From the NCBI RefSeq assembly GCF_009765825.1, contig NZ_LMUR01000018.1:636666-700665 (forward strand): a stretch of DNA of 64,000 bases, in the 5' to 3' direction. Source of the DNA: Granulicella sp. L60 (GTDB lineage Bacteria > Acidobacteriota > Terriglobia > Terriglobales > Acidobacteriaceae). The stretch's first letter is position 1; every line of letters begins with the position of its first letter. Of this stretch, positions 1-64,000 are shown piece after piece. The notes under the pieces are model-generated. The model made no database searches. It worked only from the letters and a program-made list of their open reading frames with translations, and was not told where the DNA came from. The position numbers were made by a program, and so were the translations under genes.

Positions 1-546
1 GAGCTTGTAACTTCCTGGCGGTACGTTATGAATGACAACAGAGCCGTCGTGTGTGGAGACTCCGTAGTAGGGCGTGCTCAACGAGATGACGACGGCGCCC
101 ATCTCGGGATGGATATTACAGAAGATGTAAGAGACTCCGTCGCGATCGAACTGCACCGCACGGTGCGTGTGCGCTTCATAGAGCCCAAGATCGAAGCGCT
201 TGCCGTTGAAGAGTGAAAAGACGTTGTGGAAGAACGGATCAAGGTTAGGGAAGTCGACGCTGCTTCCGGTCGGTACGACGAGGATGTGTGGAGCGAACTG
301 CTTGTCCTTTTGAACAAGCTTGTATCCGGTCAGGGGCCGAGCATTCAACGGAGTTTCGATCTTCTGAGTTGGGGTGAGCCAGACGACAACGTTCTCAGGT
401 GAGATGTGTGAGGTGTGAGTTTTATTTTGCTGACGGATCACATCGACGTGGGCAAATACGTCCAGCGTCTGCGAAGAGGCAAACGAAGCGAACAGCAGGG
501 TGCACGTCAAAGAGAGGCTGGTACGGTGTTTTCTAGATAGCTTCAT
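1..546 (-). CDS. cupredoxin-like secreted copper protein (3' end outside window)
   Basis: Reading the minus strand from the ATG at 544-546 gives 182 open codons that run off the left edge, so the C-terminus is missing. An N-terminal hydrophobic signal peptide (about residues 9-25, ending SFASSQ) predicts export. The core resembles the cupredoxin/carboxypeptidase-regulatory proteins often labelled methylamine utilization protein. H107 (in FFHNVF) and the cluster C143-x2-H146-x2-M149 (in FCNIHPEM) have the order and spacing of a type-1 copper site; the segment near the edge (VIHNVPPGSYKL) looks like the start of a beta-sandwich regulatory domain. It lies 53 bp downstream of the porin gene and is probably the last or a late gene of the kinase operon. 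Copper binding is inferred from the ligand pattern; the electron-transfer partner is unknown. Confidence 0.72.
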   Translation of the reverse strand, partial: MKLSRKHRTSLSLTCTLLFASFASSQTLDVFAHVDVIRQQNKTHTSHISPENVVVWLTPTQKIETPLNARPLTGYKLVQKDKQFAPHILVVPTGSSVDFPNLDPFFHNVFSLFNGKRFDLGLYEAHTHRAVQFDRDGVSYIFCNIHPEMGAVVISLSTPYYGVSTHDGSVVIHNVPPGSYKL

Positions 547-599
547 GGTGGTCGTTGCGTCTGCTTGTGCGGCGATCCAGTTCGCCATGCCGGCCCCGG

Positions 600-2219
600 T
601 CAAAACTGGAACCCTGCAGTAAGGGTGAAGATGTTTGCGATACTGGCCGGGCCGGTGTAGCTCCAGCTTTGGATGCGTCGATACTCAGGCGAGAGAATCA
701 GATAGGTCTTGGGGCGATAGATGATGTTGCCAACGACGGAACTGTTGCGCGCGTTGAACTGTAGCGGATAAGTCGACTTCGATAGATCAAGTCCGTCGAA
801 GTCTCTTGAGAACGCATTATCCAGGCCGAAGGAGGCATTGGCTTCGATGGTCGGTCTCAGGCGCAGCTTCAACTGACTCCAGCCACCTACGGTATCGACG
901 CCTACGCTTCGCGGCAGGCCGGTGGTGAGATCCGTACCCATGAGGATGTCTTTATATTCGCCGCCGCCGAAGCCTCCAAGAGCACGGCCGCGATAAGCTT
1001 CGCCGGTGATCTCGAACCATCTGCTGAGGGGAATCTGCCAATCGGCGGTAGCGGCCCAGGAGTGGACACGCGTCGTGCTGTTGTAAAACTGATTTGCCGA
1101 GTAGGCTCCGATGCCAAGAACAAATGGGTGGGAGACGCCGCTCGCCGGATCATCGTGCGCATGATACGAGACGTGGCCCTCATAGCCGGGCTGTCGGGAT
1201 GCTTCGACCGGGCTGTCGAGCTGGTCGGCTGTGTAGCCAGGAGACTGTGGATCGACCAGTCCGCCCTCGAGGGAGAGCCTGCTTCCATCGGAGAGAGGAA
1301 TACGTTGCTCGACACGAAGTTCGGGAGACCACGTCCAGAGATTTCCTGAGCCTGCGAGACCGGGCTGCGCGACGGTGGCGTAGGAGGTCGGCGACAGCGG
1401 CGTGATAAGTGGAACTTCGTAGCCGCCCTGCACAGTCGTCTTATCCCACGCCAGGCTGAGCTGAGCCTGACGCATACGAACCGTGCCTGCGGAGGTGCTG
1501 TAGCCATAGGAGTTCGACGCGACACCGCCGAAGAAGTCGAGGCTTATCTCCGCGGAGCTGCGTGCCCCCCCGATTTTCGGACCGGTAGCTTCGAGACCAA
1601 GCAGAGTCTGCCGCAGTGTGGCGCCGGAGCTGCCATGCGATCCATTTGCAACGCGCGGGAGAGCGAAGGTGGGAAGCTCAACGTTATCCACGATGCCGAC
1701 GTTCGAAAAGCCGTTGAACAGTGCGAGGCCCGAGACACGCAGAGGATACTTCGAGGTAGTCTCCACCTTGATCTGTTCGTGTTGTTTGATCTCTGCCTGC
1801 ATCGTATCCTGTCCGTCGCGGAGCGCTCTGAGGTCGTCTTTGGTTGGGGTGCTGCTACTGACCGTTGGATGTTCGACATCGATCGCGATCGGTTGAGGTC
1901 CTTCGGCTTGCTGATTGCCGGTACTGGCCGAGGGTTGGCCTCGCAGCGCGTCGAGCTGGGCACGTAACTTCTGAATCTCGAGGCGCGATCGTTCGAGCTC
2001 CTGCTGGGTCTGGCTCAGCGCGTCAGTGACAGTGTTGAGCCGCTGCTCGATCTCGGTGATGCGCTGAGCATCCGGGGGAGCAGAGCCAGGATTAGACGCC
2101 CCCGTAGTCTGGGCATGAAGTGAGGTGTAGAGAAGCAGGATGGAGAGCAAGTAGAAGACGCAGCGACGTTGGGGCGGCGAGCACATGAAGATCAACCGCG
2201 AACCCAGGGCTACGCTCAT
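600..2219 (-). CDS. outer-membrane porin-like beta-barrel protein with N-terminal coiled coil
   Basis: A 539-residue protein with a signal peptide (hydrophobic stretch near residues 20-37, cleavage after LHAQ). Residues about 50-95 form a heptad-rich coiled coil (TEIEQRLNTVTDALSQTQ), followed by alternating polar and aromatic strands to a C-terminal Phe (TLTAGFQF), the usual signature of an outer-membrane barrel. This architecture resembles Acidobacteria proteins annotated as porin or DcaP-like. Its ATG overlaps the stop of the sensor kinase gene (ATGA at 2216-2219), so the two are translationally coupled. The substrate is not evident; the link to a two-component system suggests a conditionally made channel. 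Confidence 0.72.
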   Translation of the reverse strand: MSVALGSRLIFMCSPPQRRCVFYLLSILLLYTSLHAQTTGASNPGSAPPDAQRITEIEQRLNTVTDALSQTQQELERSRLEIQKLRAQLDALRGQPSASTGNQQAEGPQPIAIDVEHPTVSSSTPTKDDLRALRDGQDTMQAEIKQHEQIKVETTSKYPLRVSGLALFNGFSNVGIVDNVELPTFALPRVANGSHGSSGATLRQTLLGLEATGPKIGGARSSAEISLDFFGGVASNSYGYSTSAGTVRMRQAQLSLAWDKTTVQGGYEVPLITPLSPTSYATVAQPGLAGSGNLWTWSPELRVEQRIPLSDGSRLSLEGGLVDPQSPGYTADQLDSPVEASRQPGYEGHVSYHAHDDPASGVSHPFVLGIGAYSANQFYNSTTRVHSWAATADWQIPLSRWFEITGEAYRGRALGGFGGGEYKDILMGTDLTTGLPRSVGVDTVGGWSQLKLRLRPTIEANASFGLDNAFSRDFDGLDLSKSTYPLQFNARNSSVVGNIIYRPKTYLILSPEYRRIQSWSYTGPASIANIFTLTAGFQF

Positions 2220-4039
2220 AGCTGCTCCTGTCGTTGTTGTATTTTAGCTTCCTCTGCCATCTTCGTCTCTTTAGCTGCTTCTAACTGTCTGCGGCCGAAC
2301 GACTGCAGAACCTGCTTGTAGAGCAGAACGCTGAACACCGTCTTACCCGGCACAGACTCCTGGAGCTTTACCTCTCCGCCATGCTCCTGAGAGATGTGCT
2401 GCGCCAGCGTCAGACCGAGGCCGACGCCGCTCTCCTTGCCTGCGCTTACAAAAGGTTGAAACAGAGTCTGACGAATCGACTCGGGAACCCCTTTGCCGGA
2501 GTCGCGTATGTCGATTCGAATCTTCTCTTCGTCCTCAGATAGTGTAACCATCACCTCTGGTTTGCCAGGGCCTGTCTTTGCGGCCTGGCAGGCATTGAGG
2601 AGCAGATTATAAAAGACGCGACTCAACTTCTTGCCATCCACCCATGCCTCGACGGGCTCCAAATGATCGGCCCAGACCTTGACCTCGCGGCCCTCGGGAT
2701 GCTGCCGGATGGAGCTGATTGCACGTTCAACCAAGCCGTTCAAACGTTCGTTGTTCAGGTGCAGAATCTGCCCGGTCTGGCTGAACAAAACCAGCGACTC
2801 GATGAGGTCGGTCATGCTCTGCACCGCCTCCTTCACCTCGTGATGTAGTTCAAGACGCTCGTCGCTTCCGGTCTGCGCGAGACTCATAAATTCGGCGTTG
2901 GCGTAGATGGCGGAGAGATGATGGCGGAGATCGTGTGAGACCGAACTTGCCATTCTTCCAATGGTTGCGAGACGATCAGACTCGATGAGCTCCCGGTGTG
3001 TTCTTCTTAGCTCACTACGCATCCTGTCGAAGGCAAGCGCGAGCTCGCGCACCTCGGTTGCGCCTTCAACGCTGAGTTGATAGTTGAAGTCTCCCTGGCC
3101 CAAAGCACGGCTGCCCGCAACCAGCGTCTCCAGCGGACGAGTGACCGTACGCGATATCGAGACTGCGAGCAGAAGGCCGATCAACAACGACGCCAGTCCA
3201 AGCGCGAGTACCCACCGGTTGACCCGGCGCAGATATTCGCTTGCTCTGTCGTAGGACTTCAGTACTACCAGCCGAACCTCACCCTGCCCAGCGGCCGGGA
3301 GCGTGATCGCGTCCGCCATGTAGGTCTCGCGGTTGAGCTTGATCCTCTGCGGGATGACACTGGCGGTATCCAGGCTCTGGCTGAGCGCGCTGAGGTCCGA
3401 GAGTCTGGGCGAGTTCAGTGTGGTTGCGGCGACATCGCCGTTAACGAGAAATGCGACGTCCGCAGAAGCCACCTCACTGATCTGCTGGGCTACCTGGTGG
3501 TCGATGGCGTAGCCGATGATGACATAGCCAAGCTGAGACGCGTTCGCAGGCGGTCCGAAGTACAAAGGTTGAATCGACAGCTCGTACAGGTTCTGTCCGA
3601 ACGCGATCATGCACGACTCTTCCGGATAGCTCATGCATGACTGAAGCCCTCTTTTGACAAGCTCCTCGTTCAGCATTGGGCCGCGGTTAGAGTAGGTCAG
3701 GAGTTTTCCGGTTGGGCTGGCAAGCGCGAAAAAATCGCTTCCGCTCACACTCCAGAACTCCTGGCTGCCGTCCTGAATGGTATGCGCGTCCTGTGTGGAC
3801 ATCAGCGCCTTCAGGCTAGGCAGGTCCGCGAGCAGGGCCGCCTCGCGCGCAAGCATCTGGTTACGCTGCATGGCGATATTGTGAAAGGTGCTGAGCGAGT
3901 GATCGAGGTCGGAGTTGAGACCCTTGCGGATCTCCTGTTGAACGCTGAGCCGAATGATGAGCAGGCACGTTGCAGTCAGCCCAAGCGAGACCGCCAGGAG
4001 CGAGACCATCAGGGTCGTGCGCATGCGCCACTGTTTCAT
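2216..4039 (-). CDS. membrane sensor histidine kinase
   Basis: A 607-residue kinase. TM1 lies near residues 10-31, then a periplasmic sensor region of about 240 residues, TM2 near 275-297, a HAMP linker (SISRTVTRPLETLVAGS), a HisKA domain with the phosphoacceptor H369 in SVSHDLRHHL, and a HATPase domain with the N box (NLLLNACQAA), G1 box (DSGKGVPE) and G2 box (GVGLGLTLAQH). All catalytic elements look intact. It sits 31 bp after the response regulator gene and overlaps the porin gene by 4 bp, so the regulator, kinase and porin form one operon. The sensor domain has no obvious named fold; it contains two cysteines (LQSCMSYPEESC) that could form a disulfide. Signal unknown. Confidence 0.9.
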   Translation of the reverse strand: MKQWRMRTTLMVSLLAVSLGLTATCLLIIRLSVQQEIRKGLNSDLDHSLSTFHNIAMQRNQMLAREAALLADLPSLKALMSTQDAHTIQDGSQEFWSVSGSDFFALASPTGKLLTYSNRGPMLNEELVKRGLQSCMSYPEESCMIAFGQNLYELSIQPLYFGPPANASQLGYVIIGYAIDHQVAQQISEVASADVAFLVNGDVAATTLNSPRLSDLSALSQSLDTASVIPQRIKLNRETYMADAITLPAAGQGEVRLVVLKSYDRASEYLRRVNRWVLALGLASLLIGLLLAVSISRTVTRPLETLVAGSRALGQGDFNYQLSVEGATEVRELALAFDRMRSELRRTHRELIESDRLATIGRMASSVSHDLRHHLSAIYANAEFMSLAQTGSDERLELHHEVKEAVQSMTDLIESLVLFSQTGQILHLNNERLNGLVERAISSIRQHPEGREVKVWADHLEPVEAWVDGKKLSRVFYNLLLNACQAAKTGPGKPEVMVTLSEDEEKIRIDIRDSGKGVPESIRQTLFQPFVSAGKESGVGLGLTLAQHISQEHGGEVKLQESVPGKTVFSVLLYKQVLQSFGRRQLEAAKETKMAEEAKIQQRQEQL

Positions 4040-4070
4040 TGAGTTACAGTCTATGCGAGGACATCAAATC

Positions 4071-4754
4071 CTACGCCTCTGCCACGAATTTATATCCAAC
4101 TCCGTGAACGGTACGGAAGTGAATGGGATTGGCCGGATCGACCTCCAGCTTCTGGCGAAGCTTCAAGATCTGGTTGTCGACCGAACGCGTGGTGAGGTGA
4201 AAGTTCAAACCCCATACGTCGTTTAGCAGCTCCTCGCGTGCGATGGCTCTGCCAGGGTTGTCCAGAAAGTAGCGCAGCAGCTTGAACTCGTGCGCCGTAA
4301 GGGGAATCAAGACGCCGGATCGATGAATCTCCATCTTGAGAAAGTCAACGGAGACGTCGCCGAAGCCAAGAGGACTTCCTTCGATCTTTTTCTTCACGCG
4401 TCGCATGGCGGCCTGCACACGCGCCAGGAGTTCGCGTGGACTGAACGGCTTGGTCATGTAGTCGTCGGCGCCTGTCTCCAGCAGCAAGACCTTATCCGCC
4501 ACATCTGTCACTGCGCTGAGAACGATGACAGGAGTGTCCTGCGACCACGCCTTGATCTCCTTGCACACACTCCGTCCCGACAGCCCTGGCAGCATCAGGT
4601 CCAGCACCACGGTCGCGGGCCGCATGTTCTTACACGCAGCCAGCCCGAGGGCGCCGTCGCCCTCAATGTGAACCTCGTAGCCCTCCGCGGTGAATTGTCT
4701 TCGGAGCGCACGCTGAATCCGTGGATCGTCTTCGATGACAAGAATCAAGCTCAT
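4071..4754 (-). CDS. OmpR/PhoB-family response regulator
   Basis: A 227-residue regulator. The receiver domain has the acidic pair D9-D10, phosphoacceptor D52 (VVLDLMLPG) and the conserved lysine in MTKPFSP. The C-terminal half is a winged-helix DNA-binding domain (LTAHEFKLLRYFLDNPGR ... TVHGVGYKF). It is the first gene of the minus-strand operon with the histidine kinase, porin and cupredoxin, and presumably controls them. About 240 bp of non-coding sequence separates it from the HPr-kinase-like gene; no operator could be identified there. Confidence 0.92.
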   Translation of the reverse strand: MSLILVIEDDPRIQRALRRQFTAEGYEVHIEGDGALGLAACKNMRPATVVLDLMLPGLSGRSVCKEIKAWSQDTPVIVLSAVTDVADKVLLLETGADDYMTKPFSPRELLARVQAAMRRVKKKIEGSPLGFGDVSVDFLKMEIHRSGVLIPLTAHEFKLLRYFLDNPGRAIAREELLNDVWGLNFHLTTRSVDNQILKLRQKLEVDPANPIHFRTVHGVGYKFVAEA

Positions 4755-4997
4755 ACCAAATCTCCAATCTGTAGCAGTTGCAGAAGCTTTCTGAAAGTCT
4801 CTCTTCTAGTTTCCAACAGGAGAAGAGTGAATGTACTACGAAAAATGGAAATGACAAAGATCTGACATCATATGCTTTACCGTCAATTATCTGCTATCTG
4901 CGACTGAGTCTGCAGAGACATAGTACGCCGCGGCCGAATCGAGAGAAAACAGTACGTCTCTGCCGTTGTGGGCGCTGAGATAGCCAGAGCAAGTAGT
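4755..4997. other. non-coding stretch upstream of the two-component operon
   Basis: Lower GC than the flanking genes and no credible reading frame. It must hold the promoter of the regulator operon, but no clear -35/-10 pair or operator repeat could be assigned by eye. Confidence 0.4.
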
Positions 4998-5999
4998 TCA
5001 TCCTACGGATGAGAAGCGTCCCACACGAGCAAGTTCGTCAAGACGTTCGATTGCCTGATCGAAGCTCTGGTAGCGGAGTTCGTAGACCGCAACCGAACAA
5101 AGTTGCTGGAGCGCCTCTATCTGTCTTCGCAGTACCTCTTCGGAGGAGTAGATTGTCTGACGAAAGTATTGCGATGCGACATCCTCGGAGAGAGACGACA
5201 ACTCACTGCGGGCAGACGGCCGCCGATTCAGAAAGACGATCGAATGAATCGACGCCTCCTCCGCAGTAATCAGCCCCGGTAGCTCGCGCGTCGGCACTTC
5301 GATGGAGGGCTTTCCTTCCATACGTGAGGTAAGGTCGCGCCCCTGAATCTCCGGGAAGAGATCTGCCGCCGAAGGGCGAAACCGTACCTGCCTGGCGTTG
5401 CCGATCACACGGGGATGCCGTGCGTTGTGCAGAAGATAGCTCGCATCGTCCGAGGTATAGGTCCAGCCGGCGCGCGCACATGCGTAGGCGAGGGAGGATT
5501 TGCCGACTCCCGAATCTCCGCACAGCAGCACGCCATGGCCGTCTCGGCTGACGCACGCCGCATGGATAGCCGTAGCGTAGGACGTCGAGATCAACACCAG
5601 TGCAATGGCCTCAAGGAAGTGATACCGCAGATAACTACGGTACTCGAGGGACGCACGACTGAGCCATACCACTGCGACTCCCGCTTCGAGATCGCAGATA
5701 GCCTGATGATCGGCGTCGGCCACCATCGAAACAATATGTTGCTGTGTGCGCACAACCGGCGCTCGCGGACACTCCTTCCCGCTACCATCGACGACCCTAA
5801 TTCGGATGCGCAGCGTCGGGCACGCGTGGCGCTGGGGGAGATAGCTCCAGCTTTCGCCCGCGGCGTCCAGAATCGCCTGGTCATTTGTGGTGATCTCGAC
5901 AGCGAAGCCCAGCGGATAGAAGACTGCGCGAAGAGGCATCCTCAAACCTTCCAGCAAAGACTCGCTGAGAGTGGCCGCGCGTTCCTGAATCAGTCCCAT
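4998..5999 (-). CDS. HPr-kinase-like P-loop protein
   Basis: A 333-residue cytoplasmic protein when started at the ATG at 5997-5999, which has GGAG about 11 nt upstream; an in-frame TTG at 6056 would add 19 residues but has no spaced Shine-Dalgarno site. A Walker A motif (CGDSGVGKSSLAY) lies in the middle, followed by SDDASYLL, matching the HprK/P C-terminal nucleotide-binding fold. The N-terminal half does not resemble the true HprK regulatory domain. No PTS genes (HPr, enzyme I or EIIA) lie nearby. In other bacteria such proteins occur beside peptide-modification or polysaccharide genes; here it stands alone, with the TonB receptor divergent. The kinase fold is well supported; the substrate is unknown. 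Confidence 0.75.
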   Translation of the reverse strand: MGLIQERAATLSESLLEGLRMPLRAVFYPLGFAVEITTNDQAILDAAGESWSYLPQRHACPTLRIRIRVVDGSGKECPRAPVVRTQQHIVSMVADADHQAICDLEAGVAVVWLSRASLEYRSYLRYHFLEAIALVLISTSYATAIHAACVSRDGHGVLLCGDSGVGKSSLAYACARAGWTYTSDDASYLLHNARHPRVIGNARQVRFRPSAADLFPEIQGRDLTSRMEGKPSIEVPTRELPGLITAEEASIHSIVFLNRRPSARSELSSLSEDVASQYFRQTIYSSEEVLRRQIEALQQLCSVAVYELRYQSFDQAIERLDELARVGRFSSVG

Positions 6000-6191
6000 C
6001 AAGAGGTCTTCTCCGTCGTCCCTGTTGCGCTTGTTAACCGCATCTTTTAGGAACAACTCCGAGTCTAGGCATCGACTTAAGCCTGGTTGTCACCGAATTG
6101 TCGGTGTTTCGTCACGATTTCGACATAACCTCGACAGGGCGGCTCGATCCCGCACGAACTCTTCCAGCATCCGGCAACTTACAATCTCAAC

Positions 6192-8663
6192 ATGTCCACC
6201 CCAGCGCGTCTCTCTGCGCAGGCATCGCTGCTGCCGCCTCTCGCCGCCATTGCGTTACAGTTCGTCGTTCTGTTTCTGCTCACGCTTCCAGCGCACGCGG
6301 TCATCGTTCGCGGCACCGTCACCAATCCCATGGGCGTCCCGGTCGGCAACGTCCGCGTTCAGCTGGTTCAGGGGCAACAGGTGGCGGCCTTCGGTTACAC
6401 CACGATGGACGGTACCTACGAGATCCGCAGCTCCTCTGCCGGCCGGTTCATCTTGCTCGCCTCCGCGATGCCTTTCACGCCCAGCATCGGTCAGGACTTC
6501 TACGGGGGGCGGACCGACGTAGTCACACGCAATATCGTCATGGAATATGCCACGATTACTCCGCAGCTCGCGGTCACTTTGTCCGGTATACCCACACCTG
6601 TCCTGCAGGTTCCGTCTGCTGTCACCCTCATCCCCCAACCAGTCCTCGCCACGCAGACCGGTATCGCCAACGATCTCCGCCAGTCGTCCGGCGTGGAGGT
6701 CGTGCAGACCGGCCAGACCGGCGGCCCTGTCGATCTCTACGTTCGCGGCGGCGGTCCTGCAACCAACAAGATTCTGATCGACGGCATCTCCGCGACTGAC
6801 ATTGGCGGACGCTTCGATCTCAGCCCCGTCTCCACCATCGACCTCATCGGTCCGGAGCTCTACCGCGGAGCCAACAGCGCTCTCTACGGCACTGGGGCCG
6901 AAGCCTCTGTCCTTCGTCTTTCGACCACGCATGGCAGCTCTCTATGGCCCGTGCTCAACTACACTGGCGACGCGGGCAACTTCTCGACCTACCGCAACGA
7001 AGCCACGCTCTCCGGCACCCGCAAACGCCTCGACTACCTTGCCGGCTTCGGCCGCCTCAACACTTCCAACGCCCTTCCGCTCGACGAATATCACACCACC
7101 AACAGCCTCGCCGACATCGGCTACAGCGTCCTCACCAACACGCATGCGCGCTTCACCCTGCGCAACACCGACTCCGATACGGGCCTTCCCGGCCCGCATG
7201 ATATCTACGACCTCTCCTCCTCTGGCAAGCAGTCCAACCAGGACCTCTACTCCGGCCTGACGGTCGAAAATCAATGGAAAGGGAACTGGCACAACCTCGC
7301 CCGGTACGGCATTGCTCGACGGCGGGAGCAGGTCATGCAGTTTGCCCCTACCGGCGAGCCTGTGACCACAGAAGTCGACGGTATCGCCAGCACCACCTAC
7401 TATGGAGCCCCAGTCACACTCCGCGGAGCCAACGGTTACACCGCCTCTGGTCAGGCAGCCTTCTTCACTCCAAGCTTTGACGCTGTATCCAATCGCAACG
7501 AGTTTGACTATCAGACCGACTACACCTTCCCCTACCGCATCGCCGCGCTCTTCAGCTTCCAGTATGAGAACGAGCGCGCCCGTCTGCTCGAAGCCGATAC
7601 CAACCAGCAGACACAGCGCACAAACTTCCTCTATACCCTGCAGGTGCAGGGTGACATCAAGCACCGCTTCTTCTATTCTCTTGGCGGAGCAATCGAGCGC
7701 AACAACCTCTACGGTACCGCCGGGACACCGCGTATCGGCCTCTCCTACGCTCCGGTTCGTCCCGGTCACCGCATCTTCCGCGGAACCCTCATCCGCGCCA
7801 ACGTAGCCACCGGCGTGCAGGAGCCGCGTCTCGAGGCCGAGCTTACCAGCCTCGAAACCCTCCTCCAGCAGACCGGCAACGAATCTGCCATCGCCACTTA
7901 TAACGTCCACCCCATCACCGCCGAGCGATCCCGCACCTACGACATCGCCGTCGACCAGAACATCCTCAACCAGAAGCTCATCCTCACAGCGGGTTACTTC
8001 CATAACCAGTTCAACCATCAGCTCGAATCACTCGCGGTAAACGGCCTCGAACACTACTTCGACATTCCCGCCACCCTCGCCGAACAACTTCCCGCTGCAT
8101 CTCTCAATTCTCTCGCGTACCGCACCCAGGGCCTTGAAACAGAGATTCGGTATCAGCCTTTCATGCATCTCTTTCTCCGCGGCGGCTATGCCTATCTCGC
8201 CTCTATCGTCGAGCAATCCTTCAGCTTCGACGCCACCGCTGCCACCAGCGGCACTCCCGTCACCAATCCAAATATTCCCGGTATCGCTATCGGATCTCTC
8301 TCCCCGCTTGTCGGCAGCCGGCCCTTCCGGCGCGCTCCTAGCACCGGTTTCTTCGCCGTCCAGTACACCGTCAACCGTTTCTCCACGGCGTTTAAGGGCG
8401 CGCTCTCCAGCCGGAGTGATGACTCCACCTTTCAGCTAGACAATGATCGCGAGGGTGGCAATACGCTCCTTCTTCCCAACCGCAACCTCGACTCCGGCTA
8501 CGCCAAGCTGGACCTCAATATGCTCTTCTCGGTCAGCTCACGCTTCACGGTCTTCACCCAGCTCGACAATCTCCTTAGCCAGCAACACATCGGTCCCATC
8601 GGCTACCCAGGCCTGCCATTCACCTTCCGGGCCGGCATGAAGATCAGGATCGGCGGCGACTAA
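6192..8663 (+). CDS. TonB-dependent outer-membrane receptor with carboxypeptidase-regulatory-like N-domain
   Basis: An 823-residue protein. A signal peptide (LQFVVLFLLTLPAHA) is followed by a CarboxypepD_reg-like beta-sandwich (VIVRGTVTNPMGVPVGNVRV), a plug domain (residues about 150-220, with VDLYVRGGGPATNKILIDG) and a long series of barrel strands to the C-terminal region (FTFRAGMKIRIGGD). This matches the large acidobacterial TonB-dependent transporter family, usually importers of siderophores, sugars or oligosaccharides. No substrate-specific partner is adjacent, so the ligand cannot be named. It is divergent from the HPr-kinase-like gene and followed after 153 bp by a VWA-like gene. The TonB at 48003-48728 could energise it, but nothing links them directly. 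Confidence 0.88.
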   Translation: MSTPARLSAQASLLPPLAAIALQFVVLFLLTLPAHAVIVRGTVTNPMGVPVGNVRVQLVQGQQVAAFGYTTMDGTYEIRSSSAGRFILLASAMPFTPSIGQDFYGGRTDVVTRNIVMEYATITPQLAVTLSGIPTPVLQVPSAVTLIPQPVLATQTGIANDLRQSSGVEVVQTGQTGGPVDLYVRGGGPATNKILIDGISATDIGGRFDLSPVSTIDLIGPELYRGANSALYGTGAEASVLRLSTTHGSSLWPVLNYTGDAGNFSTYRNEATLSGTRKRLDYLAGFGRLNTSNALPLDEYHTTNSLADIGYSVLTNTHARFTLRNTDSDTGLPGPHDIYDLSSSGKQSNQDLYSGLTVENQWKGNWHNLARYGIARRREQVMQFAPTGEPVTTEVDGIASTTYYGAPVTLRGANGYTASGQAAFFTPSFDAVSNRNEFDYQTDYTFPYRIAALFSFQYENERARLLEADTNQQTQRTNFLYTLQVQGDIKHRFFYSLGGAIERNNLYGTAGTPRIGLSYAPVRPGHRIFRGTLIRANVATGVQEPRLEAELTSLETLLQQTGNESAIATYNVHPITAERSRTYDIAVDQNILNQKLILTAGYFHNQFNHQLESLAVNGLEHYFDIPATLAEQLPAASLNSLAYRTQGLETEIRYQPFMHLFLRGGYAYLASIVEQSFSFDATAATSGTPVTNPNIPGIAIGSLSPLVGSRPFRRAPSTGFFAVQYTVNRFSTAFKGALSSRSDDSTFQLDNDREGGNTLLLPNRNLDSGYAKLDLNMLFSVSSRFTVFTQLDNLLSQQHIGPIGYPGLPFTFRAGMKIRIGGD

Positions 8664-8816
8664 GGCAGATGTCATACTCTTGTCATCCCAAGCCGCAATG
8701 AAGAACAATCGACGTGCTTCGGGGTCTGATAAGGTAATGCGTGCCTTGGCCGTCCTCTTCGCATCGAAGAGTGCGGCCGATAGTTTTCATCCGTCTAAAC
8801 GGTAGAAGGAAAAAAT

Positions 8817-9770
8817 ATGACCCGATATCTTCTCGCTCTTGCACTTCTTACTGCGACTGCCGCTCAAGCCCAGGAAGGGCCCACCCCCACCCAGGCCCTT
8901 ATCGCGCTCGACTCCAAGTCTCCCGCAACCGTAGCCGCGGCCAATATCGTCCTCAAGGTTGACAATCGGGTTACGCCCTTAAGCAGCCTCACCCCTGTCC
9001 CATCCAACGGAGTCGAGGTTGCCCTGCTGCTCGACGACGGTCTTCGTACCAGTGTGGGTCGCGAACTCGAAGACATGAAGGCGTTCGTCACTGGCCTACT
9101 CCCCGGAACCGAGGTCTTCGTTGGCTATATGCAGAATGGCCGCGTCGTTCCCGGCGGCAAACTCTCCGGCTTCACCTCCGATCTCGCCGCAGCCGCACAG
9201 GCAGTGCGTCTTCCCATGGGTATGGCCGGCGCCAGCGCCAGTCCTTACTTCAGCCTCTCCGACTTTGTGAAGAACTGGCCTGGGAGCGCGGAGAACCAGC
9301 CGGTCGCCCAGACTGCTGCGCCCGTTCACAAGGCTCGCTTTGTCCTCATGATCACCAACGGAGTCGACCTGTTTAACGGCAGCACCAGCGTCCTCAACCA
9401 GGACAGCCCATACGTCGCCAATACGGTCACCGACGCCCAGCGTGCCGGAATCCCGGTCTACTCCATCTACTTCTCTGACGCGGGCTTCCGTGGTCGCGGC
9501 CGAAGCAGCAGCTTCAGCGGTCAGAGCTACCTTGCCCAGCTCTCTCAGGGGACAGGCGGCGTGGCCTACTATCAGGGTCTGGGAAATCCCGTCTCAATGG
9601 CTCCCTTTTTCAAGCAGTTTCAGCAAGCGGTCGCCGACACCTACGTCGCCACCTTCCCCGCCAATGCGGATAAGAAAATGGTCGGTCTCAGGGTCTCCAC
9701 AAACCTGCCAAAGACCAAGTTCCGCACCCAGGATCAGATCCGTCCGGGTACGGTTGTTCTCTCGCAGTAG
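8817..9770 (+). CDS. secreted VWA-like protein
   Basis: A 317-residue protein with a clear signal peptide (YLLALALLTATAAQAQ). It resembles the VWFA-related proteins common in Acidobacteria: strand VEVALLLDDGLRTSVG corresponds to the MIDAS strand, but the usual DxSxS metal motif is reduced to DDGLRTS, so metal binding may be altered. Later strands are recognisable (RFVLMITNGVDLF; AGIPVYSIYF), as is a C-terminal segment ending in VVLSQ. AAGGAA lies just before the ATG. It follows the TonB receptor by 153 bp; co-transcription is possible. Function unknown. Confidence 0.65.
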   Translation: MTRYLLALALLTATAAQAQEGPTPTQALIALDSKSPATVAAANIVLKVDNRVTPLSSLTPVPSNGVEVALLLDDGLRTSVGRELEDMKAFVTGLLPGTEVFVGYMQNGRVVPGGKLSGFTSDLAAAAQAVRLPMGMAGASASPYFSLSDFVKNWPGSAENQPVAQTAAPVHKARFVLMITNGVDLFNGSTSVLNQDSPYVANTVTDAQRAGIPVYSIYFSDAGFRGRGRSSSFSGQSYLAQLSQGTGGVAYYQGLGNPVSMAPFFKQFQQAVADTYVATFPANADKKMVGLRVSTNLPKTKFRTQDQIRPGTVVLSQ

Positions 9771-9784
9771 TCCGTAGGCTTCGC

Positions 9785-9820
9785 TCTGCGGCATGATCTG
9801 TCCCTCCGTCATGCCGCAGA
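9785..9820. terminator. perfect hairpin between convergent genes
   Basis: A 12-bp perfect stem (TCTGCGGCATGA / TCATGCCGCAGA) with a 12-nt loop sits between the convergent VWA-like and oxidoreductase genes. There is no long T tract, so it may act as a weak bidirectional terminator or as a 3'-end stabiliser. Confidence 0.5.
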
Positions 9821-9835
9821 ACGAATGTCCCGCAC

Positions 9836-10945
9836 CTACATATTGACTCCCGCCGCCCTATAGATTGCCTGGATATACTGCATGTCCCGCAGGCCTTCCT
9901 CTCCAGGGCTGGTTGGCGTCTGGTTCTTCAGCACGCACTCCGAGAAGTGTTCCGCCTCCCGTGTAAACTGCGCCGGATCCTGATCCTGGCTCGTCTCATC
10001 GATCACGACGCGGGGCGCGTCTGGGCTATTGCCCTCGTAGTTGGCCCGCAGCCGCACACCGGAGTAGTCATATACCGGCCCCATCTCTAGGTTGCCCTTG
10101 CTCCCGAAGACCTTGAAGTACCCCGACATCTGCGCTCCGTATGTACTGCTGCCTGTGGCCAGTACTCCTGAAGGAAACTTCAGCGTCCAGGACACGTTCT
10201 CCTCCATCGTGTCGAATCGCCCGTCGTGGTCGATCGTAGAGACCACACCGGTAAACTTTACCGGCTCCTCGCCTGTCAGATAGCGGCTCGCGTTCAGCAC
10301 GTAGATCCCTACATCGAACAGCGATCCGCCTCCCGCCAGCGCCTTGTTTAGCCTCCACTGGTTCGGCTTCGCATTGAAGCCGAACGCCCCGTTGATGGTC
10401 TCGACCGTCCCTATCGCACCATCGCGGATCAGCTTGATCGCCTTCAGATTCAGCGGATCATAGTGCAGCCGGTATCCGATCATCAGCTTCACCTGCATCA
10501 GCTTGCATGCGGCGATCATCGCCTCGGCCTCGCTCACCGTCGTCGACATCGGCTTCTCACACAGCACATGCTTGCCCGCCTTGGCCGACCGGATCGTGTA
10601 CTCCGCGTGCATGCTGTTCGGCAGCGCAACGTACACTGCGTCGATCGTCTTGTTCTCGCGCATCTTGTCCATGTCTTCGTAGCTGTAGATGGAGCTCTTC
10701 GGCACGCCATATTGCGCGGCGATCCGCTCGGCTTTATCGCGATGCCCGCTCACCAAACCCGTGATCTTCGAGTTGGAGCTCTGCTGTACCGCGCGCATGA
10801 AGTGGTCCGCAATCACCCCCAGTCCGATGACGCAGTAACCCACCTTGCCGTCACCCGGAGCTTCGGCAAATGACGATGATGGCAGCGCCCGTGCTGCAAG
10901 GCCCATTGCACCAAGTCTAGAAAAATCCCGACGCGAAATCCTCAT
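9836..10945 (-). CDS. Tat-exported Gfo/Idh/MocA-family oxidoreductase
   Basis: Started at the ATG at 10943-10945, preceded by AGAGGTGAC, giving 369 residues; the in-frame TTG at 10960 is less likely. The N-terminus carries a twin-arginine signal (RISRRDFSRLG), so the protein is probably exported already folded with its NAD(P) cofactor. A Rossmann domain (VGYCVIGLGVIADHFMRAV) is followed by the EKP motif (GKHVLCEKPMSTTVSEAE) and the alpha/beta substrate domain with GGGSLFDVGIYVLNASRY. Family members include glucose-fructose oxidoreductase and periplasmic sugar dehydrogenases; substrate not determinable. It is separated from groEL by a terminator and has its own transcription unit. Confidence 0.85.
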   Translation of the reverse strand: MRISRRDFSRLGAMGLAARALPSSSFAEAPGDGKVGYCVIGLGVIADHFMRAVQQSSNSKITGLVSGHRDKAERIAAQYGVPKSSIYSYEDMDKMRENKTIDAVYVALPNSMHAEYTIRSAKAGKHVLCEKPMSTTVSEAEAMIAACKLMQVKLMIGYRLHYDPLNLKAIKLIRDGAIGTVETINGAFGFNAKPNQWRLNKALAGGGSLFDVGIYVLNASRYLTGEEPVKFTGVVSTIDHDGRFDTMEENVSWTLKFPSGVLATGSSTYGAQMSGYFKVFGSKGNLEMGPVYDYSGVRLRANYEGNSPDAPRVVIDETSQDQDPAQFTREAEHFSECVLKNQTPTSPGEEGLRDMQYIQAIYRAAGVNM

Positions 10946-10998
10946 GTCACCTCTCTTCAAACTGCTGCAGCCATCCTAACCCAATGCTTAAAGAGCAA

Positions 10999-11021
10999 AG
11001 CCCCGGAGGATCTCCGGGGCT
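10999..11021 (-). terminator. intrinsic terminator downstream of groEL
   Basis: A GC-rich stem (AGCCCCGGAG / CTCCGGGGCT) lies just past the groEL stop. On the minus strand it is followed by TTGCTCTTTAA; on the plus strand it is followed by a run of six T, so it could stop transcription in both directions. Confidence 0.75.
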
Positions 11022-11045
11022 CGTCTTTTTTCGTAAAACAGCTTC

Positions 11046-12788
<1,743 letters not shown>

Positions 12789-12817
12789 TTATGCGGCAAA
12801 GCCGCGGTATACGGTAC

Positions 12818-13117
12818 TTACTTCTTGAGGATGCCGAGGACTTCTTCTTCGCGCATGATCAGCAGCTCTTCGCCGTCGATCTTGATCTCTGTGCCCGAGT
12901 ACTTGCCGAAGAGGATGTTGTCGCCAGCCTTCACATCCAGGGGAAATACCTTGCCTTCGTCGTTCGACTTGCCCTTGCCGACCGAGATGACCTCGCCCTG
13001 CTGTGGCTTCTCTTTTGCGGAGTCCGGGATGATGATGCCGCCACGAATGCTCTCGCCCTCTTCAATACGCCGAACCAGAATCCGGTCATGCAGCGGTGTA
13101 AACGATGTTGTCGCCAT
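12818..13117 (-). CDS. groES: co-chaperonin GroES (Hsp10)
   Basis: A 99-residue lid of the GroEL cage. The family pattern is complete: [14 protein letters not shown] at the N-terminus, the mobile loop ([18 protein letters not shown]), and [22 protein letters not shown] towards the end. A strong Shine-Dalgarno site (AAGGAGATG) precedes the ATG at 13115-13117. First gene of the groES-groEL operon. Confidence 0.98.
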
Positions 13118-13285
13118 TGCTTTACATCTCCTTGGTGCAATTTTTGGCGAACGGGATCTCCGTCCGCGGTTACATCACGCGGCAAGTCCCGGCGAAGCCG
13201 TAACCTGCCGCAAAACTGTGGAGTAGCTGCCGCCATGGCCGCAAGGACCAGAACTCAAGGCCTCCCGCTCAAACCTCAAAGCCGG

Positions 13286-13312
13286 TTAGCACTCAAGCCC
13301 TCCGATTGCTAA
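13286..13312. promoter_or_regulatory. CIRCE operator (HrcA-binding inverted repeat)
   Basis: TTAGCACTC, nine spacer bases, then GATTGCTAA: this is the CIRCE consensus (TTAGCACTC-N9-GAGTGCTAA) with one mismatch. It abuts the -10 element of the groES promoter, the normal place for HrcA repression of heat-shock genes. hrcA itself is not in the window. Confidence 0.93.
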
Positions 13313-13340
13313 CGATAGTCAGCTCGATTCTCTCTGTCAA
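13312..13340 (-). promoter_or_regulatory. sigma-70-type promoter of groES-groEL
   Basis: On the minus strand TTGACA (13335-13340), a 17-bp spacer and TATCGT (13312-13317) form a good -35/-10 pair, immediately upstream of and overlapping by one base the CIRCE operator. Confidence 0.8.
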
Positions 13341-13454
13341 CTCCGCTACGTGAAATGTGAGTGAAAGTCACGCAAGCCTTTCGGCGCTTCAACTCTCCAG
13401 CCAGACCCGCCTCCGGGTGCCCCATATTCACTGCAAAAGTCGTAGAATGTAACG

Positions 13455-14015
13455 ATGCGGTCACGTTCCACCTTCTGTCTTTCACTCGCCCTTACATGCT
13501 GTATCGCCTTCGCCTCCGGTCTTACGGCCCACGCTCAGGATGCCAGCCCTACCCAGGACGCGCCCGTGGTCAAGCGTGGCCGCAAATACAAGGCTCCCCC
13601 CGCCACCTCGCACATTGAGGTCACCGTTCGCAAGAAGTTCAATGGCAAGCCCATCATGAACGCCGCCGTCATCTTCGACTCGAAGAAGGATGGCAAGGAC
13701 GAGGGCAATCTCGAGGTCAAGACCGACCCGGATGGCAAGGCCACCATCGATGTGATCCCCACTGGCAGCACCGTCCGCGTGCAGGTCATCGCCACGGGCT
13801 TCGCCACCTTTGCTGAAGAGTATCTGGTGACGGAATCCAGCCGCGAGATCGAAGTCTCCCTGCTCCGGCCGAAGGAGCAGGTCTCCGACTACGTGGACAA
13901 TGAGGGCAAGACCACGACCAGAAAGCCCGGAGTTCAGGAGCCTGCGAGGACGCCACCGCCGACGGCTCAGCCCATCCCTGCGCCTCCTGCTCCCAGCACC
14001 CCACCGCAGCAGTAG
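13455..14015 (+). CDS. secreted carboxypeptidase-regulatory-like domain protein
   Basis: A 186-residue protein with a signal peptide (FCLSLALTCCIAFASGLTAHAQ). The centre (about residues 50-135) is a beta-sandwich like CarboxypepD_reg/PEGA domains (VTVRKKFNGKPIMNAAVIF ... VQVIATGFATFAEEY), and the C-terminal 25 residues are Pro/Ala-rich (PPPTAQPIPAPPAPS), suggesting a flexible wall-spanning or linker tail. No catalytic motif is visible. It is divergent from groES, and 51 bp lie before the next gene. Function unknown. Confidence 0.65.
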   Translation: MRSRSTFCLSLALTCCIAFASGLTAHAQDASPTQDAPVVKRGRKYKAPPATSHIEVTVRKKFNGKPIMNAAVIFDSKKDGKDEGNLEVKTDPDGKATIDVIPTGSTVRVQVIATGFATFAEEYLVTESSREIEVSLLRPKEQVSDYVDNEGKTTTRKPGVQEPARTPPPTAQPIPAPPAPSTPPQQ

Positions 14016-14066
14016 CTCATCTGCTTCAACGTTTCAAGTCTTGAGTACAGGTAAGGCAGCAAAATC

Positions 14067-14798
14067 ATGGATAGTAAGCCGCTAAAAGGGAAGACAGTGC
14101 TCGTCACCGGAGCGGCCAAACGCATCGGCCGCGCTATCGCGCTTGTGCTTGCAGAGGCCGGCGCCAACGTGGCCATCACCTACCTCGGCTCTCAGGCGGA
14201 GGCGGAAGAGACAGTCCGCGCTCTGGCATCGTTCGACGTCGATGCTCTGGCTGTTCGCTGCGATCTTCGCGACCCCGAGAGCATCGTGCAGACGGTCTCC
14301 TCCGTGGTTGAAGAGTTTGGTCAGCTCGATCTCCTGGTTAACAACGCCGGGGTATTCGAGTCCGTTGCTCTTGAGAACATCTCAGCCGATCAGTGGGATG
14401 CCATGTTCACGACCAATACGCGTGCGCCCTTCCTGATGGCGAAGGCCGCGCATTCGCATCTTCGCGCTGCACGTGGGCGCATCCTGAACATTGGCTCTCT
14501 TGGCGGCCTCCATCCGTGGGCGACCCACGCGCACTACTGCACGTCTAAGGCGGCTTTGCATATGCTCTCGCAGACGATGGCGAAGGCCTGGGCGCCGGAG
14601 ATCAGCGTTAACTGCGTGGCTCCCGGCATGATCGTTCAGGGCGAGGTGGATGAGGCCTATGAGCACTTCGCTCGCAAGACTCCGATGCAGCGCAATGGGA
14701 CTGCGCAGGATGTCGCAGCGGCTGCGCTCTTCTTCGCCACCGCACCCCACTTTATCACCGGTCAGCTTCTGGCCGTTGACGGTGGGCTAGGCCTCTAA
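14067..14798 (+). CDS. SDR-family NAD(P)-dependent oxidoreductase (FabG/pteridine-reductase-like)
   Basis: A 243-residue classical short-chain dehydrogenase. The cofactor motif TGAAKRIGRAIA has the Arg typical of NADPH-preferring enzymes; NNAG is at LVNNAGVF, the catalytic Ser in NIGSLGG and the catalytic YxxxK as YCTSK; the C-terminal ITGQLLAVDGG motif is present. TGAAKRIGR is characteristic of the pteridine-reductase/FolM-like branch, but an FabG-like ketoacyl reductase cannot be excluded. It is followed by a roughly 190-bp repeat element that separates it from the convergent phosphatase gene. Confidence 0.85.
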   Translation: MDSKPLKGKTVLVTGAAKRIGRAIALVLAEAGANVAITYLGSQAEAEETVRALASFDVDALAVRCDLRDPESIVQTVSSVVEEFGQLDLLVNNAGVFESVALENISADQWDAMFTTNTRAPFLMAKAAHSHLRAARGRILNIGSLGGLHPWATHAHYCTSKAALHMLSQTMAKAWAPEISVNCVAPGMIVQGEVDEAYEHFARKTPMQRNGTAQDVAAAALFFATAPHFITGQLLAVDGGLGL

Positions 14799-14815
14799 AA
14801 CTCACTCAAGATTCT

Positions 14816-15009
14816 GTCCTGCTGGACGGGCCCACTGCTCGTGGGGAGGTCACTTCGTGACTTTTGTACCCCTACGGTTGCTCCTCTCGTTGGTCGGGAT
14901 TAGCCTATTGCCGACCAGCGGGAGGCCACTTTGCTGATGATCCTGCCACGACAAGGTATATGCGTCACGAAGTGACCTCCCGCTGAGTAAGCGGCCCGTC
15001 CGGCAGGAC
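14816..15009. repeat. 194-bp intergenic inverted-repeat element, copy A
   Basis: Arms begin GTCCTGCTGGACGGG and end CCCGTCCGGCAGGAC, each with an internal palindrome (GTCACTTCGTGAC / GTCACGAAGTGAC) and an inner pair GTTGGTCGGG / CCGACCAGCGGGAGG. It lies between the convergent SDR and phosphatase genes. Same family as 37670-37862 and 39131-39323. Confidence 0.85.
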
Positions 15010-15016
15010 ATTATCT

Positions 15017-15817
15017 TCAGCGGTCCTTACCGCCCACAAGCCGTTGCCACCAGCTCTTCGGTTTCAGATCCTCGTAGAGTTCGAGCGGTTCCATCTGCGG
15101 CGGCAGCGGCTTGCCTATAAACGCCGCCAGCGGATTCGACACGCACAGCAGATGCGCATAGTCCGGGCCGTATCTCTTCGCCACAAGGTCCAACGCCTCC
15201 TGCATCCTGGGTGGCCGTGAGCTGGTGTTATGAGCGTCGGTCGCGAGGAAGTGCACCCAGCGCTTCTCCAACAGGCTCTGCGCCATGCGCTCGGCGTGCT
15301 TGCCCATGCGGCCCACCACCGAGCCTGCCGTCACCTGGATCAGCACCCCGCCGCGCAGCCAGTCGATCAGCCGCTCTGGGTCGCTCTGCAGCGTTGGATT
15401 TCGTTCCGGGTGAGTCAGGATCGGCGTCAGTCCTGCGAGCTGGAGCTGGTAGAAGATATCGGTCAATCCGCGTGGCAGTCCGTAGTCGGGGACTTCGACC
15501 AGTAGGTATCCCTGGCCGTTGATGCTGTAGCGTTGCGGATCGAGCTTCGCCTCCTGGATGTTCTCGTACGACATGTGAAAGTCGCATCCGCGGCCAAGCT
15601 TCAGCCCTACGTTTTCGCTGTCGAGAAGCTGCCGCAGCTCTTGAATCTTGTCGGCGACGATGCCGGGCTCGTAGGCGTATTGGCCGTTCGCGTGGGGTGA
15701 GCATACGACGTGCGTGATGCCGTCAGCCGCAGCCATCTTCGCCATGGCAACCGAGTTATCGAGACTCGAAGCACCATCGTCCATGCCCCACAGTAGATGG
15801 TGGTGAATATCAATCAT
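15017..15817 (-). CDS. PHP-type tyrosine-protein phosphatase (CpsB/YwqE family)
   Basis: A 266-residue metal-dependent PHP-fold phosphatase. The N-terminal metal motif MIDIHHHLLWGMDDG, then THVVCSPHANG, LTPILTHPERNP and FLATDAHNTSSRPP supply the His/Asp/Glu ligands expected for CpsB/YwqE, which remove phosphate from the tyrosine-rich tail of bacterial tyrosine kinases that control capsule or exopolysaccharide export. A candidate substrate is the BY-kinase at 29018-31270 in the same window, about 13 kb away and on the same strand. No clear Shine-Dalgarno site precedes the ATG. Downstream of purQ by 35 bp, but functionally unrelated to it. Confidence 0.87.
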   Translation of the reverse strand: MIDIHHHLLWGMDDGASSLDNSVAMAKMAAADGITHVVCSPHANGQYAYEPGIVADKIQELRQLLDSENVGLKLGRGCDFHMSYENIQEAKLDPQRYSINGQGYLLVEVPDYGLPRGLTDIFYQLQLAGLTPILTHPERNPTLQSDPERLIDWLRGGVLIQVTAGSVVGRMGKHAERMAQSLLEKRWVHFLATDAHNTSSRPPRMQEALDLVAKRYGPDYAHLLCVSNPLAAFIGKPLPPQMEPLELYEDLKPKSWWQRLVGGKDR

Positions 15818-15852
15818 AGCGTTGCAAGCTTACCACCGTACACGGCGCTGTA

Positions 15853-16557
15853 TCAGTGCTTAGCGAGTGCGGTGAGGGACTCTGCCATGGCCTGGAATAG
15901 CAGGAGACCGTCCGCGGAGCCGAGCAGGGTTTCGCTCGATCGGTCGGGGTGCGGCATCAGTCCGAGCACGTTGCGGCCCTCGTTCAGAACACCCGCGATA
16001 TTTTCGAGCGAGCCGTTCGGATTTGCGGATGCGTTGATATCGCCCTGCGGGGTTGCGTAGCGAAAGGCGATGCGGTCTTCCTTCTTCAGCGTGGCCAGCG
16101 TGTCGGCGTCGCAGAAGTAGTTTCCTTCCATGTGACCGATGGGCATCTGCAGGATCTGCCCTTGTTTCAGGGCGTGCGTGAAGGGGGAGTCGGCGGTCTC
16201 GGTGCGGAGGTGGGTCTGCTTGCAGATGTAGTGTTGATGCGCGTTTCGCATCAGTGCGCCGGGTAGCAGAGCGGCTTCGCAGAGGATCTGAAATCCGTTG
16301 CAGATGCCCATGACGAGGCCTCCGTTGGCGGCGAACTTCTTGACCGATTGCATGACCGGAGCGAAGCGGGCGATAGCGCCGGTACGCAGGTAGTCGCCGT
16401 AGGCGAAGCCGCCGGGGACGAGGATGGCGTCGCAGCCCTGGAGGTCTTCAGAGGCGTGCCAGAGGTAGGTTACAGGCTGCTGGGCGATCGCTTCGACGAC
16501 GTGGTGGGTGTCATGGTCGCAGTTGGACCCGGGGAAGACCAGAACGCCAAATTTCAT
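15853..16557 (-). CDS. purQ: phosphoribosylformylglycinamidine synthase subunit PurQ
   Basis: A 234-residue class I glutamine amidotransferase supplying ammonia to PurL in step 4 of de novo purine synthesis. [17 protein letters not shown] is the PurQ N-terminus, the nucleophile Cys lies in [19 protein letters not shown] and the catalytic His/Glu in MPHPDRSSE. Length is normal for the small-PurL system, which needs PurS and PurL; neither gene is in the window, so the purine genes are scattered here. Confidence 0.95.
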
Positions 16558-16795
16558 GCTTTAAGGATAGCATTTTGCGCGATGGAGACTTGAAATCGGT
16601 ATGGTTTTGCAGAAAAAAGCGGGTTGTGGTGGAGGGTGCGGTTTTAGAGGGGGTTTGTACGTTTCCACCATGCAAACTGATGGTTTGTTGCTGGTGAGTT
16701 GTGGTGATTAGCGTGGCAGACGTGGTGATTTGGCACCACGTCTGCGAACGGCTAAAAGTACGACAGGTTTTTGAAGTTTATTTTTTGACCATCTT
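16558..16795. other. non-coding stretch with a perfect hairpin
   Basis: No credible gene. It holds a perfect 12-bp inverted repeat at 16716-16745 (GCAGACGTGGTG / CACCACGTCTGC, 6-nt loop) beyond the amylase stop. There is no T tract after it on the minus strand, so termination is uncertain. The purQ side is G-rich. Confidence 0.5.
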
Positions 16796-18133
16796 CTAAG
16801 CCGGGGCGTAGATGGCGAAGCCTCGGGGAGGGGCGGGGAACTCGGAGTTGCCATCGGCGTCGGTGGTGCGCTCGTCCGGGTGGGCGGTGTCGTGGCCGTC
16901 CCAGGCGATAGGTGTGAACTTCTGATTCGGCCACTTGGTTTTGACCGAGGTGCCGGACCACTTGTCACCGAGGTTGTTGAGTACGTAGATGAGGCCAGGC
17001 TGATCGACCTTGTCGTCCTTGAATCCAACGCGCTGCATGATGTAGAGGTCGGGGTCGGCGTGGAGGATCTGGGAGTCGCCGCCGGCGAACTTGTGGTGAG
17101 CGGTGATGAGGGCGTCGATTCCGTTGGGTGTGCCAGGGCGGGCGAGACTGTTGTTGTAGTAGTCGTACCAGAAGATGCTGGGGTAGCCCTCGTGCACCAT
17201 GATGAACGAGTAGGCCATCATCTTGTCGTTCACGATGGCGTTGTCGCCCATGTCGTGGTTATCGACGAAGGTGGCGGCGTGCAGGGGGCGCTTCATCACG
17301 ACCGCGCCGCCGTCGGTCAGGTTGCGCAGGTCGTAGTTCGGCGTGTCGCAGACGTCCTTCAGTTTGTAGCGCAGCGGAAAGTCGAAGGCTGCGATCTGGG
17401 TGTCGGTCATCTTGTTTACTTTGTCGAGCCACTTCTCGATGTCTTCGCCGCCTGACCACATCTCTCCGACGACGTAGGGTGTGAACTCCTTGTCGTCTTT
17501 GACGTAGCGATACTTGGCCAGCAGACCGATCATCCATGCGCCGTATCCCTTGACGAAGTCGAAGCGGAAGCCGTCGAAGCCGAGCTCTTCGATCAGGAAG
17601 CGGGCGTACTCGAACATGGCGGTGTAGACGGCGGGGTTGCGATGGCAGAGATGAGGGAAGCCGGCGAAGTTTTCGCCCTCCATCATCACCTGCTCATAGC
17701 GGCTGGGATGGAAGCAGTTCCAGTCGCGGGGAAACTTGCCGGACTTCGGATTGAACTTGGTCCAGCGCTTCTGTCCGTCGAGGGGATTGACCTCCTCCTC
17801 ATCGGCTCCGGAGTTGTGGTTGATGACCATGTCTGCGTAGAGCCCGATGGTATGTTCGTGCGCCTTGGCGATCAGTGCTTCCAGCTCGGCACGGTTGCCG
17901 TAGAGCGTCTTGACGCCACCCTTCTGGTCGAAGTCGCCGAGGTCGAAGTAATCGTATGGGTCGTATCCGACGGAGGTGTGGTCGGAGGCCTTCGAGACGG
18001 GCGGAAGCCAGAGGGCGTTGAATCCGGCCTTGTTGAGGTCCTCAATCTTTTCTGCGATTGTGTTCCACCAGTTGCCCTCTTGCTTCTCTGCCTTCGGCGC
18101 ATCCCAGTAAAAAGCCTGCATCATGACTGCCAT
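16796..18133 (-). CDS. cytoplasmic alpha-amylase, GH13 family
   Basis: A 445-residue glycoside hydrolase without a signal peptide, so it probably acts on intracellular glycogen or imported maltodextrins. All GH13 regions are visible: ADMVINHNSG (region I), FDGFRFDFVKGY with the nucleophile Asp (region II), VVGEMWSG with the acid/base Glu (III) and FVDNHDMGD with the transition-state Asp (IV). The N-terminus (MMQAFYWDAPK) is that of the bacterial/plant-type liquefying alpha-amylases (GH13_5/6-like). GGAGATT precedes the ATG. Divergent from the AI-2E-like gene. Confidence 0.9.
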   Translation of the reverse strand: MAVMMQAFYWDAPKAEKQEGNWWNTIAEKIEDLNKAGFNALWLPPVSKASDHTSVGYDPYDYFDLGDFDQKGGVKTLYGNRAELEALIAKAHEHTIGLYADMVINHNSGADEEEVNPLDGQKRWTKFNPKSGKFPRDWNCFHPSRYEQVMMEGENFAGFPHLCHRNPAVYTAMFEYARFLIEELGFDGFRFDFVKGYGAWMIGLLAKYRYVKDDKEFTPYVVGEMWSGGEDIEKWLDKVNKMTDTQIAAFDFPLRYKLKDVCDTPNYDLRNLTDGGAVVMKRPLHAATFVDNHDMGDNAIVNDKMMAYSFIMVHEGYPSIFWYDYYNNSLARPGTPNGIDALITAHHKFAGGDSQILHADPDLYIMQRVGFKDDKVDQPGLIYVLNNLGDKWSGTSVKTKWPNQKFTPIAWDGHDTAHPDERTTDADGNSEFPAPPRGFAIYAPA

Positions 18134-18253
18134 TGGTGAATCTCCGATGTGTGTGTCTACACTGGCCCGAAGCTACGTTTGAGATAGGAGGGGCGCGCTA
18201 AGCTATAGTTCTGCTTTAGCAGGTCTGATGCGGTGGAGGACGGTCAGGTTGGT

Positions 18254-18739
18254 ATGGACATTCGAAACAACAATACGACCGCGAATCTGAAGACGGCGGG
18301 CGGTGCGCTGCTGAACTGGTGGCGGGCGGCTACGCTGGATGCGCTGATCGTCGGCGTTCTGTGGCTGGTCGGGCTGGAGCTGATACACGTTCCGTTCGCG
18401 CCGATGTGGGCGATTCTAGGCGGGCTGCTGCAGATTATTCCTACGTTCGGCGGGATGATCGCGCTGATCGGGCCGGTGCTGGCGGTGGCCTTCAGCGGGC
18501 ACGATGAGTGGAGGCTGGGGCTGGTGCTCGGGCTCTACGGGCTGATCGTAATTCTGGAGGGCCTGGTGATTGGGCCGTACGTTCTGCATCGCACGACGAA
18601 GGTTCCGTGGTGGGCTGCGTTCCTGGGGCCGATTGTGCTGGGGATCATCATTCCGTTTTGGGGTGTGCTGCTTGCGCCTCCGCTGTTGGCGGTGGTGTTT
18701 GCGTTTCGCAAGCAGACGCCTCCTGCGCCTCCACTCTGA
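18254..18739 (+). CDS. half-length AI-2E-family membrane protein
   Basis: A 161-residue very hydrophobic protein with about five membrane segments. It matches only the C-terminal half of AI-2E/PerM-family transporters: IVGVLWLVGLELIHVPF, GGLLQIIPTFGGMIALIG and VILEGLVIGPYVLHRTTKVP correspond to the conserved core. Full family members have about 340 residues, and the upstream 120 bp hold no missing half. The ATG at 18254 follows GGAGGA by about 13 nt; a GTG at 18233 is an alternative. Either a remnant of a truncated gene or a stand-alone short version; the frame is intact and codon use normal. Confidence 0.62.
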   Translation: MDIRNNNTTANLKTAGGALLNWWRAATLDALIVGVLWLVGLELIHVPFAPMWAILGGLLQIIPTFGGMIALIGPVLAVAFSGHDEWRLGLVLGLYGLIVILEGLVIGPYVLHRTTKVPWWAAFLGPIVLGIIIPFWGVLLAPPLLAVVFAFRKQTPPAPPL

Positions 18740-18804
18740 ACGATGGCTTCATGTGTTTTTCTATGTCGCCCCGGCCGCATCGAATATCAGTGAGGTGATT
18801 GCTA

Positions 18805-19695
18805 ATGCGTTTCGAACAGACAGAGCTTTTGAACATTGCCTTTGAGATGGACGGCGCGCTGTCCGGGCCGCCTGTATTTCTGCTCCACGGATGGCCAGAC
18901 GCTCCAGCATCCTGGGAGAGCGTAGCTTCGACGCTGCAAGGCAATGGATATAAGACGATTGCGCCTTTTCTGCGTGGGTCTTATCCAACTGAATTTTTAT
19001 CTCAGGCCACGCCTAGATTCGCGGGGGCGGTTGCGATGGCGCAGGACTTGATCGATCTGGCGGACCGATTGGGGATCGAGCGGTTCTCGATACTAGGGCA
19101 TGACTGGGGAGCACGTATTGCCTATACGGTGGCGACGCTCTTTCCAGATCGCGTTCGTGGCATCGCCACTCTGGCTTTGGCGTACCAGCCGCGCGGTGAA
19201 TTTCACTTAGGAACCTTCACGCAGTCGAGGCAGTTCTGGTACCAGTTCTTTCAATGCACTCCGGCAGGATCGGAGGCGGTGCGTCGTGATCCTGTTGGAT
19301 TCGCTCGCATTCAATGGGAGACATGGAGCCCGAAGGGATGGTTCAAAGAGGAGGAGTTCAGCTTCGCCAATAAACACTTCGATCATCCTGACTGGGCAGA
19401 GATTACGTTGAATGCCTATCGCTCGCGTTATCTCTCTGGTGAGAATTTTGATCCGCGCTACGACCAGCTCCAAGCGAGACTGAAGAAGATAGAACGGATT
19501 GAAGTTCCGACACTCATGATTCACGGTGCGTCGGACTTCTGTGACCTTCCATCGTCCTCGGAGGGGCAAGAGAAGTCTTTTTCGAATGGTTATGAGCGGA
19601 TTCTTTTGGAAGGCGTCGGCCACTTTCCGCATCGAGAGGCTCCGGCGGCGGTCGCTGAGTCCGCGCTGAGATTCTTGAAACGGATTCACGGTTAG
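18805..19695 (+). CDS. alpha/beta hydrolase (epoxide-hydrolase-like)
   Basis: A 296-residue alpha/beta-fold hydrolase. The oxyanion motif is FLLHGWPDAPASW (HGxP), the nucleophile elbow ILGHDWGARIAY carries an Asp nucleophile (G-H-D-W-G), and the catalytic His is in GVGHFPHREAP. The Asp nucleophile and HGWP favour an epoxide hydrolase or haloalkane dehalogenase-like enzyme over an esterase. The start at 18805 has GAGG nine bases upstream; a TTG six bases earlier is less likely. Substrate unknown. Convergent with the ABC permease gene. Confidence 0.83.
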   Translation: MRFEQTELLNIAFEMDGALSGPPVFLLHGWPDAPASWESVASTLQGNGYKTIAPFLRGSYPTEFLSQATPRFAGAVAMAQDLIDLADRLGIERFSILGHDWGARIAYTVATLFPDRVRGIATLALAYQPRGEFHLGTFTQSRQFWYQFFQCTPAGSEAVRRDPVGFARIQWETWSPKGWFKEEEFSFANKHFDHPDWAEITLNAYRSRYLSGENFDPRYDQLQARLKKIERIEVPTLMIHGASDFCDLPSSSEGQEKSFSNGYERILLEGVGHFPHREAPAAVAESALRFLKRIHG

Positions 19696-19706
19696 GTGTG
19701 CGGGTT

Positions 19707-21485
19707 TTAGGCGCCGAGTTTGTAGCGGGTCTCGGCGAGTCGATAGAGCGGTCGCCAGACGAGGCGGTTGGTGGTGACGACGATCAGGGCCATGACGATG
19801 GTGGCGAGCAGAAGGACGGGGAACTGGCCGCCGCCCGTGGCTTCGCTGATGATTGCGCCGAGGCCGGTGGTCTGGAGAATCTGTCCCTTGATGGGGAAGT
19901 ATTCGGCGATGATGCTTGCGTTCCAGGCGCCGCCGGATGCGGTGACCAGGCCGGTGATGAGGAAGGGAAAGATGCCGGGGAGGATGACTGTCTTCCAGCG
20001 TTGAACGGTGTTGAAGCGGAAGAGGGTCGCGACTTCTTTGAGGTCGGAGGGGATGGCCATGGCTCCAGCGATGACGTTGAAGAGGATGTACCACTGCGTG
20101 CCGAGGAGCATGAGGGCGATGGAGCCGATGCCCATGCCTCCGCCGATGCGTACGAGCGCGAGCAGCAGAACAGGGAAGAGCGCTGCCGCGGGGACCGATG
20201 CGGCGATCTGCGCGAGGGGCTGTGCGATGCGCGCGAGGCGTGGGTTGGAGCCGATGGCGACCCCGACGGGAATCGTCCAGGCGGAGGCGAGCAGAAGAGA
20301 GAAGTTGACACGAAGAAAGGTCGCAAGCGCGCCCTGAAGGATGTGAAGGTACTGCGCTCCCGGGAGAGGCCGAAGCAGGACGACGGCTTGAAATGCGGCG
20401 TAGAGGACGGCGACGGCGACGATGATGAGGGCAAGGACACGAACGGCGAGGGTTCGGATACCGGATGCGGGCTTGACCACGGTGAGCCGGTGCAGCTTTG
20501 CCAGACGTCTGTCTGCGAGGCGGGTGTAGAGGCCTTCGGTGAGGGGCATGATGGTGTGCTGGCGAATGCTGTGGAGGGCGTTCGACTGGGTGAGCAGATG
20601 CAGGATGGGCGATGTGACGCGGCTGCTGCTCTCGACCTGCTCGAACTTGAACTTGTCGCTCCAGGCGATGAGAGGGCGCCATACGAGCTGGTCGGTGGCG
20701 ACGATAATGAGGATCATGACGGCGAGTCCCCAGGCGATGGCTACGCCGTTGCCCGCGTCGGCGGCGGTCTGGAGGTAGGAGCCGAGGCCGGGGAGGCGGA
20801 AGTCGCGCGAGCCGAGGTGAAACATCTCGCAGACCATGAGGAAGAACCATGCGCCTGCGACGGACATGATGGAGTTCCAGATAAGTCCGATGGCGGCGTA
20901 GGGCAGCTCGAGCTGGAGTAGACGCTGGACGCGTGAGAAGCAGTAGATGCTCGTCGCTTCCATTAGTTCTCTGGGGATGCTCTTGAGCGAGGAGTAGAAG
21001 CTGAAGGCCATGTTCCAGACGGAGCCGGTGAAGATGAGGACGATCGCTCCCATCTCCACGCCAAGCTGGCGAGTGGGGAAGAGCGCGATCATGGCGAGCA
21101 TGACGGGCGGCAGAAAACTGAGGACAGGGATCGATTGCAGGATGTCGAGGATCGCAATCATCACCTTCTCGGCGCGGCGGTTGTAGGCAGCGATGTAGCC
21201 GTAGCTGATGGCGAAGAACAGGCTGAGGAGATACGCCAGGCCGATGCGCACCACGGAGTAGAAGGCGTAGCGCGGAAGGGCGCGGGGGCTGAGCGAGACG
21301 ACGATGCCGGGCTCGGGGCGGCCTGCCCAGAACATGGCGATGCGAACGACGCCGTAGAAACAGGCGAGGCCGATCGCGGCGATGCAGAGATCGAGCACGA
21401 ACGGCCAGCTGCGCTGCAGCACCTGCGACCGCGCAAGGGTCTCCCGTCCACGAATGTTGCTGAAGCTGTGCGGCAACCTCATCAT
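19707..21485 (-). CDS. ABC transporter permease, two fused permease domains (NitT/TauT-like)
   Basis: A 592-residue integral membrane protein with two binding-protein-dependent permease domains in tandem: the first about residues 60-270, the second about 370-575. EAA-loop-like segments occur twice (IPRELMEATSIYCFSRVQRLLQLELP; IPSDLKEVATLFRFNTVQRWKTVILPG). One chain thus provides both halves of the membrane channel. It overlaps the ATPase gene by 4 bp (ATGA at 21482-21485). Fused NitT/TauT-type permeases are known for putative nitrate, sulfonate or metal importers. No periplasmic binding protein gene is present here. A much longer R/H/P-rich reading frame overlapping this region is an artefact. 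Confidence 0.85.
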   Translation of the reverse strand: MMRLPHSFSNIRGRETLARSQVLQRSWPFVLDLCIAAIGLACFYGVVRIAMFWAGRPEPGIVVSLSPRALPRYAFYSVVRIGLAYLLSLFFAISYGYIAAYNRRAEKVMIAILDILQSIPVLSFLPPVMLAMIALFPTRQLGVEMGAIVLIFTGSVWNMAFSFYSSLKSIPRELMEATSIYCFSRVQRLLQLELPYAAIGLIWNSIMSVAGAWFFLMVCEMFHLGSRDFRLPGLGSYLQTAADAGNGVAIAWGLAVMILIIVATDQLVWRPLIAWSDKFKFEQVESSSRVTSPILHLLTQSNALHSIRQHTIMPLTEGLYTRLADRRLAKLHRLTVVKPASGIRTLAVRVLALIIVAVAVLYAAFQAVVLLRPLPGAQYLHILQGALATFLRVNFSLLLASAWTIPVGVAIGSNPRLARIAQPLAQIAASVPAAALFPVLLLALVRIGGGMGIGSIALMLLGTQWYILFNVIAGAMAIPSDLKEVATLFRFNTVQRWKTVILPGIFPFLITGLVTASGGAWNASIIAEYFPIKGQILQTTGLGAIISEATGGGQFPVLLLATIVMALIVVTTNRLVWRPLYRLAETRYKLGA

Positions 21486-22834
21486 GCGTCGATCTCCGTG
21501 GAGGAGGGTGCGCCGACGTCGTGATGGAATTTTTCGGACTGGATGAAGCGACGGCGGGAGGCGTCAAAGTCGAAGAGCTCCGCATACCGGCCCCAGTTGA
21601 TGGCGGTCTCGAGTTGGCGCAGGGTCTCGTCTTCGCTGAACTGCTCGTCGAGCATGTCGTGGAAGAAGTCCTCGGGAACGCTGCGGTCGCTCTTGGAGCG
21701 GATGGCGCGGACGATCTGGCGCAGCAGCAGGACGTTCTCTACGGCGGCGTGGCGGAAGAGTTCTTTCTGGCGGAGAATCTCAGAGTTGGCGTACTCGGTG
21801 CCGGTGGCGGTGATGGCAGCGTCGCCCTCGGTGACGGTGAGGAAGCCGAGGAGCTGCGCGGCGTCGACGATGGGGAGCAGGTCGTCGATCTGGAAGGCGA
21901 GGTCGTCGGCGAGACGGTAGATGTCGTCCTTGCCGTTGTGGTCGAGGACGAGTTCGAGCAGTCCGGCGATTCCGCCAGGGCGGGCGTGGGGGAGCATCTG
22001 GTAGTGCATCTGGCGCTGGTCGCGGACGGGCTTTCCGGTGGAGGTCTGCGGGAGCGCGGGGGGCTGGGCGTCGGGCTGCGTGAGCACCTTGTAGATGTAG
22101 TCGACGAGCTGGGTGAAGGCGGTCGCCTTGCGGTCGCGCGGGTGCTCGATTGCCACCTTGAAGTCGGTGCGGACGTGGCCGGGGTTGCGTCCAAGCACGA
22201 TGATTCGGTCGGCGAGCAGGACGGCCTCTTCGATGTTGTGGGTGACGAGAAAGATGGCCCGGGTGGGGATGGTGTTGTTCTGCCAGAGCTCGAGCAGTTC
22301 GCTGCGCAGGTTCTCGGCGGTGAGGACGTCGAGCGCGGAGAAGGGCTCATCCATGAAGAGGACCTCGGGCTGCACGACGAGGGCGCGCGCGAAGCCTACA
22401 CGCTGGCGCATGCCGCCGGAGAGCTCCTTGGGGTAGGCCGCCTGGAAGCCGTCGAGGCCGACGGTTTCGAGGATCTTGAGGCTCTGTTTGCGCCGCTCTA
22501 CGGGCTCCATGCCGCGAGCCTTCAGGGGCGCTTCCACATTCTCAAGGACGGTGAGCCAGGGGAAGAGCGCGAAACTTTGAAACACAATAGAAACATTGAC
22601 GTCGGCGGTTGCGATGGGTTTTTCGTGCCAGTAGACCTCGCCCGCAGACGGCGCGGAGAGGCCGGTCAGCATGCGCAGCAGAGTGGACTTTCCGGAGCCG
22701 GATGGACCCAGCAGCGCGACGATCTCTCCGGTGCTAATCGACAGGTCGGTCGGCGAGATGACCTGGATTCGATTTTCGCTCGGTTGCGCATAGTATTTTT
22801 CGACACGTTCGGCACGGATAATCGCTGTCTGCAT
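21482..22834 (-). CDS. ABC transporter ATP-binding protein with C-terminal AAA-associated domain
   Basis: A 450-residue protein. The first 260 residues are a NitT/TauT-type ATPase: Walker A GPSGSGKSTLLRM, Q-loop VFQSFALFPWL, signature LSGGMRQRVGFARAL, Walker B VLFMDEPFSALD and the H-loop VTHNIEEAV. Residues about 280-440 form a helical winged-helix-like extension of the AAA-associated type (LLELVLDHNGKDDIYRLADDL), found on some NitT/TauT-like ATPases and possibly regulatory. Coupled to the double permease by the 4-bp overlap. Start codon lacks an obvious ribosome binding site. Confidence 0.9.
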   Translation of the reverse strand: MQTAIIRAERVEKYYAQPSENRIQVISPTDLSISTGEIVALLGPSGSGKSTLLRMLTGLSAPSAGEVYWHEKPIATADVNVSIVFQSFALFPWLTVLENVEAPLKARGMEPVERRKQSLKILETVGLDGFQAAYPKELSGGMRQRVGFARALVVQPEVLFMDEPFSALDVLTAENLRSELLELWQNNTIPTRAIFLVTHNIEEAVLLADRIIVLGRNPGHVRTDFKVAIEHPRDRKATAFTQLVDYIYKVLTQPDAQPPALPQTSTGKPVRDQRQMHYQMLPHARPGGIAGLLELVLDHNGKDDIYRLADDLAFQIDDLLPIVDAAQLLGFLTVTEGDAAITATGTEYANSEILRQKELFRHAAVENVLLLRQIVRAIRSKSDRSVPEDFFHDMLDEQFSEDETLRQLETAINWGRYAELFDFDASRRRFIQSEKFHHDVGAPSSTEIDA

Positions 22835-23005
22835 AGGTTTTCAGTAATACGATATAAGTTCCCCGTAAATTGTGTAGTTTGTCCGTCAACCAGCACTGCG
22901 CTCAGCGTATCATTACTGTGTGGGCAGTAATAGTAAGGCGACGCCTGTGAACGTTACATTTATAAAAACGATGATGAAAGACTCATCCTTTGGGGAAAAC
23001 TGAGC

Positions 23006-23389
23006 ATGGCAGATCCGACATCCACCGCCGCATCCAAACCGAAAGTACTGGTTGCCGATGACGAGCAGGTTATTGCAAATACGCTTGCAATTATTCTCAA
23101 TCAGGCAGGCTTCGAGGCGCGCGCGGTCTTCAGCGGAGAGAAGGCGATCGAGATGCTCGACAGCTTTCAGCCGGATATGTTGATCAGCGATGTCATCATG
23201 ACCGGCATGACCGGAATTGAAGCGGCGATCATCACACGCAACAAGCTGCCGAAGTGCAAGATTCTTCTCTTCTCGGGACAGGCTGCGACCGCCGACCTGC
23301 TGGAGAAGGCGCGCACACAGGGCCATGAGTTTGAGATTCTCGCCAAGCCGGTTCATCCAACCGATCTGCTGGCGAAGCTCCGCGGCTAA
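23006..23389 (+). CDS. single-domain response regulator (CheY-like receiver)
   Basis: A 127-residue stand-alone receiver with all key residues: acidic pair D18-D19, phosphoacceptor D62 (LISDVIMTGM), S90 in LFSGQ and K114 in LAKPVHP. No output domain, so it acts by protein contact or phosphotransfer. It is divergent from the ABC ATPase and convergent with the acetyltransferase; no kinase is adjacent. Confidence 0.88.
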   Translation: MADPTSTAASKPKVLVADDEQVIANTLAIILNQAGFEARAVFSGEKAIEMLDSFQPDMLISDVIMTGMTGIEAAIITRNKLPKCKILLFSGQAATADLLEKARTQGHEFEILAKPVHPTDLLAKLRG

Positions 23390-23393
23390 ACGT

Positions 23394-23418
23394 AACCGCC
23401 GCCATCGCTGGCGGCGTT
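23394..23418. terminator. GC-rich hairpin between convergent genes
   Basis: AACCGCCGCC / GGCGGCGTT with a 6-nt loop lies just after the receiver gene stop and before the stop of the convergent acetyltransferase. No T tract follows, so the terminator role is tentative. Confidence 0.45.
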
Positions 23419-23466
23419 CAACAACACAGGGCGATTGGCGGATTGAGGCGGAACGAGTGTTCTGCG

Positions 23467-24099
23467 TTAGTCTGTTGATCGCCCGGTATCGTGGGATTCT
23501 GGCGATTCCACAGGATGCTGTTTTCTTTCCTTCACCTTTACGGCCGGAACCCCTGCATAGACCGTCCACGGCTCAAGATTCCTGGTCGCAACCGATCCCA
23601 GTCCAAGCACAGCGCCTTCCCCTACATTAACGCCGGGGGCTACCGAGGCGCGCGCGCAGATCCAGGCGTAGGGACCGATGCTCATCTCGTAGGCGATGAG
23701 CGGGAACGCGGGGTCGTCGTAGTCGTGGGTGGCCGCGCAGACGTAGGCATCCTGCGAGAGAATCGCATGCGAGCCGAGGTGGATGGGAGCGGGATTGTAG
23801 ATCTCGGCTCCATCGCCCGCCGTTACCTGGTCGGCGCATACGAGATTCCACGGAGCCCAGATCTTTGACCCCGGATAGAAGTGACAGCCCGGTCCCATCT
23901 TGGCCCCGAAAGAGCGCAGAAGAAACGCTCGCCAGGAGTGTAACGGTCGCGGTGACATTTTATAGAAGACAGCCCAGCAGAGGTTCCAAACCAGGCGGTG
24001 CAGCCTGTTGCTGACGGAAAATGCGGGGCGAAGGTACGGGTCCGCCGCTGTGTCCGCCGAGATGTGTTCCGCCGCGTTGTAGTGAATCTGCTTTGGCAT
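23467..24099 (-). CDS. WcaF-like hexapeptide acetyltransferase
   Basis: A 210-residue left-handed beta-helix acyltransferase. The start at 24097-24099 (MPKQIHYNAAEH) is chosen because it lies just past the glycosyltransferase stop; an open frame extends 168 bp further upstream but only as a shadow of that gene. Hexapeptide turns (GAKMGPGCHFYPGSKIWAP; VNVGEGAVLGLGSVATRNL) and the catalytic-type histidine in CAATHDYDDPAFPLI match colanic-acid WcaF and related O-acetyltransferases that decorate exopolysaccharide repeats. Last gene of the minus-strand polysaccharide group. Confidence 0.85.
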   Translation of the reverse strand: MPKQIHYNAAEHISADTAADPYLRPAFSVSNRLHRLVWNLCWAVFYKMSPRPLHSWRAFLLRSFGAKMGPGCHFYPGSKIWAPWNLVCADQVTAGDGAEIYNPAPIHLGSHAILSQDAYVCAATHDYDDPAFPLIAYEMSIGPYAWICARASVAPGVNVGEGAVLGLGSVATRNLEPWTVYAGVPAVKVKERKQHPVESPESHDTGRSTD

Positions 24100-24110
24100 C
24101 GGTGTGGCAC

Positions 24111-25286
24111 CTACTCCGGATCGACGATGCTTGGGGTAAGAACTGTGGCTGTTCCAAATAGCCGGATGATGGCCTTGGCGTTCTCCCGCATGTCGTAGCG
24201 GCTGTGGAAGCACTGATATGCGAGCTCCGCCATGTGCTGCCGCTCTGCGATGGTCATGAAGATCCATCGCTGCAGCAGGCGAAGAGTGCCGTCCGGGGTA
24301 TCGAGCTCCATCAGGCCCGCGCCGTCGGCTGCGATATCTTCGGCGATGTTGACCTTATCGGCGAGTAGTACGGGCTTGCCGCATGCGAGGGCCTCCGCGA
24401 CGGCGATGCCGAAGTTCTCCTGGTGCGAGGGCAGAATGAACGCCTCGGAGCCAAAGAACGCGCCCCACTTTGCATCTCCCAGAACCATGCCGGGCCAGAA
24501 GACGCGACTCGCGATGCCTGACTTTTCTGCGGTCGCCTTCAGCTTCGCACTCCACTGCTGCTGGTCGGGGCCGGCCATCACGAGGTACAGATCGGGATCG
24601 GTCGCAGCAACCTTCGCGAAGGCGTCGATCAGCATGTCGCAGCCCTTCTTGCGATGGATTCTTCCGAGGAAGAGAAGGTACCGTTTGCCCTTTGCCTGCG
24701 GGCAGATCTCGAAGAAGGTTCTCTTCTGCACCTCAGGATCGCCGGTGGGTCCGCTGGCCCCGTAGGGAACCACGTAGGCGTTCCAGCGGTGCATCCAGAA
24801 GCTCTGCTCGGCCAGCCGCTTCTCGGCCTTGGAGGTGAAGAGGACGCGATAGGCGTCGCGCAGAATCCAGTACTCCGCCGGTATCCAGTAGAGCCACTTC
24901 TTGATGTGCTTCAGGGGGAACGCGTGTTTGAAGTAGGGGTCCAGCATGCCGTGCGTGAAGACGACGTAAGGGGTGTTGCCTGCGAGCGTGCGCCACGCAG
25001 CGTATCCGCAGTACTGCCACAGTCCGTTGACGACGACGCCGTCGAAGCGATGGCGATTATCGCGAAGCCAGGGCAGCAGTTTGGCGTTGAAGCCGTAGGT
25101 GGTGTTGGTGGGTCCGAGCGCGTGAACGGGGAAGCCGATGTCGTTCAGATAGGGAGCCGACGGATCGTCGAGCGTGACGACCTCGCCGGTGTAGCCGATG
25201 GGGCCGTAGCTCAGCAGCACCCTGACCGACTCGGTGGGTCCACCGGCTGACGGGTTCAGGGTTCCGATTATGTGAAGAATTCGCAT
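24111..25286 (-). CDS. glycosyltransferase, GT4 family
   Basis: A 391-residue GT-B-fold retaining glycosyltransferase. The N-terminus IIGTLNPSAGGPTESVR is the acceptor-side loop; the C-terminal domain has YLLFLGRIHRKKGCDMLIDAF and the donor-binding E-x7-E motif (SHQENFGIAVAEALACGKPV). Soluble, membrane-associated at most, acting on the cytoplasmic side in repeat-unit assembly. Eleven bp before the acetyltransferase gene and 72 bp after the next glycosyltransferase. Donor and acceptor sugars are unknown. Confidence 0.88.
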   Translation of the reverse strand: MRILHIIGTLNPSAGGPTESVRVLLSYGPIGYTGEVVTLDDPSAPYLNDIGFPVHALGPTNTTYGFNAKLLPWLRDNRHRFDGVVVNGLWQYCGYAAWRTLAGNTPYVVFTHGMLDPYFKHAFPLKHIKKWLYWIPAEYWILRDAYRVLFTSKAEKRLAEQSFWMHRWNAYVVPYGASGPTGDPEVQKRTFFEICPQAKGKRYLLFLGRIHRKKGCDMLIDAFAKVAATDPDLYLVMAGPDQQQWSAKLKATAEKSGIASRVFWPGMVLGDAKWGAFFGSEAFILPSHQENFGIAVAEALACGKPVLLADKVNIAEDIAADGAGLMELDTPDGTLRLLQRWIFMTIAERQHMAELAYQCFHSRYDMRENAKAIIRLFGTATVLTPSIVDPE

Positions 25287-25358
25287 CAGTCTCCGATTTC
25301 CTCTTGAGCATAGCAGCAGAATTCGCCCCTTCTCGACGTATCTGCAAGGGTTTGTACG

Positions 25359-26606
25359 CTATGCCGTTACCTTCCTCGTGACCTGTGCGATCGCCTGCCG
25401 CAGCCCATGAATATCCTGCTCAAATCCCCACTGTTGGATGCGCGACAGACCGCGCTCGCCCATCGCCGCCGCGATCGCAGGCGTGGCCAGCACGCGGCGC
25501 AGCGCATCGGTCAGGGAGGCGATATCTCCGGCCGGGAAGACGCAGCCCTCGACGCCGTCTTCGATCAGGTCCGGCTGACATCCTACATCGTCGGAAACGA
25601 TCACGGCGCGCCCGGCGTTCATCGCCTCATTGACGACCAGTCCCCAGGGCTCGTCCCGCGATGGCAGCACGAAGACGGAGGCGATATCGAAGAATCTCGG
25701 CATCTCGGATTGATTGCGGAAGCCGCAGAAGCGGATGCTCTCGAGGCCGCTCTCTGCTGCGCGCCGTTCCAACTGCGCGCGCATCTCTCCGTCGCCCACG
25801 ATGACGAGATAGGGAGGCGCTGCCATCCCTTGTACGAGCTGGAGGTAAGCCTCAAGGAGATTGCCGCAGCACTTGCGCGGCTGTAGTTTGGACGCGAAGA
25901 GGATTACGGGTCGTGAGGCGTCGAGGCTCAGCTCGTTGCGTAGCTCGGCTCGTCCTGTGACTGCTTCGCGGCTGCGGGTCTGGAAGTAGTCGTTGTCCAC
26001 CGCGTACGGCATGAGGTACTGGGGAACGCCCTCGCCGAGGTGATGGCTCCAGTACGCCTCGTTCGCGCTCCCGATCGGAAGCACGCCATCGATCAGGTGT
26101 TTGAGGATTGCGAAGAAGAGGCGTCTCGCTGCCCGCTTGAGCACGCTTCGCTGCTGCGTGCCCTGCCGAGCTTCTGCGCGAAGCAGCACCGGCAATCCCA
26201 GCGCCTTCGCCGCGAGCATCCCCTGCAGCGCGTTCAGCGTGGAGTATCCATGCACCCACAGCACGTCGAATCCGCGGCCGTGGTCCTCGCGCCGCAGACG
26301 GCTGAAGATGCCGTAGTTCAACGGATGCGCGAAGCCGGTTCGTCCGTGGTCGCGAAGTGCGGGCAGAGTCTCGTGGCGATAGCCTTCCAGCAGGGGAACG
26401 TCCCAGGTCATGCCGACGCCGAAGCCTCTGTCCTTGTACTCGCGCACGGAAAAAGTGGAGCCGAAGAAGACGGTGAGGTCGATGTCGTATTCCTGCGCGA
26501 TGCGCCGCAGCAGGGGAGCCTGATACTGGATCGGATGCGTCACCAGATAGGCTAACTTCACCCTTCGACTTGGATTGCTTTGCGCGCTGGGGGTGGGAGA
26601 GGTCAT
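25359..26606 (-). CDS. glycosyltransferase, GT4 family (tandem paralogue 2)
   Basis: A 415-residue GT4 enzyme with start at 26604-26606 (MTSPTPSAQS), 11 bp after the stop of the preceding paralogue; the open frame reading into that gene is a shadow. The N-domain begins VKLAYLVTHPIQYQAPLLRR, and the donor site is LPSRDEPWGLVVNEAMNAGR. Its sequence can be aligned with the neighbour at 26618-27868 along the whole length with most positions identical, so the pair arose by tandem duplication. They may add two successive sugars of similar kind. Part of the exopolysaccharide operon. Confidence 0.88.
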   Translation of the reverse strand: MTSPTPSAQSNPSRRVKLAYLVTHPIQYQAPLLRRIAQEYDIDLTVFFGSTFSVREYKDRGFGVGMTWDVPLLEGYRHETLPALRDHGRTGFAHPLNYGIFSRLRREDHGRGFDVLWVHGYSTLNALQGMLAAKALGLPVLLRAEARQGTQQRSVLKRAARRLFFAILKHLIDGVLPIGSANEAYWSHHLGEGVPQYLMPYAVDNDYFQTRSREAVTGRAELRNELSLDASRPVILFASKLQPRKCCGNLLEAYLQLVQGMAAPPYLVIVGDGEMRAQLERRAAESGLESIRFCGFRNQSEMPRFFDIASVFVLPSRDEPWGLVVNEAMNAGRAVIVSDDVGCQPDLIEDGVEGCVFPAGDIASLTDALRRVLATPAIAAAMGERGLSRIQQWGFEQDIHGLRQAIAQVTRKVTA

Positions 26607-26617
26607 GGCTGGTCTCT

Positions 26618-27868
26618 CTACGCGCTCAGCTTGTGGGTTACGTGGGCGATGGCCTTGCGCAGCGCCACGATATCTTCTTCGAACGACCAATGATCGATCC
26701 GCTCGAGCGCACGCTGTCCCATCTGCTCTGCGCGTTGTGGTGTGGCGAAGACGGCCTGGAGCGCCGCAGCCAGTGCGTTCACATCACGCGCCGGAAAGAC
26801 GTAGCCTTCGACGCCGTCGGCGATCAGGTCGGGCTGGCAGCCGATCTCGTCGGAGAGGATCACCGGACGGCCTGCGTTCATGACCTCGTTGACGATCAGG
26901 CCCCAGGGCTCGTGGCGTGCCGGAAGTACGAAGACGCTTGCGAGGTCGAAGAATCGCGGCAGCTCCGACTGGTTACGAAAGCCGCAGAATCGAACCCCGT
27001 CCAACCCGCCGGCCTTCGCCTGCGCCTCCAGCGCGGTGCGTTCTTCGCCGTTGCCGACGATCACCAGATAAGGCGCATTGCCCGTTGTGTTGGCTAATAG
27101 AATCTCGTAGGCCTGCAACAGGTCGCTGCAGTATTTGCGCTGCTGTAGCTTCGACGCGAAGAGAATCACCGGCCTCTCCGGATCGAGGCCGAGTTCTTTT
27201 TGTAACTCAGACCGGCTCGTGCGCGCCTCAGTGCTTAGCCGCTGAAAGTACTCATTGTCCACCGCATATGGCATCAGAAAGAGAGGAAAATCGTCTCCGA
27301 GATGATGCTCCCAGTACTCCTGGTTCAGAGTTCCGACGGGAAGAACGCCGTTCACCATCGACTTCAGCAGTTGGAAGAAGAGTTTCTTGACCAGGAGTTT
27401 CGCGCCGCTGCGTGGACGATCGCGCAGCCACATATCGGCTCGAAGCAGAACGGGAATCCCCAGAGCCTTCGCCGCTACGATGCCGTGCATCGCGTTGACC
27501 ATGGCGTACCCATGCGTCCATAAAACGTCGAATGGCGGCTCTCCCGCGCGGCCGCGAAGTGCGCTGAAGATGCCGTAGTTCAACGGCGTAAACACGGTCT
27601 GGGTTCCATCGTCTTTCAGTACTGGAAGAAATTCGTGACGGTAGCCATCCAGCAGCGGCACATCCCACTTTACGTTCACGCCGAAGCCCTCGTCCTGGTA
27701 GGCTCGCAGCGAGAAGTCGGACCCGAAGAATACGGTCAGTTCGATATCAGGCTCCTGTGCGATTCTACGCAGCAGCGGCGCCTGATACTGGATCGGATGG
27801 CTTACGAGATAAGCCAGCTTGACCTTGGGCTTACCCCCGCTGCCGCTCTCCGATGACGATAAGACCAT
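26618..27868 (-). CDS. glycosyltransferase, GT4 family (tandem paralogue 1)
   Basis: A 416-residue GT4 enzyme started at the ATG at 27866-27868 (MVLSSSESGSGGK); the open frame extends upstream into the export gene, but those residues are its shadow. Motifs: VKLAYLVSHPIQYQAPLLRR, VILFASKLQQRKYCSDLLQ and the donor-binding LPARHEPWGLIVNEVMNAGR. A close paralogue of the next gene. It lies 70 bp after the polysaccharide export gene and belongs to the same operon. Confidence 0.88.
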   Translation of the reverse strand: MVLSSSESGSGGKPKVKLAYLVSHPIQYQAPLLRRIAQEPDIELTVFFGSDFSLRAYQDEGFGVNVKWDVPLLDGYRHEFLPVLKDDGTQTVFTPLNYGIFSALRGRAGEPPFDVLWTHGYAMVNAMHGIVAAKALGIPVLLRADMWLRDRPRSGAKLLVKKLFFQLLKSMVNGVLPVGTLNQEYWEHHLGDDFPLFLMPYAVDNEYFQRLSTEARTSRSELQKELGLDPERPVILFASKLQQRKYCSDLLQAYEILLANTTGNAPYLVIVGNGEERTALEAQAKAGGLDGVRFCGFRNQSELPRFFDLASVFVLPARHEPWGLIVNEVMNAGRPVILSDEIGCQPDLIADGVEGYVFPARDVNALAAALQAVFATPQRAEQMGQRALERIDHWSFEEDIVALRKAIAHVTHKLSA

Positions 27869-27938
27869 AGGTGATTCGTGCCTTCTGAAAGATAGAGAGG
27901 ATAAAGCTGGTTGCGTCGGGCGGATCGAGAGCGGGAGT

Positions 27939-29021
27939 CTAGCGCGATTGTTCCGCGTACAGCAGGACAGAGGCGAGGCCAAGCAGGGTCGGAATTCCGC
28001 CGTTTTTGATCGCGGCTTTCATTGGGCTGCTCGGCAGGAAGACGATGTCTTCGGACTGAAGCACCGGGTCGGGAAGATCGCCGTTGATCACCTTCTTGAT
28101 ATCGATCTTCACCACCGTACGATCGAGCCCGGTAGTGCGGATGATGCGAAGGTCATTGTACTTGCCTTCAAAGCCGGGGCCGCCAGCAAGCGCCGCTACC
28201 TTCATCAACGTCATCGGGGAGTTTTGTTGCAGGGGAATGGCGCCTTGAATCTTGAACGCGCCGAGCAGATAGACGACGCCGACGCGAGAGACGATGATGG
28301 TATCGCCGGGGAAGATTGGGATGTCGGCCTGTGCGCTCTTGGCTGGATCGGTTCCGAGGTCCACGCTGATCGGCCCGTCTACACCGGGACGGTTGATGGT
28401 GATGACGTGGCTCGCGGTCGTGGGAAGTCCGCCGCCGCCGACGACTACAGTGGTGGGGCCGCCCGATGCAAGTCCGCCGCCGCCTCCTACCGCGGCCAGC
28501 ACGTCCAGCAGACGCCGCTCTCCGATGATCGGCACGACGCCGTGCACCTCTCCGATGACTGTGGCGATCTGATTGGGAGACTCCGTCACCTGAATCGAGA
28601 CCTGGGGATCGCGGTACATGCCCGCAGCGACGAGCTTCGCGGCGATCAGCTCCTGCGCCTGCGCCAGCGTAAGGCCGGCCACATGCAGGGTGCCGATGAG
28701 TGGAAGCTGTACCGAACCGTCGAGGCTCACGCGCACGCTCGGCAGGTAGTCGACGTTGCCGAATAGGTGGATGGTGAGGAGGTCGCCGGTGCCGAGATAG
28801 AAGTCCCGAGGGCCGGGATGCAGAATCGCCGGGTCGGTCGTAATCGTCACGGGCGGATTGACCGGCGTGTTGATTCCAAGCGATGGGCCGTTGAACTGAG
28901 CCTGTGCGGAGCTGCAGAGTGCGATCGCCGCAACACAGAGCGTCATCGCGAGCCACGGACGTCGAGCGGGGGGCTGTGCCGCGGCTGCTGTTGTCTTCAG
29001 AGGTTGGTGTTCCTGTCTCAT
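27939..29021 (-). CDS. Wza-like polysaccharide export protein
   Basis: A 360-residue envelope protein with a signal peptide (LAMTLCVAAIALCSSAQAQ; no lipobox Cys at the cleavage point). The polysaccharide biosynthesis/export domain is clear (PRDFYLGTGDLLTIHLFGNVD ... DGSVQLPLIG), followed by SLBB domains (IGEVHGVVPIIGERRLLDVLAAVGG; YLLGAFKIQGAIPL). It forms or gates the outer-membrane channel for the exopolysaccharide. An unusual Gly-rich stretch near residues 185-205 interrupts the first SLBB domain. Overlaps the tyrosine kinase gene by 4 bp, so copolymerase and exporter are coupled. Confidence 0.9.
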   Translation of the reverse strand: MRQEHQPLKTTAAAAQPPARRPWLAMTLCVAAIALCSSAQAQFNGPSLGINTPVNPPVTITTDPAILHPGPRDFYLGTGDLLTIHLFGNVDYLPSVRVSLDGSVQLPLIGTLHVAGLTLAQAQELIAAKLVAAGMYRDPQVSIQVTESPNQIATVIGEVHGVVPIIGERRLLDVLAAVGGGGGLASGGPTTVVVGGGGLPTTASHVITINRPGVDGPISVDLGTDPAKSAQADIPIFPGDTIIVSRVGVVYLLGAFKIQGAIPLQQNSPMTLMKVAALAGGPGFEGKYNDLRIIRTTGLDRTVVKIDIKKVINGDLPDPVLQSEDIVFLPSSPMKAAIKNGGIPTLLGLASVLLYAEQSR

Positions 29022-31270
29022 CGCTCTGTCTCCCCAGACTTGCGCTTCTCGCTTCCCGAGGTCGTCTGTGCCTCCCAGCTATCCGAGTCCACGCTGGCGT
29101 ACGAGTAACCTGAGTAGCCGTAGTAGCCGTAGTACTCGGGTGAGCTGAGATCCACTGCATTCAACACAATTCCTGTGATCGTTGCACCCGAGCGCAGCAG
29201 AAGATCGCGGGCGCGACGTACGACGTGCTTGCTCGACTTGCCGTGACGCACGACCAGCACCACCGCATCCGCTTGACGGGCGAGGATCACGCCGTCGGTG
29301 ACGGAGAGGATCGGCGGCGAGTCGATGACGATGTAGTTATAGATCTCTCCGCACCGGCGCAGAATCTCGTCCATCGCGCCGGAGCTCAACATCTCGGTGG
29401 GGAAGGGCGGAACCGGTCCGCTGGGAAGGATGTCGAGGTTCGGAATCTCGGGGACGCTCTGCACCGTTGCCTCGAGCGTAGTGGCGCCGGTTAGCACAGT
29501 CGTCAGGCCTATTTTTCCGTTCAATCCAAACCGATGATGAATGTTCGGCCTGCGCAGGTCGCCGTCGATCAACAGGACGCGCGTATCTTTCTGTGCCAGG
29601 ATCGCCGCGAGATTGCTAGCCGCGGTCGTCTTGCCTTCGGAGGGCGTAGCGCTGGTCAGCACGATGTACTTCGGCGGATGCCCCGTGGTCGAGAGCAGAA
29701 GCGAGGTCCGCAGGGAGCGGAACGCCTCGGCGAACTGCGACTTTGGCTGGGTGAGGATACCGATATTTCGCTGCGCCGTGGTCAGCGTGGCCTGGTCGAC
29801 CGAGGAGCGGCGCGCACGCGGAATGATCGCAAGCGACGGAAGCTCGGTGATGCTCTCGATCTCCGCGATGCTGCGCAGTCCGGTGTCGAGGCTCTCCATC
29901 ACGAAGGCCACCACGATGCCGCCGATCAGACTGAAGACCAGCGCGGTAAGGATGACCGTCGACTGCGGCCGGAGCAGAGGCTCCGCCGGAGGAAGCGCCT
30001 TGTCGACGACGTCGATCTCGAGTGACTCCAGCCCCGACTGAACGCTCGCAGTGCGCAGACGCTCCTGCAGGCTGTCGTACAGGGTTCGGTTGGCCTCGAA
30101 CTCGCGTTGGCGGAGGTTGTACTCGACCAACTGATCGCGCAGCTTGTAGGCGTCGGTCTTCTGCGTCTCGAGCGCCGCGGTGGTCTGGGCCTCGTTGGCC
30201 TGGGCGATCACAAAGTTCTGCTTCGCCTGAATCATCAGCCGGGTCTGCTCGGCATCGATCTCTTTTACGAACTGGTCGATCTGCGCCTTCAGTGCCAAAG
30301 CCTGCGGATGCTTCGGTCCAAGCGTCGAAGTCAGTTGTGCATAGTTTGCGCGTGCGTTATCAAGCTGTCCGCGCAGCATCTGCAACTCGCCCACCGAGGT
30401 TCCGGGAGTGGTCTCGATGGAGCCTTCGATGTTGTTCGGGTCCATGCCGCTCAAAACACGGAAGCGCGCCTCCGCGATGATGCGAGCCAGCTTTGCCTCG
30501 CCCGCAGCCTTGGCCAGGTCGTCGAGTGAGCTTGCGATCTGGTTGTGCGCCGGATCGAAGCCCAGAATTCCAAGCCTCCGTTGCAGGTCCATCATCTGTT
30601 CCTGCGACGTCTCCACCTGCTGCTTCAGGTCGTTCAAGGTGCCGGAGAGCCAGTCGGACACACGCTGCGAGGATTCGAATCTTGATTTGTAACTGCGCTG
30701 GATGTAATCGTTGACGACCCGGTTGACGATGTCCGCGGAGAGCTTCGGGTCCAGGCTGGCGTAGCTGATGCGAATGATATCCGTCTTCGGAACCAGAGCG
30801 ATGTGCAGATTGCTCTGCAGGCGGTGAACCGTCTTCTGTCGCGTCTCCGGATCGTCGATCGAGGTGTGGGGAACAGGCTTCGACTTTTCGAGGAAGTCTG
30901 CGTTGTTCGAGAGATCCATCTCGCGAGCCACCGAGAGCATCAGCGTATCGCTCTTCAGGATCTCGATCTCGGTCAACATCTTCTGCGCCGAATCGCTGGT
31001 ATATCCCTGCACCGCGCTTACGCGATATTCATTGGACGAGCCGGAGCGCACCTGGATACGCGAGTACGCGTCATATAGCTTCGGCTGAGACTCGGCCTGG
31101 AAGATCCCATAGGCCAGTCCAAGGATAAGCGCAGTAATGAGTACCGTCTTCCGCTTCCGCAGCGTGATCAGCGCTTCGGACAGTGTTGTATCTGTAACCG
31201 TCGTGCTGAATCCAGTCTGACTTGAATCCGGAACGCCCACATGTGGCGGCAGCGTGTTTTGTGAACCCAT
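29018..31270 (-). CDS. polysaccharide copolymerase / BY-kinase (Wzc/CpsD-like)
   Basis: A 750-residue inner-membrane protein. Residues 30-60 hold the first membrane segment of a Wzz domain, followed by long periplasmic coiled coils (about 195-430) and a second membrane segment near 438-458. The cytoplasmic kinase domain has Walker A ATPSEGKTT (K547), Walker A' LLIDGDLRR and Walker B YIVIDSPP. The tail at 713-724 packs seven tyrosines in twelve residues (YYGYYGYSGYSY), the autophosphorylation cluster that controls chain length and export. Lead gene of the minus-strand exopolysaccharide operon. The PHP phosphatase at 15017-15817 is the likely counterpart. Confidence 0.93.
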   Translation of the reverse strand: MGSQNTLPPHVGVPDSSQTGFSTTVTDTTLSEALITLRKRKTVLITALILGLAYGIFQAESQPKLYDAYSRIQVRSGSSNEYRVSAVQGYTSDSAQKMLTEIEILKSDTLMLSVAREMDLSNNADFLEKSKPVPHTSIDDPETRQKTVHRLQSNLHIALVPKTDIIRISYASLDPKLSADIVNRVVNDYIQRSYKSRFESSQRVSDWLSGTLNDLKQQVETSQEQMMDLQRRLGILGFDPAHNQIASSLDDLAKAAGEAKLARIIAEARFRVLSGMDPNNIEGSIETTPGTSVGELQMLRGQLDNARANYAQLTSTLGPKHPQALALKAQIDQFVKEIDAEQTRLMIQAKQNFVIAQANEAQTTAALETQKTDAYKLRDQLVEYNLRQREFEANRTLYDSLQERLRTASVQSGLESLEIDVVDKALPPAEPLLRPQSTVILTALVFSLIGGIVVAFVMESLDTGLRSIAEIESITELPSLAIIPRARRSSVDQATLTTAQRNIGILTQPKSQFAEAFRSLRTSLLLSTTGHPPKYIVLTSATPSEGKTTAASNLAAILAQKDTRVLLIDGDLRRPNIHHRFGLNGKIGLTTVLTGATTLEATVQSVPEIPNLDILPSGPVPPFPTEMLSSGAMDEILRRCGEIYNYIVIDSPPILSVTDGVILARQADAVVLVVRHGKSSKHVVRRARDLLLRSGATITGIVLNAVDLSSPEYYGYYGYSGYSYASVDSDSWEAQTTSGSEKRKSGETER

Positions 31271-31416
31271 TACTCATAGTCTAACCGACTGTACCTGTAA
31301 GAAGAAAGAATTAGATGGTGCCGGTTTCTGCATCAAAAGATGCAGTACCGCGAGTTACAAGCTTTAAATATTTAAAAATTTGATTATTCCTGATGAGTCG
31401 GAGATAACATCAAAGC

Positions 31417-32835
31417 ATGAGCAGCCAAAGTGTGAAAATTGCCGTCGTGGGTTCAGGCTATGTAGGTCTCGTTGCAGCTGTCTGCTTCGCCGAGATGGGG
31501 CATGAGGTCATTTGCGTCGACAACGATGAGCGTAAAGTCGCCGCCTTACAGGGTGGAGATACGCTTATCCACGAGAACTCGCTTCCAGAGCTTCTGGAGC
31601 GATATCGCAACACCAAGGTCCGCTTTATGACAGACCTTGCCGAGGCCACGCGTGAGTCCGAGGCCATCTTTATCGCAGTGGGAACTCCGCAGAGCGAAAC
31701 CGGCGACGCAGATCTCTCCTACGTCGAAGCTGTCGCCTGCGAGATCGCCCGCTCGCTCACAACCTATAAAGTCATCGTCGAAAAGAGCACGGTTCCCGTC
31801 TACACCAACGAGTGGGTCAGGCGCTCGATGGAACGCAACGGAGTCGCGCATCACCTCTTCGACGTCGTCTCCAACCCTGAGTTCCTCCGCGAAGGAACCG
31901 CAGTCGCCGACTTTCTGCATCCCGACCGCATCGTCGTCGGCGCCGACAGCGACCGCGCCGCCGCCGTGCTGAACCGTATCTACCTGCCCCTCACCAGTGG
32001 CGAGTACTACGAACGCGACGGCTTCATCGCCGGCGGATGCAGCGTACAGGAGCCGCCTCCGCTTCTGCTCACCTCCACCAAGAGCGCTGAGATCATCAAG
32101 CACGCCTCAAACGCCTTCCTCGCGCTGAAGATCTCCTTCATCAACGCCGTCTCCAACCTCTGCGAGGCGACCGACGCCAACGTGGAACAGGTGGCGCGCG
32201 GCATGGGACTCGACAGCCGCATCGGACCCAAGTTCCTGCGTCCCGGCATCGGCTACGGAGGCTCCTGCTTTCCCAAGGACGTCGCCGCCTTCCGTTCCGT
32301 GGCCGAGCAGCTTGGCATCGACTTCAACCTCCTCACCGAAGTCGAAAAGATCAACACCCACCAGAAGAAGCGTTTCATCAACAAGGTGCGCTCCGCCTTG
32401 TGGACCCTGCGCGGCAAGCGTCTCGGCGTCCTCGGCCTCGCCTTCAAGGGAGATACCGACGACATCCGCGAGTCGCCAGCAATCGACATTGTGGAGATGC
32501 TGCTCGGCGAGGGCTGCTCCATCGCGGCGTTCGATCCGGCGGCGACGGTAAGGACGGAAGAGGTTCTGCCCTCCGGCCCGAATCTTCGCTATGTGAACGA
32601 CGCCTACACTGCAGCCGACGACGCGGACGCTCTGCTCATCCTCACGGATTGGCCGGAGTTCGCCAAGCTCGACCTCAAGCGTCTCTACAAGGGCCTGCGC
32701 TATCCCATCGTGATCGACGGCCGTAACCTCTACGATCCTCATGTGATGGCGGAGGAGGGCTTCACCTATCTCAGTGTCGGACGGCCCGCAGCCAACCCCG
32801 TACGAGACCTTACTGCGGTAGCCACTTCTCGTTAG
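31417..32835 (+). CDS. ugd: UDP-glucose 6-dehydrogenase
   Basis: A 472-residue NAD-dependent enzyme oxidising UDP-glucose to UDP-glucuronate. Rossmann motif IAVVGSGYVGLVAAVCFAEMG, catalytic Cys in GIGYGGSCFPKD, the internal helix AEIIKHASNAFLALKISFIN, and the C-terminal UDP-binding domain with LAFKGDTDDIRESPA. Slightly longer than the usual 430-450. Divergent from the BY-kinase operon with 146 bp between them; followed by the decarboxylase that uses its product. Confidence 0.95.
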   Translation: MSSQSVKIAVVGSGYVGLVAAVCFAEMGHEVICVDNDERKVAALQGGDTLIHENSLPELLERYRNTKVRFMTDLAEATRESEAIFIAVGTPQSETGDADLSYVEAVACEIARSLTTYKVIVEKSTVPVYTNEWVRRSMERNGVAHHLFDVVSNPEFLREGTAVADFLHPDRIVVGADSDRAAAVLNRIYLPLTSGEYYERDGFIAGGCSVQEPPPLLLTSTKSAEIIKHASNAFLALKISFINAVSNLCEATDANVEQVARGMGLDSRIGPKFLRPGIGYGGSCFPKDVAAFRSVAEQLGIDFNLLTEVEKINTHQKKRFINKVRSALWTLRGKRLGVLGLAFKGDTDDIRESPAIDIVEMLLGEGCSIAAFDPAATVRTEEVLPSGPNLRYVNDAYTAADDADALLILTDWPEFAKLDLKRLYKGLRYPIVIDGRNLYDPHVMAEEGFTYLSVGRPAANPVRDLTAVATSR

Positions 32836-32933
32836 AACGCACCACAACACGGCGCGCCGTATGCCCGCGGCGCGCCTACCTCCCCCTCCTGCGGCGGCAC
32901 CTCTTGAACTCTTGAAGAAAGGCACAAACCACG

Positions 32934-33869
32934 ATGTCTGACACCATTCTTGTCACTGGAGCAGCAGGATTTCTCGGCTCTCACCTGTGCGACTTGCTGC
33001 TAGCCGAAGGTAACTCTGTCATCGGCGTCGATAACCTCTGCACTGGCAACACCGACAATCTCAAGCACCTCGCCGGCGAGTCCCGCTTCCGCCTGCTCGA
33101 GCACGACATCTGCAAGCCCTTCGATCCCGGCAAAGTAGAGTATGTCTTCAACTTCGCCTCACCCGCCAGCCCGGTCGACTACGCGCGCCTCGGCGTTGAA
33201 ACCCTACTCGTAGGCTCCGCCGGCACCATCAACACGCTCGAGATCGCACGCAAGCACGGCGCCGGATACCTGCACGCCTCTACGTCGGAGTGCTACGGCG
33301 ACCCCACCGTTCATCCCCAGGTGGAGACCTACTGGGGCAACGTCAATCCCATCGGACCGCGCTCGGTCTACGACGAGGCCAAGCGCTTCTCCGAGGCGGC
33401 TGTCGTCGCCTACAACCGCTACTACAACGTCAACACCCACCTCGTCCGCATCTTCAACACCTACGGCCCGCGGCTGCAGGCAGGCGACGGGCGCGTCATC
33501 TCCAACTTCATGATGCAGGCGCTGCGTGGCGAGACCCTCACCGTCTACGGCGACGGCTCCCAGACACGCAGCTTCTGTTATGTCTCCGATCTCCTCGACG
33601 GCATCCGGCGCCTCTCGAAGTCCGACGAGCATCTGCCCGTGAACATCGGTAACCCGACCGAGTGGACCATCCTCGAGTGCGCCCGCGAGGTGCTCTCGCT
33701 CGTCGGCTCGAAGACCGATGTACTCTTCCAGCCGCTGCCGCAAGACGACCCCATGCGCCGCCGCCCCGACATCACCAAGGCCAAGACGCTGCTCGGCTGG
33801 GAGCCGAAGATCAGCCTGCGCCAGGGACTCGAAAAGTCCCTCGACTACTTCAAGAGCTGCCTGGATTAG
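32934..33869 (+). CDS. UDP-glucuronate decarboxylase / UDP-xylose synthase (extended SDR)
   Basis: A 311-residue NAD-dependent [22 protein letters not shown] binds the cofactor; the catalytic set is Thr-Ser in [10 protein letters not shown] and YxxxK in [19 protein letters not shown] and the [21 protein letters not shown] signature define the UXS/UDP-glucuronate decarboxylase group rather than the 4-epimerases. It follows ugd by 98 bp, so the pair converts UDP-glucose to UDP-xylose for polymer synthesis. A 4-epimerase activity is the less likely alternative. Confidence 0.9.
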
Positions 33870-33886
33870 TTGGGTGGAACTAGATC

Positions 33887-33932
33887 GGCTATCTGAATTA
33901 GCTATCTGATCCGATAGCTAATCCAGATAGCC
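33887..33932. terminator. long hairpin between convergent genes
   Basis: GGCTATCTGAATTAGCTATC and its inverse GATAGCTAATCCAGATAGCC form a 20-bp stem with one mismatch and a 6-nt loop, between the UDP-xylose synthase gene and the convergent E1-alpha-like gene. Probably a bidirectional transcription stop, although T tracts are short. Confidence 0.6.
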
Positions 33933-33953
33933 ACTGGTCGTCCACGTAGCACC

Positions 33954-34823
33954 TTACAGCTTTACTGCTTCAATCCGCCGGCGAAGCGAATCCCCAGCCT
34001 TCGCCAACCACGCCTTGGTGCAGACCTTTCGACTCAGCAGGAAGGTCTGCATCTGCTCCAGAGGGTCAGTCACCGCGCCCACGCCGCGAAGCGTCACGCC
34101 CTCGATCAGCACCGGTCCGCCACCTCCGCGCGTCCGCCCCATCGACTCCTGCGCCACGCGGTACAGTGCAACGGCATCGCTCGCATCCACGGGAATTCCC
34201 GGCACGCCGTACGCCCTCGACCTCGCGCTCAGCCTTATCTCCTTGCCTTTCTTCTTTCTCGCCGTGCCCGGCAGAATCACGAAGATCATCGGCAGCTCCA
34301 GCTTCGCCGCCAGCTCCAGCACCTCGCGCCACACGCTCTTCGCAACCTCGCCCTCGCGAACGTAGGCCACCACAACATTAGGCCGCTTCAACGTCTTGAA
34401 AGAAAGCGCCGCGCCCACGGCCAGCTTCAGACCATCACCCGCGTCCTTCACCCACGGCATCGGCCGTCCCGCAAGACCATTCGCGATCGGCCACAGCGTC
34501 TTCTCCTTTGGCTCCGCGCCCAGCTCCACCACGCGCCGCAGCAGGGAATCGATCTTCGCTCCCAGCACAAACTCCGTCGCCACACCTGGCCGCGAGTCGC
34601 TCACCAGGTCGCCCGGCCCAAGGTCGATCGCCGTGCTCACGCGGCACGCCTCCTGCCCATGCGTAGAATCCAGCCTTCGCCGCGCCCTCCGTCGAGCCTG
34701 CAATCTCGCGACATGCTCATCGAGCAAACGCATCTCGGCCATGGCCACATACATCTGGCGCAGCTTCTTGTTCGGTACCAGTGGATTCTCGTGCAACTCT
34801 GCCTCGCCCAACCTATCCTCCAT
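33954..34823 (-). CDS. degenerate E1-alpha-like (TPP dehydrogenase) protein
   Basis: About 289 residues, related to the alpha subunit of pyruvate/branched-chain/acetoin dehydrogenases: STHGQEACRVSTAIDLGPGDLVSDSR, LKLAVGAALSFKTL and RGGGGPVLIEGVTLRG align with the family. The TPP-Mg motif that should read GDG-(about 30)-NN is replaced: YVREGEVAKSVWRE in place of GDGATSEGDFHE and ILPGTARKKKGK in place of the NN segment. Catalysis is therefore doubtful. Start is uncertain: the longest ATG (34859) lies inside the aceE terminator hairpin, so ATG 34835 or 34823, after the hairpin, is preferred. Neighbour of aceE on the same strand; a scaffold or regulatory role is only a guess. Confidence 0.65.
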   Translation of the reverse strand: MEDRLGEAELHENPLVPNKKLRQMYVAMAEMRLLDEHVARLQARRRARRRLDSTHGQEACRVSTAIDLGPGDLVSDSRPGVATEFVLGAKIDSLLRRVVELGAEPKEKTLWPIANGLAGRPMPWVKDAGDGLKLAVGAALSFKTLKRPNVVVAYVREGEVAKSVWREVLELAAKLELPMIFVILPGTARKKKGKEIRLSARSRAYGVPGIPVDASDAVALYRVAQESMGRTRGGGGPVLIEGVTLRGVGAVTDPLEQMQTFLLSRKVCTKAWLAKAGDSLRRRIEAVKL

Positions 34824-34835
34824 CCAAATCCGCAT

Positions 34836-34871
34836 TAACAAAACGAGAGGGTCCCGCATGGAACCCTCTCG
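34836..34871 (-). terminator. intrinsic terminator downstream of aceE
   Basis: On the minus strand CGAGAGGGTTCC-ATGC-GGGACCCTCTCG folds into a 12-bp stem (one G-U) with a 4-nt loop and is followed by TTTTGTTAA, a canonical terminator 23 bp past the aceE stop. It separates aceE from the E1-alpha-like gene. Confidence 0.8.
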
Positions 34872-34894
34872 CCATCACATCATTCGAATCTAAC

Positions 34895-37573
34895 TCAAGC
34901 GCGCGCGGGATCTTTCGCTTCCACATCCAGCCCAAGCTCGACCATCGCCTTCTGCGCGGCCTTTGGCTTGAACTTCCCATCCCGCGCCAGCTTCGACAGC
35001 GTAGCCCCAACCACCGACTCCGCGCTCACCTCGAAGTGCCGCCGCAGATGTTCGCGATTGTCGCTCCGCCCAAAGCCATCCGTTCCCAGCGTCACCAGCC
35101 GCGTAGGCAGCCACGGCGACAGCAGATCCGGCACCGACTTCATATAATCGCTCGTCGCAATAATCGGTCCCTTCGCATCGCCCAGCGCCGTCAGCAGGTA
35201 AGGCACACGCTCCTTCTCCGCCGGATGCAGCCTGTTCCAACGTTCCACCGCCAGCGCATCGCGCCGCAGTTCGGTGTAGCTGGTCACGCTCCACACATTC
35301 GCATCCACGCCGTACTTGGTCGCAAGAATCTCCTGCGCCCGCAGCACCTCGTTCAGGATCGGGCCGCTGCCGAACAACTGCACCGTCGCCTCGCCGGCCG
35401 CAGGCTTCACCTTATACATGCCACGCAGAATGCCCTCGGCAGAGCCCTCCGGCATCGCGGGCATCGGATAGTCTTCGTTGTACATCGTGATGTAGTAGAA
35501 GCAGTCCTCGCCGTTCTCATACATCCGCTTGATGCCGTCCTGCACCACCACCGCAAGCTCATACACAAACGCCGGGTCATAAGTGATACACGTCGGAACC
35601 GTGCTCGAAAGCACAATCGAGTGGCCGTCCTGGTGCTGCAGCCCCTCGCCCAGCATCGTCGTCCGTCCCGCCGTGCCGCCCATCATGAAGCCCTTGCCGC
35701 GCGAGTCCGCAAACGCCCAGGCCATATCTCCAATGCGCTGGAATCCAAACATCGAGTAGTACATGTAGAAGGGAATTGTCGGCACCTTGTAGTTCACATA
35801 CGCCGTGCCCGCCGCGGTAAACGAGGCCATCGCCCCCGCCTCCGTAATTCCTTCCTCCAGAATCTGCCCGTCCGTCGACTCCGAGTAGCGCAGCAGCATG
35901 TCCGCGTCGTGCGGCGTGTACTTCTGCCCTTCCGGCGCGTAGATCCCGACTGCCTTCATCACCGACTCGAATCCGAACGTGCGCCCCTCATCCGGAACAA
36001 TCGGAACGATCAGCTTCCCGATCGCCGGATTCTTCAACAGGCCATTCAGCATATTCACAAAGCCCATCGTCGTCGAGACAGCGCGCCCCTTCGAACCGCC
36101 CAGCCAGTCCTTGAACAACTCCAGCTCAGGCGCTTTGAAGTTCAGCTTCGCAACCTCGCGCGACGGCAGGTAGCCGCCCAACGAACGCCGCCGCTCCTGC
36201 ATGTACGCAATCTCGGGAGCGTCCTGCGCAGGCCGATAAAACTCACCGTGCTTCGCAGCCTCCTCCGGCACAGGAATGTCGAATCGCTTCACAAACGCCA
36301 CCAGACCCTCGTCGGTCAGCTTCTTCTCCGAGTGGGTTGCATTGCGTGCCTGCGCCGACGCCAGCCCATGACCCTTCACGGTCTTTGCCAGAATCACCGT
36401 CGGTCCGCCCTTGTGATCGATCGCCCGCTTGTACGCGTTGTAGATCTTTGCAGGATCGTGCCCGCCGCGGTGCAGCTCCCCAAGCTGCTCATCGGACATA
36501 TCCTTCACCAGCTCCAGCAGCTCCGGATACTTGCCGAAGAAGTGTTCGCGCAGGTAAGCCCCGCCCTTCGCCTTGAAGGTCTGGTACTCGCCGTCCACGC
36601 ACTCTTCCATGCGGCGCAGCAGCAGCCCGGTGTGGTCGCGCTCAAACAACGCATCCCAGTCTCCACCCCAGATCACCTTGATGACGTTCCATCCCGCACC
36701 GCGGAACACACCCTCCAGCTCATCGATGATCCGCTTGTTCCCGCGCACCGGCCCATCCAGCCGCTGCAGATTGCAGTTCACCACGAAGATCAGGTTGTCC
36801 AGCTTCTCACGCGACGCTACCGAGATCGCGCCCAGGCTGTCGACCTCGTCCGTCTCCCCGTCGCCCACAAACGCCCACACCTTGCGCTCGTTCGCCGGAA
36901 TCAGCTTCCGATTCTCCAGATACCGCATAAACCGCGCCTGATAAATCGCATTCAGCGGCCCAATTCCCATCGACACCGTCGGGAAGTTCCAAAACTCCGG
37001 CATCAGCCACGGGTGCGGATAGGAGCTCAGTCCCGGCGTCTCGCGCAGCTCATGGCGAAAGTTCTTCAGTCTATCGTCATCGAAACGACCTTCCAGATAA
37101 GCCCGCGCATAAACCCCTGGCGATGCGTGGCCCTGAAAGTAAATAAAGTCACCCGGCTGCTCCACGCCATCCGCACCGGCGTACTTCGCGTGGAAGAAGT
37201 GATTGAAGCCAACCTCCAGCAGCGTCGCCAGCGACGAGTACGTCGAGATATGCCCACCGATCCCGGCGTCCTTCTTATTCTGACCATGCACCATGGCCAT
37301 CGCGTTCCACCGGATCAGGCTCTCCACCCGCTGCTCCAGCGCCCGATCGCCCGGATACGCAATCTCGTCGTGCTTCGGGATCGTGTTGTGATACGGCGTC
37401 GTCAGCTCGCTAGGCGTCGGCACCCCGGCCTCGCGCGCACGCTGCCGCAGAGCCTCCAGCAACTCTGTGCCCTGCTCCCAGTCTGCCGCAACGACGTCGT
37501 CAAACGCCTCAATCCACTCCGATACCTCTGCCGAAAAGTCCTGCTTCGTCGCGTCTTCCAGTTTCGTGGTCAT
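34895..37573 (-). CDS. aceE: pyruvate dehydrogenase E1 component, homodimeric
   Basis: An 892-residue TPP-dependent E1 that decarboxylates pyruvate and acetylates the lipoyl group of E2. The TPP motif is intact (WAFVGDGETDEVDSLGAI ... NLIFVVNCNLQRLDG); HGQNKKDAGIGGHISTYSSLATL near residue 100 and ADSRGKGFMMGGTAGRTTML are AceE-specific. Length is normal for the E. coli-type enzyme. The E2 and E3 genes are not adjacent. A 947-codon frame on the opposite strand is an antisense artefact. Confidence 0.96.
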   Translation of the reverse strand: MTTKLEDATKQDFSAEVSEWIEAFDDVVAADWEQGTELLEALRQRAREAGVPTPSELTTPYHNTIPKHDEIAYPGDRALEQRVESLIRWNAMAMVHGQNKKDAGIGGHISTYSSLATLLEVGFNHFFHAKYAGADGVEQPGDFIYFQGHASPGVYARAYLEGRFDDDRLKNFRHELRETPGLSSYPHPWLMPEFWNFPTVSMGIGPLNAIYQARFMRYLENRKLIPANERKVWAFVGDGETDEVDSLGAISVASREKLDNLIFVVNCNLQRLDGPVRGNKRIIDELEGVFRGAGWNVIKVIWGGDWDALFERDHTGLLLRRMEECVDGEYQTFKAKGGAYLREHFFGKYPELLELVKDMSDEQLGELHRGGHDPAKIYNAYKRAIDHKGGPTVILAKTVKGHGLASAQARNATHSEKKLTDEGLVAFVKRFDIPVPEEAAKHGEFYRPAQDAPEIAYMQERRRSLGGYLPSREVAKLNFKAPELELFKDWLGGSKGRAVSTTMGFVNMLNGLLKNPAIGKLIVPIVPDEGRTFGFESVMKAVGIYAPEGQKYTPHDADMLLRYSESTDGQILEEGITEAGAMASFTAAGTAYVNYKVPTIPFYMYYSMFGFQRIGDMAWAFADSRGKGFMMGGTAGRTTMLGEGLQHQDGHSIVLSSTVPTCITYDPAFVYELAVVVQDGIKRMYENGEDCFYYITMYNEDYPMPAMPEGSAEGILRGMYKVKPAAGEATVQLFGSGPILNEVLRAQEILATKYGVDANVWSVTSYTELRRDALAVERWNRLHPAEKERVPYLLTALGDAKGPIIATSDYMKSVPDLLSPWLPTRLVTLGTDGFGRSDNREHLRRHFEVSAESVVGATLSKLARDGKFKPKAAQKAMVELGLDVEAKDPARA

Positions 37574-37669
37574 AGTGTCGTCAATACCCCTGTCGGGGCT
37601 GGCGCTCGCCGTCCCCGCTTATAACGATATAAGGGTTGCGTGAAAACGTCATCTGCCTGGAAAGATCCT

Positions 37670-37862
37670 GTCCTGCCGGACGGGCCGCCTGCTCAGCGGG
37701 AGGTCACTTCGTGACGCGTATACCTGTCACGCCCGCGCAACCAACATAAGTCTTCCCGATGGTCGGAATCCATCATCATCCCGACCAACGGGAGGGCCAC
37801 CCGAAGTGGTATACAAGTCACGAAGTGACCTCTCCACGAGCAGGCGGCCCGTCCGGCAGGAC
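37670..37862. repeat. 193-bp intergenic inverted-repeat element, copy B
   Basis: Outer arms GTCCTGCCGGACGGGCCGCC and its inverse ending CGGCAGGAC, with internal GTCACTTCGTGAC / GTCACGAAGTGAC palindromes, GTATACC-type steps, and a central pair GATGGTCGG / CCGACCAACGGG. Located between the aceE start and the argJ stop on the same strand. Confidence 0.87.
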
Positions 37863-37869
37863 ATATCCT

Positions 37870-39108
37870 CTAAGTCGAGTAGTCCGCATTAATCCGCACA
37901 TACTCCTCAGTCAGATCGCAAGTCAGAAACCTGCACTCTGCCTCGCCCAGCCCCATCTCCAGCGTAATCGTGTACTCCCGCTCCATCATCACCGCATGCG
38001 CCGCATCCTTATCAAACTCCGCCGCCCGCACCCCCAGCTCAAACACCGGCTGCTCGCCAATCCTGATCTTCACCAGCGCCGGATCGAACGCCACCCCGCT
38101 ATACCCCGCAGCCGCGAGCAGCCGACCCCAGTTCGGGTCCCCGCTCGACCACGCCGTCTTGCACAGCGGCGAGTGCGCAATCGCCTTCGCCACCTGCTTC
38201 GCTTCCGCCTCCGTCCGCGCACTCATCACATGCAGCGTCACCACATGCCCCACACCCTCGCCATCGTCCACAATCTGGTGCGCCAACGAACCGCACACCA
38301 GCTTCAGCGCACTGGCAAACGCCTCGCTGCTGCGCTCCGTCAGCTTCACCCCACTCGCCCCACTCGCCAGCAGCAACACCGTATCGTTGGTCGACGTATC
38401 CCCATCGATCGAGATCGAATTGAAGCTCATCTCCACCGCCGGCTCCAACAGCGCGCGCAACTCAGCGCTCTCTGCAACCACATCGGTGAATAAATAGACC
38501 AGCATCGTCGCATGTGGAGGCCCAACCGGCGCACCCAACTGCGGATGAATCATCCCCGCACCCTTCGCCGCGCCGAAGATCCTCACCTCCGCACCATCCA
38601 CATCCACCACCGCACGCATCACCTTCATCTTCGTGTCCGTGGTCATAATGGCCCGCGCAAACAACTCCGCATGTGCCGGCGTATCTCCCAGCGCAGCCTG
38701 CAGCGCCGGCATCGCAGCCACTACCTTCTCCGCTGGAAACGGCACGCCGATAATCCCGGTCGAAGAAGGGAAGACCTCGTCGAAGATGCAGTGAAATCTC
38801 TCCGCCGCCGCCACGCACGTCTGCGTACACGCATCGATGCCCGGCTGTCCGGTCGCGCAGTTTGCATTGCCCGCGTTCACCAGCACCGCGCCAACGCGTC
38901 CACCAGTTGCCAGCAGATGTTTTCTGCCCACCGTCACCGGAGCCGCGACCAGCTGGTTTTTGGTAAACATCGCCGCTGCCGTCGCACCCTTCACCGGCAC
39001 CGCCGCCGCCAGATCGAGCTTGCCGCTGGCCTTGATCCCTGCCTTGACCGCGCCCCATACGAACCCACGCGGCAGTGCCTCAGGCTTTGCTATCTGTTCA
39101 TCTTCCAT
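37870..39108 (-). CDS. argJ: bifunctional ornithine acetyltransferase / N-acetylglutamate synthase
   Basis: A 412-residue enzyme of arginine synthesis that moves the acetyl group from N-acetylornithine to glutamate. It is made as a precursor that cuts itself before the Thr of the ATML motif: KGAGMIHPQLG ... HATMLVYLFTD. Family marks include AVLVNAGNANCATGQPG, PSSTGIIGVPFP and DGDTSTNDTVLLLASG. The precursor cleavage gives alpha (about 190 residues) and beta chains. Flanked on both sides by roughly 190-bp repeats; no other arg gene nearby. Confidence 0.95.
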   Translation of the reverse strand: MEDEQIAKPEALPRGFVWGAVKAGIKASGKLDLAAAVPVKGATAAAMFTKNQLVAAPVTVGRKHLLATGGRVGAVLVNAGNANCATGQPGIDACTQTCVAAAERFHCIFDEVFPSSTGIIGVPFPAEKVVAAMPALQAALGDTPAHAELFARAIMTTDTKMKVMRAVVDVDGAEVRIFGAAKGAGMIHPQLGAPVGPPHATMLVYLFTDVVAESAELRALLEPAVEMSFNSISIDGDTSTNDTVLLLASGASGVKLTERSSEAFASALKLVCGSLAHQIVDDGEGVGHVVTLHVMSARTEAEAKQVAKAIAHSPLCKTAWSSGDPNWGRLLAAAGYSGVAFDPALVKIRIGEQPVFELGVRAAEFDKDAAHAVMMEREYTITLEMGLGEAECRFLTCDLTEEYVRINADYST

Positions 39109-39130
39109 GCTCTTTACTCTATCAAGGCTA

Positions 39131-39323
39131 GTCCTGCCGGACGGGCCGCCTACTCAGCGGGAGGTCACTTCGTGACGCGTATACCGGTCGTGGCGCCCAC
39201 GAACACCATAAGTCCTCCCGCTGGTCGGCACAATCATGACTCCGACCAACGGGAGGACCACCCAAAGGGGTATAAAAGTCACGAAGTGACCTCCTGCTGA
39301 GCAGGCGGCCCGTCCGGCAGGAC
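39131..39323. repeat. 193-bp intergenic inverted-repeat element, copy C
   Basis: Nearly the same sequence as copy B, 1.5 kb away: arms GTCCTGCCGGACGGGCCGCC / CGGCAGGAC, GTCACTTCGTGAC palindromes, inner CCGCTGGTCGG / CCGACCAACGGG. It occupies almost all of the divergent promoter gap between argJ and the AraD-type gene, so it may affect both promoters. Confidence 0.87.
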
Positions 39324-39379
39324 ATTATCTTTCCCATCCTTTATAAAACGTTTACTCTATCTCCACGGAGAACCAAATC

Positions 39380-40075
39380 ATGCTGCTCAAAGATCTGCGA
39401 ACCGAAGTCCTCGAAGCCAACCTCGAACTCGTCAAGCGCGGCCTCGTCCTCTACACCTTCGGCAACGCCAGCGGCATCGACCGCGACCAGGGCCTCATCG
39501 TCATCAAGCCCTCCGGCGTCGACTACGACCAGCTCCGCCCCGAGCACATGGTCGTCACCGACCTCCACGGCACCATCGTCGACGGCAACCTCAAGCCCTC
39601 CTCCGACCTCGACACCCACACCCTCCTCTATCGCGAGTTCCTCACCATCGGCGCCGTCGTCCACACCCACTCCGAGTTCGCCACCAGCTTTGCCCAGGCT
39701 GGCCTCGCCATCCCCCCTCTCGGCACCACCCACGCCGACTACTTCTACGGGGCTGTCCCATGCACTGCGCCCCTGCATGATGAGGCCATCGCTGGCCGCT
39801 ACGTCCACGAGACCGGCCTCGCCATCGTCAACCACTTCAAGCAGCACGGAATCGACCCCCTCGCCGTTCCCGCCTGCCTCGTCAACGGCCACGCTCCCTT
39901 CGCCTGGGGCCGCAACGCCCACGACGCAGCCCACAACGCCGTCGTTCTCGAAGCCGTAGCCAAGATGGCTTACAACACCCTCACCCTCGTCTCTAACCAC
40001 ACCGGAGTCTCGCAGGCCCTTCTCGATCGCCACTACTTCCGCAAGCACGGAGCCGCCGCCACCTACGGCCAATAA
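39380..40075 (+). CDS. araD: L-ribulose-5-phosphate 4-epimerase
   Basis: A 231-residue class II aldolase-fold epimerase converting L-ribulose-5-phosphate to D-xylulose-5-phosphate. YTFGNASGIDRDQGLIVIKPSG is the substrate-phosphate region, VHTHSEFAT provides two zinc-ligand histidines, and GTTHADYFYGAVPCT matches AraD. GGAGAACC precedes the ATG. The xylulokinase at 41470-42942 would phosphorylate the related pentulose. AraA/AraB are absent from the window. Confidence 0.9.
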   Translation: MLLKDLRTEVLEANLELVKRGLVLYTFGNASGIDRDQGLIVIKPSGVDYDQLRPEHMVVTDLHGTIVDGNLKPSSDLDTHTLLYREFLTIGAVVHTHSEFATSFAQAGLAIPPLGTTHADYFYGAVPCTAPLHDEAIAGRYVHETGLAIVNHFKQHGIDPLAVPACLVNGHAPFAWGRNAHDAAHNAVVLEAVAKMAYNTLTLVSNHTGVSQALLDRHYFRKHGAAATYGQ

Positions 40076-40096
40076 TCGTCGAAGGATGTTCAGTTG

Positions 40097-40366
40097 TTAG
40101 GCTTTGCCCGATGGAAGGACCTTCGAAAATGCCTTCGCAAGAAGTTCATACCCAATGACGATGATGGCTGCACCAAGGAGCGCGGCTAGAAAGGTTGTCG
40201 TCATACTGGGCGCGGCGATATAGCGGTCAAAACGCCCGGCCTGATAGTTAAGGAACGCATCCCGCCCTCGCTGCGCCCATCTTGCGTAGTCATGCAAAAC
40301 AAATATAGCGATCAGTATCGCGATAGACGCTGTTGCTAGGACTTTGCTGATCGGCAAACGGATCAT
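40097..40366 (-). CDS. small two-helix membrane protein, unknown function
   Basis: An 89-residue protein with two predicted membrane helices (SKVLATASIAILIAIFVL; FLAALLGAAIIVIGYELLA) joined by a charged loop (ARWAQRGRDAFLNYQAGRFDR). Codon use differs a little from the GC-rich neighbours. It lies between the convergent araD and oxidoreductase genes, 30 bp after the latter's stop side. No family recognised. Confidence 0.5.
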   Translation of the reverse strand: MIRLPISKVLATASIAILIAIFVLHDYARWAQRGRDAFLNYQAGRFDRYIAAPSMTTTFLAALLGAAIIVIGYELLAKAFSKVLPSGKA

Positions 40367-40396
40367 GGCCCCTCTTTATATCCGGTCCAATATACC

Positions 40397-41473
40397 TTAG
40401 AACTCCACCGGCAAAGTCCGCCCCTGCTCACTACTGATCCGAGCCATCTCCAGCAGCTTGATCACCCGATACCCATCCTCCGGCGTCACCGCCAGCTTCG
40501 CCGTCCCGTTGATCGCATCGCGAACATTGGCATAATACCTCCGGTAATCTCCAAACTCCGTCTTCACCCGAGTACGCACCAACCTCGCCGGATCAGCTGG
40601 GTTCGGCGCCACCGTCAACGCCCCCCACAGATCCTCCGCCTCACCCAGCCACTCGCCCTCGCCCATGCGTGGAACCTTCGCCCCACCCACCAGCGCCGGC
40701 TCCTGCGGATCGAGCCCATACTTCTTAAAGCTGCCCTCAGTCCCATGCAGCAAAAACCTCGGCGCCGCATCGCAAGCCACCATGCTCGACCGGCAGTGCG
40801 CACGTAGTCTCGGATACTCCAGCGTAATGTCGAACGCGTCCTCAATGTCGGTCAGATCGCGGTCTCTGCGAACGCTGGCCGTGATCCCCTGCGGCACTCC
40901 AAACAGCGCCAACGCCTGATCCACCAGGTGCGGTCCAAGATCCATCAGCAGCCCATTCGCCGCACCCGCACCCTCCTTCCACGTATTCTCCCTCGGCATC
41001 GGCCGAAACCGGTCGAAGTGCGACTCAAACGTCACCAGCCGCCCCACCGCCTGCTCCGCCAGCAACCTCTTCACCGTCAGAAAATCCCCATCCCACCGGC
41101 GATTATGAAACGGCGCAAGCACCAACCCCTGCTTCTCCGCCAGCGCCTTCAACTCGGCTGCCTCCGCACCGGTAGCAGCAAACGGCTTATCGATCACCAC
41201 ATGCTTGCCCGCCAGCAGCGCCTGCTTCGCCATCTCGTAGTGCGTCTCGTTAGGAGTACCCACCACCACAAGCTGCACCTTCGCATCCTGCAGAGCCTCG
41301 TCCACCGAGCGAAGAATCCGCACCGCCGGGTAGGCCTTCGCAGCCTCATCGCCCTTGCGCTGCACAATCGCCTCCAGCTTCAGCCCTGGAACCGCACTCA
41401 CAAACGGCGCATGAAAGACCTGCCCCGCCAGCCCAAATCCGATAACAGCAACCCCAATCTCACTCACGCTCAT
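40397..41473 (-). CDS. Gfo/Idh/MocA-family oxidoreductase
   Basis: A 358-residue NAD(P)-dependent dehydrogenase. The start at 41471-41473 (MSVSEIGVAVIG) overlaps the xylulokinase stop (TCAT at 41470-41473); a longer frame is only a shadow of that gene. Rossmann motif VAVIGFGLAGQVFHAPF, EKP-type segment HVVIDKPFAATGAEA, and NRRWDGDFLTVKRL with LLMDLGPHLVDQAL in the substrate domain, typical of the YdgJ/IolX-like group. No Tat signal, unlike the member at 9836-10945. Coupled to xylulokinase, so a sugar or polyol substrate in pentose use is likely. Confidence 0.88.
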   Translation of the reverse strand: MSVSEIGVAVIGFGLAGQVFHAPFVSAVPGLKLEAIVQRKGDEAAKAYPAVRILRSVDEALQDAKVQLVVVGTPNETHYEMAKQALLAGKHVVIDKPFAATGAEAAELKALAEKQGLVLAPFHNRRWDGDFLTVKRLLAEQAVGRLVTFESHFDRFRPMPRENTWKEGAGAANGLLMDLGPHLVDQALALFGVPQGITASVRRDRDLTDIEDAFDITLEYPRLRAHCRSSMVACDAAPRFLLHGTEGSFKKYGLDPQEPALVGGAKVPRMGEGEWLGEAEDLWGALTVAPNPADPARLVRTRVKTEFGDYRRYYANVRDAINGTAKLAVTPEDGYRVIKLLEMARISSEQGRTLPVEF

Positions 41474-42942
41474 CTCCCCGCAATCTCGCGCAGCGCCGGA
41501 TAGATCCTCCGGTACCGCGCATAAGCATCCTTCATCACATCCGCATCGCGGGGAGCAATCGTCTCCGCCACCCGCACCGTCGCCGCACACGCAGCCTCTA
41601 CACTCTCCCAGACCTTCACGCCGGTTCCAGCCAGCAGCGCCGCACCGAATGCGCCACCCTCTTCCGCCTCCAGCAGATCCACCGGATGACCGTACACATC
41701 TGCCTGAATCTGCCTCCACAACGGACCCCGCGCCCCGCCGCCGCCCAGCCGAATACCCCGCACTGGAACACCAAGTTCCGCGAATAAAGTGAATGTATCC
41801 TGCAAGCTGAACGCTACACCTTCAAGTACCGCACGAACAAAATGCGGCTGTCCATGCGAAGCCGTAATCCCCACAAACGCCGCACGAGCCTCAGGATCGA
41901 GATGCGGCGTCCGCTCTCCAAATAGATAAGGAGCCCACATCAGCCCATTGCATCCCGCCGGAGCCTCCGCCGCCCGCGCACTCAGCTCGTCGTAGCTGCT
42001 CTCCTTCGCAAACGTATCGCGGAAGTAGCGAAGGCTCAGCCCTGCTCCGTTCGTCACTCCCATCACATGCCACCGTCCCGGAGCAGCATGGCAGAACGTA
42101 TGCAGCCTGCCCAGCCGATCCTTTGTAGGCGCATCGGTCGCGGCAAACACCACGCCACTCGTCCCAATCGTCGCCGAGACCGACCCCGGCGCAAGAATCC
42201 CCATCCCCACAGCGCCCGCGCCCTGATCGCCCGCACCCGCCGCCACCGGCGTCCCCGCCGCCAGCCCCGTAGCGCCTGCCCCAGCCGCACTGATCCGCGC
42301 ACAGATCTCCGGCCCTTCAAACAGCCGTGGCAGCCAGGACATCGGAATCCCCGCAGCCTCGGCCACCTCCGCCGACCAGCGCCGATTCGCCACATCCAGC
42401 AGCAGCGTCCCGCTCGCCTCCTGCATATCCATCGCGAACTCGCCCGTCATCCGGTAGCGAACGTAGTCCTTCGGGCAGAGTACATGGGCGATCTTCGCAA
42501 AGATCTCCGGCTGATGCTCCCGTACCCAAAGCAGCTTGGTCAGCGTAAAGTTCGGCAGCGCCGGGTTGCAGGTCAGCTCAATCAGCCGCTCGAACCCGAT
42601 CTTCTCGGTCAGCCAGTCGCACTGCGGCTGCGTCCTCTGGTCCGCCCAAATCAGCGCCGGCCTCAGAACCGCACCGTCGGCGTCCAGCATCACACACCCA
42701 TGCATCTGCCCGGTCAGCCCTACCGCTTCGATCTCGCTCCCAGTCACCCCCGTCTGGGCCATGGCCCCGGCGATCGCCTCCCGCGCCGCCCGCCACCAGT
42801 CCTCCGGCTCCTGCTCGGCCCAGCCGATGTGCTCGGAGCGAATCCCGGCGTGTTCACTCGCAAAGGAAGCCTTTACTTTCCCCGCACGGTCGATCAGTAC
42901 CGCCCGCGTCCCACCCGTTCCAACATCAATTCCTAGAAGCAT
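41470..42942 (-). CDS. xylB: xylulokinase
   Basis: A 490-residue FGGY-family sugar kinase. Start ATG at 42940-42942 (MLLGIDVGTGGTRAVLID) has GAGG ten bases upstream; a GTG 18 bp earlier is in frame but less likely. GLTGQMHGCVMLD and ALIWADQRTQPQC match XylB, as do GAGDQGAGAVGMG and IRLGGGGARGPLWRQIQADVYG. It converts D-xylulose to xylulose-5-phosphate. Operon with the Gfo/Idh/MocA gene downstream. Promoter region faces the divergent TolC gene. Confidence 0.9.
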   Translation of the reverse strand: MLLGIDVGTGGTRAVLIDRAGKVKASFASEHAGIRSEHIGWAEQEPEDWWRAAREAIAGAMAQTGVTGSEIEAVGLTGQMHGCVMLDADGAVLRPALIWADQRTQPQCDWLTEKIGFERLIELTCNPALPNFTLTKLLWVREHQPEIFAKIAHVLCPKDYVRYRMTGEFAMDMQEASGTLLLDVANRRWSAEVAEAAGIPMSWLPRLFEGPEICARISAAGAGATGLAAGTPVAAGAGDQGAGAVGMGILAPGSVSATIGTSGVVFAATDAPTKDRLGRLHTFCHAAPGRWHVMGVTNGAGLSLRYFRDTFAKESSYDELSARAAEAPAGCNGLMWAPYLFGERTPHLDPEARAAFVGITASHGQPHFVRAVLEGVAFSLQDTFTLFAELGVPVRGIRLGGGGARGPLWRQIQADVYGHPVDLLEAEEGGAFGAALLAGTGVKVWESVEAACAATVRVAETIAPRDADVMKDAYARYRRIYPALREIAGR

Positions 42943-43120
42943 CCCGCAAAAACCTCGCACAATTCTAATGGTTCGAGTGTAGCGAACATTTTCGAACGTT
43001 ATTTTTGAAGATCTGCTGAAACTAACTGCATCAAATTGGTTACACGGATTGATAAAGATTCAAAGCGGTATACACAAACTAATCCATTCGCAACCCATGA
43101 TGCAGGTTAAGATTAGACAT

Positions 43121-44644
43121 ATGACTGAAAGCAAAATGATGCAAAACGCCAAGGACGTGCTGCGTCTCCTTGGCCTCTGCGCAGTTGTGGTTGCCGTTCA
43201 GGCACAGGCTCAGTCTCCCGGAGGGCAGCAGGCTTCCAGCCCTGCCAGCGGCCCCAGCACCGGTAATAGCAGCTCCGCCGTCGCCAGCGCGCAGCAGAAT
43301 CTCTACGGAGCCTCTGGCGACAACGGCGCTAAAGTCACCCAGGACTCCTTCAAGGGCAGTATCATGACCGGCACCGCCACCAGCGGCGTGTTCGATCTCT
43401 CCCTCGACGACGCCATCCAGCGCGGCCTCCGTCAGAACCTCGGCCTCATCCTCCAGACCTCGGCCCAGAAGTACTCCAACGGCCAGCGTCTCGAAGAGCT
43501 TCAAGCCCTGCTCCCCACCGTCACCGCCAACGCCAGCATCGAGGTCGAGCAGATCAACATCGCCGCCTACGGACTGAAGTTTCCCGGCGTCCCCTCCATC
43601 TTTGGGCCATTCCAGGTCGTCGACTTCCGCGCCTACCTCACCCAGAACCTCTTCAACGTCTCCGCCCTGAAGAACTACCTCTCCGCCAAGCACAACTTCG
43701 AAGGCGCCAAGCTCACCGCCGAAGACGCCCGCGACCTCGTCGTCCTCACCGTAGGCAATGCCTATCTGCTCTGCATCGCCGACGGCGCCCGCATCGAAGC
43801 CGTCACCGCCGAGCTCGCCACCTCTAAGGTCTCGCTCGATCAGGCCGTCGCCGCCCACGATGCCGGCACCAGTCCCAAGCTCGACGTCCTCCGCGCCCAG
43901 GTCGACTACCAGAACGAAGAGCAGAGCCTCATCTCCGCCAAAAACAATCTTGAGAAGGATAAGCTCGCGCTCGCCCGCACCATCGGCCTGCCGCTCGACC
44001 AGCAGTTCCGCCTCACCGACCTCGAGCCCTTCCAGCCCCTCAACCACGTTGATCCCCAGACTGCCTTCCAGCAGGCGCTGAAGTCCCGCAAAGACCTTCA
44101 GGCCGCCGCCGAGACCGTCAAAGGCGCAAACGACGAGAAGACCTCCGCCTGGGCCTATCAGCTTCCCGTCGTCAGCTTCTCGGGAGACTATGGCGACCAG
44201 GGCACCACCGCCGCACACTCCCACGGAACCTTCACCGCCACCGGCCAGGTCAGCGTTCCCGTCCTCCAGTTAGCGAAGACCCACGGTCAGGAGCAGGTCG
44301 CCGAGGCCCAGTTCGAACAGGCCCGCGACAAGCTCTCCGACCAGGTCCAGCAGGTCAACCAGGACGTGCGCGACAGCCTCCTCGACATCGAGACCGCCGC
44401 CAAGCTCGTCGAATCCACCCACTCCAACGTGGATCTGGCCAACGAGGCCCTCAGCGAGGCGCAGCAGCGCTTCCATGCCGGCATCTCGGACAATTTACCC
44501 GTCTCGCAGGCTCAATCGCAGACCGAGCAGGCGAACGATCAGTACATCAGCGCGCTCTACCAGCACAACATTGCGAAGCTTTCGCTAGCCCGTGCCCTCG
44601 GCGTCGCGCAGACAAACTACAAAGACTACCTCGGAGGAAAGTAA
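43121..44644 (+). CDS. TolC-family outer-membrane efflux protein
   Basis: About 507 residues. The start is not certain: ATG 43121 (MTESKMMQNAKDVL) puts the hydrophobic signal peptide (LGLCAVVVAVQAQAQ) at a normal distance; ATG 43097 and TTG 43049 are in frame upstream. Two OEP repeats follow, with LSLDDAIQRGLRQNLGLILQ opening the first and long heptad helices (TSKVSLDQAVAAHDAGTSPKLDVLRAQVDYQNEE; LANEALSEAQQRFHAGI). Three bases separate its stop from the HlyD-family gene. Confidence 0.9.
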   Translation: MTESKMMQNAKDVLRLLGLCAVVVAVQAQAQSPGGQQASSPASGPSTGNSSSAVASAQQNLYGASGDNGAKVTQDSFKGSIMTGTATSGVFDLSLDDAIQRGLRQNLGLILQTSAQKYSNGQRLEELQALLPTVTANASIEVEQINIAAYGLKFPGVPSIFGPFQVVDFRAYLTQNLFNVSALKNYLSAKHNFEGAKLTAEDARDLVVLTVGNAYLLCIADGARIEAVTAELATSKVSLDQAVAAHDAGTSPKLDVLRAQVDYQNEEQSLISAKNNLEKDKLALARTIGLPLDQQFRLTDLEPFQPLNHVDPQTAFQQALKSRKDLQAAAETVKGANDEKTSAWAYQLPVVSFSGDYGDQGTTAAHSHGTFTATGQVSVPVLQLAKTHGQEQVAEAQFEQARDKLSDQVQQVNQDVRDSLLDIETAAKLVESTHSNVDLANEALSEAQQRFHAGISDNLPVSQAQSQTEQANDQYISALYQHNIAKLSLARALGVAQTNYKDYLGGK

Positions 44645-44646
44645 CC

Positions 44647-45960
44647 TTGCCAGACCAATCAGAGCAGCAGCAGGGCGGCCAGACCGCGCAGATCAGCGGC
44701 ACCGTCCAGATCAAGCAGCAGAACGGCGGCGATAGACAAGGCGCTCCAGAAGACCACAGCCACGACGACGATGATGCCACGCAGAAGAAGTCCGGTCGCA
44801 AGTTCGTCGTCATCGCGGTCATCATCCTGCTCGTCATCGGCGCAGGCATCTTCTACTGGCGCTCCACCTTCTCCGAAGACACCGACGACGCTCAGGTCGA
44901 CGGTGACCTCTATCAGGTAAGCTCCCGCGTCACCGGCCAGGTCATCAAGGTCTACGTCGAGGACAACCAGCAGGTACAGGTCGGCGCACCCATCGCCGAG
45001 ATCGATCCCCGCGACTACCAGGTCGCCCTCGAGCAGGCGCAGGCTAACCTCGCCAGCTCGCAGGCCTCCGCACTTCAGGCCACCGTCAACGTTCCCATCA
45101 CCAACGTCAACGTTAATACCAGCGTAAGCACCACCGGCTCTGACGTTCAGGGATCCACGGCCGCTGTCGATCAGGCCAAGAAGCAGGCCCAGGCCGCCGA
45201 GGCCCGTGTCGCGGCTGCCAAAGCCAACGCCGTCAAGTCCCGTCTCGACGTCGAGCGCTACACCCCGCTCGTCCAGAAGGACGTCATCTCCAAGCAGCAG
45301 TTCGACGCAGCCGTAGCCACCGACGCCTCCAACACCGCCGCCGTGCTCGAGGCCGAAGCCACCGTCATCGCCCAGGAGGCCGCCGTCACCCAGGCCATCC
45401 AGAAGCTCGCCCAATCGCGCTTCCAGGCTGCTCAATCCATCCGCACCGCGCCCGACCAGGTTCGCGTCCAGCAGGCCCGCGCCAACTCTGCCCTCGCCGA
45501 CGTCAAGCAGGCCCAGGCCAAGGTCGATCAAGCCGAGCTTAACCTCAGCTACACCCACATCACAGCGCCCACCACCGGCATCGTGAACAAGAAGAACGTA
45601 CAGATCGGTGCCAACCTCAGCATAGGTCAGAACGTCCTCACCATCATTCCGCTCACCAACCTCTGGGTCACCGCTAACTTCAAGGAGACGCAGCTCTCCC
45701 GGATGAAGCCCGGCCAGGAGGTCACCCTGAAGGTCGACGCCCTCGGCGGACGCAAGTTCCACGGCAAAGTCACCCAGATCGGCGGCGCCACTGGCTCCAT
45801 GCTCTCGCTCTTCCCGCCGGAGAACGCCACCGGAAACTACGTCAAGGTCGTCCAGCGCATCCCCGTCCGCATCGACTTCACCAACGTGCAACAGGAGAAC
45901 GGCGACTACGCCCTACGCCCCGGCATGTCGGTCACACCCGACGTCACCGTCAAGAATTAA
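44647..45960 (+). CDS. HlyD/EmrA-family membrane fusion protein
   Basis: A 437-residue periplasmic adaptor. It starts at TTG 44647, fixed by a perfect GGAGG eight bases upstream; no better ATG exists. A Lys-rich cytoplasmic end precedes one membrane helix (FVVIAVIILLVIGAGIFYW), then the biotinyl-lipoyl domain (DDAQVDGDLYQVSSRVTGQVIKVYVEDNQQV), long coiled coils, and SYTHITAPTTGIV with the barrel. The Ala/Gln/Val-rich coiled coil is longer than in E. coli EmrA. Operon with the TolC gene; the MFS or ABC pump that should complete the tripartite system is not here. Confidence 0.9.
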   Translation: MPDQSEQQQGGQTAQISGTVQIKQQNGGDRQGAPEDHSHDDDDATQKKSGRKFVVIAVIILLVIGAGIFYWRSTFSEDTDDAQVDGDLYQVSSRVTGQVIKVYVEDNQQVQVGAPIAEIDPRDYQVALEQAQANLASSQASALQATVNVPITNVNVNTSVSTTGSDVQGSTAAVDQAKKQAQAAEARVAAAKANAVKSRLDVERYTPLVQKDVISKQQFDAAVATDASNTAAVLEAEATVIAQEAAVTQAIQKLAQSRFQAAQSIRTAPDQVRVQQARANSALADVKQAQAKVDQAELNLSYTHITAPTTGIVNKKNVQIGANLSIGQNVLTIIPLTNLWVTANFKETQLSRMKPGQEVTLKVDALGGRKFHGKVTQIGGATGSMLSLFPPENATGNYVKVVQRIPVRIDFTNVQQENGDYALRPGMSVTPDVTVKN

Positions 45961-46020
45961 GCGGGAAACCGACAACCACTCCCGGGCATCAGAAGAGTGA
46001 AGCAAAAAGGGAGATTTGAT

Positions 46021-46617
46021 ATGGCCGTTGCAATGAAAAAAGTGAACACCGGCGACGCAAACGTTGCGCCCCACTGGCACGCCCACGCCAAAGAGATCCA
46101 GAAGTACGGCTCCGTCATTCAGGACATGCCGCACCCTCTCGATGCCAAGGTGCGCGCCGACATGGTCGCCAAGTTGAACCAGCTTCTGGCGGACTCCATC
46201 GTCCTGCGCGACATGTACAAGAAGCACCACTGGCAGGTCTCCGGCCCGACGTTCTACCAGCTTCACCTCCTCTTCGATAAGCACTTCGACGAGCAGGTCG
46301 AGATGGTCGATACCATCGCGGAGCGCGTTCAACTCCTCGGCGGCGTCACCATCGCCATGGGCGGCGACGTAGCGGAGGTCACCCGCATCCAGCGTCCGCC
46401 GCGCGGCAGGGAAGAGGTTCCCGTCCAGATCTCGCGTCTGCTGGAAGCTCACAAGATCATCATTCAGAGCTGCCTCGATATCTCCGAAGCAGCCGACAAG
46501 GCGGGCGATCAGGGCACCAACGACCTCGTCGTCAGCGACATCCTCCGTCCCAACGAACTGCAGTCCTGGTTCATCGGCCAGCACCTCGTCGAGATGCCCC
46601 TGATCCTGGAAAAATAA
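46021..46617 (+). CDS. dps: Dps-family ferritin-like DNA-protection protein
   Basis: A 198-residue miniferritin. Start at ATG 46021, preceded by GGGAG; an upstream in-frame codon at 45997 is not needed. The inter-subunit ferroxidase site is visible: HHWQVSGPTFYQLHLLFDKHFDEQVEMVDTIAER gives the His, Asp and Glu ligands. N-terminal tail of about 35 residues with several His and Lys. It should oxidise iron with peroxide and protect DNA. Stands after the efflux genes; the gap of 60 bp could carry its own promoter. Confidence 0.9.
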   Translation: MAVAMKKVNTGDANVAPHWHAHAKEIQKYGSVIQDMPHPLDAKVRADMVAKLNQLLADSIVLRDMYKKHHWQVSGPTFYQLHLLFDKHFDEQVEMVDTIAERVQLLGGVTIAMGGDVAEVTRIQRPPRGREEVPVQISRLLEAHKIIIQSCLDISEAADKAGDQGTNDLVVSDILRPNELQSWFIGQHLVEMPLILEK

Positions 46618-46630
46618 GAAGTTTTTAAAA

Positions 46631-46685
46631 GGTATAAAAGTCACGCAGTGACCTCCCGCCGAGCAGGCGGCCCGTCCGGCAGGAC
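46631..46685. repeat. half copy (right arm) of the roughly 190-bp repeat, copy D
   Basis: Only the right arm is present: GGTATAAAAGTCACGCAGTGACC ... CGGCCCGTCCGGCAGGAC, 55 bp, just after dps. The left arm and centre are missing, so it is a decayed or truncated copy. Confidence 0.8.
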
Positions 46686-46809
46686 AATCACCCGCACAAA
46701 AGCCAGCAGCAAACAGCAGCCCAGCCGCTCCAACGGCCGGGCTGTTATCTTTAACACCAACACGCATCCAACGGCCCACTCGCTTCATCCAAACTTTTAC
46801 GGTTCCCTT

Positions 46810-47835
46810 ATGCCAATCGCACTCGTATTCTTCGTTCACTACGCCTACCTGATCATCTTCCTCTGGGTGCTGGTGGAGCAGATCGGCATCCCCATTCCAA
46901 GCATCCCGGTGCTCCTCACCGCGGGCACTCTCTCGGCCACCCACCGGGTCTCGCACCTCTACGTCGTCATGGCTGTCCTCTGCGCCTGCCTCGTCGCCGA
47001 CACCATCTGGTTCTCCCTCGGCCGCCGCTACGGCAACAGCGTCCTCAAGCTCCTCTGCCGCCTCTCCTTCGAAGCCTCCACCTGCGTCAGCAAGACCGAG
47101 GGATACTTCACCCGCCGCGGTTCCGTCACCCTGCTCTTCGCAAAGTTCGTCCCCGGCCTCAGCACCGTCGCCGCGCCCATCGCCGGCCAGACCGGCATGC
47201 CCTACGGCAAGTTCCTCATGTGGGATCTCGCCGGTTCGCTCATCTGGGGCGAGACCTTCATCCTCGCCGGCCGCTTCTTCGGCGACGTCGCCAAAAAGAG
47301 CGCGCCCTTCTTCCATTGGCTCGGCCACTTCGCCTTCGTGATCTTCGTCTTGATGGTCATGGGCTTCCTCGCCTATCGCATCTTCAAGCAGCGCAAGTTC
47401 CTCCAGCAGGTACGCGAGATGCGTCTCGAACCCGCCGAACTGAAGGAGATGCTCGATGACGCCACCGCCGCCGGCCACACCCCGCCCTTCATCGTGGACC
47501 TCCGCCATCCGCTCGACTACCTGCCCGATCCCCGCGTCATCCCCGGCGCGCTCCGCATCGGGCCGAACGAGCTGAAGCTCCACAGCGAGATTATCCCGCG
47601 CGACCGCGACGTCATCCTCTACTGCACCTGCCCCAGCGAGGAGACCTCCGCCAAGCTCGCCCTGCAACTCCACAAGATGGGCGTCTACCGCGTGCGTCCT
47701 CTGCGCGGAGGCTTCGACGGCTGGAAGGATGCGGGCTATCCGCTGATCGACTACGTCACCGAGACTCCCTCCAGCGACGTTGTGGAGAAGATCCTTCCCG
47801 CCACCACTGCCAACACCGCCGTCACAACGCACTAA
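46810..47835 (+). CDS. DedA-family membrane protein fused to a rhodanese domain
   Basis: A 341-residue protein with start at ATG 46810 (MPIALVFFVHYAY); the longer frame reads through the repeat at 46631-46685. Residues 1-205 are a DedA/SNARE-associated (VTT) domain with about five membrane helices, including VPGLSTVAAPIAGQTGMPYGKFLMWD. Residues about 220-320 form a rhodanese-like domain with VILYCTCPSEETSAKLALQL: the active-site Cys is in YCTCPSEET. The fusion is known in several Acidobacteria and Proteobacteria. DedA proteins act as lipid flippases or in membrane homeostasis; the sulfur role of the tail is unknown. Confidence 0.87.
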   Translation: MPIALVFFVHYAYLIIFLWVLVEQIGIPIPSIPVLLTAGTLSATHRVSHLYVVMAVLCACLVADTIWFSLGRRYGNSVLKLLCRLSFEASTCVSKTEGYFTRRGSVTLLFAKFVPGLSTVAAPIAGQTGMPYGKFLMWDLAGSLIWGETFILAGRFFGDVAKKSAPFFHWLGHFAFVIFVLMVMGFLAYRIFKQRKFLQQVREMRLEPAELKEMLDDATAAGHTPPFIVDLRHPLDYLPDPRVIPGALRIGPNELKLHSEIIPRDRDVILYCTCPSEETSAKLALQLHKMGVYRVRPLRGGFDGWKDAGYPLIDYVTETPSSDVVEKILPATTANTAVTTH

Positions 47836-47844
47836 AGAAATAAA

Positions 47845-47997
47845 TGCGCCCTGCGCGGGCAGCGATCACTTCGTGATTTACATACCCCTCCGGTCGCCGC
47901 TCCCGATGGTCGCCTGATAAATTTTCCGTCGACCAACGGGAGGCCCACGCGAAGAGGTATACACCCCACGAAGTGGGCGCCGCCCGCGTAGAGCGCA
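47845..47997. repeat. diverged copy of the intergenic inverted-repeat element, copy E
   Basis: A 153-bp version with different outer arms (TGCGCCCTGCGCGGGC / GCCCGCGTAGAGCGCA) but the same plan: GATCACTTCGTGATT, ATACCCCT, central GATGGTCG / CGACCAACGGGAGG, GGTATACA and CCCACGAAGTGGG. It sits between the convergent DedA and TonB genes. Confidence 0.75.
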
Positions 47998-48002
47998 CTT
48001 CA

Positions 48003-48728
48003 TCACCCACCCATCCGAAAGTTCACCGTGATGCGCGTCTGCACCTCCGTCGCCTCTCCATTCAACAGAAACGGCCTGTACCGTGCCCCACGTATCGCCT
48101 CCAGCGCCGCACTCTGCAGCATCGCCGGACCGCTCACCACCCGCAAACTCTCAATCGTCCCCGCCCTTGAGATCACCGCCTCCACCACCACCGTCCCCTC
48201 CACATGCGCCGCCCGCGCAATCGCCGGATACACCGGCACAATCGGCGCAAGCAGCATTCCTTGCGACACCCCCGAAGACACCGGCACAGGCCTTGCAGCC
48301 GTCCGCGCCGGAGCCACCGACACCGCAGGCCCAGCCCCAACGCCAACGCCAACCCCATCCGGCAGACCCGCACCCATCCCAACCACCCCCGTCATAATCG
48401 CCGCAGGCGCATCGTTCTCGCTCGTGTTTTTCCCAAACAGCAAAGAAGCAGCCGTCACCTGCCGCACCAAGCTGACAGCAGGACTAACAGACTCCGCACT
48501 CGAAGCAGCAGCCGCAGCCCGCTCCACCCGCACCGGAGGCCTAGGCGGCACCGGCAACAGCACCTTCGGCATATCCACATGAAACGGCATCGCCTCCGGA
48601 TGCATCAGCGGAAGCGCAATCACCAGCGCCACCACGCCAAACTGCAACCCCACCGACGCCAAAGCCGTCCACCGTTGACGCGCAGGCATCTGGCCCACAC
48701 GCGACTCCACAAGACTGTCCTCAAACAT
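48003..48728 (-). CDS. tonB: TonB-type energy transducer
   Basis: A 241-residue protein with start at ATG 48726-48728 (MFEDSLVESRVGQM), preceded by GGAGGG; the open frame runs further upstream without support. One membrane helix (VGLQFGVVALVIALPLM) near residue 35, a Pro/Val-rich spacer (VLLPVPPRPPVRVERA), a Gly/Val repeat (GVGVGVGAGP) and a C-terminal TonB domain (YPAIARAAHVEGTVVVEAVISRAG ... ARYRPFLLNGEA). It should carry proton-motive energy to TonB-dependent receptors such as that at 6192-8663. ExbB/ExbD are not in the window. Confidence 0.87.
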   Translation of the reverse strand: MFEDSLVESRVGQMPARQRWTALASVGLQFGVVALVIALPLMHPEAMPFHVDMPKVLLPVPPRPPVRVERAAAAASSAESVSPAVSLVRQVTAASLLFGKNTSENDAPAAIMTGVVGMGAGLPDGVGVGVGAGPAVSVAPARTAARPVPVSSGVSQGMLLAPIVPVYPAIARAAHVEGTVVVEAVISRAGTIESLRVVSGPAMLQSAALEAIRGARYRPFLLNGEATEVQTRITVNFRMGG

Positions 48729-48994
48729 AGAAGCACCCTCCAAAGATCGGATCCAGGTGCGCAACCAGCGAGGAGTGCGTCCGTACAACGTTAGACACCC
48801 AGCACTCCCAGATGTTCCCGCCGCACGCTTGACACAGCACAGCCCTCCCACAAGGACTAAACTGAGAGAGCAGTCTGGCGCTCAACATCCGTTCGACCTT
48901 GAAGTCCAGACCTAAAGTATCTCGTTCGAAGACTTTGCGCAGTTTCATGGGGATGGGGAGTACACCGTCCATCCCAAAGAATCAGGAGAGGGAA

Positions 48995-50584
48995 TTGCCC
49001 TACAACGACCTACGCGACTGGATCAGGCAGCTCGAAAAAGCCGGCGAACTCAAACGCATCACCGCTCCCGTCTCACCCATCCTCGAGATGGCCGAGATCG
49101 CCGACCGCGCCGCCAAATCAGGCCGCAGCACATCCAAAGCCGGCGGCCCCGCTCTCCTCTTCGAAAACGTCACCGGCCATCCCGGCGCCCGCGTCCTCAT
49201 GAACCAGTTCGGCAGCGAACGCCGCATGCGCCTCGCCCTAGAAACCGACTCCCTCGACGCCATCGCCGACCGCATCCGCACCCTGCTGAAACCGCAGACA
49301 CCTACAAGCTTTGTAGACAAGCTCAAGATGCTCCCCATGCTCGCCGAGGTCGGCAGCTTCTTCCCCAAGGTCATCCCCGCCAAGGAAGCCCCCTGTAAGC
49401 AGGTCATCCATCGCGGCGAAGACGTCAATCTCCTCGAACTCCCCATCCTCAAGACTTGGCCGCAAGACGGAGGCCGCTTCATCACCCTCCCCTGCGTCAT
49501 CACGCGTGACCCCAAATCCGGCAAGCGCAACGTCGGCATGTACCGCATGCAGGTCTACGACGGCCAGACCACCGGCATGCACTGGCAGCGCCAGAAGGTC
49601 GCCGCCGAGCACATGCGCGAGCGCCTTCGCGAAGCCTCACCCGACTCCGCCGCCCGCGTCGACCTCATGGCCCTCACCGCCGGCGGCACCACCGCAGCCT
49701 CCTCGCTCGACACCCTCAACACCTCCACCGTCACCCGCATCCGCGGCGACCGCATGGAGGTCGCCGTCGCCATCGGCACCGACCCCGCCACCACCTTCAG
49801 CGCCATCGTCCCCGCCCCCCCTGACGTCGAAGAATATCTAATCGCCGGCTTCCTCCGCCAGAAACCCCTCGAACTCGTCAAAGCCGAGACCGTAGACCTC
49901 GAAGTCCCGGCCCACGCCGAGTACATCCTCGAAGGCTACGTCAACCTCGGCGAACTCCGCACCGAAGGCCCCTTCGGCGACCACACCGGCTTCTACACCA
50001 TGCAGGACGAATACCCCGTCTTCCACCTCACCTGCATCACCCACCGCAAAGACCCCATCTACACGGCCACCATCGTCGGCAAGCCCCCGATGGAGGACGC
50101 CTGGATGGGCAAAGCCGTCGAACGCATCTTCCTCCCCCTTATGCAGCTCACCCTCCCCGAGATCGTCGACGTCAACCTCCCCGCCGAGGGTGTCTTCCAC
50201 AACCTCATGATCGTCTCCATCAAAAAGTCCTACGCCGGCCACGCCCGCAAGATCATGAACGGCATCTGGGCCATGGGCCAGGCCATGTTCACCAAGTGCA
50301 TCATCGTCGTCGATGAAGACTGCGACGTGCAGGACCTCGCCGAGGTCACCCTCCGCACCGCCAACAACATCGACCCCGAGCGCGACATCCAGTTCACCCT
50401 CGGCCCCGTGGACTCCCTCGACCACGCCTCGCGGCTCCCCAACTACGGCAGCAAGATGGGCATCGACGCCACCCGCAAGTGGGCCGCCGAGGGCTTCACT
50501 CGCCCCTGGCCCCCCATGCTCACCATGGATCAGGAAGTAAAAACCAAAGTCGACGCCATCTGGAAAAAACTAGGCATCGACTAG
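48995..50584 (+). CDS. UbiD-family prenyl-FMN decarboxylase
   Basis: A 529-residue protein. The start is taken as TTG 48995, since AGGAGAGGG lies just upstream and translation then begins MPYNDLRDWIRQLEKAGEL, the standard UbiD N-terminus; upstream ATG codons at 48947 and 48953 would add extra residues. GPFGDHTGFYTMQDEYPVFHLTCITHRKDPIY and IVGKPPMEDAWMG match the family, with the Arg and Glu residues of the E-R-E catalytic set. Likely a decarboxylase in ubiquinone/menaquinone or aromatic acid metabolism; the UbiX prenyltransferase is not adjacent. Confidence 0.9.
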   Translation: MPYNDLRDWIRQLEKAGELKRITAPVSPILEMAEIADRAAKSGRSTSKAGGPALLFENVTGHPGARVLMNQFGSERRMRLALETDSLDAIADRIRTLLKPQTPTSFVDKLKMLPMLAEVGSFFPKVIPAKEAPCKQVIHRGEDVNLLELPILKTWPQDGGRFITLPCVITRDPKSGKRNVGMYRMQVYDGQTTGMHWQRQKVAAEHMRERLREASPDSAARVDLMALTAGGTTAASSLDTLNTSTVTRIRGDRMEVAVAIGTDPATTFSAIVPAPPDVEEYLIAGFLRQKPLELVKAETVDLEVPAHAEYILEGYVNLGELRTEGPFGDHTGFYTMQDEYPVFHLTCITHRKDPIYTATIVGKPPMEDAWMGKAVERIFLPLMQLTLPEIVDVNLPAEGVFHNLMIVSIKKSYAGHARKIMNGIWAMGQAMFTKCIIVVDEDCDVQDLAEVTLRTANNIDPERDIQFTLGPVDSLDHASRLPNYGSKMGIDATRKWAAEGFTRPWPPMLTMDQEVKTKVDAIWKKLGID

Positions 50585-50660
50585 CCGGATCAAACCTTGT
50601 CGCGCTCGCTATAGACGAGTCTTAATCTCACCAGTCCCAACTTCAGGAGGCTAAGAAAAG

Positions 50661-51749
50661 ATGTCGGCATCGTTCAAGCCAGAAGATGTAAGGCTCAACT
50701 ACGACCCCTCCGCTCCGCAGCAGCGCTTCCGCGACGCCGGACTCGAAGCCGCCTTCCTCGATCCCGCCGCACAGCTTCCCACCGCGATTCCATGGCCCTC
50801 CGGTGCCGCTCCCACAGCCGCTCCACTCACTCCTCCGCCCGCCGACACCGATGACCTCTCGCGCTTCAAAGGCTACGATGCAGTCGTCGTCACCTGGACC
50901 GCCGCCGAGGCTGCCGCACTAGCCACCCTCCTCTCGCCGGGCTACGCGATCTCCACCTGGTATCCGTACCGCTACAACGTCGCAGAATATATCCCCCTCG
51001 TCACCGGCAAGGATTCGCCTTTCAACGACGACACCCCCTCTATGTCGCGCTACTACCACACCCTCGCGCTCTACCTGCCCTGCCGCATCGGCAACGCGAA
51101 GGTTCTCCTCATAAAAAGCGGCCTCCACCTGGACTACGACGGCCCCGCCACCCCAGTCAAGAAACTGATGACCGAGATCGCCCAGACCGTCACTCCCAAG
51201 CTTTTCATCACAACCGGCACAGGCGGAGGAATCGGCTCAGACGTTCTCCTCGGCGACGTTGTCATCGCCGGAAGCGTGCGCTTCGACTGCACCGAACAGT
51301 TCAAGACCGAGCCCTGGCACAACGCCGTCTTTACCCCATCGACGCTGCCCGCCGGAGTACTCACCGCAATCACTCCTGCACTCACCCAGCCGAACGCCTC
51401 TCGCATCCCCAACGCAAGAACCACACCCAAGATCTGGAGCGCCGCCAGCGACGCCATCGTCACCACCGACTTCTTCTCCTTCGACGACTCCACCGATCAC
51501 TACAAGCTGCAAGGCCTGGGGAAGGCCTGCGACATGGGCGATGCCATGGTCGCCAGTGCCCTCCAGGGAATCCCCAATCTCTCCTGGCACGCCGTCCGCA
51601 ACGCATCCGACCCGCAGATTCCAAACCCGACCAACAGCATCACCGAAGCCGCAAAGACCGCCGCCCAGATCTATGCAAAGTACGGCGGCCTCACCACTGC
51701 CGCCAGCGTCATCGCCACCTGGGCCATCATCCACACTGCAACCGAATAG
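50661..51749 (+). CDS. nucleoside-phosphorylase-superfamily protein
   Basis: A 362-residue protein without signal peptide. It resembles the PNP/MTA-SAH-nucleosidase fold: ITTGTGGGIGSDVLLGDVVIAGSVRFD is the phosphate/ribose loop region and CDMGDAMVASALQGIPNLSWHAVRNASDP is the region that carries the base and ribose contacts (here MGDA in place of MEGA). Its 70-residue Pro/Ala-rich N-terminal extension and low conservation make the substrate uncertain; a nucleoside-like ligand is possible. Strong Shine-Dalgarno site AGGAGG precedes the ATG. Confidence 0.6.
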   Translation: MSASFKPEDVRLNYDPSAPQQRFRDAGLEAAFLDPAAQLPTAIPWPSGAAPTAAPLTPPPADTDDLSRFKGYDAVVVTWTAAEAAALATLLSPGYAISTWYPYRYNVAEYIPLVTGKDSPFNDDTPSMSRYYHTLALYLPCRIGNAKVLLIKSGLHLDYDGPATPVKKLMTEIAQTVTPKLFITTGTGGGIGSDVLLGDVVIAGSVRFDCTEQFKTEPWHNAVFTPSTLPAGVLTAITPALTQPNASRIPNARTTPKIWSAASDAIVTTDFFSFDDSTDHYKLQGLGKACDMGDAMVASALQGIPNLSWHAVRNASDPQIPNPTNSITEAAKTAAQIYAKYGGLTTAASVIATWAIIHTATE

Positions 51750-52301
51750 CTACTCCGCGCTCTTCACCGTAATCGCGCTCAGATTCCGCACCCACCGCTC
51801 CGGCCTCTTATCGCCGCTATCCACCAGCTTCAGCGCACCATCCTCGCCCAGCGGCTTGCCGCCCATGCTCGTCGCAACGATCACATCCCCGTTGTGCTCC
51901 GACGCCTCCACCTCCGTCACCGAGTACAGCACCCAATACTTATCCATACCCTCAGCGACGATATAGCTCCGCAGCATCTTCCGGTGCGTCGTCTTGTCGA
52001 CAGGGAAGCCGTACTTCGCCAGCAGCTCGCCCAGCGCCACGCCGGAGTAAGTCTCCTCCAGTTTCGTATGCTCGTTATGCACCGTCACCGTCTTCTGCGG
52101 CATCGCCTCCAGCTCGGCCACCGTCGGCGTCGTCGCCTTACCATCCACCGCCAGCGTCAGGCTGGTAGAAGGCACCGTAGGAGCATGCGCATGCTCCGTC
52201 ATCGGTGCCATCGTCTGATCCTGCGCACGGACACCCAACGGCCCCAGCATCACTACCGACAACCCAGCCAGACAGCAGGGAAAAAACCAGGCTCTCTTCA
52301 T
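51750..52301 (-). CDS. secreted molybdopterin-binding-fold protein
   Basis: A 183-residue protein started at ATG 52299-52301 (MKRAWFFPCCLAGLS); the longer frame upstream is a shadow of the NuoI gene. Signal peptide ends GVRAQ. The body (TLAVDGKATTPTVAELEAMPQ ... YSGVALGELLAKYGFPV ... EVEASEHNGDVIVATSMGGKPL) resembles the small sulfite-oxidase-type molybdopterin domain found in exported proteins, but no Mo-binding Cys is visible, so it may bind no cofactor. Convergent with the phosphorylase-like gene. Confidence 0.55.
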   Translation of the reverse strand: MKRAWFFPCCLAGLSVVMLGPLGVRAQDQTMAPMTEHAHAPTVPSTSLTLAVDGKATTPTVAELEAMPQKTVTVHNEHTKLEETYSGVALGELLAKYGFPVDKTTHRKMLRSYIVAEGMDKYWVLYSVTEVEASEHNGDVIVATSMGGKPLGEDGALKLVDSGDKRPERWVRNLSAITVKSAE

Positions 52302-52340
52302 GGCTTTCAGCCTATCGCGCCCCCGTCGTATACTCAAGGC

Positions 52341-52844
52341 ATGTCTATCGTCCGCGACGCCGCCGCCATCGCCAAGGGAATGAGCATCACGCTGAAGCAG
52401 GCCTTCCAGCCGACCGAAGTCGAAAACTATCCCGACGGCAAAGGTCCCATGCGCGGAGCCAAGTTCGAAGAACGCTTTCGTGGCAAGCACCAGCTCCAGC
52501 GCGACGAGAACGGCCTGGAAAAGTGTGTCGCCTGCTTCCTCTGCGCCGCCGCCTGTCCCTCCAACTGCATCTACATCGAGGCCGCGGACAACACCGACGA
52601 GGTCCGCATCTCCAGCGCCGACCGCTACGCCAAGGTCTACAACATCGACTACAACCGCTGCATCTTCTGCGGCTACTGCGTCGAAGCCTGCCCCACCGAT
52701 GCCATCACCCACGGTCACGGCTTCGAGCTCGCCACTCTCAACGCCACCAACCTCGTCATGCGCAAAGAGGATCTGCTGGTCATCACATCCACGCTTCCCG
52801 ACGTCGTGCAATCGGACAAAGACGAGGCCGGAATCCTCGCCTAG
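52341..52844 (+). CDS. nuoI: NADH-quinone oxidoreductase subunit I-like (two 4Fe-4S ferredoxin)
   Basis: A 167-residue iron-sulfur protein. Start ATG 52341 (MSIVRDAAAIAKGMSITLKQ). Two CxxCxxCxxxCP clusters, CVACFLCAAACPSNC and CIFCGYCVEACPTDA, bind the N6a/N6b-type clusters of NuoI, which pass electrons to NuoB in respiratory complex I. The order of the clusters and the DRYAKVYNIDYNRCIFCG spacing fit NuoI. It stands alone, with no other nuo gene in the window, so it may belong to a split complex I or act as a separate ferredoxin. Confidence 0.85.
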   Translation: MSIVRDAAAIAKGMSITLKQAFQPTEVENYPDGKGPMRGAKFEERFRGKHQLQRDENGLEKCVACFLCAAACPSNCIYIEAADNTDEVRISSADRYAKVYNIDYNRCIFCGYCVEACPTDAITHGHGFELATLNATNLVMRKEDLLVITSTLPDVVQSDKDEAGILA

Positions 52845-53045
52845 CGAACATCGAAAGTATCGCAACGCCAGCCACGCTCAGGCAGGTATCCAGTCGCCGA
52901 AGCGCAGTGGCAGGCCATCTCAGTCCGGCCAGTCGAAAGTACTTGGCCACCGGCAAACGAACATGGTAAAACTCTCTGCACCCACTCAGTAGTAGGTAGC
53001 GGATCTGAGAACCTGGGCAACGATCGAACGAAAGTCAGGCAGACT

Positions 53046-53423
53046 ATGAGCACGCCGCTGAACGACAAACGAAAGATCCTTCACATCTGCACCCGCGAGA
53101 CCATCCGCCCCCTTCGCGACCGCATCCTCACCCTCTCCGGCTTCGAGGTAGACTCCACCCTCAGCTACGAAGAAGGCCTGGGCCTCTTCTGGGCCAGCCA
53201 CTACGACCTCGTCCTCATCGACGTCGAAGGCGAGGGCCGCGTCCCCGCCGCGGAACACATGTGCTCCGAGATCAAGACCGCGCAGCCCGAGCAGATCATC
53301 GCCTTCGTCTGCAACTGGCGCGTCGCCAACCTCACCGACTGCCCGGACGAGATCCTCCGCACCGAGTTCGACCCCGCCGCCTTCGCCCAGGGCGTACGCG
53401 ACATCGTCCAACCGCAAGCCTAG
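53046..53423 (+). CDS. degenerate receiver-domain protein
   Basis: A 125-residue CheY-like fold: KILHICTRETIRPLRDRIL is strand 1/helix 1 and YDLVLIDVEGEG gives the D59 phosphoacceptor position. The acidic pair normally after strand 1 is replaced by CTRE, and the conserved Lys-Pro is replaced by RTEFDPAA, so it probably cannot be phosphorylated in the usual way. Codon use and frame are normal. No partner gene adjacent; followed by a half repeat copy and the riboswitch. Confidence 0.65.
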   Translation: MSTPLNDKRKILHICTRETIRPLRDRILTLSGFEVDSTLSYEEGLGLFWASHYDLVLIDVEGEGRVPAAEHMCSEIKTAQPEQIIAFVCNWRVANLTDCPDEILRTEFDPAAFAQGVRDIVQPQA

Positions 53424-53441
53424 CCCGCAAGCCTCACCAAG

Positions 53442-53522
53442 CGACCAACGAGAGCCGCACCCGAAGGGAATACACAAGTCACGAAGTGACCTCCCGCCGA
53501 GCAGGCGGCCCGTCCGGCAGAA
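53442..53522. repeat. half copy (right arm) of the intergenic repeat, copy F
   Basis: GCGACCAACGAGAG, CCCGAAGGGAATACA, GTCACGAAGTGACC and CGGCCCGTCCGGCAG are the right half of copies B and C, ending in AAC instead of GAC. The left arm is absent. It lies just upstream of the SAM-clan riboswitch. Confidence 0.78.
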
Positions 53523-53596
53523 CCCAAGTTGCAGCCGCGCAAAGCCTGTGATACAAACGAAGTATTCCAGTCTGCTTCGGCAGATTTGAATTTCAT

Positions 53597-53694
53597 GCAG
53601 AGTGGTTGAGGGACGAGCCCTTTGACGCCACGACAACCGGACAGAACAAACGCGTACCGGTGTCAACTCTCTCCTGGGAGCCCTATGGGCTGCT
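53597..53694 (+). ncRNA. SAM riboswitch (SAM-I clan)
   Basis: The leader has the S-box core in order: P2 5' strand GTGG (53602), kink-turn GAGGGA (53608), GAGCCC, TTTGACG, P2 3' strand CCAC (53628), GACAACC, a P3 stem closed by CCGG/CCGG (53637-53660), then TGTCAACTCTCTCC, corresponding to the SAM-contact strand, and a short hairpin AGCCCTATGGGCT (53679-53692). P1 can pair GCAG with CTGC. The variant between SAM-I and SAM-IV is not resolved by eye. It precedes the threonine-synthase-like gene, which would be switched by S-adenosylmethionine. Confidence 0.85.
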
Positions 53695-53832
53695 ACAGGG
53701 AACATGAGATTCGGAGCACGCAGTCCAAAATTAAGGCCTGCACCCCGCATTTCACCTTCCCGGCCGTATCTGGCCATCCCCACAGAGAGTAAGCGCAAAG
53801 AGTTCACACCCTTTCCCCTCGGAAAGAGCAAG

Positions 53833-55113
53833 ATGAACTACTCCTGTAGCCGGTATGAGCTGAAGTGTAACGAGTGCAGCAAGCGGTTCGGCAACCAACC
53901 CCTCTCCGCCTGCCCGGACTGCCTCGCCCCCTTAGAAATCGCCTACGACCTCGAAGCCGTACGCGGCATCTTCACCAAAGAAAACATCTCTGCCGGTCCA
54001 GCCAACATCTGGCGTTACGCCGCTCTCCTCCCCATCCCAGACGGCTTCCAGCCCGACCTCCCCGTAGGCTTCACCCCGCTCGTCCGCGCAAAGAACCTCG
54101 GCAAGCGCATCGGCGCGTCCAATCTCTACATCAAGAACGACGCCGTCTGCTTCCCAACCCTCAGCTTCAAAGATCGCGTCGTCTCCGTCGCCCTCGCCAA
54201 CGCGCAGAAGTTCGGCTTTGAGATCGTCGGCTGCTCCTCCACCGGCAACCTCGCCAACTCCGTCGCCGCGCAGGCCGCCCGCCTCGGCCTCAAGGCCACC
54301 ATCCTCGTCCCCGCCGATCTCGAGCCCGCCAAGATCCTCAACACCCTCGTCTACGGCGCGCGCCTCATCCGCATCGACGGCAACTACGACCACGTCAACC
54401 GCCTCTGTACCCAGATCGCCGACGAATACTCCTGGGGCCTCGTCAACGTCAACCTCCGCCCCTACTACGCCGAAGGCTCCAAGACCGTCGGCTACGAGAT
54501 CGCCGAGCAGCTCGGCTGGCGTCTGCCCGATAACGTCGTCGTCCCCATGGCCGGCGGCTCGCTCATCCGCAAGATCCGCAAAGCCTTCAACGAACTCATC
54601 CACCTCGGCCTCGTCGAAGCCAAGCCCGTCCGCTTCTTCGGAGCCCAGGCCACCGGCTGCTCCCCCATCTCCGTCGCAGTCAAATCCGGTGCCGACTTCA
54701 TCGAGCCGCAGCGCCCCAACACCATCGCCCGCTCCCTCGCCATCGGCAACCCCGCCGACGGCCCCGCAGCCTCCAAGATGATCCGCGACACCGGCGGCTG
54801 GGCCGAAGATGTCTCCGACGTCGAGATCGTCTCCGGCATCCAGGAGCTCGCCGAGACCGAAGGCATCTTCACCGAGACCGCAGGCGGCGTCACCACCGCC
54901 GTCACCGCCCGCCTCTACGCCGACGGTCGCATCTCGCCTGACCAGATCACCGTAACCTGCATCACCGGCAACGGCCTCAAGACCACCGACGCCCTCGCCG
55001 GACGCTACCAGCAGGAACGCGCCGTCCGCCCGCGCCTGGCAGACTTCGATGCCTACCTACGCGAGCTCGACGGCATCGCAGAACCAGATCTCGCCACCGC
55101 AGGAGCACGATAA
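53833..55113 (+). CDS. threonine-synthase-like PLP enzyme (putative homocysteine synthase, SAM-controlled)
   Basis: A 426-residue fold-type II PLP enzyme. Start ATG 53833 (MNYSCSRYELKCNECSKRF) has GGAAAGAG upstream; an earlier in-frame ATG at 53704 follows the riboswitch but would add a non-conserved tail. The N-terminal zinc ribbon is C12-C15-C27-C30. The PLP lysine is K113 in TLSFKDRVV and the phosphate loop is CSSTGNLANS. Threonine synthase acts on O-phosphohomoserine; the riboswitch in front and the ThiS carrier behind (stop at 55113, next start at 55114) suggest instead a phosphohomoserine plus sulfide-carrier reaction yielding homocysteine. This role is inferred, not shown. Confidence 0.72.
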   Translation: MNYSCSRYELKCNECSKRFGNQPLSACPDCLAPLEIAYDLEAVRGIFTKENISAGPANIWRYAALLPIPDGFQPDLPVGFTPLVRAKNLGKRIGASNLYIKNDAVCFPTLSFKDRVVSVALANAQKFGFEIVGCSSTGNLANSVAAQAARLGLKATILVPADLEPAKILNTLVYGARLIRIDGNYDHVNRLCTQIADEYSWGLVNVNLRPYYAEGSKTVGYEIAEQLGWRLPDNVVVPMAGGSLIRKIRKAFNELIHLGLVEAKPVRFFGAQATGCSPISVAVKSGADFIEPQRPNTIARSLAIGNPADGPAASKMIRDTGGWAEDVSDVEIVSGIQELAETEGIFTETAGGVTTAVTARLYADGRISPDQITVTCITGNGLKTTDALAGRYQQERAVRPRLADFDAYLRELDGIAEPDLATAGAR

Positions 55114-55395
55114 ATGTCCATCAAAGTCACCCTCCCCACCGCCTTCATCCGCCACACCGATGGCCGCAAGCACTTCGACTCCGCCGCCCACAACCTCCCC
55201 GGCCTCATCGCCGACATCGACCAGACCTTTCCCGCCCTCTCCACCCAGATCAAGGACGAAGAAGGCAAGCTCCGCCGCTTCATCAACATCTACGTCAACG
55301 ACGAAGACATCCGCTTCCTCGGCGGCGAGACCTACGCCTTCCAGGACGGCGACGAGGTCATGCTCATCCCCTCCATCGCCGGCGGATCCCTCTAG
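55114..55395 (+). CDS. ThiS/MoaD-like sulfur carrier protein with masked C-terminal GG
   Basis: A 93-residue beta-grasp protein. Family pattern: KVTLPTAFIRHTDGRKHFD, FINIYVNDEDIRFLGGETYAFQDGDEVMLIPSIAGGSL. Active ThiS/MoaD ends in GG, but this protein ends GGSL, so a protease must remove Ser-Leu before adenylation and thiocarboxylation, as in QbsE and HcyS type carriers. It begins at the base after the PLP enzyme stop (TAAATG), so both are made together. No MoeB-type activator or JAMM protease gene is in the window. Confidence 0.85.
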   Translation: MSIKVTLPTAFIRHTDGRKHFDSAAHNLPGLIADIDQTFPALSTQIKDEEGKLRRFINIYVNDEDIRFLGGETYAFQDGDEVMLIPSIAGGSL

Positions 55396-55507
55396 GCAGT
55401 ATGCGAACATACAGCCTTAGCGGTAAGTGATGGATAGAAAGTATCGTCCTAAGCGTCTGTGAGTGTCATCCTGAGCGGAAGTGATGGGATGGATTGATAT
55501 TGAAATT

Positions 55508-55568
55508 GTCATCCTGAGCGAAGCCTCTCGCAGTTTCATCGCGAGAGGCGAAGTCGAAGGACCTGCGT
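55508..55568. repeat. REP-like repeat unit, GTCATCCTGAGCG family
   Basis: Starts GTCATCCTGAGCGAAGCC, carries the hairpin CCTCTCG / CGAGAGG, and ends GAAGGACCTGCG. A partial copy of the first 13 bases lies 44 bp upstream (55464-55476). Confidence 0.7.
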
Positions 55569-55804
55569 TTCGCTCAACGTGCCAATACCTTCTCCATATC
55601 TCGCACCACATCTGGACCAGTTCCACATCGTGCTATAGGTCGATACCACCTAGCCACTCACTGCGTCGGCAGCAACCAAACACAGCACCACGTTTTGCTG
55701 CCGCGCACACCCTCCCGTTGACGTTCACCGGCAAGCCGTTGCATCCTTCCTGCTACTGCTCCCTCTGCTGCTTCTGTCTCCGCTGTCGCAACGACTGTCC
55801 GTTT

Positions 55805-55842
55805 GTTTGTCATTCCGCAGCGTAGCGGAGGAATCTGCTGTT
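55805..55842. repeat. REP-like repeat, TGTCATTCCGCAGCG family, copy 1
   Basis: TTTGTCATTCCGCAGCG then TAGCGGAGGAATCTGCTG; imperfectly palindromic around AGCGTAGCG. Same as the repeats at 56601 and 56668. Confidence 0.75.
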
Positions 55843-56116
55843 GTGGTTGCTTCTGGCGGTTGCGGTTGCTGCTGCCTTTCCTTTTGCCGTTGTTCTTGCC
55901 GTTGCCCGCTCCCCATCCCCATTCCGAAGCGCAGCGAAGGAATCTCCGCCCCAGCCTCCACTAGATCTATCCAGGCACCCCCCCACAAAAGACCCTTTCC
56001 ACCCCACTCCCATCAAAATCCAGGCACGGAGCAACGAATCCGCCACATCTCCGCTCTTATGTTCTGTAAACATTCGCACGAGTCGCGCCAATTTACTTCA
56101 AGAAAGAAGGATCGAC

Positions 56117-56266
56117 ATGTTTCTCATTCTCGCGGTTGTACTTGTTCTGCTTTGGCTGGGCGGGTTCTTTGTCCTTCACGTCAGCAGCTTCCTCATCCAC
56201 CTGCTGCTCATCTTTGCCGTCATCTCCATCATCATGAACTTCGTCAGCGGCAGACGAGCCGTCTAG
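56117..56266 (+). CDS. small lmo0937-family membrane protein
   Basis: A 49-residue protein, too short for most gene callers. MFLILAVVLVLLWLGGFFVLH and SSFLIHLLLIFAVISIIMNF are two hydrophobic helices separated by HVS, ending SGRRAV, as in the lmo0937/YtxH-like small membrane proteins. AAGGATC precedes the ATG. It is isolated between repeats; the family's function is not established. Confidence 0.7.
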   Translation: MFLILAVVLVLLWLGGFFVLHVSSFLIHLLLIFAVISIIMNFVSGRRAV

Positions 56267-56498
56267 AACCAAACTGCCTTGCTCTCTCTAAATGGCTGCG
56301 TCACATTTGATGTGACGCGGCCATTTCGCCGTCTGGAAATCGATACGCCGAGCACCATAAAACGACAGCGAAATCACCACCGGTTCACCACCAAAAGGCC
56401 TCATCGCACCACACCAGGGCCACTCCGCGCTCACCATCCCGCTCCTCTTACCTCACATTCCAACAGCCTTTGCTTTGTCCTTGCCTCATTCTTGTTTG

Positions 56499-56588
56499 CC
56501 TTTGTTCTTGCTCTTGCATTTGTTCTTGCTCTTGCATTTGTTCTTGTTCTAGCCTTTGTTCTTGTTCTAGCCTTTGTTCTTGCCGTTG
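56499..56588. repeat. five tandem 18-bp units
   Basis: Units begin at 56499, 56517, 56535, 56553 and 56571, with sequences CCTTTGTTCTTGCTCTTG and CATTTGTTCTTGTTCTAG as the extremes. Low-complexity T/C-rich strand; 18 bp is a multiple of three, so frames through it stay open, but no conserved protein results. Confidence 0.9.
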
Positions 56589-56600
56589 TCCGCTCTTTTA

Positions 56601-56704
56601 TTTGTCATTCCGCAGCGCAGCGGAGGAATCTGCGGTTGCCGTTGCTCTTGTTGTTGCTCGCTCTTTTATTTGTCATTCCGCAGCGCAGCGAAGGAATCTG
56701 CTGT
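56601..56704. repeat. two REP-like repeats, TGTCATTCCGCAGCG family, copies 2 and 3
   Basis: TTTGTCATTCCGCAGCGCAGCGGAGGAATCTGC at 56601 and TTTGTCATTCCGCAGCGCAGCGAAGGAATCTGC at 56668, each preceded by CGCTCTTTTA, so the repeated unit is a little longer than the palindromic core. Confidence 0.8.
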
Positions 56705-56849
56705 TCGACATAAAGGGGCAGGGCAACTCCCGCATCCGCCATCAAAACCTGTCAACCCCCTAAGCAACGAATCCCCGCGCCAATCCAGGAGATTCACGTT
56801 GCGTAGAAGTTATCTCCCACCCGCTATACTTGATATAGAGAACAAATTC

Positions 56850-56878
56850 AAAAGCCCCGGTCATCCACCGGGGCTTTT
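56850..56878. terminator. free-standing bidirectional terminator hairpin
   Basis: AAAAGCCCCGGT-CATCC-ACCGGGGCTTTT: a perfect 12-bp stem with A and T runs at its ends, typical of a two-way intrinsic terminator. No gene ends within 580 bp upstream, so it may end a small transcript or the lmo0937-type mRNA. Confidence 0.7.
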
Positions 56879-57067
56879 GTCTCTGCTAAAGAAGGTATTT
56901 TGCCCAAGAAAACCCGTAACTCGTTTCGAAAGAAATATTTACCCGTAACCCGTTTATTTAGAAATATTTACAAGGATCGTTTTTCTTATCTCGTTGCAAA
57001 GAAGTAACTTAGCCTATAGTACCCCTAGGGGGTGGGGTACCCCGAGATAGGCCCGAGTCCGCGCAAA

Positions 57068-57102
57068 GAAAGAGGCCGAACCCTTTGGGTTCGGCCTCTT
57101 TC
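57068..57102 (-). terminator. intrinsic terminator downstream of lon
   Basis: A perfect 16-bp stem (GAAAGAGGCCGAACCC / GGGTTCGGCCTCTTTC) with a 3-nt loop, 20 bp past the lon stop, followed on the minus strand by TTT. Confidence 0.8.
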
Positions 57103-57121
57103 ATATTATGCGGTGGAAAAT

Positions 57122-59548
57122 TTACTGGTGAGCCACAGGCTGAGGAATCTCAAGCCCGGTAGGCGGCAGCACGGAAGCCAAAGCCTCCGGCGTCTCCTCC
57201 TGCAGCTCTGGAAGATTGCCCTCCAGCGCAAGCTTCAGCACCTGGTCCATCTCCTCCACGAAGTGCAGCTTCATGGTGCTCTTCAGTAGCTCCGGAAGAT
57301 CGGCCAGATCCTTGCGGTTCTCCTCGGGCAGAATCGCCTCGAAGATGCCCGCACGGTGCGCGGCCAGCAGCTTCTCCTTCAGGCCGCCGATCGGAAGCAC
57401 CTTGCCCCGCAGCGTGATCTCGCCCGTCATGGCGATATCGCGCCGCACCTTGATCTTCGTAAGCGCGCTCGCCAGACCCGTAGCCAGCGTAATACCAGCC
57501 GACGGTCCGTCCTTCGGAATCGCTCCCTCGGGCACGTGTACGTGGATGTCGACGTTCTTGTAAAAGTCCTTCGCCAGTCCAAGATGATGCGAACGCGAAC
57601 GAATATAGGTAAGTGCAGCCTGTGCCGACTCCTGCATCACGTCGCCCAGCTGCCCGGTCGCCGTCATCTTGCCCTTGCCGTCGAGAACCTGGACCTCAGT
57701 CTGGAGAATCGTTCCGCCCATCTCCGTCCACGCAAGGCCCGTAACCAGACCAACCTCGCTCTTCTCATGTACCTGCGAGTCGCGGAACTTCGCCACGCCA
57801 AGAATATCGCCGATATTCTCGCCCGTGATCAGCTCCTTATGCTCCGGGCCGTTCTTGACCACACGCCGGGCCACCTTGCGGCAGACATTGCCGATCTCGC
57901 GCTCAAGATTTCTGACACCGGCCTCGCGCGTGTATCCGCGAATGATCTGCTTCAGTGCATCGTCCTCAAAGACGATCTGCTCTTCGGTCAGTCCAGTGCC
58001 TTCACGCTGCTTCTTCACCAGATACTGCTTGGCGATCTCCAGCTTCTCGATCTCGGTATAACCATGCAGCCGCAGGATCTCCATGCGGTCCTGCAACGGC
58101 CCCGGAATCGTATGCAGCACGTTCGCCGTAGCGACAAACAGTACCTGCGAAAGGTCGTACTCGACGTCTAGATAGTGATCCTGGAACGAGCCATTCTGCT
58201 CCGGATCCAGAACCTCGAGCAACGCGCTCGCCGGATCGCCACGGAAGTCCGACGCCATCTTGTCGATCTCGTCCAGCATGAACACTGGGTTCTTCGTCCC
58301 AGCCTTCTTCATGGACTGGATAATCTGGCCCGGCAGCGCGCCGATATACGTCCGGCGATGTCCGCGAATCTCCGCCTCATCCCGCACGCCGCCCAGCGAC
58401 ATCCGCACGAACTTCCGTCCTGTAGCCTTCGCGATCGACATACCCAGCGACGTCTTACCCACACCCGGCGGCCCGACGAAGCACAAAATCGAACCCTTCG
58501 GATTCTTCACCAGCTGCCGAACCGCGAGAAACTCAAGAATCCGCTCCTTGATCTTCTCCAGACCATAGTGATCTTCGTTCAAGATCTGCTCCGCATGCTC
58601 GATCGAACGAATCTCCTTCGAACGCTTCTTCCACGGCACAGCCAGCAGCCAGTCCAGATAGTTCCGCGACACCGTAGACTCCGCCGACATCGGCGGCATC
58701 GCCTCCAGCTTCTTCAGCTCCTGCAGCGACTTCTCCATCACATCTTTCGGCATCGCCGCCGCTTCAATCTTCTTCTTCAGCTCATCGAACTCGGACTTCT
58801 CCCCACGTCCAAGTTCCTTCTGGATAGCCTTAATCTTCTCATTGAGGTAGTACTCTTTCTGCGCCTTCTCCATCTGCCGCTTCACCCGCGACTGAATGGT
58901 TCGGTCCATATTCAGTTTCTCAATCGCCACATCCAACACATCAGCGACCTTGGACAGCCGACTCTCTGGATCGAATACCTCGAGAAGCTGCTGCTTCTCC
59001 TCGATCGAGAGCTGCAGATTGGCAGAGATCGTGTCCGCCAACTTGGCAGGCTCATCCGCGCGAACGCTCGCCGCCATCGTCTCGTAGTTCAAGCTCTGCT
59101 GCAACTTCACATACTGCTCAAACAGCGAGTGGACGCGCTGCATTAACTGCTCTACCTGCGGGGTCAGATCGAGCTGAGTCTGCCCCGTCTGGACGGTCGC
59201 AACAAAAAAGCCGTCAACGTCATTGACCTCAGTAGCCCGGGCCCGCTCCACACCTTCAACCAGGACTTTAATGTTTCCGTCCGGCATCTTCACGCTTTGG
59301 ACGATATTGCCTATCGTGCCGGTCTCGTAGATGTCGTCCGCATTCGGCTCGTCCACTGAGGCATCATGCTGCGTCGCAAGAAAGATCTTCCGGTCGCCCG
59401 ACAACGCCTCTTCAAGAGCACGTACGCTTGACTCGCGTCCAACAACAAACGGCGTCATCATGTGGGGAAAGATGACCATGTCTCGAATGGGCATCATAGG
59501 AAGCTTGCGAACGTCGCCGCTCAGCGTTTTATGGGGTTGGTTTGTCAT
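57122..59548 (-). CDS. lon: ATP-dependent Lon protease
   Basis: An 808-residue cytoplasmic AAA+ serine protease. N-domain start [24 protein letters not shown], ATPase Walker [12 protein letters not shown], Walker [11 protein letters not shown], and the Ser-Lys dyad: Ser in [13 protein letters not shown] and Lys in [14 protein letters not shown]. Normal LonA length. GGAGAGCG precedes the ATG. It degrades damaged and short-lived regulatory proteins. Downstream of clpX by 219 bp, so probably its own promoter. Confidence 0.97.
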
Positions 59549-59767
59549 CGCTCTCCAATTAGACGTTAAAACATCGAGAATGATGCATCGATGTAGCGGC
59601 TCGAGGTCATTGTAAATCGTCTAACCTATCACGTGCTCGGCAAACTTCAGCGAATCAAAACGCTTTCGTACCGTTCGTCGATATGGATCGCGAAAGCTCT
59701 TATAACTGCTGTAGAGGATGAGAAGAAAGCGCAAAGAAGCTACACGCGCTATTCCGCGATCCGCGTC

Positions 59768-61054
59768 CTAGCCTGCCTTTTCGAGCAACATTGGCAGTGT
59801 CAAACTGTGCTTTTTCACCATCTCAGCCGTGATGGAAAGTTCTTTGACTTTCTTGTTGCCCGGAACGTAGTACATAAGATCAAGCATCAACTCTTCCAAA
59901 ATCATCCGCAGGCCGCGTGCGCCAACCTTCCGCTGCAGCGCCTCGCGCGCAATCTCCCTTGCCGCCTCGTCGGTGAAGGTTACCTTCACACCCTCGTACT
60001 CGAAGAGTTTTGCATACTGCTTCAGAATCGCGTTACGAGGCTTTGTCAGAATCTCGATCAATGCCGTCTCATCTAGCTCATCCAGGATGCCCAATACAGG
60101 AAGCCGGCCGACAAACTCCGGAATCAGCCCATACTTCAGCAGATCCTGTGGCTCCGCCTGTCGCAGCAGCTCCGCATCTCGCTGAGCCCGGATCGGCGTT
60201 ACGTCACCATCCTTCACATCCGGATCGGCAACTGTCTTGAATCCAAGCGCCTTCTTGCCGATACGTCGTCCAATCACCTTTTCGAGGCCCACAAATGCCC
60301 CACCACAGATGAAGAGGATATTCGTCGTGTCTACCGCAGTGAACTCCTGATGAGGATGCTTGCGCCCACCCTGCGGTGGAACATTGGCAACTGTGCCCTC
60401 AAGGAGCTTTAGAAGCGCCTGCTGCACGCCCTCGCCAGACACATCGCGTGTGATCGAAGGGTTCTCGTCTTTGCGTCCAATCTTGTCGATCTCGTCGATG
60501 TAGATGATCCCGCTCTGCGCACGCTGTACGTCGCCGTCCGCAGCCTGCAGCAGTTTCAGGATGATGTTCTCGACATCCTCACCCACGTATCCAGCCTCGG
60601 TCAGCGTCGTCGCATCCACGATCGCAAACGGCACGTCGAGCATCTTCGCCATGGTTTGCGCCAGAAGCGTCTTGCCTGATCCCGTCGGTCCCACCAGTAA
60701 AATGTTCGACTTTGCCAGCTCCACATCGTTGCCGCGCGTCTTGTTCATCTGGATTCGCTTGTAGTGGTTGTACACCGCCACGGCAAGTTTCTTCTTCGTC
60801 TGATCCTGTCCAATCACATACTCATCCAGAAATGCCTTGACCTCCTGCGGCTTCGGCAGATGGGCAGGCGCGGCTCCTGGTTGTGCTTCGGTGCGGTCAT
60901 CTTCGAGGATCGAGTTGCACACCGCAACGCACTCATCGCAGATGTAGGCCCGCGGATAGTCCGAAGGAGATGAGATGAGTTTGGCAACGGCATCCTGCGA
61001 TTTGTGGCAGAACGAGCAACGAAGAGATTCGTCTGAGCCCCGTGACGTTTTCAT
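59768..61054 (-). CDS. clpX: ClpXP protease ATPase subunit ClpX
   Basis: A 428-residue AAA+ unfoldase that feeds substrates to ClpP. N-terminal zinc-binding C4 domain ([17 protein letters not shown] ... [10 protein letters not shown]), Walker [13 protein letters not shown], Walker [11 protein letters not shown], the IGF-type ClpP-docking loop region, and [20 protein letters not shown] in the C-terminal part. Complete. It follows clpP after 201 bp containing a hairpin. Confidence 0.97.
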
Positions 61055-61205
61055 AGGTGCGACAACTCCTGAGTGTTCCGCGCAGCAAAGTCTATAGGTT
61101 AAGTTTACACCTGTTTCACCTTGGAAGCAGTGGGCGGGTGCTTGCTGCTATACCCCGATCTGGTCATGGACACAGAAGTAATCCCCCGTCAGTAACCGGA
61201 TGCGC

Positions 61206-61236
61206 GAGAAGCCCGGACCGTGGGTCCGAGCTTCTC
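61206..61236 (-). terminator. attenuator-like hairpin between clpP and clpX
   Basis: On the minus strand GAGAAGCTCGGACC / GGTCCGGGCTTCTC forms a 14-bp stem with one G-U pair and a 3-nt loop, 20 bp after the clpP stop. No T tract follows, so it may be partial termination or mRNA processing rather than a full stop. Confidence 0.55.
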
Positions 61237-61255
61237 AGCTACGCGATACTCGCAA

Positions 61256-61846
61256 CTACGTGCGAGGCCGATCGATGATGTCGTCGATGATCCCGTATTC
61301 CTTCGACTGCGCGGCCGTCATGATGAAGTCGCGCTCCACATCCCGTTCAATGCGCTCCAGTGTCTGACCTGTACTTGCGCTCATCAGCTTGTTCGTGATC
61401 TCACGAATGCGCAGAATCTCGCGAGCATGAATGTCGATATCGGTCGCCTGCCCGCTCAGCCCGCCCATCGAAGGCTGGTGGATCAGGATCCGTGAGTTAG
61501 GCAGGGCAAACCGCTTGCCCTTCTTTCCCGCCATCAAAAGGAAAGCACCCATGCTCGCAGCCTGCCCGATGCAGAACGTCACGACGTCATTCTTGAGGTA
61601 CTGCATCGTGTCATAGATCGCCAGACCGGCTGTGATCGATCCGCCTGGCGAGTTGATGTAGAGCTGAATATCCTTCTCTGGGTCTTCCTGGCTCAAAAAC
61701 AGCATCTGCGCAATGATCACATTGGCGATGTTGTCATCGATCGGTGTGCCCAGAAAAATGATGTTGTCCCGCAGCAGACGGCTATAGATGTCGTAGGCGC
61801 GTTCGCCCCGGCTCGTCTGCTCGATCACCATCGGTACTAATCCCAT
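61256..61846 (-). CDS. clpP: ATP-dependent Clp protease proteolytic subunit ClpP
   Basis: A 196-residue serine peptidase subunit of the ClpXP tetradecamer. Catalytic triad S98 (GQAASMGAF), H123 (LIHQPSMGG) and D173 (ERDFIM). N-terminal [19 protein letters not shown] shows the usual short propeptide region and loop. Between tig and clpX on the minus strand. Confidence 0.97.
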
Positions 61847-61890
61847 AACACTCTCTTTCTTCTGTCCGTTAGCAACCCGACAACTTCACT

Positions 61891-63318
61891 CTACGATGCA
61901 AGCTTCTCGTAGAGCACGCTTCCAGTCTTCTCGCGCCGCATCTGCTCGCGAATCCTGTCCAGTCCACCGTCGTTCGAAAGCCTTTCACGCAGCGTCTCCA
62001 GCGGCTCCCGCGACTGAATTGAAAGCATCAACAACTCGCGGTCGACGTCTTCCTCCGGGACCGAAATACCTTCGGCTTCGGCTATACGGTCCAGAAGCAT
62101 AGAAGCCTTCACCTCGTTGACAGCCTGGTCGCGCTGAGAGGCACGCAGTTGTACAAAGTCCAGCTTACGCATGTCTTCGACCTTCATCCCCTGTTGCGCC
62201 AGCGCACGCAGTCCACGATCCAGGCGAGCTTCGATCTGCTGCTGCACAAACGACTCGGGAACAGGGAACTGATACCGCTCGATCAACTCGCCCAGCAACT
62301 TATCTTTAGCACCATTATCGAGCGCCGTCTTCTTGCGGTCAGAGGTATGTTCGCGCAGTTTGCTCTCGAACTCCTCCCAGCTCTCATAGTTGCCAAGCTG
62401 CTTTGCAAACTCTGCATCACGCTCGGGATAGCTCTTGTGTTTGACACCCTTCACGGTCACGTTATAGCTCACGGTCTGCCCTGCCAGCCGCTTTTCACCA
62501 AAGTCCGCGGGGTAGTCGACCTCAAACTTGAGTTCCTGACCAGCTTTGGTTCCGCGCAGTGCATCGTTGAAGGCCGCCAGCGTATTCTTTCCGCCAATCT
62601 CGATCAGTACATCCTCGCCGGTGATCGGTTCGGAGTTCGAGACATTCTCCAAGCCATCCTCAGACACTGTCTGTGCCAGGTCCTTCATTTCGCCGCGGAA
62701 CTGGATCTCGGCCCAATCTCCATCGACCAGCGGACGGTCTTGTTCCACAGGTTCCACCGTCGCGTGACTGTCCAGTACCCGGGCGAGCTCTGCCTGATAC
62801 TCGTCATCGGTCAGAGCGGCATCTGGCTTGGCCACATGCACTGTGTCGTAACCTGCAATGTCGATCTCAGGCGCAACCTCGAACGCTGCCTTGAACTTCA
62901 TCGGCTGTCCATCGAAGAGTACCAACTCAGTCAGTTGTGGTTCGGAGACAGGCCGAAGCTTCTGCTCGTCAATCGCCTTACGGAACCGATCCGACACAAG
63001 GCTCTCCAGAACCTCCTGCCGAACTTCCTTCGCAAACTTCGTCCGCACCAGCGACTCCGGCACCTTGCCTGCGCGGAAGCCCGGAATACGGGCCAGCTTC
63101 TGATACCGCTTCACCACCGACCGGAAGCTCTTCGAAACCTCCTCCGCCGGTGCTTCCACTTCAATCTCTCGAGTCAGTTCAGGGTTCAGCGAAGGTGCGT
63201 GATTATGCACATGGTTGTGAGCGTCGTTATGCTCATGGTGTTCATCCGTATTCGCTAGCTCGGACTGCAGCTCGGCAGTCTCATTCGTCTCAGTCATCTC
63301 AGTCGGGGTCAAATCCAT
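61891..63318 (-). CDS. tig: trigger factor
   Basis: A 475-residue ribosome-associated chaperone and prolyl isomerase. The start at ATG 63316-63318 (MDLTPTEMTE) has GGAAGG just upstream; TTG 63327 is a poor alternative and ATG 63297 is possible. The ribosome-binding signature is IPGFRAGKVPESLVRTKF; PPIase domain includes VDGDWAEIQFRGEMKD. It has an unusual His/Asn-rich N-terminal stretch (EHHEHNDAHNHVHNHA, about residues 25-42) not found in E. coli Tig, which could bind metal. First gene of tig-clpP-clpX. Confidence 0.95.
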   Translation of the reverse strand: MDLTPTEMTETNETAELQSELANTDEHHEHNDAHNHVHNHAPSLNPELTREIEVEAPAEEVSKSFRSVVKRYQKLARIPGFRAGKVPESLVRTKFAKEVRQEVLESLVSDRFRKAIDEQKLRPVSEPQLTELVLFDGQPMKFKAAFEVAPEIDIAGYDTVHVAKPDAALTDDEYQAELARVLDSHATVEPVEQDRPLVDGDWAEIQFRGEMKDLAQTVSEDGLENVSNSEPITGEDVLIEIGGKNTLAAFNDALRGTKAGQELKFEVDYPADFGEKRLAGQTVSYNVTVKGVKHKSYPERDAEFAKQLGNYESWEEFESKLREHTSDRKKTALDNGAKDKLLGELIERYQFPVPESFVQQQIEARLDRGLRALAQQGMKVEDMRKLDFVQLRASQRDQAVNEVKASMLLDRIAEAEGISVPEEDVDRELLMLSIQSREPLETLRERLSNDGGLDRIREQMRREKTGSVLYEKLAS

Positions 63319-63469
63319 GCCTTCCAAATAGCGCTTCTATATGCCGCGCCGCTCGCTGATCTGCAGAGCGAGCGCGATCCACGCCTCTCTACTACTGTAC
63401 GAGGGTTCGATAGAGGGGGTCAAACCTCGTCTCGAGCCTCGCCCGGCCTCTTCCATGCAAACCAGCCGC

Positions 63470-64000
63470 TTATAGGTGTTCCGTCTGGTTGGAGCTCAAC
63501 GAAAATATCTCCAGCCGGATCTTCCATTGCGTCGACTCTCCCGGTTGCAGTACCACCATTCCGGTATCCTCGCCCTTCGCCCACTGCCGCCCGAACGGGT
63601 CGTCGTAGTTGAACTGAGGCTCGATCGAGATGTACGAGCCATCCAGCGGAGCATATACCCGTATCGCCTTGATCGTCGGGGTCACCGCCGTGATCCGTAG
63701 TCCATAGTCGTTCTCCGGATCGCGCAGTTCCACCATCGGACCGTTATCCATCATCCCCCGCTTTAGTCGAACGAAGCTGTCGTCGAGGTTCAGCGCCCCC
63801 AGCTTCGCACCCTTCGGCTGGGTGAAGTCATACTCGGTCCCTTCTACCGGCACTAGCCTCCCGCTTAAATCGCCGTTGCGCCGGTCCTTTACGTCCACGC
63901 GCATTGCGGATGGTAGCCTCAGCATCATCTGGCCGCGATGCCCATTCAGAATTGCGAAGCGCGGATGCCAGCCTATGCCCATCGGCTCTGCGGTGGTTCC
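63470..64000 (-). CDS. aldose-1-epimerase-family protein (5' end outside window)
   Basis: The minus-strand frame is open to the right edge (GTTAEPMGIGWHPRFAIL), giving 176 residues plus stop; the N-terminal half is missing. It matches the C-terminal half of galactose-mutarotase-like proteins: GIGWHPRFAILN carries the conserved His, NDYGLRITAVTPTIKAIRVYAP and GSYISIEPQFNYDDPF the substrate-binding Glu region, and VLQPGESTQWKIRLEI the final strand. It interconverts hexose anomers or acts on related sugars. An internal ATG at 63982 is in frame but not the true start. Confidence 0.8.
   Translation of the reverse strand, partial: GTTAEPMGIGWHPRFAILNGHRGQMMLRLPSAMRVDVKDRRNGDLSGRLVPVEGTEYDFTQPKGAKLGALNLDDSFVRLKRGMMDNGPMVELRDPENDYGLRITAVTPTIKAIRVYAPLDGSYISIEPQFNYDDPFGRQWAKGEDTGMVVLQPGESTQWKIRLEIFSLSSNQTEHL

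Follow-up and report, generated by a model that had tools for sequence, protein, structure and literature searches.

The locus described here raises the question of what an enzyme resembling threonine synthase does between a SAM riboswitch and a gene for a sulfur carrier protein. It lies in the window, which is the whole stretch of 64,000 nucleotides of Granulicella sp. L60 that was analysed. Very probably, this operon represents the MetM/MetO homocysteine route in an acidobacterium. Its features are the following.

53590..53710, + strand: SAM-I (S box) riboswitch aptamer, RF00162 (Rfam: 64.5 bits, gathering threshold 44.4, E 1e-12, full model length)
53811..53826, + strand: candidate expression platform, hairpin CUUUCC-CCUC-GGAAAG (fold predicted for the start codon and the 36 bases 5' of it)
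53833..55113, + strand: MetM-like fold-II PLP enzyme, candidate O-phosphohomoserine-dependent homocysteine synthase (PALP 221 bits; TIGR00260 281 bits)
53866..53922, + strand: N-terminal four-cysteine zinc ribbon, C12, C15, C27 and C30 (invariant or almost invariant across 28 aligned members)
54169..54171, + strand: codon of the PLP lysine K113, in the motif TLSFKDRVV (aligns with T. thermophilus ThrC K61)
55114..55395, + strand: ThiS/MoaD-type sulfur carrier (MetO/CysO-like), 93 amino acids (ThiS Pfam 41.3 bits)
55387..55392, + strand: Ser-Leu after Gly-Gly, putative cap (carrier C-terminus AGG-SL)

A riboswitch core of the SAM-I clan had been proposed at this site in a sequence-only reading, and the Rfam search bears this out, with RF00162 scoring well above its threshold (64.5 against 44.4 bits). 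It is the sole Rfam match at gathering thresholds in the 64-kb window and the sole RF00162 match detected in the 5.9 Mb genome. The aptamer is conserved in the 13 family leaders that were aligned. The predicted hairpin, located between the aptamer and the start codon, would mask the Shine-Dalgarno sequence at 53821-53826. In 11 of the 13 leaders, most of a Shine-Dalgarno-like motif is paired, the exceptions being G186 and G115, according to fold predictions made without a shuffle control; the start codons taken for G179 and G115 in this comparison are doubtful. The fold of the whole leader has a z-score of -4.6, to which the aptamer itself contributes. No terminator-like site was found on the plus strand between 53400 and 55520. 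Repression by SAM would be exerted at the level of translation if the predicted Shine-Dalgarno hairpin is real.

The gene of the enzyme most likely corresponds to segment 53833-55113, which codes for 426 amino acids. The longest open reading frame begins at 53704, a start codon that was rejected because it is inside the aptamer; relatives start near the equivalent of 53833 (MNYSCSRYELKC...), which was therefore taken as the gene start. The protein is a fold-II PLP enzyme with the motif TLSFKDRVV and a zinc ribbon, as had been read from the sequence: it matches PALP with 221 bits, and in the 28 aligned members K113 is invariant and the four cysteines are conserved. The structure model of the enzyme has a pLDDT of 87.8, and its closest folds are threonine synthases, namely that of Arabidopsis (2c2b, Z 46.0) and 1v7c (Z 37.9). 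The enzyme has a sequence identity of 31% to the ThrC of its own genome. Against TIGR00260, the NCBIfam profile of threonine synthase with a cut-off of 167.1 bits, the window enzyme scores 281.3 bits and the own ThrC 274.4 bits. Since both score alike, this profile cannot separate the enzyme from a true ThrC.

The active site was compared with that of T. thermophilus ThrC, whose numbering is used here. Residues K61, S84, T85, N87, K116, N154, E162, K165 and T317 are kept in the enzyme family. Seven changes, T88 to Leu, S155 to Asn, N157 to Arg, R160 to Tyr, N188 to Gly, N191 to Leu and R242 to Ala, are found in all 48 full-length members of the phylum, the partial G099 being left out. In T. 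thermophilus ThrC, residues K116, S155, R160 and N188 presumably hold the phosphate of O-phosphohomoserine (structure 1v7c, with a substrate analogue), and we take T88 to be among the phosphate-binding residues of threonine synthase as well. T88, S155, R160 and N188 of this phosphate site are thus not retained in 48 of 48 members, which have Leu, Asn, Tyr and Gly instead. Over all 127 sequences of the family, the position of N188 is occupied by Gly or Ser; counts over the 127 are partly built in, because the peptide patterns used for the named loci include changed positions, while those over the 48 are not. Such changes would alter the hold on the leaving phosphate and on water, and they would fit a shift from attack of water on the beta-carbon to attack of sulfur on the gamma-carbon.

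The stop codon of the enzyme, TAA, occupies 55111-55113 and the ATG of the carrier 55114-55116, so that the carrier starts at the very next base. This arrangement, a ThiS/MoaD protein at the next base ending in GGSL, had been noted earlier and stands, with 41.3 bits for ThiS and AGG-SL as the C-terminus. The solved structure closest to the carrier is that of M. tuberculosis CysO (3dwg, E 1e-20). The Ser-Leu cap would need to be removed before the carrier could be activated.

A relative of the enzyme at an identity of at least 47% was found in 49 of 197 acidobacterial genomes, one of them partial. The next match has an identity of 38%, and because of this drop the family is sharply bounded. Outside the phylum, members occur in Cyanobacteria, Nitrospinota, Nitrospirae, Armatimonadetes, Planctomycetes, Neomarinimicrobiota and a Desulfuromonadales bin, among the named loci, which are the best 80 by peptide-pattern match. 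The top named match among those listed, at 94%, is on a record of Edaphobacter lichenicola (now Tunturiibacter), and the actinobacterial member L184, on a Nonomuraea record, is 54% identical to the enzyme. In the phylogeny of the PLP enzymes, which the sequence-only reading had named as a check, the 127 family sequences group together as a single clade, from which ten other threonine-synthase-like proteins are separate (FastTree; local support 0.894; root at L008).

The arrangement of the operon is found repeatedly in the family, and outside the phylum too, and is therefore more than chance. A same-strand riboswitch is located 5' of the enzyme in 26 of the 49 phylum loci, one of the 49 (L083) having no upstream sequence, with 107-390 nt from the riboswitch end to the enzyme match. 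It also precedes the enzyme gene in the Nonomuraea locus, and five of the sixteen other named loci scanned have a SAM riboswitch too. A carrier lies within 1.5 kb downstream of the enzyme in 26 of the 49 loci. In the remaining 23 none was found within 1.5 kb (L049 had 1,014 nt and L081 703 nt), so that the linkage of enzyme and carrier is not universal; L098 (G022), checked again, has no carrier in 1,014 nt downstream. A carrier adjoins the enzyme in 16 of the 17 own-family loci and in 36 of the 37 cyanobacterial loci among the best 80 named ones, which were chosen by pattern.

The carriers differ in how they end. All 16 carriers found in the own family have 1-28 residues after GG (SL, AI, CI, SF, CC, CM or longer), and such residues are found in one of ten carriers from the other phylum loci. 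Among the best 80 named loci, they are present in 18 of 21 acidobacterial loci (of the others, two end exactly at GG and one is an artefact), in none of 36 cyanobacterial carriers and in 11 of the 15 remaining loci. The Nonomuraea carrier ends exactly at GG. In L126 and L128, what follows GG is a NIL domain. These tails are given as read, and frame or assembly errors may account for some of those from draft genomes; the L117 carrier appears without GG owing to a wrong start, and the start of L092 is too far upstream. The capped carrier and the NIL fusions distinguish these members from the Nonomuraea and cyanobacterial ones compared here.

Several relatives have longer operons. That of L126 comprises a SAM riboswitch, the enzyme, a ThiS-NIL carrier, CysK, CysM, JAMM and MoeB. 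L094 has the enzyme, a carrier, an SDR, CysM, JAMM and a carrier that shares one open frame with ThiF, and L090 has MoeB, a class V aminotransferase (desulfurase-like), the enzyme and a carrier. In L074, a sulfite/nitrite-reductase-like gene (below cut-offs), a siroheme synthase-like (CysG-like) gene and PAPS reductase are followed by the enzyme, ThrB, ThrC and homoserine dehydrogenase. Among the neighbours of the enzyme in relatives are ThrB, homoserine dehydrogenase and aspartate kinase. In L128, the riboswitch stands 5' of a CysK gene, which is itself upstream of the enzyme.

The sequence-only reading had looked to a separate ordinary thrC, a JAMM protease and a MoeB/ThiF activator elsewhere in the genome as checks, and all of them are present. 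The genome encodes ten PALP enzymes. A ThrC (L007) with ThrB directly 3' of it is located at L022:9833-12192, where ThrB matches TIGR00191 with 239 bits (cut-off 168), and another protein, L008, is over the NCBIfam threonine synthase cut-off (503 against 303 bits). The window enzyme as the only thrC was rejected on account of the ThrC-ThrB pair and L008, which lie outside the window. The own ThrC also has an N-terminal ribbon.

The genome was also searched for the other enzymes of homocysteine synthesis. The best match to MetX reached 118 bits against a cut-off of 500, under which 14 control genomes also fall, and its E-value was 8e-34, as compared with E<=1e-50 in 54 of the 197 genomes; MetA and DUF39 had no match at E<=1e-20. 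There are five strong Cys_Met_Meta_PP (PF01053) matches, one of which is over the cystathionine gamma-lyase cut-off. A tandem pair at G000:C12 (L014, L012) resembles cystathionine gamma-synthase and beta-lyase, below cut-offs. Among the 49 genomes with the enzyme, MetX is found in 2 (one partial), MetA in 2 and DUF39 in 0, and 45 have none of the three; of the 148 without the enzyme, 71 have MetX, MetA or DUF39 and 77 have none. The absence of MetX alone was therefore rejected as proof. Ignoring kinship, the enzyme is set against any of the three with a Fisher p of 1.6e-7, and exclusion is not significant for MetA alone (p 0.37) or DUF39 alone (p 0.34). The 22 genomes of the own family divide into 17 with the enzyme, 4 with MetX, 0 with both and 1 with neither. 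Furthermore, G124 and G143 have the enzyme and lack MetX, MetA, DUF39 and any Cys_Met_Meta_PP protein at E<=1e-60.

The JAMM protease is encoded at L020:9299-9796 (PF14464, 79 bits), and its motif EXnHXHX10D was read by eye (FYHSHPDHPAQWSPTD). It belongs to a cluster, G000:C6 (L020:10734-8982), composed of a CysM-type enzyme, whose 331 bits fall short of the cysM cut-off (394), then JAMM, then a second CysO-like carrier with 15 residues beyond GG. The carrier of the window operon is paired with a threonine-synthase-like enzyme, not with a CysM type, and JAMM is unlinked to that operon. A MoeB-rhodanese (MoeZ-like) protein is found at C17:89948 (L026), and the genome encodes four ThiS-family proteins in all. 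Within the 197 genomes, a JAMM protein occurs in 17 of 17 genomes with capped carriers versus 5 of 9 with exact-GG carriers, a difference (Fisher p 0.0084, ignoring kinship) that kinship confounds; the four genomes with exact-GG carriers but no JAMM all belong to one family, and the JAMM match of G025 is weak (3.2e-7). The enzyme itself is enriched with JAMM (Fisher p 1.1e-12, ignoring kinship). JAMM is present in 22 of 22 sampled own-family genomes, including five without the enzyme, and is therefore no specific partner of the enzyme.

Comparison with known systems places the operon closest to MetM/MetO. MetO of Streptomyces albulus reportedly supplies sulfur to the MetM route. According to PMC12172450, MetM is a homocysteine synthase whose substrate is O-phosphohomoserine, and in S. 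albulus a SAM riboswitch lies upstream of it. The paper cites Hasebe, Adachi, Maruyama and Hamano (2024, Appl Environ Microbiol 90:e01247-24) for a Streptomyces methionine route via O-phosphohomoserine. The sequence-only reading had suggested that the PLP enzyme joins phosphohomoserine and carrier-bound sulfur to give homocysteine; the features described here support this, and MetM provides the precedent, but the route is not new, having already been reported by Hasebe et al. (as cited in PMC12172450). PMC12172450 also mentions cyanobacterial homologues of MetM and, next to Microcystis thrC, a metO-like gene for a sulfur carrier. Microcystis ThrC is given there as 51.6% to MetM, and the SAM riboswitch as absent in Microcystis; in vitro the homologue reportedly showed both threonine synthase and deaminase activity, and methionine did not rise on its high expression (PMC12172450). 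The Nonomuraea proxy L184 shares with the window operon the order riboswitch-enzyme-carrier, at 54% identity. The two differ in the carrier, which is capped (GGSL) here and ends at GG in Nonomuraea and in 36 of 36 named cyanobacterial loci, among the best 80 named, S. albulus MetO itself being outside the comparison. The capped carrier therefore looks like the mark of a variant of the MetM/MetO route.

Other carrier-dependent systems are more distant. Krishnamoorthy and Begley are said to have described in 2011 the Wolinella system HcyS/HcyD/HcyF, in which the thiocarboxylate of a capped carrier, together with a JAMM protease, gives the sulfur of homocysteine. The Wolinella pathway reportedly uses a fold-I O-acetylhomoserine enzyme, whereas the enzyme here is fold-II and would most likely act on O-phosphohomoserine. 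The carrier, which among solved structures is nearest CysO, and the CysM-JAMM-carrier cluster of this genome resemble CysM/CysO/Mec of M. tuberculosis; however, the window operon has another PLP enzyme and SAM control, and its likely product is homocysteine, not cysteine. QbsE, of a siderophore pathway, has two residues after GG that are removed by a JAMM protease. The carrier here also has two residues after GG, and a JAMM gene is in the genome, but the pathway differs. With threonine synthase, the enzyme shares the fold, the PLP lysine and the N-terminal ribbon, and it differs in the phosphate-site residues and its separate clade.

The riboswitch, the enzyme, the carrier and the lack of a match to MetX, MetA or DUF39 can be read directly from the sequence, and the following mechanism is proposed on this basis. 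When SAM is low, the leader would expose the ribosome-binding site, and enzyme and carrier would be made. Trimming of Ser-Leu, which would expose Gly-Gly, would fall to a JAMM protease, probably that encoded next to CysM at G000:C6. The MoeZ-like E1-rhodanese would then adenylate the carrier C-terminus and load sulfur as a thiocarboxylate. The enzyme would bind O-phosphohomoserine made by ThrB and eliminate phosphate, and the carrier sulfur would attack the gamma-carbon, instead of water attacking the beta-carbon as in threonine synthase. Homocysteine would be freed from the carrier by hydrolysis, perhaps via the same JAMM protease, and converted to methionine by methionine synthase. The ordinary ThrC would compete for the same O-phosphohomoserine.

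Some observations invite other readings. The enzyme may be an O-phosphohomoserine sulfhydrylase able to use free sulfide, for which the carrier is helpful or needed only at low sulfide. This reading is unlikely, given the adjacent carriers in 16 of 17 own-family loci and 36 of 37 named cyanobacterial ones (among the best 80 named, pattern-chosen), and yet it would account for the 23 of 49 loci without a carrier within 1.5 kb. It would also suit L071, L072 and L074, which adjoin sulfite/nitrite-reductase-like, siroheme synthase-like or PAPS reductase genes, as does L068, yet in L068 a ThiS gene is found about 2.6 kb downstream. Sodium sulfide was used to mimic MetM activity, and an unidentified peak was seen (PMC12172450). 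That the enzyme is another threonine synthase, with a side activity as threonine deaminase, and that its carrier serves another pathway is improbable: the ThrC-ThrB pair elsewhere in the genome, control by a SAM riboswitch, the change of T88, N157 and R160 in 48 of 48 members, the mutual exclusion of enzyme and MetX in the own family and L074, with the enzyme alongside ThrB and a separate ThrC, all argue against it. On its side are the TIGR00260 score (281 bits, over the cut-off of 167), the threonine synthases as nearest folds and the report of both activities for the Microcystis homologue (PMC12172450), which also counts against an exclusive homocysteine role.

An altered phosphate site could, moreover, mean another substrate, and with the CysO-like carrier it would be in line with a cysteine synthase that uses O-phosphoserine and a carrier in the manner of CysM/CysO. 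The separate CysM-JAMM-carrier cluster at G000:C6, the SAM riboswitch and the ThrB, homoserine dehydrogenase and aspartate kinase neighbours in relatives make this reading barely credible. The five PLP enzymes of cysteine and methionine metabolism in the own genome also count against the MetM/MetO assignment. With the tandem gamma-synthase-like and beta-lyase-like genes at G000:C12 (L014, L012), homocysteine could be made in a plant-like way, by an O-phosphohomoserine-using cystathionine gamma-synthase and a beta-lyase, and the window operon would do something else. However, the number of PF01053 enzymes, five here, is two in nine, one in one and four in one of eleven same-genus genomes, G124 and G143 have none at E<=1e-60, and the sole RF00162 match of the genome is on the window operon, so we regard this as very improbable. 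The MetM/MetO route is thus preferred.

A wider scheme can be offered tentatively, as one that may well not hold. In Acidobacteria, a cysteine branch (CysM, JAMM and the capped carrier of C6) and a homocysteine branch (the window operon) may share one JAMM and one E1 activator, with the caps and the SAM riboswitch dividing carrier-bound sulfur between them. In related lineages, a NIL domain, possibly methionine-sensing, may replace the cap (L126, L128), or the linked carrier may have been dropped and sulfide used.

According to Price et al. (2018), at least one homocysteine route was then still undiscovered, and the MetM route may fill part of this gap. A likely MetM-type enzyme is present in 49 of the 197 sampled acidobacterial genomes and, among the matches listed, in many cyanobacteria. 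Since the standard profile scores this enzyme as high as a true ThrC, many 'threonine synthase' labels are probably wrong, and the invariant active-site changes provide a simple sequence test for the enzyme. The capped carrier, in turn, would offer a protease step that is directly testable.

In two SAM-riboswitch operons, the gene for a MetM-like enzyme is accompanied by one for a sulfur carrier fused to a NIL domain (PF09383), which follows the Gly-Gly. NIL domains occur also in methionine transport and in the DUF39 homocysteine route. The fusions, and a cluster in the host genome with a further carrier, are located as follows.

L126:5257-5772, sulfur carrier-NIL fusion
L128:6627-7142, sulfur carrier-NIL fusion
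L020:8982-10734 (contig C6 of the host genome, G000), CysM-type enzyme, JAMM protease and second CysO-like carrier

The CysO-like carrier, the second in the genome that encodes the window carrier, is capped, with 15 residues past the Gly-Gly, and probably serves cysteine. Downstream of the window carrier, the intergenic stretch 55396-57120 holds four copies of direct repeats of the CATTCCGCAGCG.AGCGGAGGAATCTGC family, 29-68 nt in length. Around 56486-56588 it also contains an 18-nt tandem repeat.

At five loci, L068, L071, L072, L074 and L075, no carrier was found within 1.5 kb of the MetM-like gene, and all five have sulfite/nitrite-reductase-like genes nearby. The neighborhood also includes CysG-like genes (L068, L072 and L074), PAPS reductase (L072 and L074) and thrB (L071 and L074); at L068, a ThiS gene lies about 2.6 kb downstream. 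The enzymes of these loci are candidates for a sulfide-using form. Among the 148 genomes of the 197-genome phylum sample that lack a MetM-like enzyme, 77 were also devoid of MetX, MetA and DUF39.

The threonine synthase profile TIGR00260 (NCBIfam) gives the MetM-like enzyme 281 bits and the true ThrC 274 bits, so that annotation based on it names both threonine synthase. The host's own ThrC (L022:9833-11281) scores 274 bits to the plant threonine synthase 1e5x versus 278 bits to the bacterial 1uim and is about equally close to both types. Since plant ThrC is activated by SAM, this closeness suggests that SAM might act on both O-phosphohomoserine branches in the host.
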